Source of the DNA: Rothia sp. P100
Lineage (GTDB): Bacteria; Actinomycetota; Actinomycetes; Actinomycetales; Micrococcaceae
Length of the DNA: 64,000 nucleotides
Reading direction: 5' to 3'
Assembly (NCBI RefSeq): GCF_023712425.1
Contig: NZ_JAMAYG010000004.1
Span: 124,001-188,000 of the forward strand
Shown: positions 1 through 64,000 of the stretch, in pieces
How the letters are laid out: each line of letters begins with the position of its first letter
Position numbering within the stretch: the first letter of the stretch is position 1
Program-made: the position numbers and the translations under genes
The notes under the pieces: model-generated
The model's database searches: none
The model's input: the letters and a program-made list of their open reading frames with translations, nothing else
Told to the model about the DNA's origin: nothing

Positions 1-685
1 GGTGATCAAAGCTAACTGCAGTATGGGCGTAGACACGGGTATCGTCTGAGTCGTAGCAGAGGGAAGCACCGATAGGTTCGCCGTCAACCTTGACGATAAA
101 GAGAGTGGCGGCGTCCTCGGGCATCAAAACCTTAGCCACGTTCATCAGGTAGTCGTCCTGCTGGCGATTAAAGCCAAGGCGCTCTGCGGTCTCGTTGAGG
201 TAGTGCAGAAGAATTTTGACGTCTTCGGGGTTCTGAGACTTCTCAAACGTCACACCCTTTTTATGGATATTGCGGTGCAGGTTTCGGTTGGATGAAATCA
301 TGCCCTTGAGAAGTTCATCCTCGGAGAGGGTTAGGTCAATAATTTGGGTATGACCGGGCTGAATCTGGCGGGGGGAGAATTTGAACCCTCGCGCTGCCAA
401 GAAAGCTTCGCCGCTCTGCTGGCCCCAGATCCTGTCGTTAGTTGGCTCCACTCGAATGAACCAGCACTTGTGTTCGGCAGCAACTCTCTTCATATCGGCT
501 ATGGCCGCATCAAAGGCTGCAGCATTCTCTGCCTCAGGACCGTAGGGGGAGTAAAGGTAACGCCCTGTGGAGCCACCTTCAACGGTTGCCATGTAGTTCC
601 AGCCTTCGCCCGAACCCCGCACTACCGTGTGCCCATTATGTTCCTGAAGTTTAGCCCAAATATCTGACTGCAGAATGTTACTCAT
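1..685 (-). CDS. FemABX-family peptidoglycan peptidyltransferase, 3' end outside window
   Basis: The reverse strand reads open from an ATG at 685 to the window edge, giving 228 residues without a stop. The N-terminus (QSDIWAKLQEHNG, residues 6-18) is typical of the FemABX family, and the later RLGFNRQQDDYL stretch lies in the acetyltransferase-like fold. These enzymes move an aminoacyl group from aminoacyl-tRNA to the lipid II stem peptide to build the interpeptide bridge at the inner membrane face. Family members are usually about 330-420 residues, so the C-terminal part is missing here. The gene follows the LCP gene on the same strand with a 17-base gap, so co-transcription is likely. The exact amino acid transferred cannot be told from the fragment. 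Confidence 0.8.
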   Translation of the reverse strand, partial: MSNILQSDIWAKLQEHNGHTVVRGSGEGWNYMATVEGGSTGRYLYSPYGPEAENAAAFDAAIADMKRVAAEHKCWFIRVEPTNDRIWGQQSGEAFLAARGFKFSPRQIQPGHTQIIDLTLSEDELLKGMISSNRNLHRNIHKKGVTFEKSQNPEDVKILLHYLNETAERLGFNRQQDDYLMNVAKVLMPEDAATLFIVKVDGEPIGASLCYDSDDTRVYAHTAVSFDH

Positions 686-702
686 GGCGTTCAGTCTACC
701 GG

Positions 703-2277
703 TTAGGGCACGGAGCAGGTGCCATTGGGTGAGAGCTCACTGGCTAGCTGCGCGCGGAAGGACACAGGTTCAACCGTTACAGCGTCAGAGATTGTGCTTG
801 TATCGGTGTCAGCTATTTCAGAGGTAGAATACCCACCCTGCGCCGTGGTGGCCGTGGGGGCGATACCCTGGGCCGACTCAGAAATCATTTTTTCTACTGC
901 TGCATGGAGCTGATCAAAGTCTGGGTAGGTCGGGAAATCTTCGCTGAAGTAGGGCGGCCCAGCGGCGAACTGAATCAGATCGTAGTCCTTGGACTTCAGC
1001 GCCACATCACCCAGCTGGGATAAACCGCTTTGAGGGATATTGGTTTCCACCACCTGCTCACCTGCTGCAGTGATATCGGCGAACTTGGTCAGCACATTAG
1101 CAGGGTCAAGCTGCTTGAGCATAGCAGCCTGAACGCACCGCTGGCGTGCCTGACGGTCGTAATCCGAGGCGCCCTCTCGTGAACGGGCATACCAGAGAGC
1201 ATGGAAACCATCTAGCTTCTGCACACCTGGCTCAATGTAGCCGTCAATGGGGTTGGGCTCACCCGTGAGCTCGTTGGTACCCCCGCCAATGGGAACGTAA
1301 CCTCCAACATCAATGGTGATCCCACCCAGGGCGTCCACCAGTTGCTCAAAACCGCTCATATCAATCAGTAGGTAGTTCTCAACCGTAATCCCCAAAACCC
1401 CTGATACCGCATCCATGGTAGCTTCAGCGCCAGGATCCTCTGCCTCCGGGTACAGGTCAGGGTAGTTAGCGGTGACATCAGGGTAGAGAGCGTTGAGAAT
1501 ACACTCGTCTCCACAGTTGAAGCCCTCTGGGTAAACAGACCAGAGAGGGGAACCCTGCTCGAAGATTGCGTTCTGCAGGTTGCGCGGCACCGAGATGGTG
1601 ATGGCCTGCCCGGTTGAAGCGTCGATACTGACTACCGTCATAGAATCCGGGCGGCGGCCCACCCGGTCTTCGCCGGCGTCCCCTCCCATGAGCAGAATGT
1701 TGTAACGGCCCTCGTTCTCATTCAGCGCGCCGTCAGCGAAGATAGAACCGAGAGCTCCCCTGCCTACCCAAGTGATGTAGGCGCCGTAGCCCAAGCCACC
1801 ACCGGTGACAAAAATTGCTGCAATCAGGCAAAGGGTTACCAGGGTGCGGTGCTTACCGGCCAGCAGACCTGGACGGATAGCACGCAGAGTATCGAGGAAG
1901 AGAAACACCCAGCCTGCGGCTAGAGCCAGCAGGAGGAGGGCGAAGGCGGAGAGAAACCAGGTATTGGTAAACAGCGAAAGCACCATGGTGCGGCGCATCA
2001 GCCAAAGCCCCAGCATAAGAATGATGAAAGCCCACACCGTGAGAGTCACGGCCAGTGCCCGCTTTCCTACCACCTTGTGGTCGGTCATCAGTTGAACAGA
2101 ACCGGGTAAGACCAAAGTGAGCAGCAGAAACAGCCATGCTCTTTTAGACCGCAGGGCAGGTGAAGCTGCTTCTGGGTGATGCAAAGGATCAGTCAGATTG
2201 GGTTTGCCCAGATTCTGACCACGGCTACGCATCCCGCTAATCGGATGAACGGGTTGAGAATCACGCTGATCTGACAC
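703..2277 (-). CDS. LCP (LytR-CpsA-Psr) family protein, probable glycopolymer ligase
   Basis: Four membrane segments (about residues 47-64, 76-94, 105-127 and 143-165) precede an extracellular LCP domain that begins near residue 191 with a GGDAGEDRVGRRPDSM stretch carrying the usual Asp and Arg residues. LCP proteins transfer undecaprenyl-linked glycopolymers to peptidoglycan, which fits the large polysaccharide locus in this window. I chose GTG at 2277 because GGGGAGG lies five bases upstream. An in-frame TTG at 2307 would add ten residues but has no such site. Four N-terminal membrane passes instead of one are common in actinobacterial LCP proteins. Family assignment is firm; which polymer it attaches is unknown. 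Confidence 0.85.
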   Translation of the reverse strand: MSDQRDSQPVHPISGMRSRGQNLGKPNLTDPLHHPEAASPALRSKRAWLFLLLTLVLPGSVQLMTDHKVVGKRALAVTLTVWAFIILMLGLWLMRRTMVLSLFTNTWFLSAFALLLLALAAGWVFLFLDTLRAIRPGLLAGKHRTLVTLCLIAAIFVTGGGLGYGAYITWVGRGALGSIFADGALNENEGRYNILLMGGDAGEDRVGRRPDSMTVVSIDASTGQAITISVPRNLQNAIFEQGSPLWSVYPEGFNCGDECILNALYPDVTANYPDLYPEAEDPGAEATMDAVSGVLGITVENYLLIDMSGFEQLVDALGGITIDVGGYVPIGGGTNELTGEPNPIDGYIEPGVQKLDGFHALWYARSREGASDYDRQARQRCVQAAMLKQLDPANVLTKFADITAAGEQVVETNIPQSGLSQLGDVALKSKDYDLIQFAAGPPYFSEDFPTYPDFDQLHAAVEKMISESAQGIAPTATTAQGGYSTSEIADTDTSTISDAVTVEPVSFRAQLASELSPNGTCSVP

Positions 2278-2432
2278 GATGGCCTCCCCTGGGCTGAACA
2301 GCACCAATATGCTCTTTATCTAACAGAGAAAAACTCTGCCTCACCACATTAGCTAAAGAATCTGGGTGTACCACCGGTACAAGGGGGCTAAACCCTGAGA
2401 GGAGGCACACTTCACAAGTACAACGCTATTCT

Positions 2433-3062
2433 TTAGGGGGCGTAGGGTGCTTTAGCATCACTTTCTGATGCATCGGGAGCTGGGCGTGCGGGGGCAGGGC
2501 GCTCGCCGGCTTCTTCAGCGGCGTCCTCGATGCGTTCGGTGACTTTAGCGCGCAGGGCTGAGCCCTTGTCCATGGCGGTCTGGCGCAGTGAAGCCGCGAA
2601 GTCGATCATGTCTGAACGCACCTGGCGGGCAAAGCTATCATCGCCGCTGCCCAGGATACGCAGAGCCAGCAGACCTGCATTACGGGCACCGTTGATGGAA
2701 ACAGTAGCCACGGGCACTCCGGCGGGCATCTGCACAATGGACAGCAAAGAATCCATGCCCTCTAGGCTCTTGAGCTTGACCGGGACGCCGATGACCGGCA
2801 GGGGAGTCACTGCAGCCAGCATACCCGGCAGGTGGGCAGCACCGCCTGCTCCGGCAATAATGACACGGATGCCGCGTTCGTGGGCTTTTTTGCCGTAATC
2901 AATCATGTCCTCAGGCATGCGGTGGGCTGAGACCACATCAGCTTCGTAAGGAATCCCGAATTCTTCGAGCACCTGGGCTGCGGCTTCCATGACGGGCCAG
3001 TCAGAGTCAGAGCCCATGACAATGCCGACGATGGGGTTAGATGAATCGTAGGGTGAGCTCAT
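2433..3062 (-). CDS. purE: N5-carboxyaminoimidazole ribonucleotide mutase
   Basis: PurE converts N5-CAIR to CAIR in cytosolic purine synthesis. The class I signature is visible: [14 protein letters not shown] near the start, SAHRMPEDM, then [15 protein letters not shown] and [15 protein letters not shown]. The core ends near residue 165. A charged, Ala/Pro-rich tail of about 40 residues follows and is not part of the usual fold, so this 209-residue protein is longer than the typical 160-175. It lies 22 bases downstream of purK on the same strand, so the two are almost surely one transcript and supply consecutive steps. Confidence 0.95.
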
Positions 3063-3084
3063 GAGCGTCTCCTTGAAGTAGTGG

Positions 3085-4263
3085 CTAGGCGCCGTGGGTG
3101 AGTAGGTGAGCGGCCGCGGTTGCCTGCTGCCGCATAGTGGGCAGGTTGCTACCTACCATATTGATATGACCGATTTTGCGCCCGGGCTTGGGCTCTTTTC
3201 CGTAGAAGTGCATTTTGGCGGCAGGGTACTTGCCCAGAACCTGGGGGTAAACACCGAAGATGTCTTGATTTTCTCCACCCAAGAAATTTTTCATCAGAGC
3301 GTAATCGCCCTTGAGAGAGGTATCTCCCAAAGGAAGGTTGGCAACTGCGCGCAGGTGCTGTTCAAACTGGCTGGTGACAGATCCGTCCTGGGTCCAGTGC
3401 CCAGAATTGTGGGGGCGCATAGCAAACTCATTGACCATGAAACCAGCAGCAGAGCCGGGCACTTCAAAGAGTTCAGCTGCCATGACACCGGTAACGTCTA
3501 GCTCGGTGGCGACCTGAACAGCGGCTGCTGTAGCTGCTTTCATGAGATCTTCAGAGAGACCCGGGGCAGGAGCAATCACTTCATCGCAGACCGAGTTTAC
3601 TTGAATAGATTCAGCTACTGGCCATGCACGTACTTCACCGGAATCTCGGCGGGCTACCAGAGCCGAAAGTTCGCGGGTAAAGGGTACCTTTTCTTCAACG
3701 AGGAGGGATGAAAAATCGGTGCGTTCGGACAGCTGATCAAACCAGGTAGCCGCCTGGTGGCGCGCCTGGTCGGCGTCATCCAGCACCAATACGCCTTTGC
3801 CGTCATACCCGCCACGCGGTGTTTTAAGGACGACGGGCCAGCCGGTCTCTTCGCCGAAGACCAGTAGTTCGTTGAGGGTCTTTACCTCAGCCCAGGTGGG
3901 ATTGGGCAGACCCAGGCGGTCTACCGCCTTGCGCATCTCTAACTTGTCCTGGGCATGGACCAGGGCGCCAGGTCGGGGCTGAACGTTGACGCCATCATCA
4001 ATGAGCCGTTGCAAGAAATCGGTGGGCACATGTTCGTGATCAAACGTCAGCACATCGACGCCGCGAGCGAACTCGCGCAGGGTATCAAAGTCCCTGTAGT
4101 CGCCCACCGGGGCGTAGGGAACAGCGCGGGTGGCGCAAACATCATCAGATTCAGCTAGAACCTGTAGTTCTAGACCGAGTTCGGTTGCAGCGGGTGCCAT
4201 CATGCGGGCAAGCTGCCCGCCTCCGATGACACCGATTTTGGGGCCATTTACAGGAAAAGTCAC
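3085..4263 (-). CDS. purK: 5-(carboxyamino)imidazole ribonucleotide synthase
   Basis: PurK uses ATP and bicarbonate to carboxylate AIR to N5-CAIR, the substrate of PurE just downstream. The N-terminal [16 protein letters not shown] motif starts the pre-ATP-grasp domain. The ATP-grasp region has [14 protein letters not shown] and an [11 protein letters not shown] segment. The [13 protein letters not shown] segment is the conserved active-site/C-terminal signature. At 392 residues the length is normal. The start ATG at 4263 faces a 215-base intergenic region shared with the divergent GtrA gene. Confidence 0.95.
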
Positions 4264-4413
4264 TCTTTTAGGGTACCGGTCACACTACCGCTTGTAAAAG
4301 CATGTCCTAGGGGTCAAGACAGGGTGACCTGTGAGCAAATACGTAACGAACTTTCGAGGGCTCGCACAGGGGCCGCTGTATATTTGACTCAATACAGCCC
4401 TAACCTGAACTAA

Positions 4414-4466
4414 TTCGGGGTGCCGGGCCCAAGCTTTTCGGTGCTGGGCCCGCTGGGGGCACCGAA
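4414..4466 (+). promoter_or_regulatory. Nested stem-loop in the leader of the GtrA gene
   Basis: GGTGCC plus GGGCCC (4419-4430) face GGGCCC (4446-4451) and GGCACC (4458-4463), with a further TTCG/CGAA closing pair outside. The hairpin ends about four bases before the AAGGAAA ribosome-binding site. It has no U-run, so it looks more like a translation or stability element than a terminator. The inverted repeats are read directly; the role is inference. Confidence 0.4.
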
Positions 4467-4478
4467 GATAAGGAAACC

Positions 4479-5063
4479 ATGAGCTCTTTTTCTGAGCGGC
4501 TAAAACTCATCTGGCAGTCGCACGGCCGTGAAGTCCTACAGTTTTTGTCCGTGGGCGGTGCGGCCTTCGTCATTAACTCGGCCGTGACGTGGACTCTCAT
4601 GCATTCCATCTTTGAGGACGGGCACGGTAAGGCTAAAGTAGCCGCCGGTATTGTTGCTACCCTCTTTTCCTGGGTAGCTAACCGCCTGTGGACTTTTAAG
4701 GAAAAGCGCACCGGAAACAAGTGGCGCGAAGCGGTTGAATTTGCCATCGTGAACGCAATCGGTATCGGTGTTGAGTTAGGTTGCGTGCTCTTTAGTTTCT
4801 ATGTTCTGCAGTTGACCAGCCCCACGGCGTCCTTCGTCTCGGGCACCATTATCGGCACCATTTTGGGTACCATCGTGCGCTACTTCCTCTACAAATTCTG
4901 GGTCTTTTCCAAGAGCAAGGGCAAAACTGACCTGACTGAAGAAGAGCGCCGTGCTCAGCTTATTGCCGAGACTACGCAGATTATGACCGGACACATCCCA
5001 CAGGTTAAGGCTGAGCAAATTAAGCGCCCTGAGAGCAACGGCTCCATCAGAGCTGATCGCTAG
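4479..5063 (+). CDS. GtrA family membrane protein
   Basis: Four hydrophobic segments (about residues 20-42, 53-72, 87-110 and 118-143) and the LQFLSVGGAAFVINSAV opening are typical of the GtrA/PF04138 family. Members are thought to help move lipid-linked sugars (for example undecaprenyl-phosphate-glucose) across the membrane for cell-surface glycosylation, or to act as partners of glycosyltransferases. A hydrophilic tail of about 45 residues follows the last membrane segment. AAGGAAA sits six bases before the ATG. The TAG stop overlaps the stop of the convergent gene within CTAG (5060-5063). Confidence 0.85.
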   Translation: MSSFSERLKLIWQSHGREVLQFLSVGGAAFVINSAVTWTLMHSIFEDGHGKAKVAAGIVATLFSWVANRLWTFKEKRTGNKWREAVEFAIVNAIGIGVELGCVLFSFYVLQLTSPTASFVSGTIIGTILGTIVRYFLYKFWVFSKSKGKTDLTEEERRAQLIAETTQIMTGHIPQVKAEQIKRPESNGSIRADR

Positions 5064-5806
5064 CCTAAATCTTGGGGAGCTGTGGCCCTTTCATCGGACA
5101 TAATGCGATTCTTGCGCTCATCGGCCCACTCTTCTTGCGGGTCAAGAACCAGCACGCTGTAACCAGCCATGAGCGCCCCCAGTACATCAACGGTGGCATT
5201 GAGGCTGAGCTTAGAAGTTTCAAGCAGCAGCGAGTGCTTCCCTGTTGCTGTGAGCTGCGATAATTGCGCCGCCCGGGCTGCTACCCGCTGCATGAGCTCA
5301 CGGTAGGTTAGCCCCTTGAAGGCCGCATCGCTCTCGTGGGGCAAAGAGAAACCGCTGTAAGCATCAGAATGGGAACGCACCTCAGCACAGTAATCGGTGG
5401 TACCTGCCGGCACCTGCCCCATAAATCTCATAGAGAGGGGGCCGCGGTCGACCAGCACAGGGTATTCAGCCGCTGATTGCTCTATCTCAGTCGGTGAGAA
5501 AGCCGCGTGCACCTGTGAACCTTCGCCCCCACCCTCAAAGGTGAGTCTCGCCCCCACTCTTAGGCCCGCTAAAAGCAATACTAAGCTGCGCCAGTGCACC
5601 TGCTGGGTCAGCGTATATTGCTGTGCGGCACCCAGCTCACATTCATCCACCAAGAAATTTGCTGATTTGCTGACCCAGTTATCTAACACGCGCCCTGAGA
5701 GCTCGATACGCTCTCCCGGCGCTGAGTACCAAAGCAGGGCTGGGCTTTGACGCCGGGCTAAAGATGAGATGAAGGCAGTAAAAGTGGGAATGGAATCTAT
5801 AGTCAT
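5060..5806 (-). CDS. TIGR03089 family protein
   Basis: The sequence matches the actinobacterial TIGR03089 family: an N-terminus of the form APGERIELSGRVLDNWVSK-SANFL (about residues 29-54) followed by a short acyl-adenylate-enzyme-like fold without the full AMP-binding signature. The family is normally beside LCP and rhamnose or wall-glycan genes, as here, but its function is unknown. An upstream in-frame ATG at 5842 would give 260 residues. I prefer ATG 5806, which starts at the family's usual position, though neither start has a strong ribosome-binding site. It converges on the GtrA gene, with overlapping stops. Confidence 0.7.
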   Translation of the reverse strand: MTIDSIPTFTAFISSLARRQSPALLWYSAPGERIELSGRVLDNWVSKSANFLVDECELGAAQQYTLTQQVHWRSLVLLLAGLRVGARLTFEGGGEGSQVHAAFSPTEIEQSAAEYPVLVDRGPLSMRFMGQVPAGTTDYCAEVRSHSDAYSGFSLPHESDAAFKGLTYRELMQRVAARAAQLSQLTATGKHSLLLETSKLSLNATVDVLGALMAGYSVLVLDPQEEWADERKNRIMSDERATAPQDLG

Positions 5807-5944
5807 ATTCTCTACTTTAGTAGAGCGTCGGATGAGGGCCATAGAGCAGGGCGCCTAGCTGAAAGCTGTGGTTTGCATATACCATAGTGAAACGCAAATC
5901 TGAGTGAGAAGCCCGGTCAGAAACACATAATTTTTAATCTCAGC

Positions 5945-5974
5945 TTGACGAAAGGGGCATTACACACGTGTAAT
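5945..5974 (+). promoter_or_regulatory. Candidate sigma-70-type promoter of whiB2
   Basis: TTGACG (5945-5950) and TGTAAT (5969-5974) are separated by 18 bases. Initiation a few bases later would give an untranslated leader of about 170 bases before the whiB2 ATG. The boxes are read from sequence; use is inferred. Confidence 0.45.
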
Positions 5975-6083
5975 TAGGTGCAGGGAATTTTTTACGAACA
6001 GACATCACGGTGCCTTATCAGCCCCCTTCGGGGAATAAAAAGGCGATGTAGGCCAGGCTGTTCGGGAAGGCCAGAGCGGCAGT

Positions 6084-6107
6084 CCGGCGCCCAGTCGCCG
6101 GTTTTAT
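6084..6107 (+). terminator. Terminator-like hairpin inside the whiB2 leader (possible attenuator)
   Basis: CCGGCG (6084-6089) and CGCCGG (6096-6101) form a perfect six-pair stem with a six-base loop, directly followed by TTTTAT. It lies between the candidate promoter and the whiB2 start, so it could act as an attenuator. The stem is short, so termination may be weak. Confidence 0.4.
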
Positions 6108-6152
6108 ATCTACCGCGCATTCAGTCCTGACCGGGATATGAAAGGGAAGACA

Positions 6153-6626
6153 ATGGGCTCTTACAGTCACCAGCCTCACGGCGATGCCGGTGGGCGCACT
6201 GCAGGGGTTCAGCACCACAATATGCACTCCGCCCAGTACCTTGAACACCAAGCAAGCAACTTTCTTGCCCCCGTTGCAGAACGGGAGCCAGCCCGCACAC
6301 CCCAGATGGGTTCTGCAGGACCCCACGAGGCTGCGTCCAGTGATGCCGATAACCTGTCATTGTGGCAGCGGGCAGCCGGTATCTACAGCACAGATGGGGA
6401 CGAAGGCGAGCTCTCATGGCAAGCTGATGCTCTGTGCGCACAGACTGATCCTGAAGCTTTTTTCCCCGAAAAAGGTGGATCAACTAGGGACGCCAAGCGC
6501 GTGTGCAGTGAATGCCCCGTACGTGAGGCCTGCCTAGAATACGCCATGGAAAATGACGAACGCTTCGGCATCTGGGGCGGTCTTTCAGAGCGCGAGCGCC
6601 GTCGTCTGCGCAAGCAGGCCATCTAA
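6153..6626 (+). CDS. whiB2: WhiB-family iron-sulfur transcription factor, WhiB2/WhmD type
   Basis: The C-terminal half carries the four cluster-binding cysteines (about residues 95, 118, 121 and 127 in a C...CxxCxxxxxC layout), the GIWGG turn at 139-143 and a basic SERERRRLRK end that contacts DNA. The ADALCAQTDPEAFFPEKGGS run and the DUF3499 gene downstream match WhiB2/WhmD, which controls septation in actinobacteria by binding the principal sigma factor. There is no AT-hook, so it is not WhiB7. The first 60 residues are low-complexity and His-rich. ATG 6153 has AAAGGGAAG just upstream; ATG 6138 would add five residues. A structured leader precedes it. Confidence 0.85.
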   Translation: MGSYSHQPHGDAGGRTAGVQHHNMHSAQYLEHQASNFLAPVAEREPARTPQMGSAGPHEAASSDADNLSLWQRAAGIYSTDGDEGELSWQADALCAQTDPEAFFPEKGGSTRDAKRVCSECPVREACLEYAMENDERFGIWGGLSERERRRLRKQAI

Positions 6627-6644
6627 GAAAGAAGGGCTTGTCAT

Positions 6645-6911
6645 ATGGCAACTACTCGCCAGTGCTCGCGCCAGACCTGCCAGCGTGAAGCTATTTTCAC
6701 GCTCACCTATGCATATTCCAATTCCACGGCTGTCATTGGCCCTCTTTCAGTGCACCGTGAACCGCATGCCTACGACCTGTGTGAATTTCACGCGGACCGT
6801 CTGACTGCTCCCCAGGGCTGGGAGGTAGTACGCGTAGCTTCCCCGGTAAGTGCTACACCTGAGCAAGAAGCTCCAACCCAGGGGTCCTACCCGCCGCTTC
6901 GCGGTCTATAA
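6645..6911 (+). CDS. DUF3499 family protein
   Basis: This 88-residue protein has an N-terminal CSRQTCQREAIFTLTYAY stretch and a second motif LCEFHADRLTAPQGWEVVR, with paired cysteines and a histidine (C8, C12, C46, H49) that suggest a small metal-binding fold. The DUF3499 family is widespread in actinobacteria and sits beside whiB2, as here (18-base gap), so the two are probably co-transcribed. No biochemical function is known to me. A GAAAGAAGG ribosome-binding site precedes the ATG. Confidence 0.8.
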   Translation: MATTRQCSRQTCQREAIFTLTYAYSNSTAVIGPLSVHREPHAYDLCEFHADRLTAPQGWEVVRVASPVSATPEQEAPTQGSYPPLRGL

Positions 6912-7138
6912 ATCACCCTCTTACTGTGGCAGTGGGGCCTTAGTGTAGGCGGAGGGGCCACTGGCTCAATATGACACTGTCACCCAGCGTTTACTTGACC
7001 TTAATCACAGGCGTGTGACGTAGCCAGGTCGCGTAACCGGTCCTCCAGCTATGTCTTTGATAGCTCACATCAGATAAAATGTGACGAGCACACCAACACA
7101 CTTGCACCCCCCCCAATACCTTTAGGAAGTACGTTTTC

Positions 7139-8389
7139 GTGGAACATCCTCACTCCGGTTTATCTCGCGATGCCTGGACCAGGCGGTCCTTTGTCACCGT
7201 GGGCGCCTTAGGTACCGTTACCCTGGCTGCCTGTTCGACATCCTCTGAGAATGCAGCTGAGAGCGAGGTTTCACCTAGCACCACCTCTGCCACCCCTTCA
7301 CCAACCCCTGAGAAGGAGTTTGCCGGGACGGTAGAGGTCTACCCGGCTTTGGGTGAGGTAGAAATCAACCCCGTCGAGAAGGTGACTGTAACCAGCCTTG
7401 ACTCAACCCTGACCGACGTTACTGTCACCACCCCTGAGGGTGCTGAGTTAGCTGGCGAACTGTCAGAAGATGGGAGTACCTGGACTTCCACCGACAACAT
7501 GCTTTTCCACAGCGACTACACCGTGAGTTGGCAGGCAGCGGATGCTGAGGGAACAGCGGGTGAAGGCGAAAGTACCTTCTCAACCGTCACCCCTTCCCAC
7601 GAAGCAGATGTCATTGTCAACGTTACTGACGGTAGCACCTACGGCATTGGGCGAATTCTTCAGTTCAACTTCTCTGAACCCGTGCTCAACAAGGCCGAGG
7701 TGGAAAAGCGAATTAAGATCACCGGCGGTGGCGACCAGGCAGGCAAATTCCGCTGGTACAACGATTACATGGCACGCTACCGTCCCGCTGATAAGTGGGC
7801 GACCAACTCAACCATCACCCTTAACATCGATTTGTTTGGGCTGGATATCGGCAACGGCATGATTGGTAATCACAACACCGCCCTGAGTTTCAACACCTGG
7901 AATAAGCGGTACGCACTAGCGGATAACCTTACCAAGACCATCAAGATTTACGTTGATGATGTTCTGGTGCGGGAGAACCCCATCACTCTGGGTAATGCTG
8001 AGTGGCCCTCAGTGGTAGGTGAGCTGCCCATCATGGAGAAGTCTGAAAGCTACTACTTCAACCCTACTTCTCTTGATCTTGAAGAGGATAATGAACACTA
8101 CTACGAGCCCTTCTGGGCGTCCTGGACGGCGCGACTGACCAGCGGCGGTGTCTTTGTGCACCAGGCACTACCCACCGCCTGGTCTTCTGTAGGTGTTTAC
8201 AACGTGTCGCACGGCTGCATCGGCATGCTGCCTGAGGATGCCAAATTCTTCTACAACACCTTCGGTGTAGGTGACATCGTGGAAACCGTGAACACCGGCT
8301 ACCCCCAGGCTGACCCGGATGATGGCTACGGCGACTGGAACATTCCCTTTGAGCACTACAGCGACTCAAGCTGGGTAGGTAACTGGTAG
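7139..8389 (+). CDS. L,D-transpeptidase lipoprotein with Ig-like domains
   Basis: L,D-transpeptidases make 3-3 cross-links in peptidoglycan or attach proteins to it. The N-terminus has TRRSF, a hydrophobic stretch and a lipobox ending LAAC (Cys 32), so the protein is probably a Tat- or Sec-exported lipoprotein. A Ser/Thr/Pro-rich linker and two Ig-like regions (about residues 60-265) precede the YkuD catalytic domain. His 341, His 358 and Cys 360 (SHGC) are in place. The residue two after the catalytic Cys, usually Asn or Arg, is Gly (SHGCIGM). The start is GTG with AGGAAG upstream. A strong terminator follows. Confidence 0.88.
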   Translation: MEHPHSGLSRDAWTRRSFVTVGALGTVTLAACSTSSENAAESEVSPSTTSATPSPTPEKEFAGTVEVYPALGEVEINPVEKVTVTSLDSTLTDVTVTTPEGAELAGELSEDGSTWTSTDNMLFHSDYTVSWQAADAEGTAGEGESTFSTVTPSHEADVIVNVTDGSTYGIGRILQFNFSEPVLNKAEVEKRIKITGGGDQAGKFRWYNDYMARYRPADKWATNSTITLNIDLFGLDIGNGMIGNHNTALSFNTWNKRYALADNLTKTIKIYVDDVLVRENPITLGNAEWPSVVGELPIMEKSESYYFNPTSLDLEEDNEHYYEPFWASWTARLTSGGVFVHQALPTAWSSVGVYNVSHGCIGMLPEDAKFFYNTFGVGDIVETVNTGYPQADPDDGYGDWNIPFEHYSDSSWVGNW

Positions 8390-8404
8390 CCCAGCCCTTT
8401 AGAG

Positions 8405-8437
8405 AAGCTCCCGCCCCTCCTGTGGGTGGGAGCTTTT
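8405..8437 (+). terminator. Intrinsic terminator after the L,D-transpeptidase gene
   Basis: A 12-base arm (8405-8416) pairs with 8424-8435 with a single G-T wobble, a seven-base loop, and TTTT at the 3' side. It ends the transpeptidase transcript about 15 bases after its stop. Confidence 0.8.
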
Positions 8438-8496
8438 CTGCGCCCTGCTGCATACAGTACAGTGAAGCAAGCACACATCAATCACAGGGGAGCGTC

Positions 8497-9597
8497 ATGA
8501 CCCAGGGACCAGACCAGAACCAGAAGCCACAACGAGAATGGGGCAAACTTTCGCCCGCCATTTCCTCACCCACAGCGGACTCACTTCTATCTGCTCGCCG
8601 TAAGGAAAGCATCGTGCCCACAGAGGCACCAGCACCTGGCGCGGAAACTCCCTGGACATCTTCCATGCCCGCGGTGGCAAGTCACCGGGCAGACGCCTTA
8701 GAAGAGCCCGGGCACGCAGCTGAGCAAGAAACCACAGCGGCTCTCCCTGCTGAAACCTCGACCGCTGAAGCCTCAACCACTGGTGGCTCTGACCCTGCTC
8801 CTCAACCCCTAGCAGCCTCCGTCACTACTGCCGAAGAAGCTAATGTGCGGGCTGAAGCTCGAGAGACTGCTGTGGAAGATCGCCCACGCTGGCTAGCAGC
8901 TCGTATGGCACTCATCGCCCTAGCGGTGCCCCTGCTGACCCTCCTAACAGCCGTGCGGCTCATCGCCACTCACGGCTTCCTCTGGGCTGAGTATCACCGC
9001 CCGGGGTTCCCCGCTGACAGCTATGGCTTTGACACCCAAGAGCGTCTGCGCCTGGGGTCCTACGGTCTGGACTACATCCTTAACTTTGCCCCCCACACCT
9101 ACCTCTCTGAGATCGAAACCGGGGGAGCTACCGCTTTTTTAGCCTCCGAGGTAGAGCACATGACCGACGTAAAACGGGTCATGCTGATAGCACTTACCGC
9201 AGGGGCCCTGCTCTTTATCGCTGCTCTATTTGCCAGCCGATCACTGCGCGCCCGCGCACCCGGTGCCATCAGAAAAAGCCTTTTCACCGGCTCCTGGCTC
9301 ACCCTGGGCGTACTCGTCGTACTGCTGGTGATCGGGCTTTTGGGCTGGGAACCCCTCTTCACGGCCTTCCACCAGCTTTTCTTCCCCCAGGGCAACTGGC
9401 AGTTCCGCATGTCAGATACCCTCATTCGCCTGTACCCACCCCAGTTCTGGGTGGACGCTGCGCTCGCTATCGCGACCCTCACCCTGCTCTTCAGCCTGGT
9501 ACTGGTGATGCTCACCTGGCCTACCCAAGCCCGTAAGCAGCGGGCGCTTGCCCGCCGCGCGCAGCGTCAGGACCTCCAGAGGAAGCTCAGCCAGTAG
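8497..9597 (+). CDS. TIGR01906-family integral membrane protein
   Basis: About 125 disordered Ala/Pro/Glu-rich residues are followed by a membrane domain with four hydrophobic segments. An extracellular loop between the first and second segments contains the DYILNFAPHTYLSEIETGG and EVEHMTDVK stretches, characteristic of the TIGR01906 family. The family is conserved in Gram-positive bacteria; its function is not established. ATG 8497 follows a GGGGAG site; the open frame extends upstream to 8422 but that part overlaps the terminator hairpin. The gene converges on the PMT gene with a 26-base gap. Confidence 0.75.
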   Translation: MTQGPDQNQKPQREWGKLSPAISSPTADSLLSARRKESIVPTEAPAPGAETPWTSSMPAVASHRADALEEPGHAAEQETTAALPAETSTAEASTTGGSDPAPQPLAASVTTAEEANVRAEARETAVEDRPRWLAARMALIALAVPLLTLLTAVRLIATHGFLWAEYHRPGFPADSYGFDTQERLRLGSYGLDYILNFAPHTYLSEIETGGATAFLASEVEHMTDVKRVMLIALTAGALLFIAALFASRSLRARAPGAIRKSLFTGSWLTLGVLVVLLVIGLLGWEPLFTAFHQLFFPQGNWQFRMSDTLIRLYPPQFWVDAALAIATLTLLFSLVLVMLTWPTQARKQRALARRAQRQDLQRKLSQ

Positions 9598-9623
9598 GGC
9601 TCCATCGCGCGATAGTGCTTGCT

Positions 9624-11240
9624 TTAGATCCAGGCGTCGAACCACATGCGCTGGCGCCACTGGTCATAGGGCACCACCTCAGCGGTCCAAATGGGCCAGA
9701 AGTAAATTGAAATGAGGAGCGCGAAGACGGTAAAGAGCCCCACCGTTAGCAGGCCCAGCCGTTTGCGCCGTACGCTATCGTCCGGGCGTCCAAGCGCCAG
9801 CCCCAGCACTCCTGCCAGCATCAGAATAAGGTAGGGCTCAAAGGAGAGGGCGTAGAAGAAGAACATGGTGCGCTCTGGGTAGGCGAACCAGGGTAGGTAG
9901 CCCACCGCGAAGACCGCCAGCAGGGCACCGAAACGCCAGTCCCTGCGCCACAGCAAGATGAGCAGGGAAAACACCGCAACGATGATGAAGGACCACCAAA
10001 TCAGTGGGTTGCCAATGTTTAGTACCGCCTGGGAACAGGATTCTACAGTGCAAGCACCCTCACCCATGCTGGAGGATTCGTAGAAGTAACTGGTCGGTCG
10101 CCCCAAAATTAACCATTCGGCTGCTGAGGACTGGTAGGTATGAGGTGAGCTGAGACCCGCGTGAAAGCCGTAGGCAGAGCGATGATACTCCCAGAGGGAA
10201 CGCAACGGGGCAGGAAGCCAAAGCAGCCCCTCACCCGGGTGCTCGGCCGCCCAGTTACGGTAATAGGCGGTGGATGAAAGGAACCAGCCGCTCCAGCTGG
10301 CTAGGTAGGTCAGCAGACCGGTACCAATAAGAGCAAAGAACGCCAGCACGCCGTCCCCTAGGAAACCTGACACGTACCAGTGCCTCACACCCGCTATACG
10401 TCGGGCGTTGGCGTCCCAAAAGACGGTGAGCAGACCAAAAATCGCGATGAAAAAAAGAGCGTTCCACTTCACGCCCACTGCCAGACCAGAGCAAACGCCG
10501 GCAACCAGGCGCCAGTAGCGCAGGCCCAGAGCAGGACCGAAACGCATGAAAGAGTCAGTGGGCGCTCCACCGTTGGACGCCGCGTGGGCTGCAATCCGGC
10601 GTGCCAGCGCCCGGCGCCCCTGATAACGGTCAAGGAGCAAGGCCACGAAGGCGGCAAGCAGCCAGAACATCAAGAAAATATCGAGCAAAGCAAAACGCGA
10701 CTGTACAAAGTGAAGACCATCAATACTCAGCAACAAGCCAGCCAGAGTTGCCACGGTGATAGACCTAAACAGTAACCAACCTGCAAGCATCACCAAGCCA
10801 ATGGAAAGGATACCGGTGAGGGCGGCAGCAAATCGCCAGCCGAAGGGGTTATCGTCGCCAAAGAGCAGCATACCCACGGCAATCATCCACTTGCCGACCG
10901 GTGGGTGCACCACGTACTCAGCCGAATCCTGAACGCCCGACGGCGCACCGGCAACGAAGGAGTCATTTGCTCCCTCAGCCCAGGTACGCTCATACCCGAA
11001 ATGCAACAGCGAGTACCCGTCTTTAGCGTAGTAAGTCTCATCGAAAACAATAGCGTTGGGTTCAGCCAGATTCACCAACCTCATCAACCCGGCAAGAAGC
11101 AGAACCAGTGCAGGCGCCACCCAACCCCAGGAGGGCAGTGAAACATACTGCACCGCCAAACGCGCTCGTAGGGCTTTTTCTGTAAAAGCGTCGGTGAGCG
11201 TCATAACGGCGGGAAGCCGGGCACTATCATTGGTTTTCAC
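9624..11240 (-). CDS. PMT-family protein O-mannosyltransferase (GT39)
   Basis: This polytopic membrane enzyme transfers mannose from polyprenyl-phosphate-mannose to Ser/Thr of exported proteins. The first external loop carries the catalytic FDETYYAKD motif (residues 66-74) and VHPPVGKW (111-118). About ten further hydrophobic segments and a C-terminal WFAYPERTMFFFYALSF PMT_4TMC-type segment follow. At 538 residues it is full length for actinobacterial Pmt. The start is GTG at 11240; a downstream ATG at 11204 is possible. The position divergent from the genes leading to rsmI is the usual actinobacterial arrangement, here with a DUF368 gene between. Confidence 0.9.
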   Translation of the reverse strand: MKTNDSARLPAVMTLTDAFTEKALRARLAVQYVSLPSWGWVAPALVLLLAGLMRLVNLAEPNAIVFDETYYAKDGYSLLHFGYERTWAEGANDSFVAGAPSGVQDSAEYVVHPPVGKWMIAVGMLLFGDDNPFGWRFAAALTGILSIGLVMLAGWLLFRSITVATLAGLLLSIDGLHFVQSRFALLDIFLMFWLLAAFVALLLDRYQGRRALARRIAAHAASNGGAPTDSFMRFGPALGLRYWRLVAGVCSGLAVGVKWNALFFIAIFGLLTVFWDANARRIAGVRHWYVSGFLGDGVLAFFALIGTGLLTYLASWSGWFLSSTAYYRNWAAEHPGEGLLWLPAPLRSLWEYHRSAYGFHAGLSSPHTYQSSAAEWLILGRPTSYFYESSSMGEGACTVESCSQAVLNIGNPLIWWSFIIVAVFSLLILLWRRDWRFGALLAVFAVGYLPWFAYPERTMFFFYALSFEPYLILMLAGVLGLALGRPDDSVRRKRLGLLTVGLFTVFALLISIYFWPIWTAEVVPYDQWRQRMWFDAWI

Positions 11241-11415
11241 CCGTCCTATGCTAGTTGATATCGGGCTGTTTCTGTGGGCAGACCTGCCTCATCGTTTGCG
11301 TTATCAGCAGATGAAGCGGTGATATTGCACCCCTTTCCTGGCGCACCCCTGTTGGGCTTTGACCGGCTCCTAGTAGGATAGGCACGTTGAAAATTACACC
11401 CTAGGAAAGCAGATA

Positions 11416-12375
11416 ATGAGTCAGCCTGCCGCAAAACCCGCCGCTCAAAAAGACACAGCCCCTTCACAGATCGCTTTAAACCTGGTGCGTGGTGCCCTTA
11501 TCGGGACGGTAGAAACCGTGCCGGGTGTTTCCGGCGGAACGGTGGCGCTGGTCGTGGGTGTGTATGAGCGTCTCATTAGCTCGGCGTCCTCACTGATGAG
11601 CGGGGTCAAAGAAGTAGCGGTGAGCACCGTGCGCAAGGACCCTGCCCAGCGCAGCGCTGGTTATCAGCGGATTAAAAACCTGCCATGGGCACTGCTGCTT
11701 GCTATCTTCTTGGGTATGGGCGTAGCCGTTGTATCGATGGCGCACATAATGAGCTACCTGGTTGAGGAGCAGCCGGTACTGACCAGCGCCGCTTTCTTCG
11801 GCATGGTGCTAGCCTCCCTCTACGTACCTTTCAGTTTCGCCGGTAAGTGGCGGGGCAGGGATTGGTGCTACGCCCTGATTGCTGCAGGCATCATGTACTT
11901 CGTTGTCTCTGTGCCGCCTGCCGGGGATATGTCTAACCCGCCCTGGTACATCATTATGGGCGCGGCGGCTATCGCCATTGCAGCTCTCGTCTTGCCGGGC
12001 CTGTCCGGTTCCTTCCTGTTGCTGAGCTTTGGGCTATACCAAACTACTATGAACGCTGTGAGCAATTTTGATCTCACCTATATCACTCTTTTTGGGCTGG
12101 GCGCAGTTCTGGGCCTAGCTACCGTGGTCAAGGGTCTGGAGTGGGTGTTACAGCATCATCATCACCTCACTCTGGTGGTGCTGGCCGGCGTCATGCTGGG
12201 TGCACTGCGTGCCCTCTGGCCCTGGAAAACTGATAGCAACGACCTGCTGGCGGTGGGCGATCAGGCCGGTGCCGCGCTTATCTGGTGCCTGGTGGGCTTT
12301 GTGCTGGTGGTACTGGTCATTCTTGCAGATAAGATCTTCAACAAACCTAAGGTAGTGCATCAGGAAACGATCTAA
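11416..12375 (+). CDS. DUF368/PopT-family polyprenyl-phosphate transporter
   Basis: The protein has about nine membrane segments and two related hairpin signatures, ETVPGVSGGTVALV (near residue 35) and ALVLPGLSGSFLLLSFGLY (near residue 195), which define DUF368. Members (PopT) return undecaprenyl phosphate from the outer to the inner membrane leaflet for reuse in wall and capsule synthesis. That suits a window with so many lipid-linked sugar genes. AGGAAAG precedes the ATG. It is followed by rsmI after a 70-base gap containing a GC-rich hairpin (12396-12428). Confidence 0.85.
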   Translation: MSQPAAKPAAQKDTAPSQIALNLVRGALIGTVETVPGVSGGTVALVVGVYERLISSASSLMSGVKEVAVSTVRKDPAQRSAGYQRIKNLPWALLLAIFLGMGVAVVSMAHIMSYLVEEQPVLTSAAFFGMVLASLYVPFSFAGKWRGRDWCYALIAAGIMYFVVSVPPAGDMSNPPWYIIMGAAAIAIAALVLPGLSGSFLLLSFGLYQTTMNAVSNFDLTYITLFGLGAVLGLATVVKGLEWVLQHHHHLTLVVLAGVMLGALRALWPWKTDSNDLLAVGDQAGAALIWCLVGFVLVVLVILADKIFNKPKVVHQETI

Positions 12376-12395
12376 GCGCTCTGCTTTCTGCCCAT

Positions 12396-12428
12396 CGCCC
12401 GGTCTGCCCTCTAGGGGCAAGGCGGGCG
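12396..12428 (+). terminator. GC-rich hairpin between the DUF368 gene and rsmI
   Basis: CGCCC (12396-12400) pairs with GGGCG (12424-12428) around an inner TGCCC/GGGCA stem. There is no U-run, so it may be a weak terminator, a processing site or part of the rsmI leader. Confidence 0.3.
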
Positions 12429-12445
12429 GTGCTAGTCTTAAAACC

Positions 12446-13336
12446 ATGAGTGAACAGCAGAGCACGAGCACCCCCCAGACCGATATAGACCCCAGAGCCG
12501 GTGCGCTGGTCTTGGGTGGCACCCCTATCGGTAATCTGCAGGATGCTTCCCCGCGCCTGCGTCACGCCATGGCTACTGCCGATGTGATTGCTGTGGAAGA
12601 TACCCGCACCCTGCGCCGTTTGGCGTCGGGGCTCAACGTGCAGACCCGCGGGCGGGTTCTGGTCAACCATGACCACAATGAGGCTGCACGAGCATCCCAG
12701 ATTGTCGATGCTGTTGCAGCGGGGCAAACGGTGCTGCTGATGTCTGATGCCGGTATGCCCGCGGTCTCTGACCCGGGCTATGTAGCTGCTGCCGCTGTGG
12801 CTGATGCTGGGCTTCCCGTTACCGCCGTGCCTGGTCCATCGGCTGTTGTCACGGCGCTGGCGGTCTCTGGCCTGCCCAGCGGGCGTTTTACCTTTGAGGG
12901 CTTTCTGGCACGCAAAGGCTCTGACCGCACCAAAAGGCTCGCAGCCCTGGCTGCAGAAGAGCGCACCATGGTGTTCTACGAGTCTCCCCACCGCCTGGTT
13001 GCCACGTTAGCTGATTTCGCTCAAACCTTTGGTGCTGATCGCCGGGCAGCGGTCTGCCGTGAGCTCACCAAACTTCACGAAGAAGTTGCACGCGGCACTC
13101 TGACCGAACTGGTTGAGTGGAGCGAATCCAAGCAAATACGTGGTGAAATTGCCATCGTTGTGGAGGGAGCCGAACCTCCTGCTGCCCAAGATGCCGAAAG
13201 CCTTACGGAACTCGTCCTTGAACTGGTGGACGGCGGGATACGCCTCAAAGACGCCTGCGCGCAGGTGGCAACAGCTCGGGGAGTCTCTAAACGGGATCTC
13301 TACGAGGCAACCCTGGCTGCCCGCGATCACCACTAA
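12446..13336 (+). CDS. rsmI: 16S rRNA (cytidine(1402)-2'-O)-methyltransferase
   Basis: RsmI methylates the 2'-OH of C1402 in the ribosomal P site using S-adenosylmethionine. The tetrapyrrole-methylase fold signatures are present: LGGTPIGNLQDASPRLRHA (about residues 29-47), AVEDTRTLRRL, LMSDAGMPAVSDPGY, and VPGPSAVVTALAVSGLPSGRF. At 296 residues the length is typical. It is followed by tatD, as in related actinobacteria, after a 40-base gap. Confidence 0.95.
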   Translation: MSEQQSTSTPQTDIDPRAGALVLGGTPIGNLQDASPRLRHAMATADVIAVEDTRTLRRLASGLNVQTRGRVLVNHDHNEAARASQIVDAVAAGQTVLLMSDAGMPAVSDPGYVAAAAVADAGLPVTAVPGPSAVVTALAVSGLPSGRFTFEGFLARKGSDRTKRLAALAAEERTMVFYESPHRLVATLADFAQTFGADRRAAVCRELTKLHEEVARGTLTELVEWSESKQIRGEIAIVVEGAEPPAAQDAESLTELVLELVDGGIRLKDACAQVATARGVSKRDLYEATLAARDHH

Positions 13337-13421
13337 CCTGCAATTCAACATGGGGCTGGGGGGCAACTAGCTCAAGATGCTCCATCCCTCACCTGCCTAC
13401 CGTGATACGGAAGAGAAACTT

Positions 13422-14501
13422 ATGTGCACTAGCCACCACACCATGACAGCTGAAGATCTAGCAGAACTAGCAGCGCGCTTTGCCGGTACTCTTCCATCTC
13501 AGAATGAGCTGACGGCATCCATCTTTGAAACCCCGCTGCCTGTCCCAGAAGGACAGGTTCCTCCCGCCTATGAACCCGAGCGCTACGCTCTTGCCGGTGA
13601 AGAAAGCGGGGAGGGGACGCGTCGCAGATCAGAGCAGGGGCAGGATGGGAGGCGCCGCAATCTTGCGTTTCCCCCGGCGCCCGCACCGCTGCCCTATGCG
13701 ATTGTTGATAACCACACCCACATGGACTTGCTGGATGGCGAGGTGGCGGTTACTGCCCGGGATGCCTTAGATACCGGTGAAGCACTGGGTATTGGGGCTA
13801 TTGTGCAGGTGGGCTGCGATGTTCCCAGTTCCCTCTATGCGGTTAGAGCTGCTCACTCTGATGCCCGCGTGCTGGCAGCGGTTGCCCTGCACCCCAATGA
13901 GGCACCCAAGCTTGAAGAAGCTGGTCAGCTGGACGCCGCGCTGAACGTGATTGAAAAGCTGGCGCAGGATGATCGGGTACGCGCCATTGGTGAGACTGGT
14001 CTAGACTATTTCCGCACCGGTGAGGAGGGGGTGGAGGCACAGCAACGCTCCTTCCGAGAGCATATCCGTATCGCTAAAACCTACGGCAAGGCTCTGCAGA
14101 TTCACGATAGGGACGCCCATGAGGACGTAGTGCGTATTCTGAGGGAGGAGGGTGCCCCTGAAACCGTTATTTTCCACTGCTATTCCGGGGATCCTGACCT
14201 CGCTGAGATCTGTAATGGTGAAGGCTGGTACATGAGCTTTGCGGGCACGGTGACCTTCAAGAATTCTCAGGGAATTCAAGAGTCACTGAAACTTGCCCGC
14301 CGCGATTTGATTTTGGCTGAGACCGATGCACCCTTCTTAACACCGCACCCCTTCCGTGGGCGTCCCAACGCTTCTTACATGACCAACTACACCGTGCGTT
14401 TTATGGCGCAGTACCTGGATGCTGATCTTGAGGAACTCTGCCGGGACATCCGCGCTAATTCTCTGGATGCTTACGGTAGCTGGGGCGTAGAGGGTTTCTG
14501 A
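13422..14501 (+). CDS. tatD: TatD-family metal-dependent hydrolase
   Basis: TatD enzymes are cytosolic TIM-barrel exonucleases. Metal ligands are visible in DNHTHMDLLDG (about residue 105), GETGLDYFRTG, QIHDRDAHEDVVRIL, FHCYSGDPDLAE and LAETDAPFLTPHPFRG. The catalytic core is normal but is preceded by an extra N-terminal region of about 85 residues, rich in charged and Pro residues, common in Micrococcaceae homologues. ATG 13422 has GAAGAGAAA upstream. An ATG at 13377 would add 15 residues without a clear ribosome-binding site. This is the last conserved gene before the first polysaccharide insertion. Confidence 0.88.
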   Translation: MCTSHHTMTAEDLAELAARFAGTLPSQNELTASIFETPLPVPEGQVPPAYEPERYALAGEESGEGTRRRSEQGQDGRRRNLAFPPAPAPLPYAIVDNHTHMDLLDGEVAVTARDALDTGEALGIGAIVQVGCDVPSSLYAVRAAHSDARVLAAVALHPNEAPKLEEAGQLDAALNVIEKLAQDDRVRAIGETGLDYFRTGEEGVEAQQRSFREHIRIAKTYGKALQIHDRDAHEDVVRILREEGAPETVIFHCYSGDPDLAEICNGEGWYMSFAGTVTFKNSQGIQESLKLARRDLILAETDAPFLTPHPFRGRPNASYMTNYTVRFMAQYLDADLEELCRDIRANSLDAYGSWGVEGF

Positions 14502-14612
14502 AGCCTCTAGAGCTACCTTTTGTAGCGAATTCAGAGGTAGTTGTTGGTATTAGAATGTTCTCATTGGGCGGCCTCTTTAACTGTGCCCCAGTAGAAAAGA
14601 TGTGGAGAAGCG

Positions 14613-15536
14613 ATGGGTAAAAGTTTCACGCCCCAAGCCAGCATTATCATTCCTGCTTATAACGCAGCTGACACTATTGCTGATCAACTTGATGCTCTTT
14701 GTCAGCAGGTTGATGCACCAGAATTTGAAGTGATTGTTGCTGATAACGGTTCAACCGATAATCTTCGGGGCGCTGTTGAACCCTTTAAGCTGAAACTAAA
14801 CGTGCGGGTCATTGATGCCTCGGCCAAAAAGGGTCAATCCTTTGCGCGTAACTTAGCTGTGTGGGAAGCGCAAACGAATTTTATTCTTAGTTGCGATGCT
14901 GACGATATTGTGGGTGAGCACTGGGTCAATAAAATTTACCAGCATATTTCAACGTCTGACTGCCAAGTCGCGACACCAACCGCTGTTTTTTACCCGCACC
15001 TGGGGGAGACCGGGCCTCATAAATATTCTGGCAATATCCCCACTGAACCTCATATTTCCTTGGGTTATAAGATTTTTGCCCAAACCAGCTCTACTGGCTA
15101 TCGTCGTTCAACTTTTATTGAAATAGGTGGAATGGACGAAACCTATAACCGGGGGTGCGAGGACATCGATTTTTCCTGGCGCATGGTTGAGTCGGGGCGT
15201 AGCCTCGTATGGGAACAAGAAGCCGTACTGTTTTATAGAGCTCGGAATGAAGAAAAAGACCTTTTCGTGCAGTTCTTTCGATACGCTCGTGAAGATATTC
15301 TTTTGTGGAAGAGACTGAAAGACCGTGGTGTCCACCTACCCACCTTTTCTTTTGCAAAGGTTTGTAAAAGAGCCCTTGCCGTTCTTCTACGGTATCCAAA
15401 AAAGCACACCAGAGGGGACCTTATCGACTACGCAAAGAGAATTGGTGCCCTCAGCGGCTACGTTCAATACAGAATTCTTAGACAAAAGAGCAAACCGATA
15501 TTTTTGCAGGATAGTATTTCTACCATTAGTGAGTAA
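14613..15536 (+). CDS. Glycosyltransferase family 2
   Basis: A GT-A fold enzyme: ASIIIPAYNAADTI (residues 8-21), VIVADNGSTDN, and the metal-binding LSCDADDIVG motif. A later GGMDETYNRGCEDIDFSWR segment holds the ED acceptor/base motif. There is no membrane segment; it acts at the cytoplasmic membrane face on a lipid-linked acceptor. It resembles the genes at 31760 and 49869 in length and motif layout. A GGAGAAG site precedes the ATG. The gene is more AT-rich than tatD upstream, and lies with a GT25 remnant and a GT87 gene between tatD and ksgA. The sugar donor cannot be told. Confidence 0.85.
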   Translation: MGKSFTPQASIIIPAYNAADTIADQLDALCQQVDAPEFEVIVADNGSTDNLRGAVEPFKLKLNVRVIDASAKKGQSFARNLAVWEAQTNFILSCDADDIVGEHWVNKIYQHISTSDCQVATPTAVFYPHLGETGPHKYSGNIPTEPHISLGYKIFAQTSSTGYRRSTFIEIGGMDETYNRGCEDIDFSWRMVESGRSLVWEQEAVLFYRARNEEKDLFVQFFRYAREDILLWKRLKDRGVHLPTFSFAKVCKRALAVLLRYPKKHTRGDLIDYAKRIGALSGYVQYRILRQKSKPIFLQDSISTISE

Positions 15537-15547
15537 GAAATTTAAGA

Positions 15548-15830
15548 TTGACTGATTCAAGAATAGTCTCCCGCCGCGTCATATCTCTGGCCGACTCCGA
15601 AAGAATAAATGGGTTTCTTCGTCAGTCTTCAGGGGGAAGCTTCGAGGTCTTTCGAGCTGTTGACGGAAGGAAAGGCGAAGGGCTTGAATCCAGATGAAAC
15701 AATTCTGCTAGCGACGCCCTTCAGTTCTAAAGACCAAAGAAACTATTTTAGTCATGACGAGAATGCTTGCCAGCAAAGCTTTATTTCAAAGAATTTAGTT
15801 AATCGGAAGTACAAACTGGCGTCCTGGGAG
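15548..15830 (+). pseudogene. Decayed GT25-family glycosyltransferase
   Basis: From TTG 15548 the frame gives 49 residues, with VISLADSERINGFLRQ and FEVFRAVDGRK, the conserved N-terminus of GT25 (LPS-type beta-galactosyltransferase) proteins, then TGA at 15695. The similarity appears to continue in a different frame: YFSHDENACQQSFIS near 15745-15790 corresponds to the family's downstream ACxxSH segment. GT25 proteins are normally about 230-280 residues and the LEDD active-site motif is not found, so the gene is broken by frameshift and truncation. The rest of the 15537-16004 gap shows no convincing coding sequence. The right boundary is approximate. Confidence 0.5.
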
Positions 15831-16004
15831 GGGGCAAGCAGTGTCCAGAGCCAAGAGAAAGATCCTGGGAGCCCAAGAGCCGTGACCCTAGTTGGAAAAG
15901 TAAGGAAGCGGGTAAGAATAAGGACTCGCCTTGACTGCTTGCGGAGCAGACGTGCGGCTACCGCTTTCGATATATCAGAAATGTTCTCGCCTAGACGGTA
16001 AATA

Positions 16005-17240
16005 TTATTTCTTCATGAGTCGAACTGGAACCACTAGGTAGGCAACAGCCCAGGCCACGGGTAGGGCGTGCATGAGGCCAAGGGCGAGCGGCCATTCGCC
16101 GGTACCCCAGTTGTGCCCACCAAACCAGATGGCGAAGGGCAGAGCAAAAATAAGGGCGCCGCTTGCTGCCAGGTAGAGGTAGGTTCGGTCAGATGACCGC
16201 CAGCCATAAACGGCAGCAAAGAGCACGAAGGTAACCAGCCAGACCCAGTGGTGGGTCCACGAAATGGGGGAGAGCAGAAGCCCCAGCACCGCCACAGTGC
16301 TCACAGCTCCCACTGTCTGCCCCAGGGTGTGTAACTTCTTGCACGCCCAGTAGGTAAGCACCAGTACTGTCAGGGCTGATGCCGCGAATAGGGCGGTTGC
16401 CACCGGGGCGGGGAGAATCATGGACCAGCTACCCAGCAGGTTGTAGTTCAGTGCTCCGGTGATACTGCCGACCCTGTCGGACTCAAAGATTTTCTGGGTG
16501 AAGAATTCGAGGGCATGGTGGGGCATAACGGCGAAACTTAGCGCGATGCCTGCCAGCCCGGTGCCGATAAAGCGCGCCAGAGACTTCCAATCCTTCGTTG
16601 CTAGGAAGTACAGAGCGAAAATTGCGGGGGTTAGCTTAATGCTGGCGGCCAATGCCATGAGTACGCCATGCCAGCGGGTGCCGCGCAGGTAAATTGCGTC
16701 GGTGAGAATCAGTAACACCAGAAAGAGATTGATCTGCCCTAGCTCCATATTGAAGCTGATGGGGAAAAATTTAAGAAAAAGCGGTGTCAGCCAGAGCCCG
16801 CTTGCCAGCGCCACCCGTCGGCTGACGTCCAGCCCGCGCAGAGTGAGGTAACTGACCAGCACCAGAGCAACCACATTGAGCACCAGGAAGGCTGGACCAG
16901 CAGCCTGCGCATTGGTGAGTAAGACAAAGGGTGTAAAAACCAGCGCAGCCAACGGTGGGTAGGTGAAACCGTAAATTTCTTCTGGAGGAAGAGCCCAGTT
17001 GTAAAGATTACCGGTGGTCAGCCAACTCTTGACCGCACCGTAATAGACGTTCAGGTCAAAGAAAACCCGGGGCTCCATCTTCTCGTCCCACAGAAAGGGG
17101 TAGAGGCTAATCACCGTCAGCAGAAGCCCCGTCACTATTGCCACGTTGCTGGTCAACCCAGAGCTGAGGGCGGCATAGGATGCACCTGTGTGCTGAGATG
17201 CGGTGGTCTGTGAGGTTGATGCTGCGGAGCGAGGGCGCAT
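16005..17240 (-). CDS. GT87-family membrane mannosyltransferase (DUF2029)
   Basis: A polytopic GT-C enzyme that would use polyprenyl-phosphate-mannose to add mannose outside the membrane. The first external loop has EPRVFFDLNVYYGAV with the catalytic Asp, followed by TTGNLYNW and GFTYPPLAALVF, which are GT87 signatures; about ten hydrophobic segments follow. The open frame extends to 17657, but that part overlaps ksgA on the other strand and looks non-coding. ATG 17240, with CAGGACGG upstream, gives 411 residues, the normal family length. It runs opposite to its neighbours and is divergent from ksgA. Confidence 0.8.
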   Translation of the reverse strand: MRPRSAASTSQTTASQHTGASYAALSSGLTSNVAIVTGLLLTVISLYPFLWDEKMEPRVFFDLNVYYGAVKSWLTTGNLYNWALPPEEIYGFTYPPLAALVFTPFVLLTNAQAAGPAFLVLNVVALVLVSYLTLRGLDVSRRVALASGLWLTPLFLKFFPISFNMELGQINLFLVLLILTDAIYLRGTRWHGVLMALAASIKLTPAIFALYFLATKDWKSLARFIGTGLAGIALSFAVMPHHALEFFTQKIFESDRVGSITGALNYNLLGSWSMILPAPVATALFAASALTVLVLTYWACKKLHTLGQTVGAVSTVAVLGLLLSPISWTHHWVWLVTFVLFAAVYGWRSSDRTYLYLAASGALIFALPFAIWFGGHNWGTGEWPLALGLMHALPVAWAVAYLVVPVRLMKK

Positions 17241-17381
17241 GACCGTCCTGGTAGTGGCTGGGGTAGTACAAGAGAAGAGTCTACCGTCCAGGCAAATCTT
17301 GCCCAGACGCTCACCTGCTGGTGACGTGGTCACTATGAGGCTAGCTCCCTCTTTGAGCCACCTGGCATATAGACTGGTGGG

Positions 17382-18269
17382 GTGACTGAAGAACCTGCAC
17401 CCACCACTCAACACCTGCTCGGCGCCCAAGAAATCCGCGAACTGGCCGATATGCTCGGTATCCGCCCCACCAAAACCCTGGGGCAGAATTTCGTGATTGA
17501 CCCCAACACCATTCGCCGTATCATCGCTACCGCTAAAATTAGCCCTGATGAAACGGTGGTTGAGGTTGGCCCTGGGCTGGGTTCTTTGACTCTGGGCATC
17601 CTGGATGCCGCTAAAGACATGGTGGCTGTGGAGATAGATCCGCCTCTGGCAGAACAACTCCCTGCAACAATTGCCAAGATGCGCCCGGGCTCAGAAGCAC
17701 GTATTGATGTCGTGCTGTCGGATGCCATGAAGGTCACCGAACTGCCTAGAACCCCCAGCGCGCTGGTAGCTAACCTGCCCTATAACGTAGCGGTTCCCGT
17801 CCTCTTGCACATGTTTGCGCAGTTCCCTTCTATTGAGCATGCTTTGGTGATGGTGCAGGACGAGGTCGCTGACCGCCTGGCCGCCAAGCCCGGTTCTAAG
17901 ATTTACGGGGTGCCCAGCGTTAAGGCCAACTGGTTCGCTGAGGTCTCCAAAGCGGGAGTGATAGGCACTAACGTCTTCTGGCCAGCTCCTAAAATCAAAT
18001 CAGGTCTAGTTGCCTTTGAACGCCGCGCAGAGCTGCTTTCTGACCTACCGCGGGAAGAGGTCTTTGCCATTATTGACGCCGCATTCGCTCAGCGTCGTAA
18101 GACCCTGCGCGCCGCCCTGTCTACCTGGGCAGGTTCAGGTGCTCGCGCCGGCTCTATTCTTGAAGCTGCGGGTATTGACCCTCAGCTACGCGGTGAAAAG
18201 CTGGATATTCACGACTTCATTAAGATTGCTGAAGCTGCCCGTACGGTGCCGGCGGTAGGAGAAGCCTAA
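17382..18269 (+). CDS. rsmA: 16S rRNA dimethyladenosine transferase
   Basis: RsmA (KsgA) dimethylates A1518 and A1519 of 16S rRNA late in 30S assembly. Motifs: [16 protein letters not shown] (about residues 32-47), [16 protein letters not shown] for SAM binding, and the catalytic NLPYNVAVP. Length of 295 fits. The start is GTG 17382 with only a weak GGTGGG upstream. The TAA stop overlaps the ispE start as TAATG, so the two are translationally coupled, the standard actinobacterial ksgA-ispE arrangement. Confidence 0.95.
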
Positions 18270-19180
18270 TGTCTGTATCGGTCAAGGCCACCGCTCCGGG
18301 CAAGGTCAACCTGTATTTTGCGGTCGGCCCTCTTAAATCTGATGGGTACCACGATGTCGCGTCTCTTTATGCTGCGGTGGACATTCTAGAAACAGTTACT
18401 CTGACGGAAACCGATGCTCCCGGGATGAGTCAATCGATGAGTGTTGCTCACGGTTCACCGGTGGCTCAGCAGATGGAGTTAGGCGCTTTTGACCCCTCCG
18501 TAGTGCCTCTGGACCACACTAATCTTGCCTACCGCGGTGCTGCTGTGGTGCTGGGTGAAGCTGGGCTGAGCCCGGTTGATGTCTGCCTCAACCTTCACAT
18601 TGAAAAGGCGGTGCCTGTTGCCGGTGGTATGGGCGGCGGTTCGGCTGATGCCGCAGCGGCTATGAAAGCGATGAACTCTTACCTGGTGCAAACTGGCAGG
18701 ATTTCACAGGAGCTACCGCACAACCGGTTGTTGCAACTTGCAGCTCCACTGGGGGCAGATGTTCCCTTCGCCCTGTTGGGTGGGCTAGCTGTTGGGCAGG
18801 GCATCGGTGACCGCCTCCAAGCAATTCCCTTACCCGAGGGCGTTGAGCCGCTTCGTTTTGGTTTTGTGCCAGCGGTCTCTGGCCTGTCAACGCCTACAGT
18901 TTTTCGTGAGCTAGACGCCGGCAGGGAGAGCGGCCGCTACCCTTCCCCCGACGAAAACTTGCAAGTGCCACAGCAACTTATTGCTACTCTGACATCACCG
19001 GCTCCGCTGACCGAGCGCCTGCCTCTCATTTCTAGTCTTTTGCGCAACGACCTTGCTGCTCCCGCTCTCAGCCTGCTCCCTGAATTGGAGCAAACCCTGG
19101 CAGTGACAGCAGAAAACCCGGGTGTAACGGCATGTTTTGTATCAGGATCCGGCCCCACCGTCGCCTACATCTCACAGTGA
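18269..19180 (+). CDS. ispE: 4-diphosphocytidyl-2-C-methyl-D-erythritol kinase
   Basis: IspE phosphorylates CDP-methylerythritol in the MEP isoprenoid pathway, which feeds the undecaprenyl carrier used by wall and capsule glycan synthesis. It is a GHMP kinase: N-terminal APGKVNLYFAVGPLKSDGYH, the ATP loop PVAGGMGGGSADAAAAM (about residues 115-131) and C-terminal SGSGPTVAYI. Length of 303 is normal. It shares one base with the ksgA stop. Confidence 0.95.
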   Translation: MSVSVKATAPGKVNLYFAVGPLKSDGYHDVASLYAAVDILETVTLTETDAPGMSQSMSVAHGSPVAQQMELGAFDPSVVPLDHTNLAYRGAAVVLGEAGLSPVDVCLNLHIEKAVPVAGGMGGGSADAAAAMKAMNSYLVQTGRISQELPHNRLLQLAAPLGADVPFALLGGLAVGQGIGDRLQAIPLPEGVEPLRFGFVPAVSGLSTPTVFRELDAGRESGRYPSPDENLQVPQQLIATLTSPAPLTERLPLISSLLRNDLAAPALSLLPELEQTLAVTAENPGVTACFVSGSGPTVAYISQ

Positions 19181-19268
19181 GTTAGCTGAAAGAACCTGCA
19201 GTCTACCCCTGAGGCGTGGGTAGAATGAGAGCTGTTCTTTTCAGATTGCAGTGACTGTGTAGGGAATT

Positions 19269-21053
19269 ATGCTCAGCAATATTCGCAACCTTTTTTATCT
19301 GGTTGATTTCCCGGTGAAAACCAAATTGGCGTTATCGGTGGTGGGCGCCTTCATCGTTTCCCTGCTTGAAATATTTGGTGTAGCTGCAACCTATCCGCTC
19401 ATCTTGCTGGTTTCAGGGCAAAGTATTGAAAACGGACCCCTAGCCACTCTTGCTCAGCTTCTGGGAACCACTGATAGGCAACGCCTGATTGCACTTACCG
19501 GAATAATAGTTGTATCTGCATTTATCGGAAAATCATTGTTTACTATTGGCTTCCGATGGTGGCAAAGCGGTTTTGTCAACAAAATGGAACTGTCCGCAAA
19601 GGTCAATTTGCTGGGCCTTTACCTAGACTCTCCCTACCCTGATTACAAGAAACGGGAACTCTCCAAAATCCATACCAGCCTCGTGACATCAATGGCTCAG
19701 GCCTATCGAATGAGTATCTTTGGAGGGTTGAGCCTGCTGACAAACCTCATGACGATCACCCTCATGCTCATCATTGTTTTCATTCTCTCACCACAGGTTG
19801 CCATTATTGCTGTACCTATTTTTGGTGCCGTGGGGTATGCCATTCCCGCCCTTTCTAAAAGACGGTTGGAAAAAATTAGCCATCAGATCACAAAGGCTGA
19901 TCAAATCTCCTGGTTCTCATCAATGCCAGCTTTATCAGCTTTCCGAGAGATGCGATTGTTTTCCGTGGGAGATCAGTTTGTGGAGAAATATAAGCGCGGC
20001 GTTGAAATGAGCGCTAAGGCCCAACGCCAACAGGGTCTGGTCAACGAGCTACCTAAAAACATTATGGAAATCGTTTTTATTGTTAGTATTGCGTCCCTGG
20101 CAGTCTTTATGTTTTCTACCCGGGACCAAGCAGAAGCAATTGCAACTATGGGCGTTTTCAGCGTGGCCGCTGTACGTCTTATGCCCGCCATTAACTCAGC
20201 TATGGCCTCTCTTAACGTCGTAAGATCTGGGACTGCTGGTGTGCTCCTTCTCAACAGAGAAATTGAGTACTTCAAGGGTATTTCACGGTATTCAGCACTA
20301 CCTTCTTCGAACACTGTTTTCACCGGCGATGTTGATGTTCAAGGGGTTAGCTTCCAATATGACCCGGCAGCTGAACCGGTCTTAAAGAATATCTCTATCT
20401 CAATTCCCGCAAACAAAACGGTAGCTTTTGTGGGGTCTAGCGGATCTGGAAAATCGACTCTGGTTGATATTATTTTGGGTATGCTCCCACCCACCCAGGG
20501 ATCTGTCACCTGTGGCGGAATCCCTATTAGCGCTGACCTCAAGGCGTGGCAACAGCAACTGGGCGTCGTGCCGCAAAGTGTTTATGTGCTCCCAGGGAAT
20601 CTCAAGGAGAACGTTGCTTTTGGTTTACCCGAGACTGACATCGATGATGCACAGGTAATCTCTGCTTTAGCTCATGCTGAGCTGAATGAACTAGTCGATA
20701 GCCTACCGAACGGCATTACAGAAGACTTAGGGCAGGACGGCGGCAGGTTATCTGGCGGGCAACGTCAGCGACTGGGGATTGCCCGTGCGCTGTATCGCAC
20801 CCCCAAATTACTGGTTTTAGATGAGGCTACATCAGCTCTAGATAATAAGACCGAGCATAAAATCACGCAGACTATTGAAGGTTTAGCTGGTGAAATGACG
20901 ATCGTGATGGTGGCTCACCGCCTGTCTACTATCAAAAAAGCAGACATTATTTACTATATGAAAAATGGTGAAGTGGTGAACCAGGGAAGCTTCGAGGAAC
21001 TTTCTGAGCTGAACCCTGAATTCAAAGAACTTGTAGAGCTAGGTAAACTGTAG
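19269..21053 (+). CDS. ABC transporter, fused permease and ATPase, probable glycolipid exporter
   Basis: Six N-terminal membrane segments (residues 1-330) are fused to a complete nucleotide-binding domain: Walker A GSSGSGKST (389-397), signature LSGGQRQRLGIARAL, Walker B LLVLDEATSALD and the switch His in VAHRLST. The half-transporter architecture matches lipid-linked oligosaccharide flippases (PglK/Wzk type) and lipid A or drug exporters. Glycosyltransferases next to it and the lack of any Wzx in the window favour glycolipid export. TAGGGA precedes the ATG. It starts the accessory region after ispE and is followed by a truncated GT4. Confidence 0.8.
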   Translation: MLSNIRNLFYLVDFPVKTKLALSVVGAFIVSLLEIFGVAATYPLILLVSGQSIENGPLATLAQLLGTTDRQRLIALTGIIVVSAFIGKSLFTIGFRWWQSGFVNKMELSAKVNLLGLYLDSPYPDYKKRELSKIHTSLVTSMAQAYRMSIFGGLSLLTNLMTITLMLIIVFILSPQVAIIAVPIFGAVGYAIPALSKRRLEKISHQITKADQISWFSSMPALSAFREMRLFSVGDQFVEKYKRGVEMSAKAQRQQGLVNELPKNIMEIVFIVSIASLAVFMFSTRDQAEAIATMGVFSVAAVRLMPAINSAMASLNVVRSGTAGVLLLNREIEYFKGISRYSALPSSNTVFTGDVDVQGVSFQYDPAAEPVLKNISISIPANKTVAFVGSSGSGKSTLVDIILGMLPPTQGSVTCGGIPISADLKAWQQQLGVVPQSVYVLPGNLKENVAFGLPETDIDDAQVISALAHAELNELVDSLPNGITEDLGQDGGRLSGGQRQRLGIARALYRTPKLLVLDEATSALDNKTEHKITQTIEGLAGEMTIVMVAHRLSTIKKADIIYYMKNGEVVNQGSFEELSELNPEFKELVELGKL

Positions 21054-21094
21054 GCCAGATTTTTTCTATGAGTAGATGCACGTGAAACTAGCGG

Positions 21095-21691
21095 ATGACG
21101 AATAACAGGGCAATCTATTTTTTAGTAGATGAATTTCCGAGGTTTGGTGGAGCTGAGACTGTGACGGACAGATTGGCATCGGAGCTTACGGAAAGAGGTG
21201 AGCGTGTAGTTGTACTTGCCAAAACCTCCGGCATGAAGCTACCCAGTGAGGGTGCATACACAGGTGAATATTGTTCTCCTTTCTCTTTTGCTCTAAAGAA
21301 ATCTGTTTTCCTTAATAAACTTGTTGATGTTTCTGCGGCGATAATTATTAAAAAGAAAATTCGTCGGTGGAATTCTTCTGACATAATTATATCTACTCGC
21401 GCAGATATTCTGCTGCAGTTAATATCTTCTCCTGCATTTGATATTGAGGTTAAATCTCTGATAATTAATCAATTTCACACGTCCTTAAACCCTCTTGGTG
21501 AATATGGCGCCTTTATCGAAGAGGCAAGGCGTTCTCTGAAAGTAATTGATGGAAGTGAACGTCATACCCTAGAAAGTATGGTCCAGAATTTAGGTGAGGG
21601 AAAATCAGTTTTTTCAGAGGTCATGGAGGTTTATTCTAAAATCCCACCAGCACTTCAAAGCCACACGCACTTATCAAGTCCAGAGAGCTAA
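21095..21691 (+). pseudogene. Truncated GT4-family glycosyltransferase
   Basis: The frame encodes 198 residues resembling the N-terminal half of the intact gene at 33708-34922: IYFLVDEFPRFGGAETV matches its VYFLIDAFPAVGGIETV opening, and NQFHTSLNPLGEYGAF matches its GQYHTSITPPGPAGG segment. The stop comes where the second Rossmann domain should begin, so the donor-binding half is absent. The DNA is strikingly AT-rich (16 G/C of 60 at 21301-21360). The following 140 bases show no recognisable remainder. It could still make a protein, but not a complete GT-B enzyme. Confidence 0.65.
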
Positions 21692-21772
21692 CTTACGGGA
21701 TGCTTCTGGGATAACTTTTAGCTTCCGGCTAAAATACGAGGATAAAAAATCCCACCCCATTCTTTTAAGCAG

Positions 21773-21789
21773 TATACTTACTGAGTATA
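21773..21789 (+). promoter_or_regulatory. Inverted repeat upstream of the alcohol dehydrogenase
   Basis: TATACT (21773-21778) and AGTATA (21784-21789) form a perfect six-base inverted repeat about 40 bases before the dehydrogenase ATG. It could be an operator, and TATACT could also serve as a -10 box, though no good -35 lies at the right distance. Confidence 0.3.
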
Positions 21790-21830
21790 AGAACCTATAA
21801 GACAGCCCTTAACCTCAGAAAAGAGAATTC

Positions 21831-23024
21831 ATGCGCGCCCTTACCTGGCAAGAACCTGGAAAAGTCGAAGTTATCGACGTTCCCAAGCCCACCATCCAAA
21901 ATCCTACCGACGCCATTATCCGCGTCACGTCCACCGCTATCTGTGGCTCTGATTTGCACCTCTATGGTGTCCTAGGGCCTTACATGGGTAAAGGCGATGT
22001 ACTGGGGCATGAGTTTATGGGCATCGTGGAAGAAACCGGATCTGAAGTACATAACCTCACCCCCGGCGATCGCGTAGTAGTTCCCTTCAACATCTCCTGT
22101 GGAAAGTGCTGGATGTGCTCACGCGGTTTCTACGCACAATGCGAGACCACGCAAAACACCAAGTACGATAAAGGCGCATCTCTCTTTGGCTTTTCCAAAA
22201 TGTATGGGGAGGTACCTGGTGGCCAAGCAGAATATGTTCGCGTTCCGCATGCCGATTTTGGTCCTGTGAAAGTGCCTGAAGGTTATGCAGATGAGCGAGC
22301 ACTATATCTCTCTGATATCCTTCCCACCGCATGGCAGGGAGTGAAATGGGCTAATGTTCCCCAAGGCGGATCTTTGGCAATTATCGGAGCCGGGCCCGTG
22401 GGGCTGATGGGATTACGTTCAGCCCAACAACAAGGTAATGCTGAGCAAATCATCATGGTAGATCTTGTCGATGAGCGTCTGGAATTGGCTCGCTCCTGGG
22501 GTGCTCAAACTATTGATTTGCGCGAAGTTAAGAGTGTAGGTGACGCGATTCGTGATCTTACCGGTGGGCGGGGTGCGGACTCTGTACTTGATGCAGTGGG
22601 TATGGAAGCGCACGGTAATCCTGTGCGGGAGAAGGTTATTAATATTATGGGCAAGCTGCCTGGTCCTGTTGGTCGACCCATGATGGACCGTGCCGGTCTC
22701 GATCGAACCGCCGCACTGATGAGCGCTATTGACGGCGTCCGTCGCTCGGGAACGGTCTCTCTCAGCGGGGTCTATGGTGGTAATGCTAACCCCATGCCGA
22801 TGTTGAAGATGTTCGACAAAGGTCTCCGCTTGGCTATGGGCCAATGCCACGTACGTCAATGGACCGATGAGATAGCGGATATTCTCTTCCAGGACGAGGA
22901 TGTTATGGGTGTAGAACAGCTAGCTACCCACCGGGTAGGTCTTTCTCAAGCTGCTGAGGCCTATGAGATGTTCCAGAAGAAACAAGATGGCTGCATCAAA
23001 GTAGTACTTGATCCAACTCGCTAG
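21831..23024 (+). CDS. Zinc-dependent alcohol dehydrogenase (formaldehyde-dehydrogenase-like)
   Basis: A medium-chain dehydrogenase of 397 residues. Catalytic zinc ligands are Cys 38 (ICGSDLH) and the GHE at 59-61. Structural zinc ligands are Cys 90, 93, 96 and 104. The cofactor-binding IIGAGPVGLMGLRSA motif is near residue 185. The long insert after the Rossmann motif (GMEAHGNPVREKV) resembles glutathione-independent formaldehyde dehydrogenases. The substrate is not certain. It is a single gene: AAAAGAG before the ATG, an inverted repeat upstream, and a near-perfect terminator after it. It lies in the segment that appears to interrupt the polysaccharide genes. Confidence 0.85.
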   Translation: MRALTWQEPGKVEVIDVPKPTIQNPTDAIIRVTSTAICGSDLHLYGVLGPYMGKGDVLGHEFMGIVEETGSEVHNLTPGDRVVVPFNISCGKCWMCSRGFYAQCETTQNTKYDKGASLFGFSKMYGEVPGGQAEYVRVPHADFGPVKVPEGYADERALYLSDILPTAWQGVKWANVPQGGSLAIIGAGPVGLMGLRSAQQQGNAEQIIMVDLVDERLELARSWGAQTIDLREVKSVGDAIRDLTGGRGADSVLDAVGMEAHGNPVREKVINIMGKLPGPVGRPMMDRAGLDRTAALMSAIDGVRRSGTVSLSGVYGGNANPMPMLKMFDKGLRLAMGQCHVRQWTDEIADILFQDEDVMGVEQLATHRVGLSQAAEAYEMFQKKQDGCIKVVLDPTR

Positions 23025-23041
23025 AGTTTTGGCATCATAAG

Positions 23042-23079
23042 AGTGGGGTGTCCAGGAAATTCTTCTCGGACACCCCACT
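23042..23079 (+). terminator. Intrinsic terminator after the alcohol dehydrogenase
   Basis: A perfect 12-base inverted repeat, 23042-23053 with 23068-23079, around a 14-base loop, followed by a T-containing stretch. It begins 17 bases after the stop. Confidence 0.8.
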
Positions 23080-23381
23080 GTGTTTATCAACTAGTTCATC
23101 CAGTATCAAAAAATTCTTAGTGCCTCGGGGGTTAGCGTACCAATTGATCTCTCTGACGCGACTTCTATGCCCCACAGAAATTGTGTCCTAGAGCTACCGG
23201 ACCTCTGACAATAATAGGTAGGTCCATCACTCAGCCCTTTGATTCAAGACGTATAAATTAAATGCATGAGGGAATCTATGGGATGAGTATTGAACATAGG
23301 AGGATTTAGTGACACTATTAATAATAAGCAAGCTGATATAAAACCTTTCACAGCTTATTCTTCCAAGAGAAAGCAAGGCTC
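23080..23381 (+). promoter_or_regulatory. Upstream region of the catalase gene
   Basis: About 300 bases separate the terminator from the catalase start. The region contains a GGACCT...AGGTCC inverted repeat near 23200-23225, AT-rich sequence, and a ten-codon minicistron (23309-23341) with a consensus ribosome-binding site. I could not assign -35/-10 boxes with confidence. Confidence 0.35.
23309..23341 (+). CDS. Possible ten-residue leader peptide before the catalase
   Basis: AGGAGG (23298-23303) lies five bases before GTG 23309, which opens a ten-codon frame (MTLLIISKLI) ending at TAA 23341, about 40 bases before the catalase ATG. The ribosome-binding site is better than the catalase's own. 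It may be a regulatory leader peptide or a translational-coupling element, or chance. Confidence 0.3.
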   Translation: MTLLIISKLI

Positions 23382-25592
23382 ATGAACCCTCAAGCATCTC
23401 CCCATCTCCAGCCTGCCCCAGGGCAACCGGCATCTCAGCATCCTGACTTCAACGAACCTGCTCAACCTGCAGAGCCACTTGAGCCCAAGGCTGACCAGCA
23501 TGAAGTAAACCCCCGCACAGTTACTGGAAAAAAGTCAGCCGATGGACCAGGCGATGTACATCAACAAGGTCGTTATCAAACGACCTCAGCTGGGGCGCGA
23601 ATCTACGATACAAACCATACCCTCAAAGCAGGTGCTCGAGGTCCGGCCCTGTTACAAGATCATCACTTCCGAGAAAAGATTACCCACTTCGACCATGAGC
23701 GCATCCCCGAACGAGTAGTACATGCCCGCGGTGCTGGAGCACACGGCATCTTCGAAAGCTATGGTAACGCTAGCTCTGTCACCAAAGCTGGCTTTCTGCA
23801 ACCTGGTCAAAAAACTCCAGTTTTCACTCGCTTTTCAACTGTTTTAGGTTCCCGAGGCTCAGCCGACACGGTACGAGATACCCGAGGATTCGCTGTCAAG
23901 TTCTACACAGATGAAGGAAATTTTGATTTAGTCGGCAATAACATGCCCGTCTTCTTCATCCAAGATGGCATCAAATTTCCCGACATTGTCCATGCCGGAA
24001 AACCTCATCCTGACCGAGAAATCCCTCAAGCACAAAGCGCACACGATACTTTCTGGGACTTCGTTTCTCTACATACCGAAGCTCAACATCATACAATGTG
24101 GAATATGTCAGACCGAGGCATTCCCCGTTCCTATCGGATGATGGAAGGTTTCGGAGTTCATACCTTCCGAATGGAAAACGCACAAGGAGAAACTTCCTTA
24201 GTAAAGTTCCATTGGAAGCCCAAACTCGGTGTACATTCTTTAACATGGGATGAGGCTCAAGTGACCGGAGGTGCTGACCCTGATGCTCACCGCCGAGATC
24301 TTGCTGATGCTATTGAATCCGGTGCGTACCCTGAGTGGGAACTAGGTATTCAGGTTTTCTCAGATACTCCTGACCAAGTTTTCCACGGAATTGACCTTCT
24401 AGATCCTACCAAGCTAGTACCAGAGGAATTAGCCCCTGTTGAGCTCATAGGAAAAATGACGCTCAACGCTAATCCCCGCAACTACTTCGCTGAAACAGAG
24501 CAGGCAGCTTTCCATCCTGGCCATTTAGTTCCTGGTATCGATGTAACCGATGACCCTCTTTTGCAAGGACGTTTGTTCTCCTATATAGATACTCAACTTA
24601 CACGCTTGGGAGGCCCTAACTTTAACCAACTCCCCATCAACCGTCCTCATACTGAGGTCAACGATATGTTCCGAGATGGTTTTAGCCAACAAGCCGATCA
24701 TGTTGGGGTAGCAGCTTATAAACCTAATTCTTTAGACGGTGGCAATCCCTTCCCCGCTTCAGCTGAAGATAAAGCCTTCATCGATATACCGGTTAAAGTC
24801 AATGAAAGCCAGAAGGTGCGTGAAGTTCCTTCAAGTTTTGATGATCATTTCAGTCAAGCTCGGTTGTTCTGGCAGTCAATGAGTGACGTAGAAAAAGATC
24901 ATATTATTGCTGCGTATTCTTTTGAACTGGGTAAGGTCTATGAACCTGAAATTAAAAAGCGTCAATTGCAGTGTCTAGCAGAAATTGATGCGACCTTATG
25001 TTCTGAGGTGGCTCATGCCTTGGGTCTTGAGGCTCCTGCTGCTCGAGAAAATGTTGAGTTATATTTGAGCCCAAGCCCTGCTTTATCACAAATTGGTCGT
25101 AAGTGGCCTGTTGATGGTCGTATCGTGGGTATTGTGGTGGATGAAAATAACCCCCCTTCTGATTTAATAGAGCTACATCAACAAGTTACTGAAGCTGGGA
25201 TGACACCACTGGTGATTGCACCGCGTGGTGGAAAAATTAACGGTGTACCGGTAGAGCGGACTTTTTCGATGATTCGTTCTGTTGAGTTTGATGCCTTGTT
25301 ATTGGCGGGAAATCCCGGCCCAGCAGCAGATGCAGCTGTAGCTCGTGACGCGAAAGCAGGTGCTACTGTCTTGAATCAAACTGATCCGCGTGTGGTGTTG
25401 TTGGTCAATGAGACGTGGCGTCATGCCAAACCTATTGCAACCGCAGGCGAAGGTCAGGAAATTCTTTCTTCTGAATACGTGAAAGATTCTCCAGGAGTGG
25501 TTACTGCTCCGTCTTTGACCGAAGCCTTTGTACAGGTGAAAGGTCTTTTGGCTCAACACCGCGTATGGGAACGTTTCGAAACTCTCATCTAA
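23382..25592 (+). CDS. katE: Large-subunit monofunctional catalase (HPII/KatE type)
   Basis: Decomposes hydrogen peroxide in the cytosol. Active-site His 114 (RVVHARG), Asn 187 (LVGNNMPVFF) and the haem-ligand Tyr 401 (RLFSYIDTQ) are spaced as in E. coli HPII, and His 378 (FHPGH) matches the residue that bonds the proximal Tyr there. The extra C-terminal flavodoxin/GATase-like domain (about residues 590-736) identifies the large-subunit clade. The first 70 residues are Pro/Gln-rich. The gene is more AT-rich than core genes (27 G/C of 60 at 24661-24720) and lies between a terminator and IS remnants, suggesting acquisition. The start follows a weak AAGG. Confidence 0.95.
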   Translation: MNPQASPHLQPAPGQPASQHPDFNEPAQPAEPLEPKADQHEVNPRTVTGKKSADGPGDVHQQGRYQTTSAGARIYDTNHTLKAGARGPALLQDHHFREKITHFDHERIPERVVHARGAGAHGIFESYGNASSVTKAGFLQPGQKTPVFTRFSTVLGSRGSADTVRDTRGFAVKFYTDEGNFDLVGNNMPVFFIQDGIKFPDIVHAGKPHPDREIPQAQSAHDTFWDFVSLHTEAQHHTMWNMSDRGIPRSYRMMEGFGVHTFRMENAQGETSLVKFHWKPKLGVHSLTWDEAQVTGGADPDAHRRDLADAIESGAYPEWELGIQVFSDTPDQVFHGIDLLDPTKLVPEELAPVELIGKMTLNANPRNYFAETEQAAFHPGHLVPGIDVTDDPLLQGRLFSYIDTQLTRLGGPNFNQLPINRPHTEVNDMFRDGFSQQADHVGVAAYKPNSLDGGNPFPASAEDKAFIDIPVKVNESQKVREVPSSFDDHFSQARLFWQSMSDVEKDHIIAAYSFELGKVYEPEIKKRQLQCLAEIDATLCSEVAHALGLEAPAARENVELYLSPSPALSQIGRKWPVDGRIVGIVVDENNPPSDLIELHQQVTEAGMTPLVIAPRGGKINGVPVERTFSMIRSVEFDALLLAGNPGPAADAAVARDAKAGATVLNQTDPRVVLLVNETWRHAKPIATAGEGQEILSSEYVKDSPGVVTAPSLTEAFVQVKGLLAQHRVWERFETLI

Positions 25593-25680
25593 GAAGGGTA
25601 ATAATTTACTCTAATCTCCGGGGGTGATGAACATTACATCGTCCCCGGGGATCTTTCCTTTTCCATGAGACAGATATACC

Positions 25681-25766
25681 GAGGCTTATTCATAAGGGGG
25701 CCATCCAAAACGCTCGACAACGGCCCTATCAGCGGAAAAATAATCTGTCCTTTATAAATAAGCCTC
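25681..25766. mobile_element. 86-base MITE-like remnant with IS ends
   Basis: The left end, starting GAGGCTTATTCATAAGGGG, faces a right end whose complement starts GAGGCTTATTTATAAAGG, so the segment is bounded by near-identical inverted repeats. Its left about 60 bases also match the left ends of the larger IS copies at 28056 and 30501. It looks like an internally deleted derivative. No clear target duplication is visible. Confidence 0.6.
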
Positions 25767-25973
25767 AACACTGGTTTTTTGTATGTGAGGTTTCTTGTTG
25801 CTGGGATGCAACGAATAGGTCGTCGATGAACCTGTTTGTAGGTTTATGGTGTAACGATTTTAATAATTTTCTTTAGTTTATTTGTAGAGGTTTAACACTC
25901 AACTTTTCTTGCTGGTGAGACTCTTGTTTGATTAGGGTGAGCGTGTTCATGTTACACCTTGTGAATAAGCCTC
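25767..25973. repeat. Non-coding stretch ending in a solo IS terminal repeat
   Basis: The AT-rich sequence has no open frame of note. It ends at 25959-25973 with the terminal repeat CTTGTGAATAAGCCTC, in the same orientation as the right end of the 86-base element. It is probably a further decayed IS fragment. Together with the element at 25681 it explains most of the 472-base gap after katE. Confidence 0.45.
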
Positions 25974-26011
25974 AAAAAATCTGATATCGACCCATTACTA
26001 TGCCCAGAAAA

Positions 26012-26020
26012 TGATATACT
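26012..26020 (+). promoter_or_regulatory. Candidate extended -10 promoter of the membrane/DUF3618 cassette
   Basis: TGATATACT matches the extended -10 form (TG, one base, then TATACT) 45 bases before the first gene of the cassette. There is no good -35 at 16-18 bases, which an extended -10 can tolerate. Confidence 0.4.
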
Positions 26021-26064
26021 AATTCTACTGATTATTTAATCCTCTACAGAAAAGGTGATGACTT

Positions 26065-26802
26065 ATGGCTAATACACCAAGCCGTCGTCCTGCCCAGCCC
26101 CATGTTTCCAGTGCTACCCCCGCCAAAAACCGCACCACTAAGGATCAGGTTGCTGACCGCACCCAGGCGGAAGCACAGCAACTCAAGCACCAGGCAGTGT
26201 CCTCTGGCGAACGTGTTCTCGACACCGCCAAGAACAAGGCCGAAGACGTCAAAGAAGAAGTTGCCTACCAGGCTCAGGATCTCATAGGTCAGGTACGCGC
26301 AGACCTCCAGAAGTATGTAGGTCCTCAACAGCAACGCCTTGCAGCGACCATTCGCAACATCAGCGATGAAATCAACGCATTGTCCCAGGGCCAGCAGCCG
26401 CAGACAAGCTACGTCACCGGTCTTTTGGGTAACGCATCAGGTTACGTAGACACCGTGGCAACCTCCATCGAACAGAAGGACTCACAAGAGCTCATCAACG
26501 ATGTACGTCGTTTCGCTGCTCGTAAGCCTGGTCTGTTCTTGGCTGCAGCACTCGGTGTTGGCCTGCTTGCAGGACGTGCAACTCGTAACGTCAAAGACAA
26601 CGACCAGATTGCTACTGACCGCGAAAGCCTCAAGCAGTACGCAGGCCTAGAGTCACAGCAGTCAGAGCAACCGCGCTCATCAGCAGGCCTACCCGCTGCA
26701 GAACCTGAGCGCACCTTCATCACTCAGGAAGACACCAGCGACGTTACTGCGCACCACATTCCCGGTGCAGGCTACACTGCTGAAGGAGGCAATGTTCGAT
26801 GA
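26065..26802 (+). CDS. Small membrane protein with long amphipathic N-terminal region, unknown function
   Basis: I do not recognise a named family. Residues 15-130 are highly charged, Gln/Ala/Lys-rich and predicted helical, with an apolipoprotein-like or LEA-like repeat feel. A single hydrophobic segment (about residues 155-172, LFLAAALGVGLLAGRA) is followed by a hydrophilic tail. The stop overlaps the next start by four bases (ATGA), and the next two genes are Holin-X-like and DUF3618, a trio found together in many actinobacteria. This suggests a shared membrane-associated stress role. AAAGGTGATG precedes the ATG. Confidence 0.7.
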   Translation: MANTPSRRPAQPHVSSATPAKNRTTKDQVADRTQAEAQQLKHQAVSSGERVLDTAKNKAEDVKEEVAYQAQDLIGQVRADLQKYVGPQQQRLAATIRNISDEINALSQGQQPQTSYVTGLLGNASGYVDTVATSIEQKDSQELINDVRRFAARKPGLFLAAALGVGLLAGRATRNVKDNDQIATDRESLKQYAGLESQQSEQPRSSAGLPAAEPERTFITQEDTSDVTAHHIPGAGYTAEGGNVR

Positions 26803-27269
26803 GCACTCCCGCTCCTCATAGCGAACCCGAAATCCGCGCCGAACGCGAATCACTGAGCGAAATGTTCAAGTCGCTGAGCACTAACGTCAGCACCCTCGTT
26901 CAGCAGGAAATAGAGCTGGCAAAGGCTGAGCTCAATCAGTCCGTGCAGCAAACCAAGAAGTCAGCAACCGTCATGGGCGCTGGCGCAGGTATGCTCGGCG
27001 GCGCCGGCGTAGCAGGTCACTTTGTACTGCTGTTCTTGTCTTTGGCTCTTATGTGGGCTCTTAGTAGCCTAATGTCTTTGGGTTGGGCAGCATTCATTGT
27101 TGCAATCCTATGGGCAATCGTTGCAGGTGTCCTTGCCGTAATGGGTAAGAACAAGGTGAAGCGTGGCAAGGTAAAACTTCAGCAAGCAACCAGCAATCCG
27201 CTCCCGCACACTCGCGAGACCATAGCGGAAATTCCCGAAACTGTTAATCCTTCTAAGGAGACCCGATGA
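26799..27269 (+). CDS. Holin-X-like (phage holin superfamily III/DUF1469) membrane protein
   Basis: An amphipathic N-terminal helix (residues 10-50, SLSEMFKSLSTNVSTLVQQE) precedes two adjacent hydrophobic segments (about 59-84 and 86-112), the layout of the actinobacterial Holin-X/DUF1469 family. Despite the name this family is not linked to phage lysis when it sits with DUF3618; no lysis or phage gene is present. The gene overlaps both neighbours by four bases, so all three are translationally coupled. Confidence 0.8.
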   Translation: MSTPAPHSEPEIRAERESLSEMFKSLSTNVSTLVQQEIELAKAELNQSVQQTKKSATVMGAGAGMLGGAGVAGHFVLLFLSLALMWALSSLMSLGWAAFIVAILWAIVAGVLAVMGKNKVKRGKVKLQQATSNPLPHTRETIAEIPETVNPSKETR

Positions 27270-27889
27270 GCAACCAGACCCCCGAAGAAATCCGTGCCGA
27301 AATCGAGCACACTCGCAACCGTTTGAGCTCAGACGTTGAAGCTGTTGCTGAGAAGGTAAACCCCGAAAGTGCTGTGCAGCGCCAGAAGGACAAGGCGCGC
27401 AACAAGTTCCAGGATTTGCGTGAGCAGGTTATGGGCGCATCAGACTCAGCACACAACACTGCTGATGAACTGCGCTACGAAGCTACCGATCGCGCAGCTC
27501 AAGCTAAGGACGCTTTGAACCAGGCTCCCGGTCTTGCTAAGGCTAAGACTCGTGGCAACCCCTTCGCGGCAGGTTTGATTGCTGTGGGTGCGGGTTGGCT
27601 CATCGGATCAATGTTGCCCTCAACTCAGCGTGAGCAGCAGCTCACCACCGAGGCAGCGCAGCAGATTCGCCCGCATGTTCAGCAGGCAACTGAGTCAGTG
27701 AAGAACGCTGCTCAGGACATCGCTGAAGGTATCAAGGCACCTGCACAGCAGGCATTTGATTCCATCAAGGAGACCGCACAGGACGCAGCACAGGACGTCA
27801 AGGCGCACGGTCAGGACGAGACTGCTCATTTGAAGGAGTCAGCAACTCAGTCAGCTGAAAGTGTTAAGAACACTGCTACTAACAAGTAG
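27266..27889 (+). CDS. DUF3618 domain protein with amphipathic repeats
   Basis: The N-terminus EEIRAEIEHTRNRLSSDVEAV (residues 6-26) is the DUF3618 signature. A single hydrophobic segment (about 104-118, AAGLIAVGAGWLIGS) follows. After it comes a long region of degenerate 11-residue repeats of the type AAQDxAEGIKAPAQQA and AAQDVKAHGQDE, as in LEA-like and apolipoprotein-like helices. This arrangement suggests a membrane-anchored protein with a desiccation- or membrane-protective amphipathic tail. It ends the three-gene transcript, with a strong terminator 50 bases later. Confidence 0.8.
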   Translation: MSNQTPEEIRAEIEHTRNRLSSDVEAVAEKVNPESAVQRQKDKARNKFQDLREQVMGASDSAHNTADELRYEATDRAAQAKDALNQAPGLAKAKTRGNPFAAGLIAVGAGWLIGSMLPSTQREQQLTTEAAQQIRPHVQQATESVKNAAQDIAEGIKAPAQQAFDSIKETAQDAAQDVKAHGQDETAHLKESATQSAESVKNTATNK

Positions 27890-27939
27890 GTAGCGTCTGT
27901 GTTGACGGATAACACCCGTTGACGAGGAATAGAAAAGGG

Positions 27940-27962
27940 GGCCCCGCATCAGATGCGGGGCC
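27940..27962 (+). terminator. Intrinsic terminator of the DUF3618 cassette
   Basis: A perfect 11-base stem (27940-27950 with 27952-27962) encloses a minimal loop, GC-rich throughout. It is preceded by an A-rich stretch, and short T-runs follow. Confidence 0.75.
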
Positions 27963-28055
27963 TCACCTATTGTTGTTTAAGACCTATTAAATTTAAATAT
28001 AACTATAATGGAAAATTTTTTTACCGAAAACGCTTGTAAAGAAGATTTTTACTCA

Positions 28056-28955
28056 GAGGCTTGTTCATAAGAGGGGACATCCCCAACCCTCAACAACTAG
28101 ACAACAGTCCTACCAGCGGCAAAAATAAGAGGAATAACCACCACAAATAACCTCGATCCATACCGGAAGAACCGTTGCTACACCAGCGTACAACCGGCCT
28201 CACAGCCAAACAATTCGCCACGCTACTACAAACCCTCACTTACCTCTTCACATGGATTAAACCTGCCCAAAAGCCCCACAAGCTCACCCTGACCCACAGC
28301 CCTGAAACTCACCCTCCTTTACCTACGCCACAACCTCGCTGAAGAGCTCCTAACTTAAGCGTTTGGGGTTTCTCGACCACGATATCCAGAACTATTTATC
28401 ACATCGAAAACGCCTTAGAACAACTACCAGATATGAAGATTCCAGCACTAGAATCTCTCAAATATATCCCAGGCTCCGCATAATCGATGGGAGGCTGATT
28501 ACGGTTTGGTACTGGTCTTTACAAGGGTGAACGTTGTTTTCAGCTAAACGCAAAAGAACCGGATATAACCACCAGATGCTCTGCACCTTCAGTGGGAAAC
28601 TACTGGCTATCACTAACCCAATACCAGGAGCTAGACATGATCTGTATGCCTATTATTTTCACCAGTTAGAGAGGCGTTTGGGTGACTCCACTTTGGCAGA
28701 TAAAGGTTAACATCGGGTTCGGGTTTCTCACACCGGTCACAGGCAAAGCGGGTGTGCGGATGCGGGTTGTGGTGAAGGAGAGTAATTGTCGGATTAATCG
28801 GCTGAAATTAGAGGTGGAGCGGGTGATGAATCAGGTAAAAACGTGGAGGGTGTTACATACGGGTTTCAGGCGTCCGCTGGGTTCGTATGGGCGGCTTTTT
28901 TCTTCTGGCGCGGGCGTGGATATTTTTCGCAGCTGGGCCCCTTATGAATAAGCTT
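28056..28955 (+). mobile_element. Decayed IS5-like element, near full length
   Basis: The left end GAGGCTTGTTCATAAG at 28056 and right end CTTATGAATAAGCTT at 28941-28955 delimit 900 bases. Translated fragments in shifting frames give HQRTTGLTAKQFATLLQ (near 28180), FQLNAKEPDITT, DKG-region equivalents, and an intact C-terminal piece, EVERVMNQVKTWRVLH, GFRRPLGSYGRLF, ending PYE with a stop inside the terminal repeat. This corresponds to an IS5-family DDE transposase broken by several frameshifts and stops. It accounts for most of the gap between 27890 and 29089; the remaining AT-rich flanks show nothing. Confidence 0.75.
28682..28951 (+). pseudogene. IS5-family transposase, C-terminal fragment
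   Basis: This 89-codon frame retains the last third of the transposase with the VERVMNQVKTW segment (the catalytic Glu is present here) and the HTGFRRPLGSYGRLF motif. Upstream parts lie in other frames. It cannot encode a working enzyme. Confidence 0.7.
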
Positions 28956-29089
28956 AAATATTAAGATAATCTTAGAAGCTAACCTACTTAGTGTTTAATT
29001 TACTTAGGTCGTTATCCAAGGAAAATCCAGAGTAATAAAATAAAATTAAATACTTAAAATGAGTTCTGTATTGAAATATTTTATATTAA

Positions 29090-29620
29090 TTAATTTATAT
29101 TATTTTTTAAAAAACGTTCTGAGGTGCGATGGTGAAGTGCTGTCAGTTGATCAATCTGGCGATTTGCTCGGAAAATTAATTCTTGAATCAAGTCGGTATC
29201 AATACGGCTATCTTCTTCACCATAGGTTTTTAACACCTGCCACCCCTGACGCTTGGCGTATACAGCATCGGTCAAAGCTTCAATCTCTAATAGATCACTT
29301 AGGGGTGAACGAGACACTACTTCGCCATTGAGCTTGAGGCGACCAAGCTTCTCTCCAATAAAAGCCACTCCTTCTTGAAAAACAGGATATGAAATATCCA
29401 ATTTATTCATCAGCTCCATGAGGAAATCCCGCTCGTTTTCAATCTGCGGCACTAGGCCTTCAACAGTTTGACGAACCTTATGATCTGGATGATTCTTTGC
29501 TACTCGAGTAAAAAGATCCACACCGGTTTTTGACCCCGCCAGATGATGTTGAAGGTATATAGAAAGCTCTTTACTGCCCAAAGGTTCTAACGATGCTTGT
29601 GAGCCTGTTTGGTTTTCCAT
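29090..29620 (-). CDS. Conserved helical protein, ferritin-like appearance, unknown function
   Basis: The 176-residue protein is all-helical in character, with the segments LGSKELSIYLQHHLAGSKTG (residues 14-33), ENERDFLMELMNKLD, VAFIGEKLGRLKLNGEVV and LSDLLEIEALTDAVYAKR. This pattern recurs in small actinobacterial proteins annotated only as hypothetical or ferritin-like. The family is recognisable but uncharacterised. Glu and His residues are at spacings that could bind metal, but I cannot map a di-iron site. AAAGGATACTTTGA precedes the ATG. It sits in an AT-rich island between two IS remnants and near the catalase, so a role in oxidative stress is possible but unproven. Confidence 0.6.
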   Translation of the reverse strand: MENQTGSQASLEPLGSKELSIYLQHHLAGSKTGVDLFTRVAKNHPDHKVRQTVEGLVPQIENERDFLMELMNKLDISYPVFQEGVAFIGEKLGRLKLNGEVVSRSPLSDLLEIEALTDAVYAKRQGWQVLKTYGEEDSRIDTDLIQELIFRANRQIDQLTALHHRTSERFLKNNIN

Positions 29621-29783
29621 TCAAAGTATCCTTTCATATTTTTATCCCATGAGTAATGGGGAAGGTCGTACTGGAGATATTACTCCTAAAAATGCCTTCT
29701 TTTCCACTGTGGTCGTAAAAAAAGAATATGGGAAAGCTCTATGGGTAAACATGTATTCTCAAAGGTGAGGTCTACTTAATAAG

Positions 29784-30501
29784 GAGGTTTATTCAAAAGT
29801 CCCACCAGTCTCATAAAAACCCCACCCCCGTACCACACCAAACACCCGCAGATACGAGCTCAACGGCTGCCGAAAAATAGAATCCAAACCCCGCCACGTC
29901 TTGACCTGAGCGATCACTTGTTTGACCACCGCCCTGCATGAATTGATGAACTTGTTGACTGCCTTTATACCCAGCGGGGTTTTGCGGGCTTTGTAACGCT
30001 TACTTGGGGTAGCTAGTCCCAACCCGATATGGCCTTTATCAGCCAGGGTGGATAAATCCAGCAGCTGATCTAAACTGTGAACCCTAAAAGCATGCGCATT
30101 ATCCCTAGCACCAGGTAACGGGTCCGTTATGGATAGAGGTTTTCCGTCCAAGGTGCAGATTATTTGATGATTGAACCGTGAACGCTTATGCTTGCCAGAA
30201 AAGGGTCTTCTACCTAGCGAACGCCAATTACAGGTGGGTATAAGGGTTCCATCTATCACCAAAGAACCTGGTGCCTTTAGGTTTTCTTGCAGGGGTTTGA
30301 TCAGTGTTTTTTGGAGCTCTTGGAGGGCTTTTAGTAGCGTGGTGAATGGCGCTGGCATTAGCCCGGTTGTGCGCTGGTGTGGTAACGGTCTTTTCCGGTT
30401 GACTGAGGTTATGTGGTTGAAGATTTAACTCTCATTGTGCCACTGGTGGGGCCGTTGTCTAGTTGGTGGGTGGGGTGTTTACCTACTCTTGAATAAGCCT
30501 C
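29784..30501 (-). mobile_element. IS5-like element with internal deletion
   Basis: Terminal repeats GAGGTTTATTCAAAAG (from 29784) and CTTGAATAAGCCTC (to 30501) bound 718 bases, about 180 shorter than the copy at 28056. The left about 90 bases match the left ends of the other copies (CAACTAGACAACGGCCC block). The transposase reads toward lower coordinates and ends inside the terminal repeat. The element lies about 80 bases upstream of a glycosyltransferase operon and may have removed or replaced its promoter. The flanks 29621-29783 and 30502-30582 show no genes. Confidence 0.75.
29789..30358 (-). pseudogene. IS5-family transposase, internally deleted
   Basis: Readable parts: LVIDGTLIPTCNWRSLG with the first catalytic Asp, KHKRSRFNHQIICTLDG, LADKGHIGLGLATP with the second Asp, and the VKTWRGLDSIFRQPLSSYLR end. 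The N-terminal helix-turn-helix region is fused directly to the first catalytic block, lacking about 60 residues compared with the usual 280. The third catalytic position, usually Glu in AVVERVI, reads AVVKQVI, so the enzyme is inactive. The frame is open a little upstream of this ATG, to about 30400. Confidence 0.75.
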
Positions 30502-30582
30502 AGTAGATACTTTTTTGCGGTGGGTCGAGGAAAGTCAGCATGAGGTTTCAAAAGGTTGTTTGGTAGCGTTTGATAGTGAAAG

Positions 30583-31779
30583 GTGGAGAATCAAATTCGC
30601 GAACATTCAGTGGTCATTATTTCTAGCCAGGTACCTAAAACGGAACCCACCAGCGCCGGTGAGCGGTTGGTCGGTGAACTTTGTGAGGCCCTCAGTTCCC
30701 ACGGGCACACCCCTCTGGTGATTGCCCCCCACCCACGTAATGGTTTGGCCCAGCAGTACGCTGTGGCTCACCATTTCCTTAATATGGATAAATCCAGCCG
30801 CATTCAAAAGTGGAGGGCTCCGGTAGGTACCTGGACGCCTAATCTGGAATTCTTGCTGGCTGTGCGAAATGACTTCACGGCCATGAAACATCTGCAATCT
30901 GCAGAAATTATTGATATGCAGTGGTCGACTAATATTATGCTTGCTCCTTGGCTTCGCCGGGTAAACCCCTCAGCACGGCTCATTGGCACCTACCACGATA
31001 TTAATGAACAGCGGTTTAAACGCAGATCTGCAGCTGAAACCAGCGCAAAAAAAGCGCTGGTCTGGTCTGTGCAAGCCGAAATATCACGGTGTTTCGATGC
31101 TGTTTCGGCTAGTTACCTTGATACGGCTATAGTTCTCTCTGCTAAAGATGCAGGTTTGTTGAAAACCCGTCAAAGGGACATCGGCAAGGTTGAGACTATC
31201 CTCCCTCCGGTTTATCTGGGTAACAGCGTCCCCCTAGCCCGAGCTGCACGTAGCAAGCATCTTCTCTTTGTGGGAACCATGTACCGCTGGGAGAACCACC
31301 AGGCTGTCCAGTGGCTGATTGAAAAGGTTCTGCCTCTCGTCTGGCAAAAGGACCCCGAGGTTACGCTGAAGGTAGTAGGGGAGAGCCCCTCCGCCGATCT
31401 CCTACGGTTAGGTCAAGATCCCCGCATAGAATTTACTGGGTTCTTGCAGGAAATAGAGCCTGTTTATGCCGAGGCAACCGCGGTGGTTGCCCCCATCCAG
31501 CTGGGCAGCGGTGTCAAATTTAAGACTTTGGACGCTATCTTGCGTGCTGTTCCCGTCATTGCCACAGTGCCCGGTGTCGAAGGTATCGCTCGGGTGAGCT
31601 GGGCATCAAAAATAGCTCACAACCCGCAGGGCTTTGCTCATGCGATACTCGATGTGGTGGGTAACCCTGCAACCTACCAGGCAAAAGCAGACGAGGCTTG
31701 CTTAGAAGCTAAGCACATTTATTCACAGCAGAGTTACCGAGCGAGAATTGGGGAGATTTATGGTGCCAAGTATGCCTAA
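30583..31779 (+). CDS. Glycosyltransferase family 4-like (GT-B)
   Basis: A 398-residue GT-B enzyme. The N-terminal domain opens VVIISSQVPKTEPTSAGERL. The C-terminal donor domain has LLFVGTMYRWENHQAVQWL, EFTGFLQEIEPVYAEATAVVAPIQLGSG split across residues 290-315, and GVKFKTLDAILRAVPVIAT, as in GT4/GT1 glycosyltransferases with a Glu-like nucleotide contact shifted to KTLDA. The start GTG 30583 has only GAAAG before it; GTG 30610 is an alternative. Its stop overlaps the next GT2 gene by 20 bases, so they are coupled. An IS remnant lies directly upstream. Confidence 0.75.
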   Translation: MENQIREHSVVIISSQVPKTEPTSAGERLVGELCEALSSHGHTPLVIAPHPRNGLAQQYAVAHHFLNMDKSSRIQKWRAPVGTWTPNLEFLLAVRNDFTAMKHLQSAEIIDMQWSTNIMLAPWLRRVNPSARLIGTYHDINEQRFKRRSAAETSAKKALVWSVQAEISRCFDAVSASYLDTAIVLSAKDAGLLKTRQRDIGKVETILPPVYLGNSVPLARAARSKHLLFVGTMYRWENHQAVQWLIEKVLPLVWQKDPEVTLKVVGESPSADLLRLGQDPRIEFTGFLQEIEPVYAEATAVVAPIQLGSGVKFKTLDAILRAVPVIATVPGVEGIARVSWASKIAHNPQGFAHAILDVVGNPATYQAKADEACLEAKHIYSQQSYRARIGEIYGAKYA

Positions 31780-32671
31780 AGTTTCAGTGGTGATACCTGC
31801 CTATAACGCGGCTTCGTATATTGAGGAGCAAGTTGAAGCTCTATTAGCTAACACCTTCGAAGTTGCTGAAATTGTGGTAGCTGATAATGGTTCTACCGAT
31901 TCAACTCGGCATATCATTGAGCGTCTTGCACAGCAGTATGGGGTAGTGCGGTACGTTGACGCGAGTCAACAAAAAGGTGCTAATTCTGCTCGAAACATAG
32001 GAATCGCATGTGCTACCTACGACCTTTTACTTCTCTGCGACGCTGATGATGTTGTGGCCAGCGACTGGGCTGAGAAGCTTGTTATTGCTTTAGAGGACTC
32101 TGACTTTGTCGGTAGTGGCTACTGCTACTACGTGCTGAACGAAGATAGCGGGGACTATGAAGAGCGAGCTACTGTCCTTGAACAACCCACAGTTTTTGGC
32201 TCCGAGCCCTACTTAGTAAGCTGCAGCATGGGTATGAAAAAGAGTGTCTTTCATGCGGTTGGTGGTTTTGATCAGTCCTACAAAGGTGGGCACGAAGAAG
32301 TAGATTTTTGTTTGCGTGCGTCAAGCGTCGGTTTTATTCAGGGATGGGTGCCTAAAGCTCTCATACGCTACCGCCAGCGTCCATCTCGTAATGGCCTTGT
32401 AAAGCAGTCCCGGAACTACGGGCGGACCTGGATACAATTGGCCCAGAACTTCTCACCTATTTACGACCATCACATCCCTTCCCTCAAGCTCATGATTCGT
32501 AAAGTAGCCCCGCAAGTACCTAGCGTGCTCTTGAACAAGCAGATGAGCTGGGAAGAACTGAGGGGTTTCTACTGGAATGTGGGAAGACTTGAGGGAGTTA
32601 TCAAGTACCGGGTGCTCAGGAAGACTCCGCAGCGCAATCTGTATAGCTCGGTACCTGACAGCCCTCGCTAA
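31760..32671 (+). CDS. Glycosyltransferase family 2
   Basis: GT-A fold: KVSVVIPAYNAASYI near the start, VVADNGSTDSTRH, the metal-binding LLCDADDVVASDW, and GGFDQSYKGGHEEVDFCLR later. It is close in length and motif layout to the GT2 genes at 14613 and 49869, including a C-terminal GxxxGxxxYRVLR-like tail (GRLEGVIKYRVLR). ATG 31760 has GGGGAG five bases upstream; TTG 31748 is the outer limit. It overlaps the preceding GT4 gene. The stop overlaps that of the convergent GT4 gene in CTAA. Confidence 0.85.
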   Translation: MVPSMPKVSVVIPAYNAASYIEEQVEALLANTFEVAEIVVADNGSTDSTRHIIERLAQQYGVVRYVDASQQKGANSARNIGIACATYDLLLLCDADDVVASDWAEKLVIALEDSDFVGSGYCYYVLNEDSGDYEERATVLEQPTVFGSEPYLVSCSMGMKKSVFHAVGGFDQSYKGGHEEVDFCLRASSVGFIQGWVPKALIRYRQRPSRNGLVKQSRNYGRTWIQLAQNFSPIYDHHIPSLKLMIRKVAPQVPSVLLNKQMSWEELRGFYWNVGRLEGVIKYRVLRKTPQRNLYSSVPDSPR

Positions 32672-33708
32672 GAGGTTGCTGGAAGCCACCCTCGGTTGTG
32701 CAAAGACTGTTCTATACTTCTCCACATCGATAGGTATGGAAAGTTCGCGTGGACATGCTCTGAGGCCCGGTGGCCCTTCTGCGCCACTTCTTGAGGGTCT
32801 TCTAGTAATTGGTTGGTACGCAGACTCCACGCTTCAGGATCACCCTGCGGATGGTAGTAGGCTACATGATCGTCAAAGTAGTCTCTCATAGCAGTCGACT
32901 CGGTGAGTAGCAGAGCTGCTCCAGTTGCTGCCGCTTCGAGGGCAACAGTTTGCCCGGTAGGGTAGGCAAGCTCGACCGTTGGAATCGCTAAAATGGATGA
33001 CTCATGCAAGACCTTAACGTACTCTTCGAAAGGCACCAGCCCATGGAAGATTATATTGCTGGGCAAATCGATTCCTGCAACTAACTCGGGCCTGGTATAG
33101 AGGTGGATATCCGCCTTGATAGTCCGGGCTGCTTCAATCAGGGTTGCATAATCCCTGCCGCGATCAAACCCGACTGCTGATATCAGCCCCGGCTTCTTCA
33201 TATGTGGGCTGTAACTAAACAATTCTGGTGCAAATCCAAAATGTATAGCCTCTACCCGTTCCCGGGGAAATCCCGCATCGACTAGGATGTCTACCTGATT
33301 CGAGCTCAAAACGAAGATAAGATCAACCGCCGAGTATTTTTTCACTAGTTCAGTGCGTTCCGAGGCTGATGCCTGCAGCAGCTCCTCAGCCAGCCAGCAA
33401 GAAATCATTGCTAGAGGCTTAGACGCATACGGGGGGATGTTTTTGCTTTTAAGCAGAGCAGGAAATTGAGCATGCTGTTCAAGAAAACATAGGACCGCCT
33501 CGCTCTTGACTACACGCGGTATAATCTGCAGAGCTTTGAGAATGGGGTAGCCAGCACGATGTTCAAGCACATCACGAATTTTGATGAGGGGCTGTCGCTC
33601 AGCATCTGCACCATCGTAGACAGTGTGGCCTAGTTGGTTTCTGAGTAGGTTGACCCCGTACGGGCCTTGCTCTACGGTTCCTGAACAAAGGACTGAAATA
33701 GATGCCAT
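32668..33708 (-). CDS. Glycosyltransferase (GT4-like)
   Basis: 346 residues, GT-B fold. The donor domain is recognisable by LISAVGFDRGRDYATLIEAA (about residues 195-214), IIFHGLVPFEEYVKVLHESSILAIPT and the TGQTVALEAAATGAALLLTES motif, which holds the nucleotide-sugar Glu. The N-terminal domain is divergent. The start ATG shares a base with the stop of the upstream gene at 33708 (TAATG), so the two minus-strand GTs are one coupled transcript convergent with the plus-strand pair. Confidence 0.8.
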   Translation of the reverse strand: MASISVLCSGTVEQGPYGVNLLRNQLGHTVYDGADAERQPLIKIRDVLEHRAGYPILKALQIIPRVVKSEAVLCFLEQHAQFPALLKSKNIPPYASKPLAMISCWLAEELLQASASERTELVKKYSAVDLIFVLSSNQVDILVDAGFPRERVEAIHFGFAPELFSYSPHMKKPGLISAVGFDRGRDYATLIEAARTIKADIHLYTRPELVAGIDLPSNIIFHGLVPFEEYVKVLHESSILAIPTVELAYPTGQTVALEAAATGAALLLTESTAMRDYFDDHVAYYHPQGDPEAWSLRTNQLLEDPQEVAQKGHRASEHVHANFPYLSMWRSIEQSLHNRGWLPATS

Positions 33709-34922
33709 TACCGCTGTACTCCTTTGAAAGTCTCAATGGAACCCAGCAAGGTTGCTCCGATACGGGAGCTATCGTAGGTCTCAATACCTATACGCGCTTT
33801 GTGGCCTGCTTCAATCAGTCGGTCATGATGAGTAAGAAGGTCTTTTAGCTTTACCTTGAAGCCTTCGAAATCATTAGCAGGGACGAGCGTCCCTTCGGTG
33901 GCTTTAGAAAGGGTCTGTACGCCACCTGAGACATCCATAGCCAGAGAAGTAACTGACGCAGCAGCGGCTTCTGCTATCACCATCTGCCACCCCTCCAACT
34001 CTGAGAGCGATACCAACAGGCTGGATTTTTTGAATGCTTCCTGCGGAGGTTTCACCCCATGAAAATAGATCCGGGCTGAAATATCTTGAGGGAGGGAGGC
34101 TGCCAGCTGCCTGAGCGTAAGATGTTCTAGGCCATCGCCGTAAATATCTAAATGCCAATCTTCAAGCGAATTCTCTTGAGTTGCAACTTGGGAAAAAATC
34201 TCGATAGCTTTATCAACACGCTTACTTGTCACGTGTCGGCATATAACCGTTACCCTTTTTTCATGGGTTGACGGGTTAAAGCTTCCTACCGTGGTGAAGT
34301 TAGGAAAAAACCTCACGGGTTTTTGGGTGAGCTGGGCCAGATAGTCTCTGTCCCTTTCTGAAAGGACCAAGAACCCCTGGTAATCGGCAGAGGTCAGGTC
34401 TTCAGAGGTGAAAAGACCTCCAGCTGGTCCAGGCGGTGTAATACTGGTGTGGTACTGGCCTAGCGTTAAATGGGCACGGTTTCTAAAAGCAGAATTTTTG
34501 CGGAGCTCACGAAAGATATCGCTACGACAGACCACTAAAACATCGCGGTCAGATATTTTATGGGTCAACCGGTAAATAAAGAATCTCTGGGTTATCTGTT
34601 GAAGCGTTTGAACCAAACCTAGTTTTTTGATGACAAAGAAAGGTAAATTTTTAAGGATATTTCGGGCGGAGCTATCACCTAGGAGCAGCGGTTTTACAGT
34701 GATCCTCTGCAAAGGATTAAAGTAGGTAATTTTATTTTGTGACGTGAAACCACCACCGCTAAAACTAGCCAACACCTCTGAAGGTATCCCTTGCTGGTTG
34801 AGACTTACACAGTTAGTCTCGATGACAGTCTCAATCCCACCCACAGCGGGGAATGCATCGATCAGGAAATAAACTTTTCCTAACTTACCCGTAGGTACTA
34901 CGTCCTTCATGATTTTCTCCAT
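33708..34922 (-). CDS. Glycosyltransferase family 4
   Basis: 404 residues. The N-terminal domain has VYFLIDAFPAVGGIETVIE and GQYHTSITPPGPAGG. The C-terminal domain has VTVICRHVTSKRVDKAIEIF, YFHGVKPPQEAFKKSSLLVSLSELEGW split around residues 300-325, and QMVIAEAAAASVTSLA with the donor Glu. The poly-glycerol/TarM-like style of the first domain resembles retaining enzymes that act on wall polymers, but the acceptor is unknown. The truncated gene at 21095 is its closest relative in the window. It is six bases downstream of the ABC-F gene on the same strand. Confidence 0.82.
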   Translation of the reverse strand: MEKIMKDVVPTGKLGKVYFLIDAFPAVGGIETVIETNCVSLNQQGIPSEVLASFSGGGFTSQNKITYFNPLQRITVKPLLLGDSSARNILKNLPFFVIKKLGLVQTLQQITQRFFIYRLTHKISDRDVLVVCRSDIFRELRKNSAFRNRAHLTLGQYHTSITPPGPAGGLFTSEDLTSADYQGFLVLSERDRDYLAQLTQKPVRFFPNFTTVGSFNPSTHEKRVTVICRHVTSKRVDKAIEIFSQVATQENSLEDWHLDIYGDGLEHLTLRQLAASLPQDISARIYFHGVKPPQEAFKKSSLLVSLSELEGWQMVIAEAAAASVTSLAMDVSGGVQTLSKATEGTLVPANDFEGFKVKLKDLLTHHDRLIEAGHKARIGIETYDSSRIGATLLGSIETFKGVQR

Positions 34923-34928
34923 CAGATT

Positions 34929-36755
34929 TTATGAGACCAGATCGCTGAGCTCCATCCAGCGCATCTCTAATTCTTCAATCTCGTCCTGCAGACTCTGCTG
35001 CTGGGCGCCAAGATCTGCAAGACCTGTGTAGTCACTTTGGTCGTGCGCCACCATCTTTTCAGCCAGGGCATTTTTCTGGTCAGCTAGTTTGGCTAACTTA
35101 CGGTCAATCTGGTTGATTTCTTTCTGGGCGGCTCTTGCTTCAGCACCGCTAACTTTGGGAGCCGAAGCGGTAGCAGCGTCTTGCTTGCCCAGCGGGGAAG
35201 AATCAACGGCGGCGCTGGAGGGCGCGGAGGCTGCTTGAGCAGATAGCTGCAAGTACTGGTCGATGCCGCCGGGTAGATGGCTGAAGGTACCGTTCACCAG
35301 GGCGTATTGCTGGTCGGTCACACGTTCCATGAGATAGCGGTCGTGGGAGACCACTAGAAGGGTGCCCGGCCAGGTATCCAGAAGGTCTTCCATAGCTGCC
35401 AGCATGTCCGTATCAAGGTCATTGGAGGGCTCATCCAGGATCAGGACGTTGGGTTCATCGAGCAAAATCAAAAGAAGCTGCAGACGTCGCTTCTGGCCAC
35501 CTGACAAGTCCTTAACAGGTGTAGATAGCTGCGCTGAGGTGAAGCCAAGGCGCTCCAACAACTGCCCGGGAGTCATTTCTTTCCCGCCGGTTACATACGT
35601 TGTACGTTTGCGGCCAATGACATCTGAGACCCGGTCGTTTTCGATGTCTTTTAGCTCATCGAGCTGCTGAGTAAGAGTGGCTACCTTAACAGTCTTGCCG
35701 TGCTTAACTCTGCCGGTGCTGGGCTGGACGGAGCCCGTGACGAGACCCAGAAGCGTTGACTTACCGGCACCGTTGACGCCCATGATGCCGGTGCGTTCAC
35801 CGGGGGCTATACGCCAGGTAATTTTCTTGAGCACCTCTTTGGAAGAACCCGGGTGCTGGGTATCCGGGTAGCTGACTGAGACATCCTCGATATCAACGAC
35901 GTCCTTACCCAAGCGTGAAACCGCCATTTGTGATAGTTCAACCTTGTTGCGTACCGGGGGAACATCAGCAATTAGACTATTAGCGGCATCAATGCGGAAC
36001 TTGGGCTTGGATGTACGGGCGGGTGCGCCACGGCGTAGCCAGGCCAGTTCCTTACGCATGAGGTTCTGACGCTTAGCTTCAATGGTTGCTGCTTGACGGT
36101 CACGCTCAACACGCTGCAGGATGTAGGCGGCGTAGCCTCCCTCGAAGGGTTCAACGATGCCGTCGTGTACTTCCCAGGTGGCGGTGCAGATTTCATCGAG
36201 GAACCAGCGGTCGTGGGTGACGGTGAGCAACCCGCCAGCGTTTTTGGGCCAGCGGTTCTTCAAATGCTGGGCAAGCCAGGTGATAGCTTCAACATCAAGG
36301 TGGTTGGTGGGTTCATCAAGCATGAGGACGTCCCACTCGCCAGCTAGCAAGGCGGCTAGAGCTACTCTGCGGCGCTGGCCGCCGGAGAGTGAACCAATAG
36401 GGGCGTTCCAGTTGAGGTCTGAGACCAGGCCGGCAATCACGTCGCGCACTTTGGCGTCGGAGGCCCACTCGTATTCGGGGGTATCGCCCACAATCGTTTG
36501 ACCCACGGTGAGGTCATCACTGAGGACGTCTGCTTGGTCTAGGTAGCCGATGCGGGTCCCTGAACGAACAGTCACCTTTCCTGAGTCAGGCTCGAGCCTC
36601 CCCCCTAAAAGTGAGAGCAGGGTTGATTTGCCGTCGCCATTACGACCTACGATGCCGATTCGGTCACCTTCGTTAAGCCCTACGGTTACACCCTCAAAAA
36701 CAGTACGGGTGGGGAATTCGATGTGCAGCTCTTCGCCGCCTAATAAATGTGCCAC
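34929..36755 (-). CDS. ABC-F family ATPase (Uup-like)
   Basis: Two ABC domains without membrane segments: Walker A GRNGDGKST (residues 37-45) with LSGGQRRRVALAALLAG and MLDEPTNHLD, then GVNGAGKST with LSGGQKRRLQLLLILLDEP. The inter-domain linker and a C-terminal coiled coil (about 525-605, KEINQIDRKLAKLADQ) are as in Uup. ABC-F proteins act on ribosomes; Uup-type members also affect DNA branch repair or ribosome assembly. The ispE-ABC-F-glmU order is a conserved actinobacterial backbone, here separated from ispE by about 15 kb of accessory genes. Confidence 0.9.
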   Translation of the reverse strand: MAHLLGGEELHIEFPTRTVFEGVTVGLNEGDRIGIVGRNGDGKSTLLSLLGGRLEPDSGKVTVRSGTRIGYLDQADVLSDDLTVGQTIVGDTPEYEWASDAKVRDVIAGLVSDLNWNAPIGSLSGGQRRRVALAALLAGEWDVLMLDEPTNHLDVEAITWLAQHLKNRWPKNAGGLLTVTHDRWFLDEICTATWEVHDGIVEPFEGGYAAYILQRVERDRQAATIEAKRQNLMRKELAWLRRGAPARTSKPKFRIDAANSLIADVPPVRNKVELSQMAVSRLGKDVVDIEDVSVSYPDTQHPGSSKEVLKKITWRIAPGERTGIMGVNGAGKSTLLGLVTGSVQPSTGRVKHGKTVKVATLTQQLDELKDIENDRVSDVIGRKRTTYVTGGKEMTPGQLLERLGFTSAQLSTPVKDLSGGQKRRLQLLLILLDEPNVLILDEPSNDLDTDMLAAMEDLLDTWPGTLLVVSHDRYLMERVTDQQYALVNGTFSHLPGGIDQYLQLSAQAASAPSSAAVDSSPLGKQDAATASAPKVSGAEARAAQKEINQIDRKLAKLADQKNALAEKMVAHDQSDYTGLADLGAQQQSLQDEIEELEMRWMELSDLVS

Positions 36756-36926
36756 CTCTCTAGGCTACAGGCACCTCGGTGGTTCTGCCCTAGAAAAGTA
36801 TGTATCTGCAGGCAGAGACCGTTCTTACATCTGGTGAAGATGTGAGGTGCTCTACTCCCTAGGCAGGTAAAATTATGGCGGGTAAGGCACAGCCCCACCT
36901 AACGGGACCATAATGAGCGGAGCGCC

Positions 36927-37517
36927 ATGTCAGATTTTAATGTTTCAACCCTTTTGCACAGGTTTGGGCACAAAAAAACCTCTGATTCTGCTGTGCCGCT
37001 TGTAAAAAAACAAGTTCTTTTTATCTGTACCGGAAATATAGCTCGTAGCGCGTCTGCGCAATATATCTCTCGCTCTAAAATTTCACCGGAGGCGCAGTGG
37101 ACCTTTGACAGTGCTGGGATTGGTGCTGTGGTGGGCTCCGGTGTGGCCCCTCATGTTGATAGAGAGCTAGATGCTCGTGGCGTTGAATATGGTGCTCACC
37201 GGGCCAAACAGGTAACGGAGAAAATGATCGCTGAATCTGCCTTAGTCCTGGTGATGGAGAAGGAGCATCTTCACTGGTTGGTCCATGAGTGGCCGCAGTA
37301 TCGGTCAAAAATTCACCTTCTGGGACAAATGGCACGGCTGCGGAAGCATGCGGGACGGCGCGTTGATCCGGTCGCCTTCATGCAACAGCGCGTCGAAGAG
37401 CCTTTAGCCGCCGATGAAATAGCTGACCCTTACCTCAGAGGTGAAGCTGCTGCCCAGAAGACCGTTCAGGAAGTCGAGAACGCACTTGATGTCATCATTC
37501 CCTGGCTAGGGTACTAA
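36927..37517 (+). CDS. Low-molecular-weight protein tyrosine phosphatase
   Basis: The P-loop VLFICTGNIARSASA has the CX5R(S) signature (Cys 34, Arg 40, Ser 41), and the general-acid Asp lies in ADPYLRG (about residue 167). An N-terminal extension of about 27 residues precedes the core, giving 196 residues rather than the usual 150. Such phosphatases (Wzb/Ptp) dephosphorylate BY-kinases that control polysaccharide chain length. A BY-kinase is at 55211-56629, so this is its likely partner although the genes are 18 kb apart. It is a single gene between the ABC-F gene and tRNA-Gln. Confidence 0.85.
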   Translation: MSDFNVSTLLHRFGHKKTSDSAVPLVKKQVLFICTGNIARSASAQYISRSKISPEAQWTFDSAGIGAVVGSGVAPHVDRELDARGVEYGAHRAKQVTEKMIAESALVLVMEKEHLHWLVHEWPQYRSKIHLLGQMARLRKHAGRRVDPVAFMQQRVEEPLAADEIADPYLRGEAAAQKTVQEVENALDVIIPWLGY

Positions 37518-37633
37518 ACTTTTGCGTGCGTTATAGCTCACTGTATTTCGTATCAGGGCATGACTTTGATACTATTTTGACTGTCTGTTCTCAAGGAGTT
37601 TTGCGTGAGTTCACCTCCAGAGCCAGTCAGTGA

Positions 37634-37705
37634 TCCGCCATGGTGTAATTGGCAACACAGCGGCCTTTGGAGCCGTTATTCAAGGTTCGAGTCCTTGTGG
37701 CGGAG
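37634..37705 (+). tRNA. tRNA-Gln (anticodon TTG)
   Basis: A 72-base cloverleaf. The acceptor TCCGCCA (37634-37640) pairs with TGGCGGA (37698-37704). The anticodon loop CTTTGGA gives TTG. The T-arm is CAAGG-TTCGAGT-CCTTG. The discriminator base is G, and no CCA is encoded. tRNA-Gln directly before glmU is usual for actinobacteria. Confidence 0.95.
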
Positions 37706-37776
37706 CTAGTCACCACGTTAAGCGTTGAAATAATCACCGGTGACGATTCCCATATCACTCGAGGAGTCCACACATT

Positions 37777-39231
37777 GTGAGCACTGCAGTAGCGAAAGCA
37801 CCGTCAGCCGTCATCGTTCTAGCAGCAGGTGCTGGAACCCGTATGAAGTCAGAGACTCCCAAGGTAATGCACCCTATTGGTGGGCGTTCCATGGTTGAGC
37901 ACGCGATAGCGGCTGCTCAGGATCTTCGTCCCCAGCGTCTAGCTGTTGTGGTGCGTCACCAGCGTGACAAGGTAGCAGCCCACGTTACTGCCTTTGACCC
38001 TTCTGTCACCATTGTGGATCAGGATGACGTTCCCGGCACCGGTCGTGCAGTTGAAGTTGGCCTCCTGGGTCTTGACGAGAGTGCCACCGTTGAGGGAACC
38101 GTTGTCGTCACCTACGGCGATGTTCCTCTACTCCGCTCAGAAACACTCAAAGAACTCATCGCGGTTCATGAGCTTGATGGTAATGCGGTCACAGTTCTTA
38201 CCACTAATATTGCTGATCCCGGTGCATACGGCCGCATCGTCCGCAATGCTGCTGGTGAAGTAACCGCCATCGTTGAGGCCAAGGACGCCACTGATGAACA
38301 GCTAGCTATCACTGAAATCAACTCGGGGATCTACGCCTTCGATGCTGCTGTCCTTCGCGATTCGCTCAAGCAGGTGACCACCGATAATTCCCAGGGTGAA
38401 AAGTACATCACCGATGTCTTGGAGATTGCTCGCGACGCAGGTCACCGCACCAGTGCACTGGCGATTGAAGACCGTTGGGAAGTTGAAGGCGCTAACGACC
38501 GTGTACAGCTGGCCCAGCTGGGCCGCAAGCTCAATGACCGTCTGCTGGAGATGCATATGCGCAACGGCGTGACCATCGTTGACCCGGCAACCACCTGGGT
38601 TGATGTCACCGTCACCATCGAAAACGATGTCACCGTGCTACCTGGCGTCCAGTTGCAGGGAACCACCAGCATTGCCACTGGCTCCACGGTTGGCCCTGAT
38701 TCCACTCTCAAAAACATCACCATTGGTGCTGGCGTTACCATCGAACGTACCCACGGTTCTGAGTCAGTGATTGATGCCGGCGCTACCGTTGGCCCCTTCG
38801 CCTACTTGCGTCCCGGCACCCATCTGCACGAAGACGGCAAGATTGGCACCTTTGTAGAGACCAAGAACGCTGAAATCGGTAAGGGCTCTAAGGTGCCTCA
38901 CCTGTCTTACGCAGGGGATGTCACCATCGGTGAGAACTCCAACATTGGCGCGGCGTCCATCTTCGTTAACTACGATGGTGTCAACAAGCACCGCTCCACC
39001 GTAGGTAATAACGTGCGCATGGGCTCCGATAACATGTACGTCGCTCCTGTCACTATCGGTGATGGGGCGTATTCTGGAGCTGGGACCGTTATTCGCCAGG
39101 ACGTCCCCGCTGGCGCCCTTGCAATCAACGAAGCCCCCCAACGCAATATTGAAGGCTGGGTTACCAAAAACCGAGCGGGTACTGAGGCTGCAGCTGCAGC
39201 CGAGGCAGCAACCTCTGAGGAGAACAAGTAA
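37777..39231 (+). CDS. glmU: Bifunctional UDP-GlcNAc pyrophosphorylase / glucosamine-1-phosphate N-acetyltransferase
   Basis: GlmU acetylates glucosamine-1-phosphate and then makes UDP-GlcNAc, the precursor for peptidoglycan and many surface glycans. The N-terminal uridyltransferase has LAAGAGTRMKSETPKVMHP (about residues 15-33) and VVTYGDVPLL. The C-terminal left-handed beta-helix carries the repeating hexapeptides and the acetyltransferase residues around GTFVETKNAEIGKGSKVPHL split over residues 355-375. At 484 residues it has normal length with a short Ala/Glu-rich tail. The start is GTG 37777; the stop overlaps prs (TAATG), so the two are coupled. Confidence 0.97.
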   Translation: MSTAVAKAPSAVIVLAAGAGTRMKSETPKVMHPIGGRSMVEHAIAAAQDLRPQRLAVVVRHQRDKVAAHVTAFDPSVTIVDQDDVPGTGRAVEVGLLGLDESATVEGTVVVTYGDVPLLRSETLKELIAVHELDGNAVTVLTTNIADPGAYGRIVRNAAGEVTAIVEAKDATDEQLAITEINSGIYAFDAAVLRDSLKQVTTDNSQGEKYITDVLEIARDAGHRTSALAIEDRWEVEGANDRVQLAQLGRKLNDRLLEMHMRNGVTIVDPATTWVDVTVTIENDVTVLPGVQLQGTTSIATGSTVGPDSTLKNITIGAGVTIERTHGSESVIDAGATVGPFAYLRPGTHLHEDGKIGTFVETKNAEIGKGSKVPHLSYAGDVTIGENSNIGAASIFVNYDGVNKHRSTVGNNVRMGSDNMYVAPVTIGDGAYSGAGTVIRQDVPAGALAINEAPQRNIEGWVTKNRAGTEAAAAAEAATSEENK

Positions 39232-40214
39232 TGACGGAGATTACTAATCCGGGCGAAAAGAAGATGGCCCTGCTGAGTGGTAGCGCCCACCCAGAACTTG
39301 CACAGCAAATTGCAGCTGAGCTGGGCAACGAAGTTCTACCTAGCTCCTCTTACGTTTTTGCTAACGGGGAACGCTATGTGCGCTTTGAAGAATCAGTGCG
39401 CGGTGCAGATGCTTTTGTGATTCAGGCGCATCCTGCTCCCATCAATGAGTGGCTGATGGAACAGCTCATCATGATTGACTCCCTCAAGCGTGCATCGGCT
39501 CGTTCCATTACCGTGGTTTCGCCGTTCTACCCCTATGCCCGTCAGGACAAGAAGCATAAGGGCCGTGAGCCTATCTCCGCTCGTCTCATCTCAGATCTCT
39601 ACAAGACTGCCGGTGCTGACCGTCTGATGAGCGTGGACCTGCACACTGCTCAGATTCAGGGCTTTTTTGATGGCCCCGTGGATCATCTGATGGCAATCCC
39701 CCTTCTGGCAGAGTACGTAGCGAGCAAGGTTGATACCAAGAACGTCACCGTTGTTTCGCCCGATACCGGCCGCGTGCGCGTTGCTGAAGAGTGGGCAGAG
39801 CTTCTGGGCGGCGCGCCTCTTGCCTTTGTGCACAAGACCCGCGATATTAATGTCCCCAACCAGGCTATCTCAAAGACCGTGGTGGGCGATATTGAAGGCC
39901 GTACCTGCGTGCTCATCGATGACATGATCGATACCGGCGGTACCATTGCTGGCGCGGTGAAGGTGCTCAAGGATAACGGTGCAAAAGACGTCATTATCGC
40001 AGCTACCCACGCTGTCTTCTCACACCCTGCCGCTGAGCGTCTGGGCTCCTGCGGCGCCAGTGAGGTGGTAGTGACTAACACCCTGCCGCTGCGCGATGAC
40101 CAGAAGTTCGAGAACCTGACAGTTCTATCGATTGCCCCTCTCTTGGGCCGGGCTATCAAGGAAGTCTTTGATGAAGGCTCCGTTACCAGCCTGTTTGAAG
40201 GCAAGGCCCACTAG
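39231..40214 (+). CDS. prs: Ribose-phosphate pyrophosphokinase
   Basis: Prs makes PRPP from ribose-5-phosphate and ATP for nucleotide, His and Trp synthesis, and for decaprenyl-phosphoryl-arabinose-type pathways. Motifs: FANGERYVRFEESVRG, the flexible loop RQDKKHKGREPIS, DLHTAQIQGFFDGPVDHL (about residues 134-151), and the PRPP-binding VLIDDMIDTGGTIAGA (about 224-239). Length of 327 is normal. It follows glmU with a one-base overlap and ends in a strong terminator, which separates the core block from the polysaccharide locus. Confidence 0.97.
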   Translation: MTEITNPGEKKMALLSGSAHPELAQQIAAELGNEVLPSSSYVFANGERYVRFEESVRGADAFVIQAHPAPINEWLMEQLIMIDSLKRASARSITVVSPFYPYARQDKKHKGREPISARLISDLYKTAGADRLMSVDLHTAQIQGFFDGPVDHLMAIPLLAEYVASKVDTKNVTVVSPDTGRVRVAEEWAELLGGAPLAFVHKTRDINVPNQAISKTVVGDIEGRTCVLIDDMIDTGGTIAGAVKVLKDNGAKDVIIAATHAVFSHPAAERLGSCGASEVVVTNTLPLRDDQKFENLTVLSIAPLLGRAIKEVFDEGSVTSLFEGKAH

Positions 40215-40232
40215 CTACCATCACCTATGATC

Positions 40233-40270
40233 GTGCGGTTCCAGCTCAGTAGCTGGTGCCGCACGTTTTC
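40233..40270 (+). terminator. Intrinsic terminator after prs
   Basis: GTGCGG (40233-40238) and CCAGCT (40241-40246) pair with AGCTGG (40251-40256) and CCGCAC (40259-40264), with a four-base loop, an internal two-base mismatch, and GTTTTC downstream. Confidence 0.8.
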
Positions 40271-40324
40271 ATATTCTGGCTTGTCTCGGAGTAGTTGCCG
40301 AGTCACTACAAAAGGAGTCTGGTC

Positions 40325-41422
40325 ATGAGAGTAGGTATGTTGTCTTCTTGGGATATGGAAGATCCATCCTCATGGTCTGGCGTAGTTTTACCTGCTTGCC
40401 AAAGTCTTGCTGAAAAAGTTGAATTAGTACCTTTACAGGTGCCAAAAATTCGTGATTCTATGGTGGATCGTTTTCTTACACGGTTGCTCGGCCTCCTGAA
40501 GATTACCTACCTACCCGGTGATTCTTTCGCCACCTCCTTCCGCAAGGCACGGGCTGTGAAAAAGTTGCTGAATCAGCATCAAGTAGATGTAGTGGTATCG
40601 TTCGCAGCTGCCAAAGAGTCCTTGGGCGTGCCTGCCCATATTCCTCTAGTTCAGATAGCTGATTCGTCTTTTAAAGCCATAGTTAAGGCGTATTTTAAGC
40701 ACCAAAAAGTATCCCGCCTCACCCTGTTTCAAGGTGCGATGTTGGATCGTTGGGTAGCGCGTAGAAGTGATTATTTCTGTGTAGCCAGTGAATGGTCTGC
40801 CCAACAACTGATCAATGATAACGGGGTGAGCCCAAAAGCTATTCGCGTACTTCCTTTCGGTCCGGGAACTTCGCCTGTGTCGGGGCCTTTAGGCTCTAAA
40901 TCTACTGACCCAGGTATCGCTGTTCTCTTCATTGCATCTAACTGGGCCCGTAAGGGTGGGGAACGGGCTCTGAAGAGCTTTAGAAAAGCCCGTCTTGTGC
41001 GCCCTGAACTCACTCTCACAGTGGTGGGGGCACCACCGCTCGTAACTGAAACAGATGGAGTGAAGTTCTTACCACGTCAAACCCGTGAAGAATTATCTAG
41101 CTTGTATCGTTCCCACCACCTCTTATTAGAACCAACCGAGGCAAGCGCAGGTGGAGTGGTTGTGACTGATGCTCTCAACCACGGGTTGCCCGTACTTTCT
41201 ACCCTGGTTGGTGGCATCCCCACCCTGGTTCGCCCGGGTGAAACTGGTTGGCTAGTATCGCCGGATAACGCGGTTGAAGAAATGGCAGAGCTGTTGGTAA
41301 CTCTGACGCCGGCCGAATTGACTCGAGTTTCAGCAGCTGCTGAGCAAGACGCTGGTCAACGTTTGACCTGGGAGAACTGGTCAAAAGGAATGCTAGAAGT
41401 CTGTGAAAAATTGGCTCCTTAG
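40325..41422 (+). CDS. Glycosyltransferase family 4, first gene of the main polysaccharide locus
   Basis: A GT-B enzyme of 365 residues. The donor domain shows VLFIASNWARKGGERALKSF (about 200-219), FLPRQTREELSSLYRSHHLL and EASAGGVVVTDALNHGLPVLST. The last segment places Glu/Gly at the nucleotide-sugar site. The N-terminal domain opens RVGMLSSWDMEDPSSWSG. AAGGAG lies eight bases before ATG 40325; the frame is open to 40295 upstream. The preceding prs terminator means this gene needs its own promoter in the 110-base gap. Confidence 0.82.
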   Translation: MRVGMLSSWDMEDPSSWSGVVLPACQSLAEKVELVPLQVPKIRDSMVDRFLTRLLGLLKITYLPGDSFATSFRKARAVKKLLNQHQVDVVVSFAAAKESLGVPAHIPLVQIADSSFKAIVKAYFKHQKVSRLTLFQGAMLDRWVARRSDYFCVASEWSAQQLINDNGVSPKAIRVLPFGPGTSPVSGPLGSKSTDPGIAVLFIASNWARKGGERALKSFRKARLVRPELTLTVVGAPPLVTETDGVKFLPRQTREELSSLYRSHHLLLEPTEASAGGVVVTDALNHGLPVLSTLVGGIPTLVRPGETGWLVSPDNAVEEMAELLVTLTPAELTRVSAAAEQDAGQRLTWENWSKGMLEVCEKLAP

Positions 41423-41532
41423 TGATTCTAAGCCTGGCTGAGAATATGGAGTCTGAGCCCAAACGTCGCCGCTACCACAACAGATGACGTTGGTATCCGC
41501 CCCGAAACATGATTCGATAGGGAGTAGAGAGT

Positions 41533-42456
41533 ATGCGAAGAAGAGGAGGCCGTGTGCCATTACTTTCGGTCATTATCCCTTTTTATGGTGACCCCGCCGA
41601 TACCCTAGCGCTACTTGCAGAACTTGAATCTCAGGGAATCCCAGATTCCGTTGAAATTATCGTGTCAGATGATTGCTCACCCATCTCCTTCCCATCATAT
41701 CAAGGTGTTACGGTAGTGCGCCGTAGCTCAAACGGTGGTTTTGGATCCAACGTCAACACCGCTGTTGCTGTTGCTAGGGGAGAGTGGGTGTTGATTCTCA
41801 ACAGTGATTTGACCCCACCAGAGAACTTCTTAGTACGCATGATTCAGGCAGCCCAAGAGGAAGGAGCAGCCCTGCTGAGCCCTCACATCGTAGGCCACCG
41901 GGGTGAAAGTCAGTGGGTAGGGAGGAAATTCCCCCTAACTCGCCATCACATGTGGGAGTGGTTTACTCCGGCGGCGCGATTACGCTCCACCGTATTCTGG
42001 CACGCGATGGTGGGGCACGATGTAACCTGTGTCAGCGGCAAGCGAGCTGAGCCTGATTGGCTGATGGGAGCCTGCATGATGCTCCGTCGTCAAGACTTCA
42101 ACGCTGTAGGCGGCATGGATGAGCGATTCTTTATGAATAGCGAAGAAATTGACTTGCAACGGCGGCTAGCTGAACGAGGCACGAAGAGAGTCTTTCGCGG
42201 AGATATCGTAGTGGAGCACCTGGGTGGAGGCTCATCGGGCGCGTCAGCTCAACGTCGTCAGTGGGTATTGGACTCTCGTTTTATCTACAACGCTAAATGG
42301 GGTCGAGGGCAGCACCTGGCGTTAGCCCTTAGATTGACGAGCTATGCAAACTTTTTCTTCAACTTGATTCGGTTCATCCGCAATAAAGCGGTGACCCCGC
42401 GCGCTGGTCTGCGCGAGGAGCTGGCCTTCATCAAGAGAGCAGAGCACAAAAAATAA
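41533..42456 (+). CDS. Glycosyltransferase family 2 (rhamnosyltransferase-like)
   Basis: GT-A fold: LLSVIIPFYGDPADTLALL (about residues 10-28), IVSDDCSPISFPS, ILNSDLTPPENF, and a WLMGACMMLRRQDFNAVGG segment followed by DERFFMNSEEIDLQRRL. The GACMMLRR...GxDExFF pattern is that of WbbL/rhamnosyltransferase-like GT2 enzymes, which fits the dTDP-rhamnose genes at the other end of the locus. ATG 41533 has GGAG upstream; GTG 41554 has a better AGGAGG at four bases and would remove seven residues. The stop overlaps the next gene. Confidence 0.8.
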   Translation: MRRRGGRVPLLSVIIPFYGDPADTLALLAELESQGIPDSVEIIVSDDCSPISFPSYQGVTVVRRSSNGGFGSNVNTAVAVARGEWVLILNSDLTPPENFLVRMIQAAQEEGAALLSPHIVGHRGESQWVGRKFPLTRHHMWEWFTPAARLRSTVFWHAMVGHDVTCVSGKRAEPDWLMGACMMLRRQDFNAVGGMDERFFMNSEEIDLQRRLAERGTKRVFRGDIVVEHLGGGSSGASAQRRQWVLDSRFIYNAKWGRGQHLALALRLTSYANFFFNLIRFIRNKAVTPRAGLREELAFIKRAEHKK

Positions 42457-43463
42457 TGTCAGAGAAACTGCTGATTATCAGCCCTGCCTTTCACGGCTAC
42501 TGTCACTCTATTGCCGATGGTTTCAGGGGGTTAGGTTACGAGGTCACTGTTCATCGTTATGATGCCTTTGACACCGTGAAAGATAAGGTAAGAAACAAGG
42601 CGCTCTACGAGCTGCCCTCAAAACTTGGATTTGACGGGCAGAAAGCTGCAGAAAAAGCAGCGACGTCCAAAGCGCTTGAAGTCATAGAGCAGGTTAAACC
42701 CGATAAGCTTATCGTCATTAAGGCTGACACCCTGGGCGATAACTTTTGGCAGGCTGTTGCGGATCGAAAAGTCCCCTACCTGCTATGGCTTTACGATGAC
42801 TTGAAACGTCACCGCTACACCACTGAGTTCCTACGCGGCCTTCCTGCTGTGGTCAGCTACGCGCGATCTGAGGCAGAAAGTTTTGCTGCTGAGGGAATTA
42901 ACGCTCACTTCGTAGCTAATGGATACGACCCCAAGCTGGCAGCTTTTCCGACAACCCGTGTTCCTGAAATTGTGTTTGTTGGATCCCGCTACGAAAATCG
43001 GGAAACTATACTCCTCGCTTTGAAGGGCGCCGATCTGTCGGTGCGTGCCTACGGCCGAGGCTGGTCACATCATCCCTTTGACCGCCTAAGAACGTGGGAA
43101 CTTAAGCGCCCTAATCTCCCGGCTGAGCGTGATATTCCCTTGCACGAAGCCTACCGGGTGCAGGCAGCTGCTGCTGCATCCTTGAATGTACATGGGTTAC
43201 AGGCGGGTCTTGCCATGCGCACTTTCGAGGTGCCCGGTATGAATGGTCTTCAACTGATTGATCGCCCCGATGTTGCTGAGTTCTATGAGATTGGCAAGGA
43301 AGTCCTGCTCTATCAGAGTACAGAAGAATTGATTGAGCTGTGCCAGCATATTATTTCCGATCCCAGGTGGAGCGATTCCATCCGTGCCGCCGGCCTCAAA
43401 CGTAGCCAGGCTGAGCACACTTTCTTCCACCGAGCACAGAGCATGGATGCGCTATGGGTCTAA
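42456..43463 (+). CDS. CgeB-like glycosyltransferase
   Basis: 335 residues. The layout is that of the CgeB/DUF3880-plus-Glyco_trans_1_2 group: WLYDDLKRHRYTTEFLRGL (about residue 110), FVANGYDPKLAAFP, IVFVGSRYENRETILLAL, then LHEAYRVQAAAAASLNVHG and MRTFEVPGMNGLQLIDRPDV, the typical C-terminal donor-binding block. The acceptor and donor are unknown. It overlaps both neighbours (one base with 41533's gene, ten with the next), so the run 41.5-44.5 kb is tightly coupled. Confidence 0.78.
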   Translation: MSEKLLIISPAFHGYCHSIADGFRGLGYEVTVHRYDAFDTVKDKVRNKALYELPSKLGFDGQKAAEKAATSKALEVIEQVKPDKLIVIKADTLGDNFWQAVADRKVPYLLWLYDDLKRHRYTTEFLRGLPAVVSYARSEAESFAAEGINAHFVANGYDPKLAAFPTTRVPEIVFVGSRYENRETILLALKGADLSVRAYGRGWSHHPFDRLRTWELKRPNLPAERDIPLHEAYRVQAAAAASLNVHGLQAGLAMRTFEVPGMNGLQLIDRPDVAEFYEIGKEVLLYQSTEELIELCQHIISDPRWSDSIRAAGLKRSQAEHTFFHRAQSMDALWV

Positions 43464-44536
43464 AATACCCCACCAATCTTGAAGCATGGGGCAAATGGCA
43501 AGCAAACTCTAAACCAGAACGCAGAGTAAAGGACTTTGCTCAGGTTTGCTTGCGGTTAGTACCCGGAAAAAACAGTAGGGTTGCCCAAGAAGCGGCTGAA
43601 CCTCAAGTCGGAATTCTGCACCTTCGCGGCTCGTCTCCACGCCTGCTGGTTGTGCTGGACTCTACTTCACCTACATCTTTAAGCTCTCTGGTGCGCCCTC
43701 TGCAGTTTGTCGACGATGTAGATATCGCGGTGTGGGCCCCGCAGGATGTCTCGGCTCAGCTGCCTGGTCAAAGTGATAAATGGCGCTGTGAACCGGCTAG
43801 CGAGATGGATCTTTGCGCACTCACAGAAGTGGTGACCGTGATGGCTCTCGGGCACTACATGGGATTTGGGGGTGCAGCATACCGGCTGACCCAGCGCACC
43901 GGCGCCCGGTTCGTGACCGTTCAGCATGGTCTGCACACTCCTTACGCCCCACCTTTGGCTCCAGGCACTCACCTCTTAGCTTTCAGCGAGGCTGATGCTC
44001 ATTTCTGGATATCGGACCGAACTGATGTTACCTATGATGTGGTGGGTTCTCAGCTCTTCTGGGATGCAGCGCAGAAGCCCAAGGTAGATATAACGGAGCT
44101 GGGGGAGCCGGTAGTCTTCCTGGGTCAAATGCACGGTGCAGAGTTGCCGCGCGCCTCCTTTGTAAGGGCCACCCTTAAGTTCGTTAAAAAACACAGGGCA
44201 GTCTATCGACCGCACCCTCAGGAGAAAGATAAACTATCAAGAGTAGTTCATGCCCTCATGAAAAAGATAGGTGTGACGATTGATGAATCTCAACAGCCTT
44301 TGAACCAGGTGAATAACCCTGTTGTTGCTATCTTTTCAACAGGCATCATTGAAGCGGCTATTCGCGGCGTGCCCTCCTGGGCTTATCACCCTGACCCCCC
44401 GGAGTGGCTCACGGAGTTTTGGGAACGTTATGGCATGAGTCAATGGGGAGATTCTCCGACACCGTCTCCTTCGCTTCCGCAGATAGAACCGGCCCGATCA
44501 ATCGCTACTATCATCACTCAACAATTGGAGAAGTAA
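43454..44536 (+). CDS. GT-B-like protein of unknown specificity, possible nonulosonic acid transferase
   Basis: No named family is certain. The 360-residue sequence has two halves: TGARFVTVQHGLHTPYAPPL (about residues 151-170) with LLAFSEADAHFW, then VVFLGQMHG, AVYRPHPQEKDKL (about 255-267) and PVVAIFSTGIIEAAIRGVPSW. An RPHP-type motif followed by a conserved ST...E-A-A-GVP is shared by TagF/CDP-glycerol transferases, KpsS-like capsule proteins and bacterial polysialyltransferases. Direct coupling to NeuA and NeuB genes (2-base gap to neuA) makes a CMP-nonulosonate transferase the most economical guess. The N-terminal 60 residues have no clear match. Confidence 0.5.
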   Translation: MGLKYPTNLEAWGKWQANSKPERRVKDFAQVCLRLVPGKNSRVAQEAAEPQVGILHLRGSSPRLLVVLDSTSPTSLSSLVRPLQFVDDVDIAVWAPQDVSAQLPGQSDKWRCEPASEMDLCALTEVVTVMALGHYMGFGGAAYRLTQRTGARFVTVQHGLHTPYAPPLAPGTHLLAFSEADAHFWISDRTDVTYDVVGSQLFWDAAQKPKVDITELGEPVVFLGQMHGAELPRASFVRATLKFVKKHRAVYRPHPQEKDKLSRVVHALMKKIGVTIDESQQPLNQVNNPVVAIFSTGIIEAAIRGVPSWAYHPDPPEWLTEFWERYGMSQWGDSPTPSPSLPQIEPARSIATIITQQLEK

Positions 44537-44538
44537 AG

Positions 44539-45258
44539 ATGCGTGTGTTGTGTGTTATTCCGGTTCGCGGCGGTTCTAAAGGCATTCCTCGCAAAAATAT
44601 CAAGCCGATTGCGGGCAAGCCGCTGGTAGCCTGGACCATTGAGCAGGCTTTAGCCGCTCAGACCGCTCTCGCGGGTGAACACACGGTTGATGTGCTGGTT
44701 TCAACCGATGACGCTGAGATAGCAGAGGTAGCTCGCGCACACGGCGCCCAGGTACCTTTCATGCGCCCCACCCACCTGGCAGAAGACACCACTGCCACCG
44801 AGCCCGTGGTTGAACACGCCATCGAGTTTTACACAGCCGCGGGTCAGCGTCCGGACGCAGTAATGCTCTTGCAAGCAACCAGCCCGGTGCGCCTGCCGGG
44901 AACCCTAGAACGCGTTATCCGTCAGTTTTCTGTCTCGGGCTCAGACTCTATGGTGGGCGTTATTCCTATTGGTCCTTTCATCTGGACTGCTACCGAACCG
45001 CCCACCGCCCAGTATGAGGTCATGGCCCGCCCCCGCCGCCAAGAACTGACCCGTGAGACCTTTCGCTACCGTGAAAACGGGTCTATGTACATCACTAAAA
45101 CCGAGCTCTACGAGACCCTACATAACCGTTTAGGCGGAGCAATTGAGCTATTTATGCTTGATGAGGTAGAGGGTGTGGACATTGACGCCATGATTGACTT
45201 CACCGTAGCTGAACATCAACTTAAACAGACTTTCTCAACAGAAGAAAACGAAGGTTAA
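44539..45258 (+). CDS. neuA: CMP-nonulosonic acid (acylneuraminate) cytidylyltransferase
   Basis: Activates a sialic-acid-like nine-carbon sugar with CTP. The opening VIPVRGGSKGIPRKNIKPIAG contains the NeuA CTP loop (about residues 5-24); VSTDDAEIAEVARAHGAQV, LLQATSPVRLPGTLE and FRYRENGSMYITKTEL follow, and an Asp-rich EVEGVDIDAMIDF closes the fold. Length of 239 residues suits single-domain NeuA/PseF/LegF. Which sugar is used (Neu5Ac, legionaminic or other) cannot be read. ATG 44539 sits behind GGAGAAGTAAAG; the frame is open upstream but overlaps the previous gene. NeuB follows with a five-base gap. Confidence 0.88.
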   Translation: MRVLCVIPVRGGSKGIPRKNIKPIAGKPLVAWTIEQALAAQTALAGEHTVDVLVSTDDAEIAEVARAHGAQVPFMRPTHLAEDTTATEPVVEHAIEFYTAAGQRPDAVMLLQATSPVRLPGTLERVIRQFSVSGSDSMVGVIPIGPFIWTATEPPTAQYEVMARPRRQELTRETFRYRENGSMYITKTELYETLHNRLGGAIELFMLDEVEGVDIDAMIDFTVAEHQLKQTFSTEENEG

Positions 45259-45263
45259 CCCCG

Positions 45264-47507
45264 ATGAATATCGAACGTAATATCACCCCCTACATCGTTT
45301 TCTCTGAGGATCCGGTATTAACCGCTCTGCAGAAGATTTCTGCCAACCAACAGCGCATTATCTTCCTGGTCAATGAGTCTGGCTACCTGCAGGGCGCCCT
45401 ATCTGACGGGGATTTCCGCCGCTGGCTCATCGCTAACCCGGCTGCCAGCCTAGAAACTTCAACCTTTGAGGTCGCCAACCTCACCCCCAAAACCGCTCCC
45501 TTCGGGGCATCCCCTGCAGAGCTCCAGGGTGAGTTCGCCCAGGGAATTTCCCTGCTACCTCTGGTCGATGAGCGTGGCCACTTGGTAGCTATTGCCGTGG
45601 ATGAGCAGAACGTTCTGCGCATTGGACGAACCGAAATCTCTGAGGACTCACCCGCTTTCATTATTGCCGAGATCGGCAATAACCATCAGGGTGACGTTGA
45701 CTTTGCCAAGCGCCTGGTTGACCTGGCCGTTGAAACCGGCGCTGATGCCGTGAAGTTCCAGCTACGAGACATGGACGCTCTCTACCGCCAGGCTGGCTCA
45801 AAAAGCGCTGGCGAGGACCTGGGCGTGCAGTACACCCTTGATCTGCTGCGTCGCTTCTCATTTAATGTTGATCAAATGTTTGAGGTCTTTGACCACGTTA
45901 AGCAACACGATATGGACATTATGTGCACCCCTTGGGACGCTCCCTCGGTACAGGCACTGGTGGACTACGGTGTGCAGGGCCTGAAGGTAGCATCTGCTGA
46001 CCTCACCAATCACGAACTTCTGCGGGATATGGCTTCTCGTGGTCTGCCCATGCTGGTTTCAACCGGTATGAGCCGTGAGGAAGAAATCCGCGAATCGGTC
46101 AACCTTTTGCGTTCAGCTGGTGCTTCCTACGCCCTGCTCCAGTGCCAGTCCACCTACCCGGCGCCCTTCAAAGACGTCAACCTGGCCTACATGGATCGCT
46201 TGGCTGAAATTGGTCAGTCACTAGTGGGTTACTCCGGCCACGAACGCGGCTACCACGTTCCCATTGCGGCTGTTGCCCGCGGCGCAAAAATCATTGAAAA
46301 GCACTTCACCACCGATAAAACCCTGGAAGGCAACGATCACACTGTCTCGTTGCTACCTGAAGAGTTCAAGGCTATGGTGACCCAGATTCGTGAAGTTGAA
46401 GAGTCCATTGGCACCGCAGCACCACGCGAGGTTTCTACCGGTGAGCTGATGAACCGCGTCAACCTGGCCAAATCGCTGGTAGCTACCCGCACCATCGCTC
46501 AGGGCGAGGTGGTCTCAGAAGCCGATGTTGAGGTTAAATCACCCGGCCGCGGTCTGCAGCCCAACTACCTGCCTCAGCTGGTGGGCCGCACCATGCAGCG
46601 TGAGGTTGAGGTTGGTAGCTTCTTCTTCGAAGGAGATCTTAAAGATGATCTGGTTACCCGCCGAGATTTCAAGTTCGACCGTCCTTGGGGTCTGCCGGTT
46701 CGTTACCATGACTACAAGCCTCTGATTGAGGACGCCAAGCCTGACTTCCTGGAATTCCATTTCAGCTACAAGGACCTCGAAATCAATATCGATGATGTCT
46801 TTGACCGCAAGTTGGGCATGTCCTTCACCACCCACCTGCCCGACCTCTTCGCAGGTGACTTCTTGGTAGACCTGGCATCCCGTGACCAAGATATCTGGGA
46901 ACGCTCCATAGCTGAAGTTCAGCGCACTATCGACATCACCCGCGATCTGACCCGCTACTTCACCCTGGATAATGACCCCATCATGGTGGTCACTATGGGC
47001 GGCTTCACCAAGGACGGCCACATCGCACCGGCAGCCCGCGTTGATAAGTATGAGCGCATCGGTGAAGCGCTGAAGCACCTTAATACCTCAGGTGTGCGTC
47101 TTTCGGCTCAGACCCTGCCCCCTTACCCCTGGCTCATGGGTGGGCAACAGTTCCACAACCTCTTCCTTGACCCTAAAGACACCGCTGACTTCTCAGACAC
47201 CTACGACACCGAGCTCTGCTTGGATATCTCCCACACCATGCTGGCCGCTAACTTCCTTAAGATGCCGCTGAGTGAAGCTGTTGAGCTTCTAGCGCCGCGC
47301 TCTAACCACCTGCACCTAGTGGACGGCGTTGGCGTGGACGGCGAAGGCGTACAGGTCGGTGAAGGTGACGTGGACTGGGCAGCCCTGGGCAAGCAACTGC
47401 GAGAACTCAACCCCACCGCTTCCTTTATTCCCGAAATCTGGCAGGGGCACGTTAACAACGGTGAGGGATTCTTCACCGCACTAGATCGGTTGGAAAAGTG
47501 GCTGTAA
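45264..47507 (+). CDS. Three-part nonulosonic acid synthase (CBS pair, NeuB, SAF, xylose-isomerase-like barrel)
   Basis: Residues 1-122 form a CBS-domain pair (RIIFLVNESGYLQGALSDGD). Residues 130-365 are a NeuB barrel with FIIAEIGNNHQGD, ADAVKFQ (about 160-166), TPWDAPSVQAL and VGYSGHERG, then EKHFTTDKTLEGNDH. Residues 400-465 are the SAF/antifreeze-like domain (SLVATRTIAQGEVVSEADV). From about 475 to 747 lies a xylose-isomerase-like TIM barrel (EFHFSYKDLEIN, LCLDISHTMLAANF, HLHLVDG, FIPEIWQGH). NeuB condenses phosphoenolpyruvate with a six-carbon amino sugar. CBS domains suggest nucleotide sensing; the last barrel may supply an isomerase or epimerase step. Normal NeuB is about 340 residues. 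Confidence 0.85.
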   Translation: MNIERNITPYIVFSEDPVLTALQKISANQQRIIFLVNESGYLQGALSDGDFRRWLIANPAASLETSTFEVANLTPKTAPFGASPAELQGEFAQGISLLPLVDERGHLVAIAVDEQNVLRIGRTEISEDSPAFIIAEIGNNHQGDVDFAKRLVDLAVETGADAVKFQLRDMDALYRQAGSKSAGEDLGVQYTLDLLRRFSFNVDQMFEVFDHVKQHDMDIMCTPWDAPSVQALVDYGVQGLKVASADLTNHELLRDMASRGLPMLVSTGMSREEEIRESVNLLRSAGASYALLQCQSTYPAPFKDVNLAYMDRLAEIGQSLVGYSGHERGYHVPIAAVARGAKIIEKHFTTDKTLEGNDHTVSLLPEEFKAMVTQIREVEESIGTAAPREVSTGELMNRVNLAKSLVATRTIAQGEVVSEADVEVKSPGRGLQPNYLPQLVGRTMQREVEVGSFFFEGDLKDDLVTRRDFKFDRPWGLPVRYHDYKPLIEDAKPDFLEFHFSYKDLEINIDDVFDRKLGMSFTTHLPDLFAGDFLVDLASRDQDIWERSIAEVQRTIDITRDLTRYFTLDNDPIMVVTMGGFTKDGHIAPAARVDKYERIGEALKHLNTSGVRLSAQTLPPYPWLMGGQQFHNLFLDPKDTADFSDTYDTELCLDISHTMLAANFLKMPLSEAVELLAPRSNHLHLVDGVGVDGEGVQVGEGDVDWAALGKQLRELNPTASFIPEIWQGHVNNGEGFFTALDRLEKWL

Positions 47508-48643
47508 GCCATTCTTTACCGGTGGCGCTCCACTGTGTACCGGTCCCAGGCTTTGGTGGCGTAGCTCGGCATATCAGCGATATCGCTGAAGCCGGGCTAC
47601 CCGGTTACCGCCTGGTGGTGCTCTGCCCGCCAGGTGCACTTTCTGCTCGGCTTAAGGAACTAGGTGCTGAGGTGCTGGAAGCAAACTTTGGCACAGACGC
47701 TGGGCTCAGGGTGTCTTTACGCACCCTCACCAGCATCATCGAAAACCTACAGCCGGCTATCGTTCATAGTCACTTAGCCTACGCCGATGTAGTGGCAGCT
47801 ATCGCCGTCAACCGGCTCAAAGCGCGCAGGGTGTTGCACCGCTCCACCCATCTCCCACAGCTCTTTACCACCGAGCACGGTATCGCCGGAGACGACACCG
47901 TGTACCACGGCTCATCCTGGCGCTCACGTCTCATGCAGACGGTCCACCGGGCCCGGCTCTGGGGCACAGATGGGGCACTCGCTGTTTCACAGTCCACCGC
48001 TGATCAGATGAGGCGTCAATGGGGCGCTCGCAAGGTGGGCGTGCTGACTAACGGTATTGACCTTTTGGGTATACCTCAGGCAGTTGCGTCGCAGCGAGTT
48101 GTCCCTGATTCCCACCAGCTGAGGGTGCTTTCGCTCTCCCGTTTAGCTCCTGAAAAAGGGCTGGATGTTCTGATTGATGCCTTCGCTCTGCTGCAGCAAC
48201 AGGTACCGGGTGCATCCCTGGAGATAGCGGGTGAAGGTGAGCTTTTACCCCAACTTCAGCAGCAGATTAAAAAGCTCGGACTTGAAGAGTCGGTGAGTTT
48301 CCCCGGTTTTGTTGATTCTCTAGCTGCTATGGGCCGCTCTGATGTTTTGGTTCAGCTTTCGGTGTGGGAGAACTGCTCCTACACCCTGCTGGATGCCAAG
48401 GCCGCTGGTCTAAAGGTGATAGCAACAGCGGTTGGCGGTAACCCTGAAATTCTCTCGGGTGCAGAGATGGTTCCATCACTGAGGCAGATGAACCGCGATG
48501 TAGCTGCAGCGCTGGTTGCCAAGAAGGTACGAGAAGCACAAGATCTACCTAACACAACCTTCGAATGGACTACTACGGAACAGATGGCCAGCCACTTGGC
48601 TGATTACTACGGGGAGGGGGCAAGATGTCTATCATCGGAATAA
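47498..48643 (+). CDS. Glycosyltransferase family 4
   Basis: 381 residues, GT-B fold: GFGGVARHISDIAEAGL in the acceptor domain, then LRVLSLSRLAPEKGLDVLID (about residues 208-227), EIAGEGELLPQL, VSFPGFVDSL, and a donor-site segment VWENCSYTLLDAKAAGLKVIAT, in which Asp-Ala-Lys-Ala replaces the usual EAMA Glu region. The start is GTG 47498, overlapping the NeuB stop by ten bases; there is no strong ribosome-binding site, so translational coupling is likely. The stop overlaps the Wzy-like gene by 19 bases. Confidence 0.8.
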   Translation: MAVSHSLPVALHCVPVPGFGGVARHISDIAEAGLPGYRLVVLCPPGALSARLKELGAEVLEANFGTDAGLRVSLRTLTSIIENLQPAIVHSHLAYADVVAAIAVNRLKARRVLHRSTHLPQLFTTEHGIAGDDTVYHGSSWRSRLMQTVHRARLWGTDGALAVSQSTADQMRRQWGARKVGVLTNGIDLLGIPQAVASQRVVPDSHQLRVLSLSRLAPEKGLDVLIDAFALLQQQVPGASLEIAGEGELLPQLQQQIKKLGLEESVSFPGFVDSLAAMGRSDVLVQLSVWENCSYTLLDAKAAGLKVIATAVGGNPEILSGAEMVPSLRQMNRDVAAALVAKKVREAQDLPNTTFEWTTTEQMASHLADYYGEGARCLSSE

Positions 48644-49872
48644 GCGATGAAGGAAAACTGACCCTGAGGCAGAAAACCATGGGGCAGCAGGTCAAAGATT
48701 GGGGCCAGCGCGCCAAGGTTGAGGTCTCCCAGGTTCGTATTCCTGAGTTTCTGCTTTTCGCGTCCCTGATTTACGGGCAACCTGTACCGGGTGTGGGCCT
48801 ACCCTTTAACCAACTCATGGTCTTTATCATTGTGCTTTACGCAATGACCCACAAACCGCTTTTCTCATTAGGTAAATGGTCCCGTCTCTTTATTCTGTTC
48901 GGCGCTATATTGAGCTATATTGCCATCGTCTCCGCGTTCGCTGACCCCAGCGATTACGCAGCGGACTGGACGAGGCGGTGGCTGCGCCTTGCTGCAACAA
49001 CCCTTCTGATTTACGTTATAGCGGTGGGCCAAATTCACCTGCGGTCAGCGATTTTAGGCTACTCTGCAGCGCTGGTCGTTAACGCGGCGCTCTTCTTTGC
49101 AGGGATAGCCCCTGACACCTACGGCGGTTATCTGACAGGTTATCTGGGCGATAAGAACTATGCTGGTCTGGTTCATGTTCTCTTCGGGTTGCTGATTATG
49201 ACGGCTTTTACTAAACGGTGGCAGCAGGTCACGGTTTTCTTGATTTCCTGCGGTCTGTTATGGACCACAGGTTCCCGTACGTCCTTAGGTGCATTGGTTT
49301 TTGCATATCTTTGGATTCTTATTGCTCCTCGTCTGGTGCCACTTGCTAAGGTGGCTCTGATGGGCGCTTTCTGGTGGCTCCTTGGCTTTTTAACGGAAGA
49401 TTACTCGCAGGCAGAAGTTTTTGGCGATCGAGCGGGAACCGACGAACTACGGTCACGTATTGATGCTATGTCATGGGCCAAGGTGCAGGATACCGGCTTC
49501 TTCGGTCAGGGACTGGGCGAGGCGTATGTCTACGATGTGGCTGATGAACGTACCTGGTTCTTTCACAACTCCTACTGGTCAGCTTTTGTCGAAGGCGGTT
49601 GGCCTTGGGCTATAGCCCTGGTTGCTATTACCCTTTTTGTTGCTGTGCGCCCCCTGAGCAAGAACCCGGGCTGGAATAAATACCAAGTTATTGCACAGGG
49701 CCTAGGTATTGCGTCGTTGGTCTGTGCCCTGCGCTTGGGTGAGGTCTTCTATACACTTCCTTGGGCTATCGTAATGGGCTACGTCTTGCGTGCTTGGGTG
49801 ATTAGTCTACCGAGCAATGAAAAGGTTCCCCTGTTCGGGTACGACAAAGAGATAGTGGATGTTAAACGATGA
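48625..49872 (+). CDS. O-antigen ligase/Wzy-like polysaccharide polymerase
   Basis: About ten hydrophobic segments with a large external loop (about residues 255-300) containing FGDRAGTDELRSRIDAMSWA and FFGQGLGEAYVYD, followed by TWFFHNSYWSAFVEGGWPW. The GSRTSLGALVFA motif and the HN(S)xW loop are typical of the Wzy_C/O-antigen ligase superfamily. It would polymerise lipid-linked repeat units at the outer membrane leaflet, or ligate them. ATG 48625 follows GGGGAGGGGG. The stop overlaps the next GT2 gene (ATGA). Confidence 0.82.
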   Translation: MSIIGISDEGKLTLRQKTMGQQVKDWGQRAKVEVSQVRIPEFLLFASLIYGQPVPGVGLPFNQLMVFIIVLYAMTHKPLFSLGKWSRLFILFGAILSYIAIVSAFADPSDYAADWTRRWLRLAATTLLIYVIAVGQIHLRSAILGYSAALVVNAALFFAGIAPDTYGGYLTGYLGDKNYAGLVHVLFGLLIMTAFTKRWQQVTVFLISCGLLWTTGSRTSLGALVFAYLWILIAPRLVPLAKVALMGAFWWLLGFLTEDYSQAEVFGDRAGTDELRSRIDAMSWAKVQDTGFFGQGLGEAYVYDVADERTWFFHNSYWSAFVEGGWPWAIALVAITLFVAVRPLSKNPGWNKYQVIAQGLGIASLVCALRLGEVFYTLPWAIVMGYVLRAWVISLPSNEKVPLFGYDKEIVDVKR

Positions 49873-50786
49873 GTAGTCCATTGCAGGCCTCGGTTATTAT
49901 CTGCGTCAAAAATGGTCAGGATTTCTTGAGGAGGCAGCTCGATGCTGTGACAGCCCAAGTCACAAACCCTAGAATCAGCTATGAGATTATTGTGGTTGAT
50001 AACGGGTCAACTGACGGAACCCCGCAGGTGATTCAAGAGTGGCTAAAGACAGTTAGAGCGAACGGTCTCGTCAGAACTTTCTCTCAGCCTCATCTAAAGG
50101 GGATTCCCACTGTAAGAAACTTCGCAGCGCAACAGGCTGAAGGGAATCTCTTGCTTTTTTGTGATGCTGATGATGAGGTGTCAGATTCTTGGGTTCAAGC
50201 CTATATTGACAGACTAAACGGGCAAGAAGCACTTGCTGGTGGTTTGATAGAAGCTTATGATTCTGCAGGGGCAGCTCATCCGGGCCTTTTCCCTCACAGT
50301 CTTATACAGACGACATATTTACCGCATGTTGGTAACTGCAATTGTGCAGTAAGTCGATCTATCTTTTTCGCTGTGGGTGGCTATGACCAATCATTACCTA
50401 CCTATGGTTTTGAAGACGTTGATTTCTCATGGCGGGTGCAAGAGGCCGGTTTCCCCATTATCTTCGTTGAAGAAGCCCATATACGGTTTCAAATGAGCGG
50501 TTCTACTGCGTCCTTTAGAAAGAAATTCCTTTTGGGAAAGGGGAGGGTCCTGATGGCCCGTCGGTACCCTAGCTATGATTCTGAAACCTATAGTGTCGGT
50601 TATTGCACCAAAAAAATCATCAGAGTTGCTTCTGAAATTATCCACAAATTTCGTAAAGAAAGAACCTTTAACCGGCGTGAGCTATCAGTTCTAGTAGCGA
50701 GCTTCGGTAATCTATACGGTGCTCTTTTCTATTCAGGCAAGAACAGACAACCCGCCCGTGAACTTCTACCACTTTCTGAGGTATAG
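49869..50786 (+). CDS. Glycosyltransferase family 2
   Basis: 305 residues, GT-A fold. ASVIICVKNGQDFLRRQLDA opens the domain; IIVVDNGSTDGTPQ, LLFCDADDEVSDSW and GGYDQSLPTYGFEDVDFSWR complete the donor and metal sites. The layout is the same as the GT2 genes at 14613 and 31760. The DNA near the 3' end is more AT-rich than the Wzy gene. It overlaps the Wzy-like gene by four bases and is followed two bases later by a GT4 gene, so it is in the same transcript. Confidence 0.85.
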   Translation: MSSPLQASVIICVKNGQDFLRRQLDAVTAQVTNPRISYEIIVVDNGSTDGTPQVIQEWLKTVRANGLVRTFSQPHLKGIPTVRNFAAQQAEGNLLLFCDADDEVSDSWVQAYIDRLNGQEALAGGLIEAYDSAGAAHPGLFPHSLIQTTYLPHVGNCNCAVSRSIFFAVGGYDQSLPTYGFEDVDFSWRVQEAGFPIIFVEEAHIRFQMSGSTASFRKKFLLGKGRVLMARRYPSYDSETYSVGYCTKKIIRVASEIIHKFRKERTFNRRELSVLVASFGNLYGALFYSGKNRQPARELLPLSEV

Positions 50787-50788
50787 CT

Positions 50789-51826
50789 GTGGATATTGTT
50801 ATTGCTACTAATAATGGTGATATGGGGGGCGGCGAGGTCATGCTACTCAACATCGCCAGAGCGCTCCGTACTCTGGGCCATAAAGTGACCGTTGTTGGCC
50901 CCGCCCAACCTGATGAGCTACTTGACGCTGCACGAGATGAAGGCTTTACCACCCTTGCCTTACCGGCAACAGACCGCAAGACTTACATGGCTCAGTTACG
51001 AGCATGGCGCGCTCGTAACCGTAATGCTTTGCTGTGGTGTAATGGACTGGTGCCTTCACTTGCCACGGCGGGCGATAAAAACCGAATTGTTCACCTCCAC
51101 CAGCTCCCCGCCGGTTCCCAAAAGGTAGCTTACCGGTTGGCAAAAAAAGGAGCCCGCGCCGTCCTAGTACCCAGTCACTTCATGGCGTCTCACATTAAAA
51201 ATGCAACCGTTCTAGAAAACTGGGTTACGGGAGCATCCCAGCCACTAGCGAGGGCGGTACCTGCTTCACGGATTCGAGTGGGCTTTCTAGGGCGTCCCTC
51301 TTTGATCAAGGGGACTCACACCTTGAGTGTTGCCCTTACTTCCCTTAACTCAGCAGGCGGCTATACCTATCAGCTTGTCATCGGAGGGACCGCTAAATTT
51401 GTTGACAGTACTAGCCAGGATCAAGTTAAGCAATCCCTGGAAGAGCTTGGCAATCACGTAGAGCTATTGGGATGGGTTACCCCAGAGGAGCTTTTCGCTC
51501 AGACCGATGTGCTGGTTGTTCCATCTGAGGTTGAAGAATCTTTTGGGCTGGTGGCTGCAGAGGCTATGAGCGCCCGTCAACCCCTGATTATCTCTAATGC
51601 AGGTGCTTTGCCAGAGGTCTTGGGCGAGGGCTACCCCTGGATTTTCCGTCAAGCAGATAGTGATCATCTTGCTGCTGTGCTGGGTTCTATAACAGAGCAG
51701 CTGATCACCGGTGATGAGAAGCTAGAGGAGATTCTCTCCCAGAATTACTGGCGTTGGCAAGAGAACTATTCACCTGATGCTGGCAAAGAACGCATTAGGC
51801 GCCTACTGCAAGATTTTGAAGGGTAA
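50789..51826 (+). CDS. Glycosyltransferase family 4
   Basis: 345 residues, GT-B fold: IVIATNNGDMGGGEVMLLNI (residues 2-21) at the start, IRVGFLGRPSLIKGTHTLSV, VELLGWVTPEELFAQTDVLV, and PSEVEESFGLVAAEAMSARQ with the EX7E motif Glu residues of retaining GT4 enzymes. The acceptor is unknown. GTG 50789 is two bases after the previous stop, with little ribosome-binding sequence, so translation probably reinitiates. Confidence 0.83.
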   Translation: MDIVIATNNGDMGGGEVMLLNIARALRTLGHKVTVVGPAQPDELLDAARDEGFTTLALPATDRKTYMAQLRAWRARNRNALLWCNGLVPSLATAGDKNRIVHLHQLPAGSQKVAYRLAKKGARAVLVPSHFMASHIKNATVLENWVTGASQPLARAVPASRIRVGFLGRPSLIKGTHTLSVALTSLNSAGGYTYQLVIGGTAKFVDSTSQDQVKQSLEELGNHVELLGWVTPEELFAQTDVLVVPSEVEESFGLVAAEAMSARQPLIISNAGALPEVLGEGYPWIFRQADSDHLAAVLGSITEQLITGDEKLEEILSQNYWRWQENYSPDAGKERIRRLLQDFEG

Positions 51827-51833
51827 CCCCTCC

Positions 51834-52778
51834 ATGAGCACATATTCAGCTGCCGTCATTATTCCTACACGTGGCGGAGCCTCAAAACTTCACTACCCTC
51901 TGGACGCTCTTGAACAGCAAACAGAGAAAGACTTTCAGGTCATCGTTGTGATTGATGGCGATATCGATGATTCAGCTTCGGTAGTGCAAAGATACATCGA
52001 GCGTTCTACCCTGAATCTCTCTATAATTGTCTTTGATGAAAACCGGGGTCGAGTTGCAGCTCTAAACGCTGGTCACAACGATGCTGATGCTGATGTGCTG
52101 ATTCGCTGTGATGATGACTTGCAACCAGCACCCGACTACATAGCGCAACACCTTTCACACCACCGTGGAGAGAAGGAGGTCGGTGTCATTGGTATCTATA
52201 AGAATGTACTGCCCGACACGCCCTACGCCAGGTTTTATGGACGATACCGCGATGAAAAGTTTAGGCAAGATGCTTATTCGTGCCCCTCAAGCCGCCAGTG
52301 GATGTACTGGGCTGGGAACGTCTCTATGTCCCGCAACCTCTTCCAACAGCTAGGAGGTTATGATGAACGCTACCGTCTATACGGATGGGAAGACGTTGAT
52401 ATGGGGTATCGGCTCTACCAGGCAGGCGCAAAAATTGTGATCGATCCCCATCTAGCTACCCATCATTATGTGGCGGCAACAACTACTGCTAGCCGAGCTA
52501 AGCGAGCTCTTTACTCAGGGGCTGCGCGGAACATCTTTGTCGACCAGCATGGGAGCACTGCTCTGGGATCACCCAAACCTACGGGGGTATGGGGGCTGGC
52601 TGTAAGGTCAATTGCTAAACTTTCCACGGAAACTAATGTAAAGTATGTGGGAAATGCCATTGATACCGTTGCTGATAAGATCCCTCCGCGATTGGCTGAA
52701 AAACTGATTTCCTTGATTGTTGAGTCAGCTAGTTATGCAGGGATTACCCACCCTCAACGCGCACAGAAGAACTTCTAA
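51834..52778 (+). CDS. Glycosyltransferase family 2 with C-terminal galactosyltransferase-like segment
   Basis: 314 residues from ATG 51834. AVIIPTRGGASKLHYPLDAL and VVIDGDIDDSA begin the GT-A fold. LIRCDDDLQPAPDYI supplies the DxD-like metal site. Later WAGNVSMSRNLFQQLGGYDE and YGWEDVDMGYRLYQAGA match the Glyco_transf_7C block seen in galactosyl- and chondroitin-type GT2 enzymes. The frame is open to 51777, overlapping the previous gene, but ATG 51834 lies at the right distance from its stop and begins the domain. Confidence 0.83.
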   Translation: MSTYSAAVIIPTRGGASKLHYPLDALEQQTEKDFQVIVVIDGDIDDSASVVQRYIERSTLNLSIIVFDENRGRVAALNAGHNDADADVLIRCDDDLQPAPDYIAQHLSHHRGEKEVGVIGIYKNVLPDTPYARFYGRYRDEKFRQDAYSCPSSRQWMYWAGNVSMSRNLFQQLGGYDERYRLYGWEDVDMGYRLYQAGAKIVIDPHLATHHYVAATTTASRAKRALYSGAARNIFVDQHGSTALGSPKPTGVWGLAVRSIAKLSTETNVKYVGNAIDTVADKIPPRLAEKLISLIVESASYAGITHPQRAQKNF

Positions 52779-52782
52779 TCGA

Positions 52783-53934
52783 ATGACTTTGCTCTCTATA
52801 CGTTCTCGCACCACCACAGGTGACGGCCAGACAGCTGGCACAGTCCCTCTTGCTATAGCTCATGATTATCTCACCCAACGTGGTGGAGCTGAACGAGTGG
52901 TCCTTGCCCTTCACAAGGCTTTCCCTGACGCCCCCATTTACACAACCCTCTACAATCCAGAGAATACTTACCCAGAGTTTAAAGACTGTCAGATTATTAC
53001 GTCACCTCTGAATCACTTTAAAATCTTCCGCAAAGACCACCGCCTTGCACTCCCTCTTTTACCATTCTTTTCCAGCCGTTTGAAGGTTGATGCCCACAGA
53101 GTCGTAGTATCAACTACAGGTTGGGCTCACGGGTTCGACGTTCCTCAGGACGCTTTGGTCTACTGCCACTCACCGGCGCGATGGATCTACCTTACCGATC
53201 AATATTTAGGTAACCGCCTCAACAAGGGTCTAGCCAGAATCTTTAAGACGATGAGACCCTTTCTGCGCAGGTGGGACCGGGCAGCTGCTATGAGACTGCC
53301 TAATTACGTGGCGAACTCAAGCACCATTCAGCAACGAATCTTTGATGTCTATGGCAAAAGAGCTGATATTATCTTTCCTCCCCACTCGGTGCAGGATGGG
53401 CAGCAACAAGAGCCGATTGCCGGTCTCGAGGATTTCATGGAGCGCGGCTATTTCATGATTGTTTCGCGGCTACTTCCTTACAAAAACGTCCAGTATGCAG
53501 TAGAGGCTTTTTCAGGTCTTGACCACCAGCTATTAGTCGTGGGGGCCGGTCCTATGCTGGATGAGCTCAAATCAATGAGCACCCCAAATGTTGCTTTCGT
53601 ATCCAATATTTCTGACGCTCAAATGCGCTGCGCCTATGCGGGTTCGACAGCCTTACTGGCTGTGTCCCACGAAGATTTTGGGATTACCCCTCTTGAAGGT
53701 GGAGCTTTCGGCAAACCAACCATCGCACTACAAGCTGGGGGTTTTCTCGATACTATTTCTGAAGGGATCAACGGGGCTTTTATTAATACTCCCAGCGTTC
53801 AAGATATTAGAAAAGCTGTCCAAGAATTAGATTCGCAGCAGTATTCTGCAGAGGCGATCAAAGCTCATGTTAAGAGGTTCAGTGAAGAGCGGTTTATCGA
53901 TCAGATGAAAGCTCGTTTGGTTCAGACCTCTTAG
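52783..53934 (+). CDS. Glycosyltransferase family 4 (mannosyltransferase-like)
   Basis: 383 residues: AIAHDYLTQRGGAERVVLAL (about 23-42) in the acceptor domain, VYCHSPARWIY, YFMIVSRLLPYKNVQYAVEAF, LVVGAGPMLDEL and a GSTALLAVSHEDFGITPLEGGA donor-site block (Glu in EDFGITPLE). This is the WbaZ/WcaI-like GT4 layout often annotated as mannosyl- or rhamnosyltransferase. ATG 52783 is four bases after the previous stop; the longer frame from 52717 overlaps it. It is the last plus-strand gene of the block; its TAG overlaps the stop of the PqqD-like gene. Confidence 0.82.
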   Translation: MTLLSIRSRTTTGDGQTAGTVPLAIAHDYLTQRGGAERVVLALHKAFPDAPIYTTLYNPENTYPEFKDCQIITSPLNHFKIFRKDHRLALPLLPFFSSRLKVDAHRVVVSTTGWAHGFDVPQDALVYCHSPARWIYLTDQYLGNRLNKGLARIFKTMRPFLRRWDRAAAMRLPNYVANSSTIQQRIFDVYGKRADIIFPPHSVQDGQQQEPIAGLEDFMERGYFMIVSRLLPYKNVQYAVEAFSGLDHQLLVVGAGPMLDELKSMSTPNVAFVSNISDAQMRCAYAGSTALLAVSHEDFGITPLEGGAFGKPTIALQAGGFLDTISEGINGAFINTPSVQDIRKAVQELDSQQYSAEAIKAHVKRFSEERFIDQMKARLVQTS

Positions 53935-54227
53935 GATTCACTCACACGGTGTAGAAGCCCCTGGTTGAGAAGAGAATCGAGGAAAACGAGCACGCTTTCA
54001 GCAATGGTCTCGCGCGGCAATCCGTAGATATCACTGATTTCAGTAACAATTTCCTCGGTACTGGCGGGCTGATCTAAAATTTCCCAGATGACTGTGCTCG
54101 GGCCTTTGAGCACAGTAATCTCAGACGTCAGAAGGTTAGCAAGATATGACGTATCGTCGTGAGGTTCTGAGCAGTCAAAGCCCATGATGAAAGCTGTGTG
54201 CGGGGAGCGGTATAGTTTTTCTGTCAC
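53931..54227 (-). CDS. PqqD-like small protein (RRE-type fold)
   Basis: 98 residues. The LTSEITVLKGPSTVIWEILD segment, followed by STEEIVTEISDIYGLPRETI and VLVFLDSLLNQGLLHR, matches the PqqD/RiPP-recognition-element fold: a beta hairpin and three helices, with the Gly-Pro-Ser in place of the usual N-x-T-g region. PqqD proteins bind a precursor peptide and present it to a radical SAM enzyme. No such enzyme or precursor is visible here; the neighbour is a nucleotidyltransferase. The start is GTG 54227, 13 bases after the upstream gene, so one operon. Confidence 0.72.
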   Translation of the reverse strand: MTEKLYRSPHTAFIMGFDCSEPHDDTSYLANLLTSEITVLKGPSTVIWEILDQPASTEEIVTEISDIYGLPRETIAESVLVFLDSLLNQGLLHRVSES

Positions 54228-54240
54228 GATAACAATTTCC

Positions 54241-55092
54241 CTACTTTCCCCACACCCGAAAACGGCTGAAAAACTTTTCTCGAATTTCCTGAGGGCTCGG
54301 TTGGTGTCCTAGCTCCATGGCTAGATGGTCTCTGTTGACTCTAAGAATGCTGAGCAGAACCCTAGTTTTTCTCCTTGGACCTTGAGCGTGATTGAACCGT
54401 GCCCGCCACTGAAGATAGAGGGGTGTCTCCTCTGATACCGATTTCCATAGAAGATAATCCGGGTGTTTATCGAATCGCTCTATCTCACCAAGCGCTGCGG
54501 CGAAAGCTAATTCAGCCCCCAAATCAGGCACGCGATCCCTCATTGTTTGCCAGTCTGCAGACGTTAAGGAGCTGTGCAAATGGTCGATGTCAGAATTGAT
54601 CTGAGTTGCAGAACGGGCGGCGTGAACTATAACAAATATCCTGGAGTCAACTAAGGACGGTAGAAAACAGGGGTAGTGAGCGATTTCGCGAACACGGCGA
54701 TGTTGCCATAGGGTGTCGAAGGCGGAACCCTGAGCGTTCCCGATACCAGGGAAGTAACGATGAATATCTGCCAGACCCCACGAACCGTGATAAAGAGTCA
54801 TAGCGTGCTCAAAGATAGACCCTGTCTCGAAGTGAGCCTTAATCTCCCACCCGTCTTTTAACGCTGACTGAACTAACCGGTCTAGGTGTTCTGGGCGTAC
54901 CAGAATATCCACGTCAGTGCTGCTTCTGCCCGGAGGGTAGATTTCTTCAGCGAAGGCGTAACCCTTAATATGCAAGATATCTACGCCACTCTTCTCAGCA
55001 AGGTGTTGGAAATAAGCGTGTGACAACTGCATTCGAATATGCAAAGGTACATCAATGACCGGGGAAGTTGGAGAAGCAGGGTTATGAGACAT
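54241..55092 (-). CDS. Nucleotidyltransferase-fold protein (PF14907-like)
   Basis: 283 residues. DILHIKGYAFAEEIYPPGR, then SSTDVDILVRPEHLDRLVQS carries the nucleotidyltransferase DxD (about residues 65-67). WEIKAHFET and WGLADIHRYFPGIG supply the third Asp/His region typical of PF14907 (uncharacterised nucleotidyltransferase). The second half is helical. Substrate unknown. In exosortase/EPS and in some RiPP clusters this family is paired with PqqD-like proteins, as it is here. ATG 55092 begins the domain; a frame open to 55179 runs into a strong hairpin and is unlikely. Confidence 0.7.
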   Translation of the reverse strand: MSHNPASPTSPVIDVPLHIRMQLSHAYFQHLAEKSGVDILHIKGYAFAEEIYPPGRSSTDVDILVRPEHLDRLVQSALKDGWEIKAHFETGSIFEHAMTLYHGSWGLADIHRYFPGIGNAQGSAFDTLWQHRRVREIAHYPCFLPSLVDSRIFVIVHAARSATQINSDIDHLHSSLTSADWQTMRDRVPDLGAELAFAAALGEIERFDKHPDYLLWKSVSEETPLYLQWRARFNHAQGPRRKTRVLLSILRVNRDHLAMELGHQPSPQEIREKFFSRFRVWGK

Positions 55093-55134
55093 AGCGCCTA
55101 GGAGGTTCAAATACAGGTAAATATGTACATACAG

Positions 55135-55172
55135 TTTATGCCAGCTTACTCGGGGAGTATAGCTGGCATAAA
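55135..55172 (-). terminator. Large perfect hairpin between the BY-kinase and nucleotidyltransferase genes
   Basis: Twelve bases (55135-55146) pair exactly with 55161-55172, with an inner ACTC/GAGT stem continuing after a bulge. It lies 39 bases after the BY-kinase stop. No T-run follows on the minus strand, so it may be a weak terminator, an RNA-stability element, or an operator for the pair downstream. Confidence 0.5.
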
Positions 55173-55210
55173 CAGGCAAGAGCCCAAAAAATCAGGCACT
55201 AACTACGGTA

Positions 55211-56629
55211 CTAGGCCTTAGACTTAGCCTTTTTAGCAGAGCGTTTGCTGCCCTTCTTTGACTGTTCGTCCTTGCCGTAGTAACTGGTATAAGCGCCGTT
55301 AGAGCTGTAGGCAAAACCGTAGTAGGAGTTGCCCAGACCCGTGCGAGGTGCCCGGTTAATCACCAGCCCAAGAATCTTGGCGTTAACCGCTCGCAGATTC
55401 TTAGCTGCTTCTGCCAGGTTTTCTTTGCGAGTCTTACCTACGGCGCCCACGAGTACAACGCCATCTACAGAGTTTGAAAGTAAGGAAGCGTCAGTAACGG
55501 GGAGAACCGGTGGAACGTCAATTACTACCGTGAACTCTTGAGAGAGCTCGTGGATGAGCTGACGCATCTTGTCTGAGCCCAGCAGCTCTGAAGGGTTCGG
55601 GGGTATGCGACCCGCAGGAAGAATAAAGAGCTGAGTATCCTCAAACTGTTGAACTGCATCAGCCAGCTCAACCTGACCAGCCAATACCTGGGTAAGACCT
55701 ACCTTTGAGTCCACCTTAAACTTCTTAGCGATGGTGGGGCGACGTAAATCAGCATCAATAATAACGGTAGGCTGATCAGCATCAGCCAGAGCGCGCGCAA
55801 GCGAAGATGAGACAGTTGATTTGCCTTCACCCGGTTCTGCGGAGGTAACAATAAATGAACGAGGGGGGTTATCCACGTTGACGAAGCGCAGATTAGTGCG
55901 CATCTGGCGGATAGCCTCTTGCGAGATGTGGTCGCTATTAGTGTAGAGAATGCTCTCTTCACTGATTTCATCTGAGACCGGCAGAATACCAAGCACACCT
56001 GCATCAGTCGCTTTCGTGGCGTCGTCTCGCGTCCGAAGTTTAGTATCCACAGTACGACGGAGCATCACAGCAGCCAGCACCAGAGCAAGGCCCAACCCCG
56101 CTCCGAGGAGCACTAGCTTAGGGGTATTAGGACTAGTGGGTGAGGGGTTAAGAGCTGCATCTTCAAGAGGAATAACCCTTACGGAGCTTGATCCCTCCAA
56201 GTCATTGACAACCTTAGCAACTGCTTCAAGAGAGCTATTGGCAAGAGCCTGAGCTGCTTCGGGGCTGGACGCAGTCGCTGAGACACTAATGAGTGCAGAG
56301 TTTGAATCCACGCTTGCGGTGAGACTTCCTTGAATCTCCCCCCTCGTAAGGTTAATCTCAGGGTTTGCAGCAATAATCTCATCAGCGACAGCTGAGCTTT
56401 TAATGAGCGATAGGTAGGCATTGGCCTTCTCTTTGGCTGCGACCGAGCCAGAGAGAACATCATTTATGCCGCTACCTTCGCCCACCGTCACAAAACCGGT
56501 AGACGATGAAGCGTAGACGCGGGGCTGTAGGAGCGAATATCCAAAGCCCAAGAGAGCGCCAACCAGCAAGCCAATAAGTAACAGTTTGAGATTGGCACGC
56601 ACCATGCGCAGAAAATCAAGGATGGTCAT
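55211..56629 (-). CDS. Polysaccharide co-polymerase with BY-kinase domain (Wzc/CapAB-like)
   Basis: 472 residues. Two membrane segments (about 14-32 and 171-190) enclose an extracellular Wzz-like region. The cytoplasmic kinase domain has Walker A TSAEPGEGKST (262-272), Walker A' VIIDADLRRP (289-298) and Walker B VVIDVPPV. The C-terminus carries the autophosphorylated Tyr cluster (about 435-451), then a Lys-rich tail. Fusion of Wzz and kinase in one protein is usual for actinobacteria. It controls chain length and export; the LMW phosphatase at 36927 is the probable partner. The stop lies 118 bases before the nucleotidyltransferase start. Confidence 0.9.
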   Translation of the reverse strand: MTILDFLRMVRANLKLLLIGLLVGALLGFGYSLLQPRVYASSSTGFVTVGEGSGINDVLSGSVAAKEKANAYLSLIKSSAVADEIIAANPEINLTRGEIQGSLTASVDSNSALISVSATASSPEAAQALANSSLEAVAKVVNDLEGSSSVRVIPLEDAALNPSPTSPNTPKLVLLGAGLGLALVLAAVMLRRTVDTKLRTRDDATKATDAGVLGILPVSDEISEESILYTNSDHISQEAIRQMRTNLRFVNVDNPPRSFIVTSAEPGEGKSTVSSSLARALADADQPTVIIDADLRRPTIAKKFKVDSKVGLTQVLAGQVELADAVQQFEDTQLFILPAGRIPPNPSELLGSDKMRQLIHELSQEFTVVIDVPPVLPVTDASLLSNSVDGVVLVGAVGKTRKENLAEAAKNLRAVNAKILGLVINRAPRTGLGNSYYGFAYSSNGAYTSYYGKDEQSKKGSKRSAKKAKSKA

Positions 56630-56667
56630 AGAAACCTATATCTAGTGCAAGTGAGGGGGTGTTTAAT

Positions 56668-56684
56668 CATTGATTTTATCAATG
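56668..56684. promoter_or_regulatory. Inverted repeat upstream of the BY-kinase gene
   Basis: CATTGAT (56668-56674) and ATCAATG (56678-56684) are perfectly complementary with a TTT loop, about 40 bases before the BY-kinase start. It may be an operator. The 152-base gap to rfbA otherwise shows only AT-rich sequence. Confidence 0.3.
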
Positions 56685-56781
56685 CAGGGGTACTGAAAGG
56701 GATGTCAATATGTGAACGTTTTAGCACAGTGAGTTCTTTTTTCTCGCCTTTTACTCCGGGAGCAACAAGTACCCCGAATGA

Positions 56782-57642
56782 TTACTTCATGAGGTTGAGC
56801 AAGTACTGGCCATAGCCGCTCTTGACGAGAGGTTGCGCCATTTCTTCAAGCATCTCGTCACTAATCCAGCCCATGCGCCACCCAATTTCTTCGGGTGACC
56901 CAATGGATAGACCCTGCCGGGCCTGGACGGTGCGAATAAAGCTTGAAGCGTCTGCTAAAGAATCGAAGGTGCCGGTATCTAGCCAGGCCGTGCCGCGAGG
57001 TAGCACCTCAACCTGCAGTTTGCCCTGTTCAAGGTAGGTTCTGTTGAGGTCGGTGATTTCTAGTTCACCGCGAGGTGAGGGCTTAATATTCTTGGCGTAC
57101 TCAACAACATTGTTGTCATAGAAATACAGCCCGGGGATAGCGTAGTCACTCTTTGGTGCATGAGGCTTCTCTTCAATGGAGATGGCCTTGAAGTTTTCAT
57201 CAAATTCAACGACACCGTAGGCGGTCGGGTCAGCTACACGGTAGCCAAAGACCGCGGCACCGTCGACGTTGCTGTATTTACGTAACTGATTACCTAGACC
57301 TGGGCCATAGAAGATATTGTCGCCCAGCACGAGCGATACTGACTCCTGTCCGATGTGCTCTTCGCCCAGCAGGAATGCCTGCGCTAGCCCATCGGGGGAG
57401 GGCTGTACTACATAGGAGAAGTTAACGCCGAACTGTGAACCGTCTCCCAGCAAACGCTGGAACTGAGCTTGATCCTGCGGGGTAGTAATGATGAGGATGT
57501 CTTGAATCCCAGCCAACATCAGCGTTGAGATGGGGTAGTAAATCATCGGCTTGTCATAAACCGGGGTGAGCTGCTTGCTAATGCCTAATGTGATGGGGTG
57601 AAGGCGTGAGCCTGTGCCACCCGCGAGTAGAATTCCCTTCAT
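56782..57642 (-). CDS. rfbA: Glucose-1-phosphate thymidylyltransferase
   Basis: RfbA (RmlA) makes dTDP-glucose, the first step of dTDP-L-rhamnose synthesis. [20 protein letters not shown] (residues 3-22) with [15 protein letters not shown] is the nucleotide-binding signature; [12 protein letters not shown] and [20 protein letters not shown] (split at 186) complete the active site. Length of 286 is normal. It is divergent from rfbB with an 81-base gap that should hold both promoters. Confidence 0.96.
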
Positions 57643-57714
57643 CCTTTTATTGTGGCATGAATGGCAGTGTTTTCACCCCCAAGCCGCAGCAATAAACACC
57701 ACGATGTACCTTAG

Positions 57715-58721
<1,007 letters not shown>

Positions 58722-58722
<1 letters not shown>

Positions 58723-60134
58723 TGCCCAAGAACTTGACTGTTCATACCACTGACATTCCCGGGCTGCTGGTTATTGACATACCTCAGCACGGTGATAACC
58801 GCGGCTGGTTCAAGGAGAACTGGCAGCGTGAGAAGATGGTCGCCGCTGGCCTGCCTGACTTCGGGCCTGTGCAGAACAATATTTCCTTCAACGCCGCTGC
58901 CGGAACTACTCGCGGCATCCACGCTGAACCGTGGGATAAGTATATTTCTGTGGCGACAGGTCGCATTTTTGGCGCCTGGGTTGACTTGCGCGCTGGGGAT
59001 TCCTTCGGTGCTACCGTAACCGTTGAACTGGGCCCAGATACCGCGGTCTTCGTGCCCCGAGGTGTAGGTAATTCATTTCAAACACTTGAGGACAACACGG
59101 CCTATACCTATCTGGTCAATGATCACTGGTCAGCAGATGCTGTGGATGGCTATAAGTTTCTTAACCTAGCGGATGAAACGGTGGCGGTGCCCTGGCCTAT
59201 CTCTCTGGAGAAGGCAGAACTGTCGGACAAGGACAGGGCTCACCCACGTCTTGCAGATGTAGACCCCCTGCAACCAGCACCTCTGCTGGTGGTCGGCGCT
59301 AACGGTCAGCTGGGGAGTGAACTCGTGCAACAGCTTGAAGCTACGGGTACTCCCTATATCGCGGCAACCCGAGAACAGATTGATGTGGCAGAACCAAGCA
59401 CCTGGGCTGACGCCTACCGTTGGCGTTCGCTGCGGGGCATTATTAACGCGGCAGCTTATACTGCGGTGGATACCGCTGAGACTGAGCAGGGCAGAGCGCA
59501 GGCATGGGCCGCTAATGCTACCGGTGTGGCTGCTTTGGCTCGAATTGCTGATGGGGCTGGCATCCCACTGGTGCATGTTTCTACCGACTATGTTTTTGAC
59601 GGCAGTCTGCCCCTGGGGCAGGAGTACACGGTAGATGCGCCGGTAGCGCCTCTGGGCGTTTACGGTCAGTCTAAGGCCGCCGGGGAAATGGCGGCTCGCA
59701 GCGTAGCTCGGCACTATATTGTCCGCACCTCCTGGGTTATGGGAAACGGCAAGAATTTTGTTGAAATCATGAAGTCTCTGGCTGAGCGCGGCGTAGAACC
59801 CACGGTGGTAGCTGATCAACATGGGCGCCCCACCTTCACCGAAGATCTGGCCGGCGCTATTTTGCACCTAGTCGAAGCAGGTTGCGAGTACGGCACCTAC
59901 CATGTGTCCAACACAGGCGACGTCATCACCTGGGCTGATCTCGCAAAAACAGTTTTTGAGGCAACTGGCCACAGCCCAGATCGGGTGACCCCGGTGACAA
60001 CCGAGCAGTACTTTGCCAAAGCTGAAATCTTTGCCCCCCGACCCACAAATTCCGCCATGGATTTATCAAAAATTATTGAAACAGGCTTCAAACCGCGTTC
60101 CTACCAGGATGCTTTATCCGCCTATCTCGCATAG
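58722..60134 (+). CDS. RmlC-RmlD fusion: dTDP-4-keto-rhamnose 3,5-epimerase and reductase
   Basis: Residues 1-180 are a cupin RmlC domain: QHGDNRGWFKENWQ, then TTRGIHAEPWDKYISV with the catalytic His, and PRGVGNSFQTLED. Residues 190-470 are RmlD: LLVVGANGQLGSELVQQL for NADP, AAAYTAVDTAETE, VSTDYVFDGS, the catalytic YGQSKAAGE, and RTSWVMGNGKNFVE. The fusion completes dTDP-L-rhamnose from the RfbB product in one polypeptide. Similar fusions occur in Arthrobacter-like and other actinobacteria. Coupled to rfbB by a one-base overlap. Confidence 0.93.
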
Positions 60135-60194
60135 ATTTGGTAGTCATGCTCTAAGTAGGACGTCGTGTGGCAGCTCACCAGCTTGTCGGCGGCG

Positions 60195-60392
60195 TCCTGC
60201 CTTGTTTAAGCCTGAAAAATCAGCAATACTGGAGGGGTTGTCTTCATCGGCAACAAGCCAAGGCAGTGGAATGCCGGTGGGAAACCCCGGTAGGTCCGTA
60301 ACTGACGGTGGCTGGTTAGAAAACGATTTCTAGCGCCAGTTCACTTATATAACTTGGCGCATCAACCTCTAACCAGCGAAAGGAATGCACAC
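60195..60392 (+). promoter_or_regulatory. Structured rplY leader with cobalamin-riboswitch-like core
   Basis: The 258-base gap before rplY is full of pairing: CTGCCTTG (60197-60204) with CAAGGCAG (60259-60266); CCGG hairpin at 60274-60290; GCTGGTTAGA (60311-60320) with its exact complement at 60368-60377; and GCGCCA/TGGCGC (60333-60360) inside it. The run GGAATGCCGGTGGGAAACCC, continuing CGG...TCCGTAACTG to 60304, closely follows the conserved cobalamin-aptamer core (GGGAA, CCGGTG..AA..CCGG, CCCGCaACTG), with GGA/TCC pairing kept. The downstream B12 box is at best partial (GCCAG...AC at 60335-60345). The ribosome-binding site follows the last stem. Confidence 0.55.
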
Positions 60393-61004
60393 ATGTCAAG
60401 TGCAGAAAAAATTTCAGCTAACGTCCGTGATGACTTCGGTAAGGGTTACGCACGTCGTATCCGCATGGCAGGCGACATCCCCGCCGTCATCTACGGTCAC
60501 GGCGAAGACCCCAAGCACGTAGTTCTGCCCGGTCACCAGACCACCCTCGCAGCTCGTACCCCCAACGCTATCTTCGATTTGGATATCGAAGGAACCAGCG
60601 TTCTGGCTATGATCAAGGACATCCAGCGTCACCCCATCCGCCCTGAAATCCAGCACATGGACCTTCTGATTGTTAAGCGCGGCGAGCGCGTCGAAATCGA
60701 GGTTCCCCTGCACGTTGAGGGCGAGCCCGCAGTTGGTGCCGTAGCTAACCAGGAAGAAACCGTTCTTCTGGTTGAAGCGGATGCCATCAAGGCACCCGAG
60801 TCAATCACCGTTAACATCGAAGGTCGCGAAGTAGGCGCACACGTTCTGGCATCAGACGTTGAACTGCCCGCAGACGTAACTCTCGTTGCAGACGCTGAAC
60901 TGCTGATCGTCAACATCTCAGAGCCCGAAGAAATCGATCTTCCCGAAGCCGGTGAAGAAGGCGGAAACGCTCCTGAGGGCGACATCGTTGAGGCTGCCGA
61001 ATAA
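60393..61004 (+). CDS. rplY: 50S ribosomal protein L25/general stress protein Ctc
   Basis: The 203-residue protein has the 5S-rRNA-binding L25 domain (residues 1-90: RDDFGKGYARRIRMAGDIPA, IQRHPIRPEIQHMDLL) and the C-terminal TL5/Ctc domain (about 95-180: VEIEVPLHVEGEPAVG), then an acidic tail. It binds 5S rRNA in the ribosome and in this longer form is often stress-induced. ATG 60393 has AAAGGA nine bases upstream; the frame open from 60354 overlaps the leader structure. It precedes pth as in other actinobacteria. Confidence 0.95.
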   Translation: MSSAEKISANVRDDFGKGYARRIRMAGDIPAVIYGHGEDPKHVVLPGHQTTLAARTPNAIFDLDIEGTSVLAMIKDIQRHPIRPEIQHMDLLIVKRGERVEIEVPLHVEGEPAVGAVANQEETVLLVEADAIKAPESITVNIEGREVGAHVLASDVELPADVTLVADAELLIVNISEPEEIDLPEAGEEGGNAPEGDIVEAAE

Positions 61005-61095
61005 TCAAATTAGGTTGGCGAATCCAACGATTCAGATAACTCAAAGCACTAAAGCTATGAGTCACCTGCCGGCACTCTAAACCGCAGGTACCTGT

Positions 61096-61141
61096 CAATG
61101 CCCGCGCACTTGCACCTAAAATGTACAGTGCGCGGGCATTG
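61096..61141. terminator. Fifteen-base-pair hairpin after rplY
   Basis: Fifteen bases at 61096-61110 pair perfectly with 61127-61141 around a 16-base loop. It is placed 92 bases after the rplY stop and 16 before pth. There is no T-run on either side, so it may be a factor-assisted terminator. Confidence 0.6.
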
Positions 61142-61157
61142 ATATGTTGAGAGAACC

Positions 61158-61784
61158 ATGAATTTTTTGAGAAAACTTCTTGAGCCGAAAGAGGGCGTTA
61201 TAGTGGCTGATACCTGGTTGATTGTAGGGCTTGGTAATCCGGGGTCTGAATATGAAAAGACTCGTCACAACATTGGTCAGATGGCGGTTGACGAACTAGC
61301 CCGTACGGTTGGCGGCAACTTTAGAAAACACGGGCGAGCTCGTGCGCAGGTCCTTGAGGGGCGCTTGGGAATGGGTGGGCCCAAGGTAGTTTTGGCTAAG
61401 CCTCTAACCTATATGAATGTTTCTGGAGGGCCGGTTTCTGCCCTCGCCCAGTTCTACGGTATCGACCCTGATCATATTATTGCTGTTCACGATGAATTAG
61501 ATATCCCCTTTAATACCATCAAGCTCAAAATTGGTGGGGGAGAAGGCGGGCATAATGGTTTACGCGATATGACCAAAGCCCTGGGGACGAAAGACTACTA
61601 CAGGGTGCGTGCAGGTATCGGACGCCCCCCGGGGCGCATGCAGGTGTCTGATTTCGTACTCAAGCCCTTTAGCTCAACGGAAGCTAAGGAGTTACCGTTC
61701 CTGGTTTCTGCTGCCGCTGATGCAGTTGAAATGTTGATTAAGCAGGGGCTCTTAGATGCCCAGCAGAAATTTCATGGAGCCTAA
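61158..61784 (+). CDS. pth: Peptidyl-tRNA hydrolase
   Basis: Pth releases peptides from peptidyl-tRNA that drops off the ribosome. LIVGLGNPGSEYEKTRHNIG holds the substrate-binding Asn and catalytic His; KPLTYMNVSGGPV, HDELDIPF and GGGEGGHNGLRDM follow. ATG 61158 gives 208 residues. GTG 61203, preceded by GAGGGC, would start at the family's usual point and give 193 residues, so the true start is uncertain. Confidence 0.94.
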   Translation: MNFLRKLLEPKEGVIVADTWLIVGLGNPGSEYEKTRHNIGQMAVDELARTVGGNFRKHGRARAQVLEGRLGMGGPKVVLAKPLTYMNVSGGPVSALAQFYGIDPDHIIAVHDELDIPFNTIKLKIGGGEGGHNGLRDMTKALGTKDYYRVRAGIGRPPGRMQVSDFVLKPFSSTEAKELPFLVSAAADAVEMLIKQGLLDAQQKFHGA

Positions 61785-61901
61785 GGCTCCCCCACTCGTC
61801 ACCCCTCGAGAAAGCCGCACCTAACTACCATTTTTCTCAGCTGAGGAATAGGCTATAAAAGTATGCCGTTATAGAGGCAGAGCCATAGAAAGGGCAGACA
61901 C

Positions 61902-63203
61902 GTGGCAATCGAATACCGTACCTCACCCGGCGCACCGCTCACCAACGATTTGGTGCGCGAACTCCGCAAAGACTTCCCCATCCTAGACCGCACCGTGAAC
62001 GGGAATGCTCTCACATACCTTGATACCGGTGCCACCAGCCAGAACCCTCTGCAAGTGCTGGACGCCGAGCGTGAGTACTACCTCGGGGCTAACTCCGCAG
62101 TTCACCGTGGAGCGCACACCCTCGCTGTTGATGCAACAGATGCCTTTGAGGACGCCCGCCGTACCGTAGCAGGCTTCATCAATGCCGCAGAGACAGAGCT
62201 TGTCTGGACTTCTAATGCCACAGAAGCTCTCAACCTGCTGACCTACAGCTTCGCCAACGCCTCACAGGGGATTGGCGGCCACGATGCTGCCAGATTCGCC
62301 CTGGGGGAGGGCGATGAAATCGTCACCACCGAGCAAGAGCACCACGCTAACATCATTCCCTGGCAGATTCTGGCTGAGCGTACAGGAGCCACTCTACGGT
62401 ACATCCCCGTGACCGATGAGGGTCTCATCGACTATGAGGCTGCGCAGACCATTGTCAGTGACCGCACCCGCGTGCTGACCTTTACCCACGTCTCAAATGT
62501 CGCCGGTTCGGTGACCGATGTTGAAATGTTGGTCTCCCTGGCTCGTAAAGTCGGTGCTATCACCGTGCTGGACGCCTGCCAGTCGGTGCCTCACATGCCG
62601 GTGGACGTCAAAAAACTGGGTGTAGACTTCGCAGCTTTCTCAGCCCATAAGATGCTAGCCCCCACGGGTATCGGAGCGCTCTATGGCAGAAATGAGCTTT
62701 TGGAGGCTATGCCTCCCTTCCTGACCGGTGGATCCATGATTACCAAAGTGACCATGAACGAAGCCCAATGGATGCCTGCCCCCATTAAGTTCGAGGCCGG
62801 AACCCAGCGGGTATCCCAGGCGGTAGCTTGGGCAGCAGCTGTGCGCTACCTGGATCACCTGGGTATGGATCAGGTGCACGCCTGGGAGGCACACCTTGGC
62901 CAACTCTTGGCAGAGGGTATCGCTGAAATTCCCGGCATTCGGCTTATCGGCCCTGCCGCAGGTCAACCACGTGCAGGTCTTGCCGCCTTCCACGTTGAGG
63001 GGGTACACCCCCACGACGTAGGCCAGCTCCTCGATGAAAAAGGCATTGCGGTCAGAGTAGGCCATCACTGCGCTCAGCCCCTACACCGTGCCCTGGGGCT
63101 AACCGCCTCAACACGGGCTAGTGCCTACATCTACAACACCACCGAAGATATTGAACGGTTCGTGGACCAGCTATCAACCGTGCGTGCATATTTCGGCTAC
63201 TAA
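61902..63203 (+). CDS. sufS: Cysteine desulfurase, SufS type
   Basis: SufS removes sulfur from cysteine, as a protein-bound persulfide, for iron-sulfur cluster assembly. PLP enzyme of fold type I: YLDTGATSQNPLQVLD, ANSAVHRGAHTLA, TSNATEALNLL, EQEHHANIIPWQ, VSNVAGSV, FSAHKMLAPTGIGALYG with the PLP Lys (about residue 250), and RVGHHCAQPLH with the catalytic Cys near the C-terminus. Length of 433 is typical for actinobacterial SufS. GTG start 61902 with GAAAGGGCAG upstream. SufU follows after 71 bases. Confidence 0.94.
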   Translation: MAIEYRTSPGAPLTNDLVRELRKDFPILDRTVNGNALTYLDTGATSQNPLQVLDAEREYYLGANSAVHRGAHTLAVDATDAFEDARRTVAGFINAAETELVWTSNATEALNLLTYSFANASQGIGGHDAARFALGEGDEIVTTEQEHHANIIPWQILAERTGATLRYIPVTDEGLIDYEAAQTIVSDRTRVLTFTHVSNVAGSVTDVEMLVSLARKVGAITVLDACQSVPHMPVDVKKLGVDFAAFSAHKMLAPTGIGALYGRNELLEAMPPFLTGGSMITKVTMNEAQWMPAPIKFEAGTQRVSQAVAWAAAVRYLDHLGMDQVHAWEAHLGQLLAEGIAEIPGIRLIGPAAGQPRAGLAAFHVEGVHPHDVGQLLDEKGIAVRVGHHCAQPLHRALGLTASTRASAYIYNTTEDIERFVDQLSTVRAYFGY

Positions 63204-63274
63204 AGACAAAACCGGGGTTAGAGCGCCAGCTGATACCCCTAATTTCTAAACCCATACCCAACACAGGAGAATCA

Positions 63275-63727
63275 ATGAGCGGCCTTGAACAGCTCTACCA
63301 ACAAATTATTCTCGAGCACTCCAAGCAGCGTACCGGCGAAGGTTTGATCGAAGCTGAAGGGAAGCGTGCCGCCAGCAACCACCAGTACAACCCCACCTGC
63401 GGCGATGAAATCAACTTGAGAGTCATCCTCAAAGACCAAGAAGAGGTCATCGAGTCTATTTCTTGGGAAGGGAATGGCTGCTCCATCTCGATGGCGGCAG
63501 CCTCCGTCCTCTCGGAGATGGCACCCGGTATGACAACTCAGGAGTTCCAAGCTCTGGTCGATGACTTCCGCGAAATGCTACGCTCACGCGGCACCGTAGA
63601 ACCTGATGAAGAAGTGCTGGGGGACGCAGCTGCCTTCGCTGGCGTCTCTCGGTTCGTAGCGCGTGTGAAATGCGCTATGCTCTCTTGGGTCGCTGCTGAA
63701 GAAGCCGCTAAGGAAGCATCTGCATAG
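63275..63727 (+). CDS. sufU: Iron-sulfur assembly protein SufU (zinc-dependent sulfurtransferase)
   Basis: SufU accepts sulfur from SufS in Gram-positive bacteria. The ligands are visible in NPTCGDEINLRV (Cys, Asp), EGNGCSISMAAASV (Cys) and ARVKCAMLSW (Cys). The 20-residue insert between the second and third ligands typical of SufU versus IscU is present. Length of 150 is normal. Its partner sufS lies directly upstream. A strong terminator follows. Confidence 0.94.
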   Translation: MSGLEQLYQQIILEHSKQRTGEGLIEAEGKRAASNHQYNPTCGDEINLRVILKDQEEVIESISWEGNGCSISMAAASVLSEMAPGMTTQEFQALVDDFREMLRSRGTVEPDEEVLGDAAAFAGVSRFVARVKCAMLSWVAAEEAAKEASA

Positions 63728-63744
63728 CACCTAACCAGACTGGT

Positions 63745-63784
63745 AAAAACCCTGCCTTCACTCCCGACGGTGGCAGGGTTTTTT
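63745..63784 (+). terminator. Intrinsic terminator after sufU
   Basis: AAAAACCCTGCC (63745-63756) pairs with GGCAGGGTTTTTT (63772-63784), a 12-pair stem, with the 3' arm running into a T-run. It lies 18 bases after the sufU stop. Confidence 0.9.
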
Positions 63785-63928
63785 GTTGCCTAAAACAAGC
63801 TCTGACCTGCGATGTCCCCCAAAAGGCTGGCTCTTCATACTACCCACTAACCTCCTCTTTACCGTACCGTTGAAGAAGACCAAAATACTTCGCGCTCGCA
63901 CCGTGAAGACCAGTATCTTAGGGGATTA

Positions 63929-64000
63929 ATGAACATCGGTTACGCTGCAGGCGCTTTCGACCTCTTTCACGTAGGGCACCTTAACGTGCTCCGTGAAGCT
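63929..64000 (+). CDS. Cytidylyltransferase-family protein (TagD-like), 5' end only
   Basis: Only 24 codons lie within the window: the opening MNIGYAAGAFDLFHVGHLNV carries the HxGH nucleotidyltransferase motif (HVGH) used by glycerol-3-phosphate cytidylyltransferases and related enzymes. AGGGGA lies just before the ATG. It could be TagD-like, feeding a CDP-glycerol or sugar-activation pathway. The substrate cannot be decided from the fragment. Confidence 0.7.
   Translation, partial: MNIGYAAGAFDLFHVGHLNVLREA

Follow-up and report, generated by a model that had tools for sequence, protein, structure and literature searches.

A conserved structured RNA upstream of rplY in Actinomycetes, a candidate leader for autogenous control of ribosomal protein bL25

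Introduction

Ribosomal protein bL25 regulates its own mRNA in enterobacteria, through an operator different from the RNA described here (PMC10931766). The features of that leader, among them a weak GAGA Shine-Dalgarno sequence, occur only in species with a short one-domain bL25 (PMC10931766). The Escherichia coli L25 (rplY) leader is cited to Aseev et al. 2015 both in PMC10931766 and in the portion of PMC7247131 available to us, and is mentioned in the accessible text of PMC13245402. According to the same portion of PMC7247131 (Eckert et al. 2020), ribosomal protein leaders are usually narrow in distribution; an L25 leader is named there for Enterobacteria only, and the part of Table 1 that it covers holds no Actinobacteria entry for L25. 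Candidate leaders for L31 in Actinobacteria and for L17 in Actino- and Proteobacteria are included, each a structured leader of a single ribosomal protein gene with the ligand deduced from that gene (PMC7247131). In mycobacteria, repression through the S15 (rpsO) leader requires a pseudoknot upstream of the start site, as stated in the accessible part of PMC8470358, by which almost nothing is known of ribosomal protein regulation in actinomycetes.

Here we describe a structured RNA that precedes rplY in Rothia and many other Actinomycetes. As far as the accessible descriptions go, it shares with the E. coli leader the same gene, a conserved hairpin of irregular shape ahead of the ribosome-binding site and autogenous repression, the last being presumed in actinomycetes. 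It is set apart from the enterobacterial leader, as described, by a long bL25 (203 amino acids) and an AAAGGA Shine-Dalgarno sequence in place of the short protein and GAGA. The L31 and L17 candidates are comparable in kind and differ in gene (PMC7247131, in the portion available). The S15 leader is likewise an actinobacterial ribosomal protein leader with a pseudoknot, but its gene, protein and sequence are others, and the pseudoknot in the L25 leader is a sequence-based proposal (PMC8470358, accessible part). No actinobacterial L25 leader was found in the literature searched, in which subscription journals are thinly covered, and a prior description is possible.

Results

The window, meaning the whole 64,000-nucleotide stretch of DNA that was analysed, belongs to a genome close to Rothia endophytica, whose L25 is 95% identical to that of the window; the genus Rothia belongs to the class Actinomycetes. 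The gene rplY (60393-61004, with its ATG at 60393) encodes the two-domain form of bL25 (203 amino acids; NCBIfam NF004131, 244 bits, and TIGR00731, 144 bits, both above cut-off), and its Shine-Dalgarno sequence AAAGGA is read at 60379-60384. This gene and the leader features below all lie on the forward strand. The leader is flanked by a fused rmlC-rmlD gene and rplY, and pth is next after rplY. The fused gene (58722-60134) joins RmlC and RmlD of dTDP-rhamnose synthesis in one protein of 470 amino acids. Between rplY and pth, at about 61097-61143, lies a strong hairpin (AATGCCCGCGCACT/AGTGCGCGGGCATT) that is perhaps a terminator or attenuator.

A probable rplY promoter is read as TTGTTT (60202-60207) and AATACT (60225-60230) with a 17-nt spacer, and transcription is estimated to start near 60237. 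The conserved core occupies 60257-60312 and consists of three helices separated by two internal loops. P1, the weakest helix, pairs GCC (60257-60259) with GGC (60310-60312); the loop AAGG (60260-60263)/ACGGU (60305-60309) divides it from P2, which pairs CAG (60264-60266) with CUG (60302-60304); and the loop U (60267)/GUAA (60298-60301) leads to P3, which pairs GGA (60268-60270) with UCC (60295-60297) below a variable apex. The core is supported by covariation and by matches of 69.4 bits to covariance model R1, whose seed contains the window sequence, and of 37.5 bits to model R2. An extra hairpin read between the estimated start and the core (GUUGUC/GGCAAC, 60237-60254) appears in other Rothia as GTTGCC/GGCAAC or as a different sequence, and stands outside the class-wide core. 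In L037 and L013 (Rothia nasimurium 136RC1) and L024, an insertion separates promoter and core, made up of a palindrome-like TTTTCCGAG..GCGAGGAA.CAAAAAT together with an incomplete repeat of the 5′ half of the core.

The Rothia leader folds more stably than nearly all of its shuffled versions: one of 200 shuffles was equally stable for 60225-60396 (z -2.65) and none of 200 for 60252-60400 (z -3.03). The unconstrained folds of both segments lack the core structure and pair its strands differently. In the minimum-energy fold, the 3′ strand of the core pairs with the rplY start codon; this pairing was not counted, because the start region shows no matching change in the Rothia leaders with altered P2 (L038-L041, L043).

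With the leader as a DNA query, matches were obtained in 25 of 59 genomes, all of them Rothia. The L25 protein as query gave 32 loci, including Rothia, Kocuria, Rhodococcus, Saccharomonospora, Prauserella and Trueperella, and the rplY leaders of these loci, compared side by side, have a common core that is invisible to the DNA search. Its order is GGC, three bases, GG, a hairpin that varies in length and sequence, CC, GUNA, a triplet complementary to the earlier three bases, and ACG, with the consensus GGC(G/A)(A/G)-N-GG[hairpin]CC-GUNA-(U/C)(C/U)G-ACG. Among 89 leaders, the unpaired GG is present in all 89, the G and the A of GUNA in 89 and 87, and the A and C following P2 in 85 and 89, respectively.

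Model R1, built from 20 leaders and used to gather more of them, matched 58 of 246 class genomes. Because half of its 30 best loci were without rplY (15, the window's own included, had the gene and 15 did not), R1 was too loose and was replaced for the census by R2, built from 89 leaders. R2 detected the core in 126 of the 246 genomes (127 matches, E<=0.01), which is not an independent rate because many of these genomes supplied the R2 seed; the position of the matches is independent. That position is nearly always the same: of the 127 matches, 124 are located directly 5′ of rplY and in its orientation, at 69-192 nt or similar, as judged from coordinates (70 genomes) and from an L25 search of the fetched loci. 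One match has no adjoining rplY (G111 contig 20, L268), and two fall at contig ends where the position is uncheckable (G065 and the second match of G133). The 120 genomes without an R2 match at E<=0.01 include some misses, the filters having been stricter; rplY itself was found in 245 of the 246 genomes by L25 family search.

When rplY leaders were searched directly with R1 at E<=0.05, 66 of 100 and 8 of 18 matched. Of 118 class rplY leaders, anchors and R1 together assigned the core to 85 and left 33 without it, in a sample that was not random (the 30 best-scoring rplY loci and 88 chosen among the matches listed, with different genera sought). All 149 leaders scored something in the anchor scan, and its cut-off of 33 was chosen after inspecting the scores. 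L164 (a false placement, 309 nt upstream) and L147 and L158 (below cut-off) were left out of the anchor set, as was L109, which had a wrong anchor and a true R1 match and was restored in the sequence-anchored covariation test described below. In a wider sample of the phylum, R2 matched 19 of 198 genomes, 14 of them again Actinomycetes; the 3-kb loci of all five remaining matches lack rplY, and these are taken as chance because none adjoins the gene. These observations identify the RNA before rplY as a conserved structured RNA that occurs in roughly half of the class genomes searched and is associated almost exclusively with rplY.

Several leaders show further peculiarities. At ten loci with the core (L236, L243, L245, L248, L250, L251, L254, L263, L266 and L267), bL25 scores low against TIGR00731 and has 140-201 residues with alanine-rich tails; the leader therefore accompanies diverged forms of the protein too. 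The rplY leaders of family f33 (L166, L171, L174, L188 and L202) lack the core; near the ribosome-binding site they have CCCCG..CGGGG hairpins with TGATCC after them, an arrangement reminiscent of type I-E CRISPR repeats.

The helices of the core covary. When 89 leaders are aligned by fitting to the model, pairing holds in 97.8% of cells and 56 double changes occur versus 13.2 in shuffles, while slid structures reach at most 50.4% pairing; an earlier alignment of 66 leaders gave the same picture. A sequence-anchored placement of 110 distinct leaders, made without model fitting, tests P2 and P3 only. In this placement P2 pairs in all 110 leaders, in the versions CAG/CUG, CGG/CCG and CGA/UCG; its second pair is GC in 98, AU in 11 and GU in 1, and its third AU in 92, GC in 17 and GU in 1. 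Similarly, the third pair of P3 forms in 102 of 110 leaders versus a maximum of 78 in 1000 permutations; the deeper pairs form in 70, 75, 50 and 55, a drop that arises because the length of the stem varies. Support for the three pairs of P1 comes from the fitted alignments, not from the anchored placement; as P1 was part of what the alignment was fitted to, this support is in part circular. An earlier note on this DNA had suggested aligning the rplY leaders of related species; so aligned, they share a core whose helices P2 and P3 covary, that is, the conserved and covarying structure in the 5′ untranslated region of a ribosomal protein gene that marks a ribosomal protein leader.

The core also keeps its place relative to the promoter. 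A TAnnnT -10 box stands 10-15 nt upstream of the core's GG in all 84 class leaders with the core that were counted, versus 0 of 84, 3 of 84 and 1 of 81 in control windows 60, 120 and 180 nt upstream. Rothia leaders, in which the spacer is longer, lie outside this count. From this fixed distance, the rplY mRNA of class leaders probably begins at or beside the core. In the same number of class leaders, CUCC-like words were seen 6-26 nt after the core in 35 of 84, versus a shuffled mean of 23.9 (maximum 33), which hints weakly at an anti-Shine-Dalgarno element there.

In Rothia and Kocuria, the core is followed by a second domain, P4 enclosing P5. The earlier note had described a perfect 10-base inverted repeat around another hairpin, ending at the ribosome-binding site, and all three details hold: GCTGGTTAGA (60311-60320) is repeated inverted as TCTAACCAGC (60368-60377), stopping directly 5′ of AAAGGA, and between them 60333-60341 can pair with 60351-60360 around one bulge. 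The outer repeat is P4 (GCUGGUUAGA/UCUAACCAGC, spanning 60311-60377), whose longest helix is 10 bp versus 4.5 in shuffles; the inner one is P5 (GCGCCAGUU/AACUUGGCGC, with one bulged U), found in both leader folds and in the Rothia and Kocuria leaders. Across 25 leaders of these two genera, many of them close relatives, P4 averages 6.8 bp versus 4.6 in shuffles and is individually significant in 12 (p<=0.035). It has compensating variants (ACUGGA/UCCAGU, AAGUUGGA/UCCAACUU and CGGAAC/GUUCCG); in a few leaders (L038, L042 and L044), the longest helix differs from the expected P4.

The downstream domain may also offer the core's 5′ strand a second partner. CUUGGC (60353-60358) is complementary to GCCAAG (60257-60262), a possible alternative pairing that competes with P1 and P5. 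Corresponding pairs in other lineages are CACGGC:GCCGUG, GCCUCG:CGAGGC and GUUCCG:CGGAAC. The mean duplex energy of downstream sequences is -10.75 with their own 5′ strand versus -8.73 with swapped strands (sd 0.15; 0 of 200 permutations), and -9.05 when the downstream sequence is shuffled. By type of 5′ strand, the own strand is best for CCAAG, CCTCG and TTCCG and second best for TCACG, and the pairing fails in four of eight types (CTTCG, GCCCG, TCTCG and GCTCG). Of 114 leaders, 61 contain a perfect 6-bp partner, which in a few cases lies within the coding region. Furthermore, in three lineages or leader types unrelated to Rothia, the partner precedes a segment complementary to the strand that comes next after the core. 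The layout is equal and the letters differ: GCCAAG:CUUGGC with P4 in Rothia, GCCUCG:CGAGGC with CGGUGG:CCACCG, and GCCUCGGC:GCCGAGGC with GGCUGG:CCAGCC in further leaders. Partner and following segment together would form a pseudoknot, for which the evidence is suggestive and lineage-dependent rather than general.

Discussion

We interpret the RNA as an Actinomycetes ribosomal protein leader through which bL25 represses rplY, with a probability of about 0.68; its ligand, the sign and level of control, and the switch are inferred. The core hairpin (P1, P2, P3 and two internal loops, both conserved), situated close to the start of the mRNA, would be a protein-binding site, and the protein most likely bL25, the product of its own gene. 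When bL25 is in excess of its sites on 5S rRNA, it would bind the core and lower the expression of rplY, most likely at translation initiation. In Rothia, Kocuria and some other lineages, the signal would probably be relayed by competition for the 5′ strand, which could pair within the core as P1 or else with a segment farther downstream, in Rothia CUUGGC. The downstream pairing and P4 would together make up a pseudoknot directly ahead of the ribosome-binding site. That these leaders are two-state devices of this kind, in which the 5′ strand either closes the bL25-binding core or joins the pseudoknot, is a tentative idea.

Translation is the likelier level because no leader showed an obvious terminator on a reading that was not systematic. 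We favour bL25 as the ligand because rplY is the only gene preceded, as is established practice for ribosomal protein leaders (PMC7247131, in the portion available), and autogenous repression because bL25 is known to autoregulate in E. coli and in those of its relatives that have the short protein (PMC10931766).

An unlikely alternative is a genuine regulatory leader of rplY that responds to something other than free bL25, such as another ribosomal protein or an assembly factor, pairing with 5S rRNA or a small RNA, a metabolite or a stress signal. The site of bL25 on 5S rRNA is loop E, and no clear copy of it is visible in the core by eye in comparison with the 5S of the window's genome; strictly conserved internal loops would suit any specific ligand, and relatives of bL25 are also named general stress protein Ctc. 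On the other hand, near-exclusive placement before rplY (124 of 127 matches) is what is expected of an autoregulator.

It is improbable that the element is a constitutive, ligand-free structure at the 5′ terminus that shields the mRNA or helps ribosomes to load. Its position in class leaders, at or close to the start of the mRNA, and the stable stem just before the ribosome-binding site in Rothia and others, would fit that role, but a generic stabilizer needs neither the conserved unpaired GG, GUNA and AC nor confinement to one gene.

Hardly credible is the view that there is no functional RNA and that conservation reflects promoter DNA or close kinship: the core does directly follow the promoter and the Rothia leaders are closely related, yet P2 and P3 show compensatory changes across the class, P3 varies in length, slid structures lose pairing and the sequence around the core is not conserved.

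The idea that rplY is controlled here by a cobalamin (B12) riboswitch, whether typical or divergent, the first of two readings offered in the earlier note, is already close to refuted. The run on which it was built is present, with the pairs GGA/TCC (60268-60270 with 60295-60297) and CAGT/ACTG (60264-60267 with 60301-60304), and begins inside the core, because the core spans 60257-60312; GGAATGCCGGTGG...GGTCCGTAACTG presumably resembles the letters of the aptamer core. However, the look-alike letters (GGAATGCCGGTGG...ACCCCGG) fall mostly in the variable apical hairpin of P3, where other Rothia carry GGAATACACGAAACGTGTAGGTCC or GGAACACCTTAAGGTGGGTCC, so that they vary even within the genus. The whole window at the Rfam gathering thresholds gave a single match, a tRNA, and no cobalamin family; 59900-60600 at E<=10 gave only a chance snoRNA match (E 8.2). 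No cobalamin family was matched at gathering in 17 related loci or at E<=1 in 20 class leaders, and RF00174, which matched in 8 of 14 genomes as a control, has zero matches anywhere in the window's own genome. The gene downstream, rplY, has no link to B12, and pth comes next. The likeness to RF00174 is thus a superficial one of letters in the apical hairpin of some Rothia leaders, which differ from it in their conserved letters, gene and model matches, and the riboswitch reading was rejected on the absent matches. The Rfam scan that the earlier note had suggested therefore went against its cobalamin side. No Rfam 15 family matched the actinomycete leaders, be it in the window, in the 17 related loci (gathering thresholds) or in the 20 class leaders (E<=1). 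Its second reading, a novel ribosomal protein leader resembling the aptamer by chance, is backed by the conservation, the covariation and the near-exclusive association with rplY.

If autogenous control by bL25 is right, it adds a ribosomal protein leader that spans a whole bacterial class, and bL25 autoregulation would have arisen separately in actinomycetes with the two-domain protein. The core would then be a compact RNA with strictly conserved loops in which to probe how bL25 recognizes a target other than 5S rRNA. Should the two-state arrangement also be true, the leader would act as a switch that senses two-domain bL25 protein and differs from the operator of enterobacteria.
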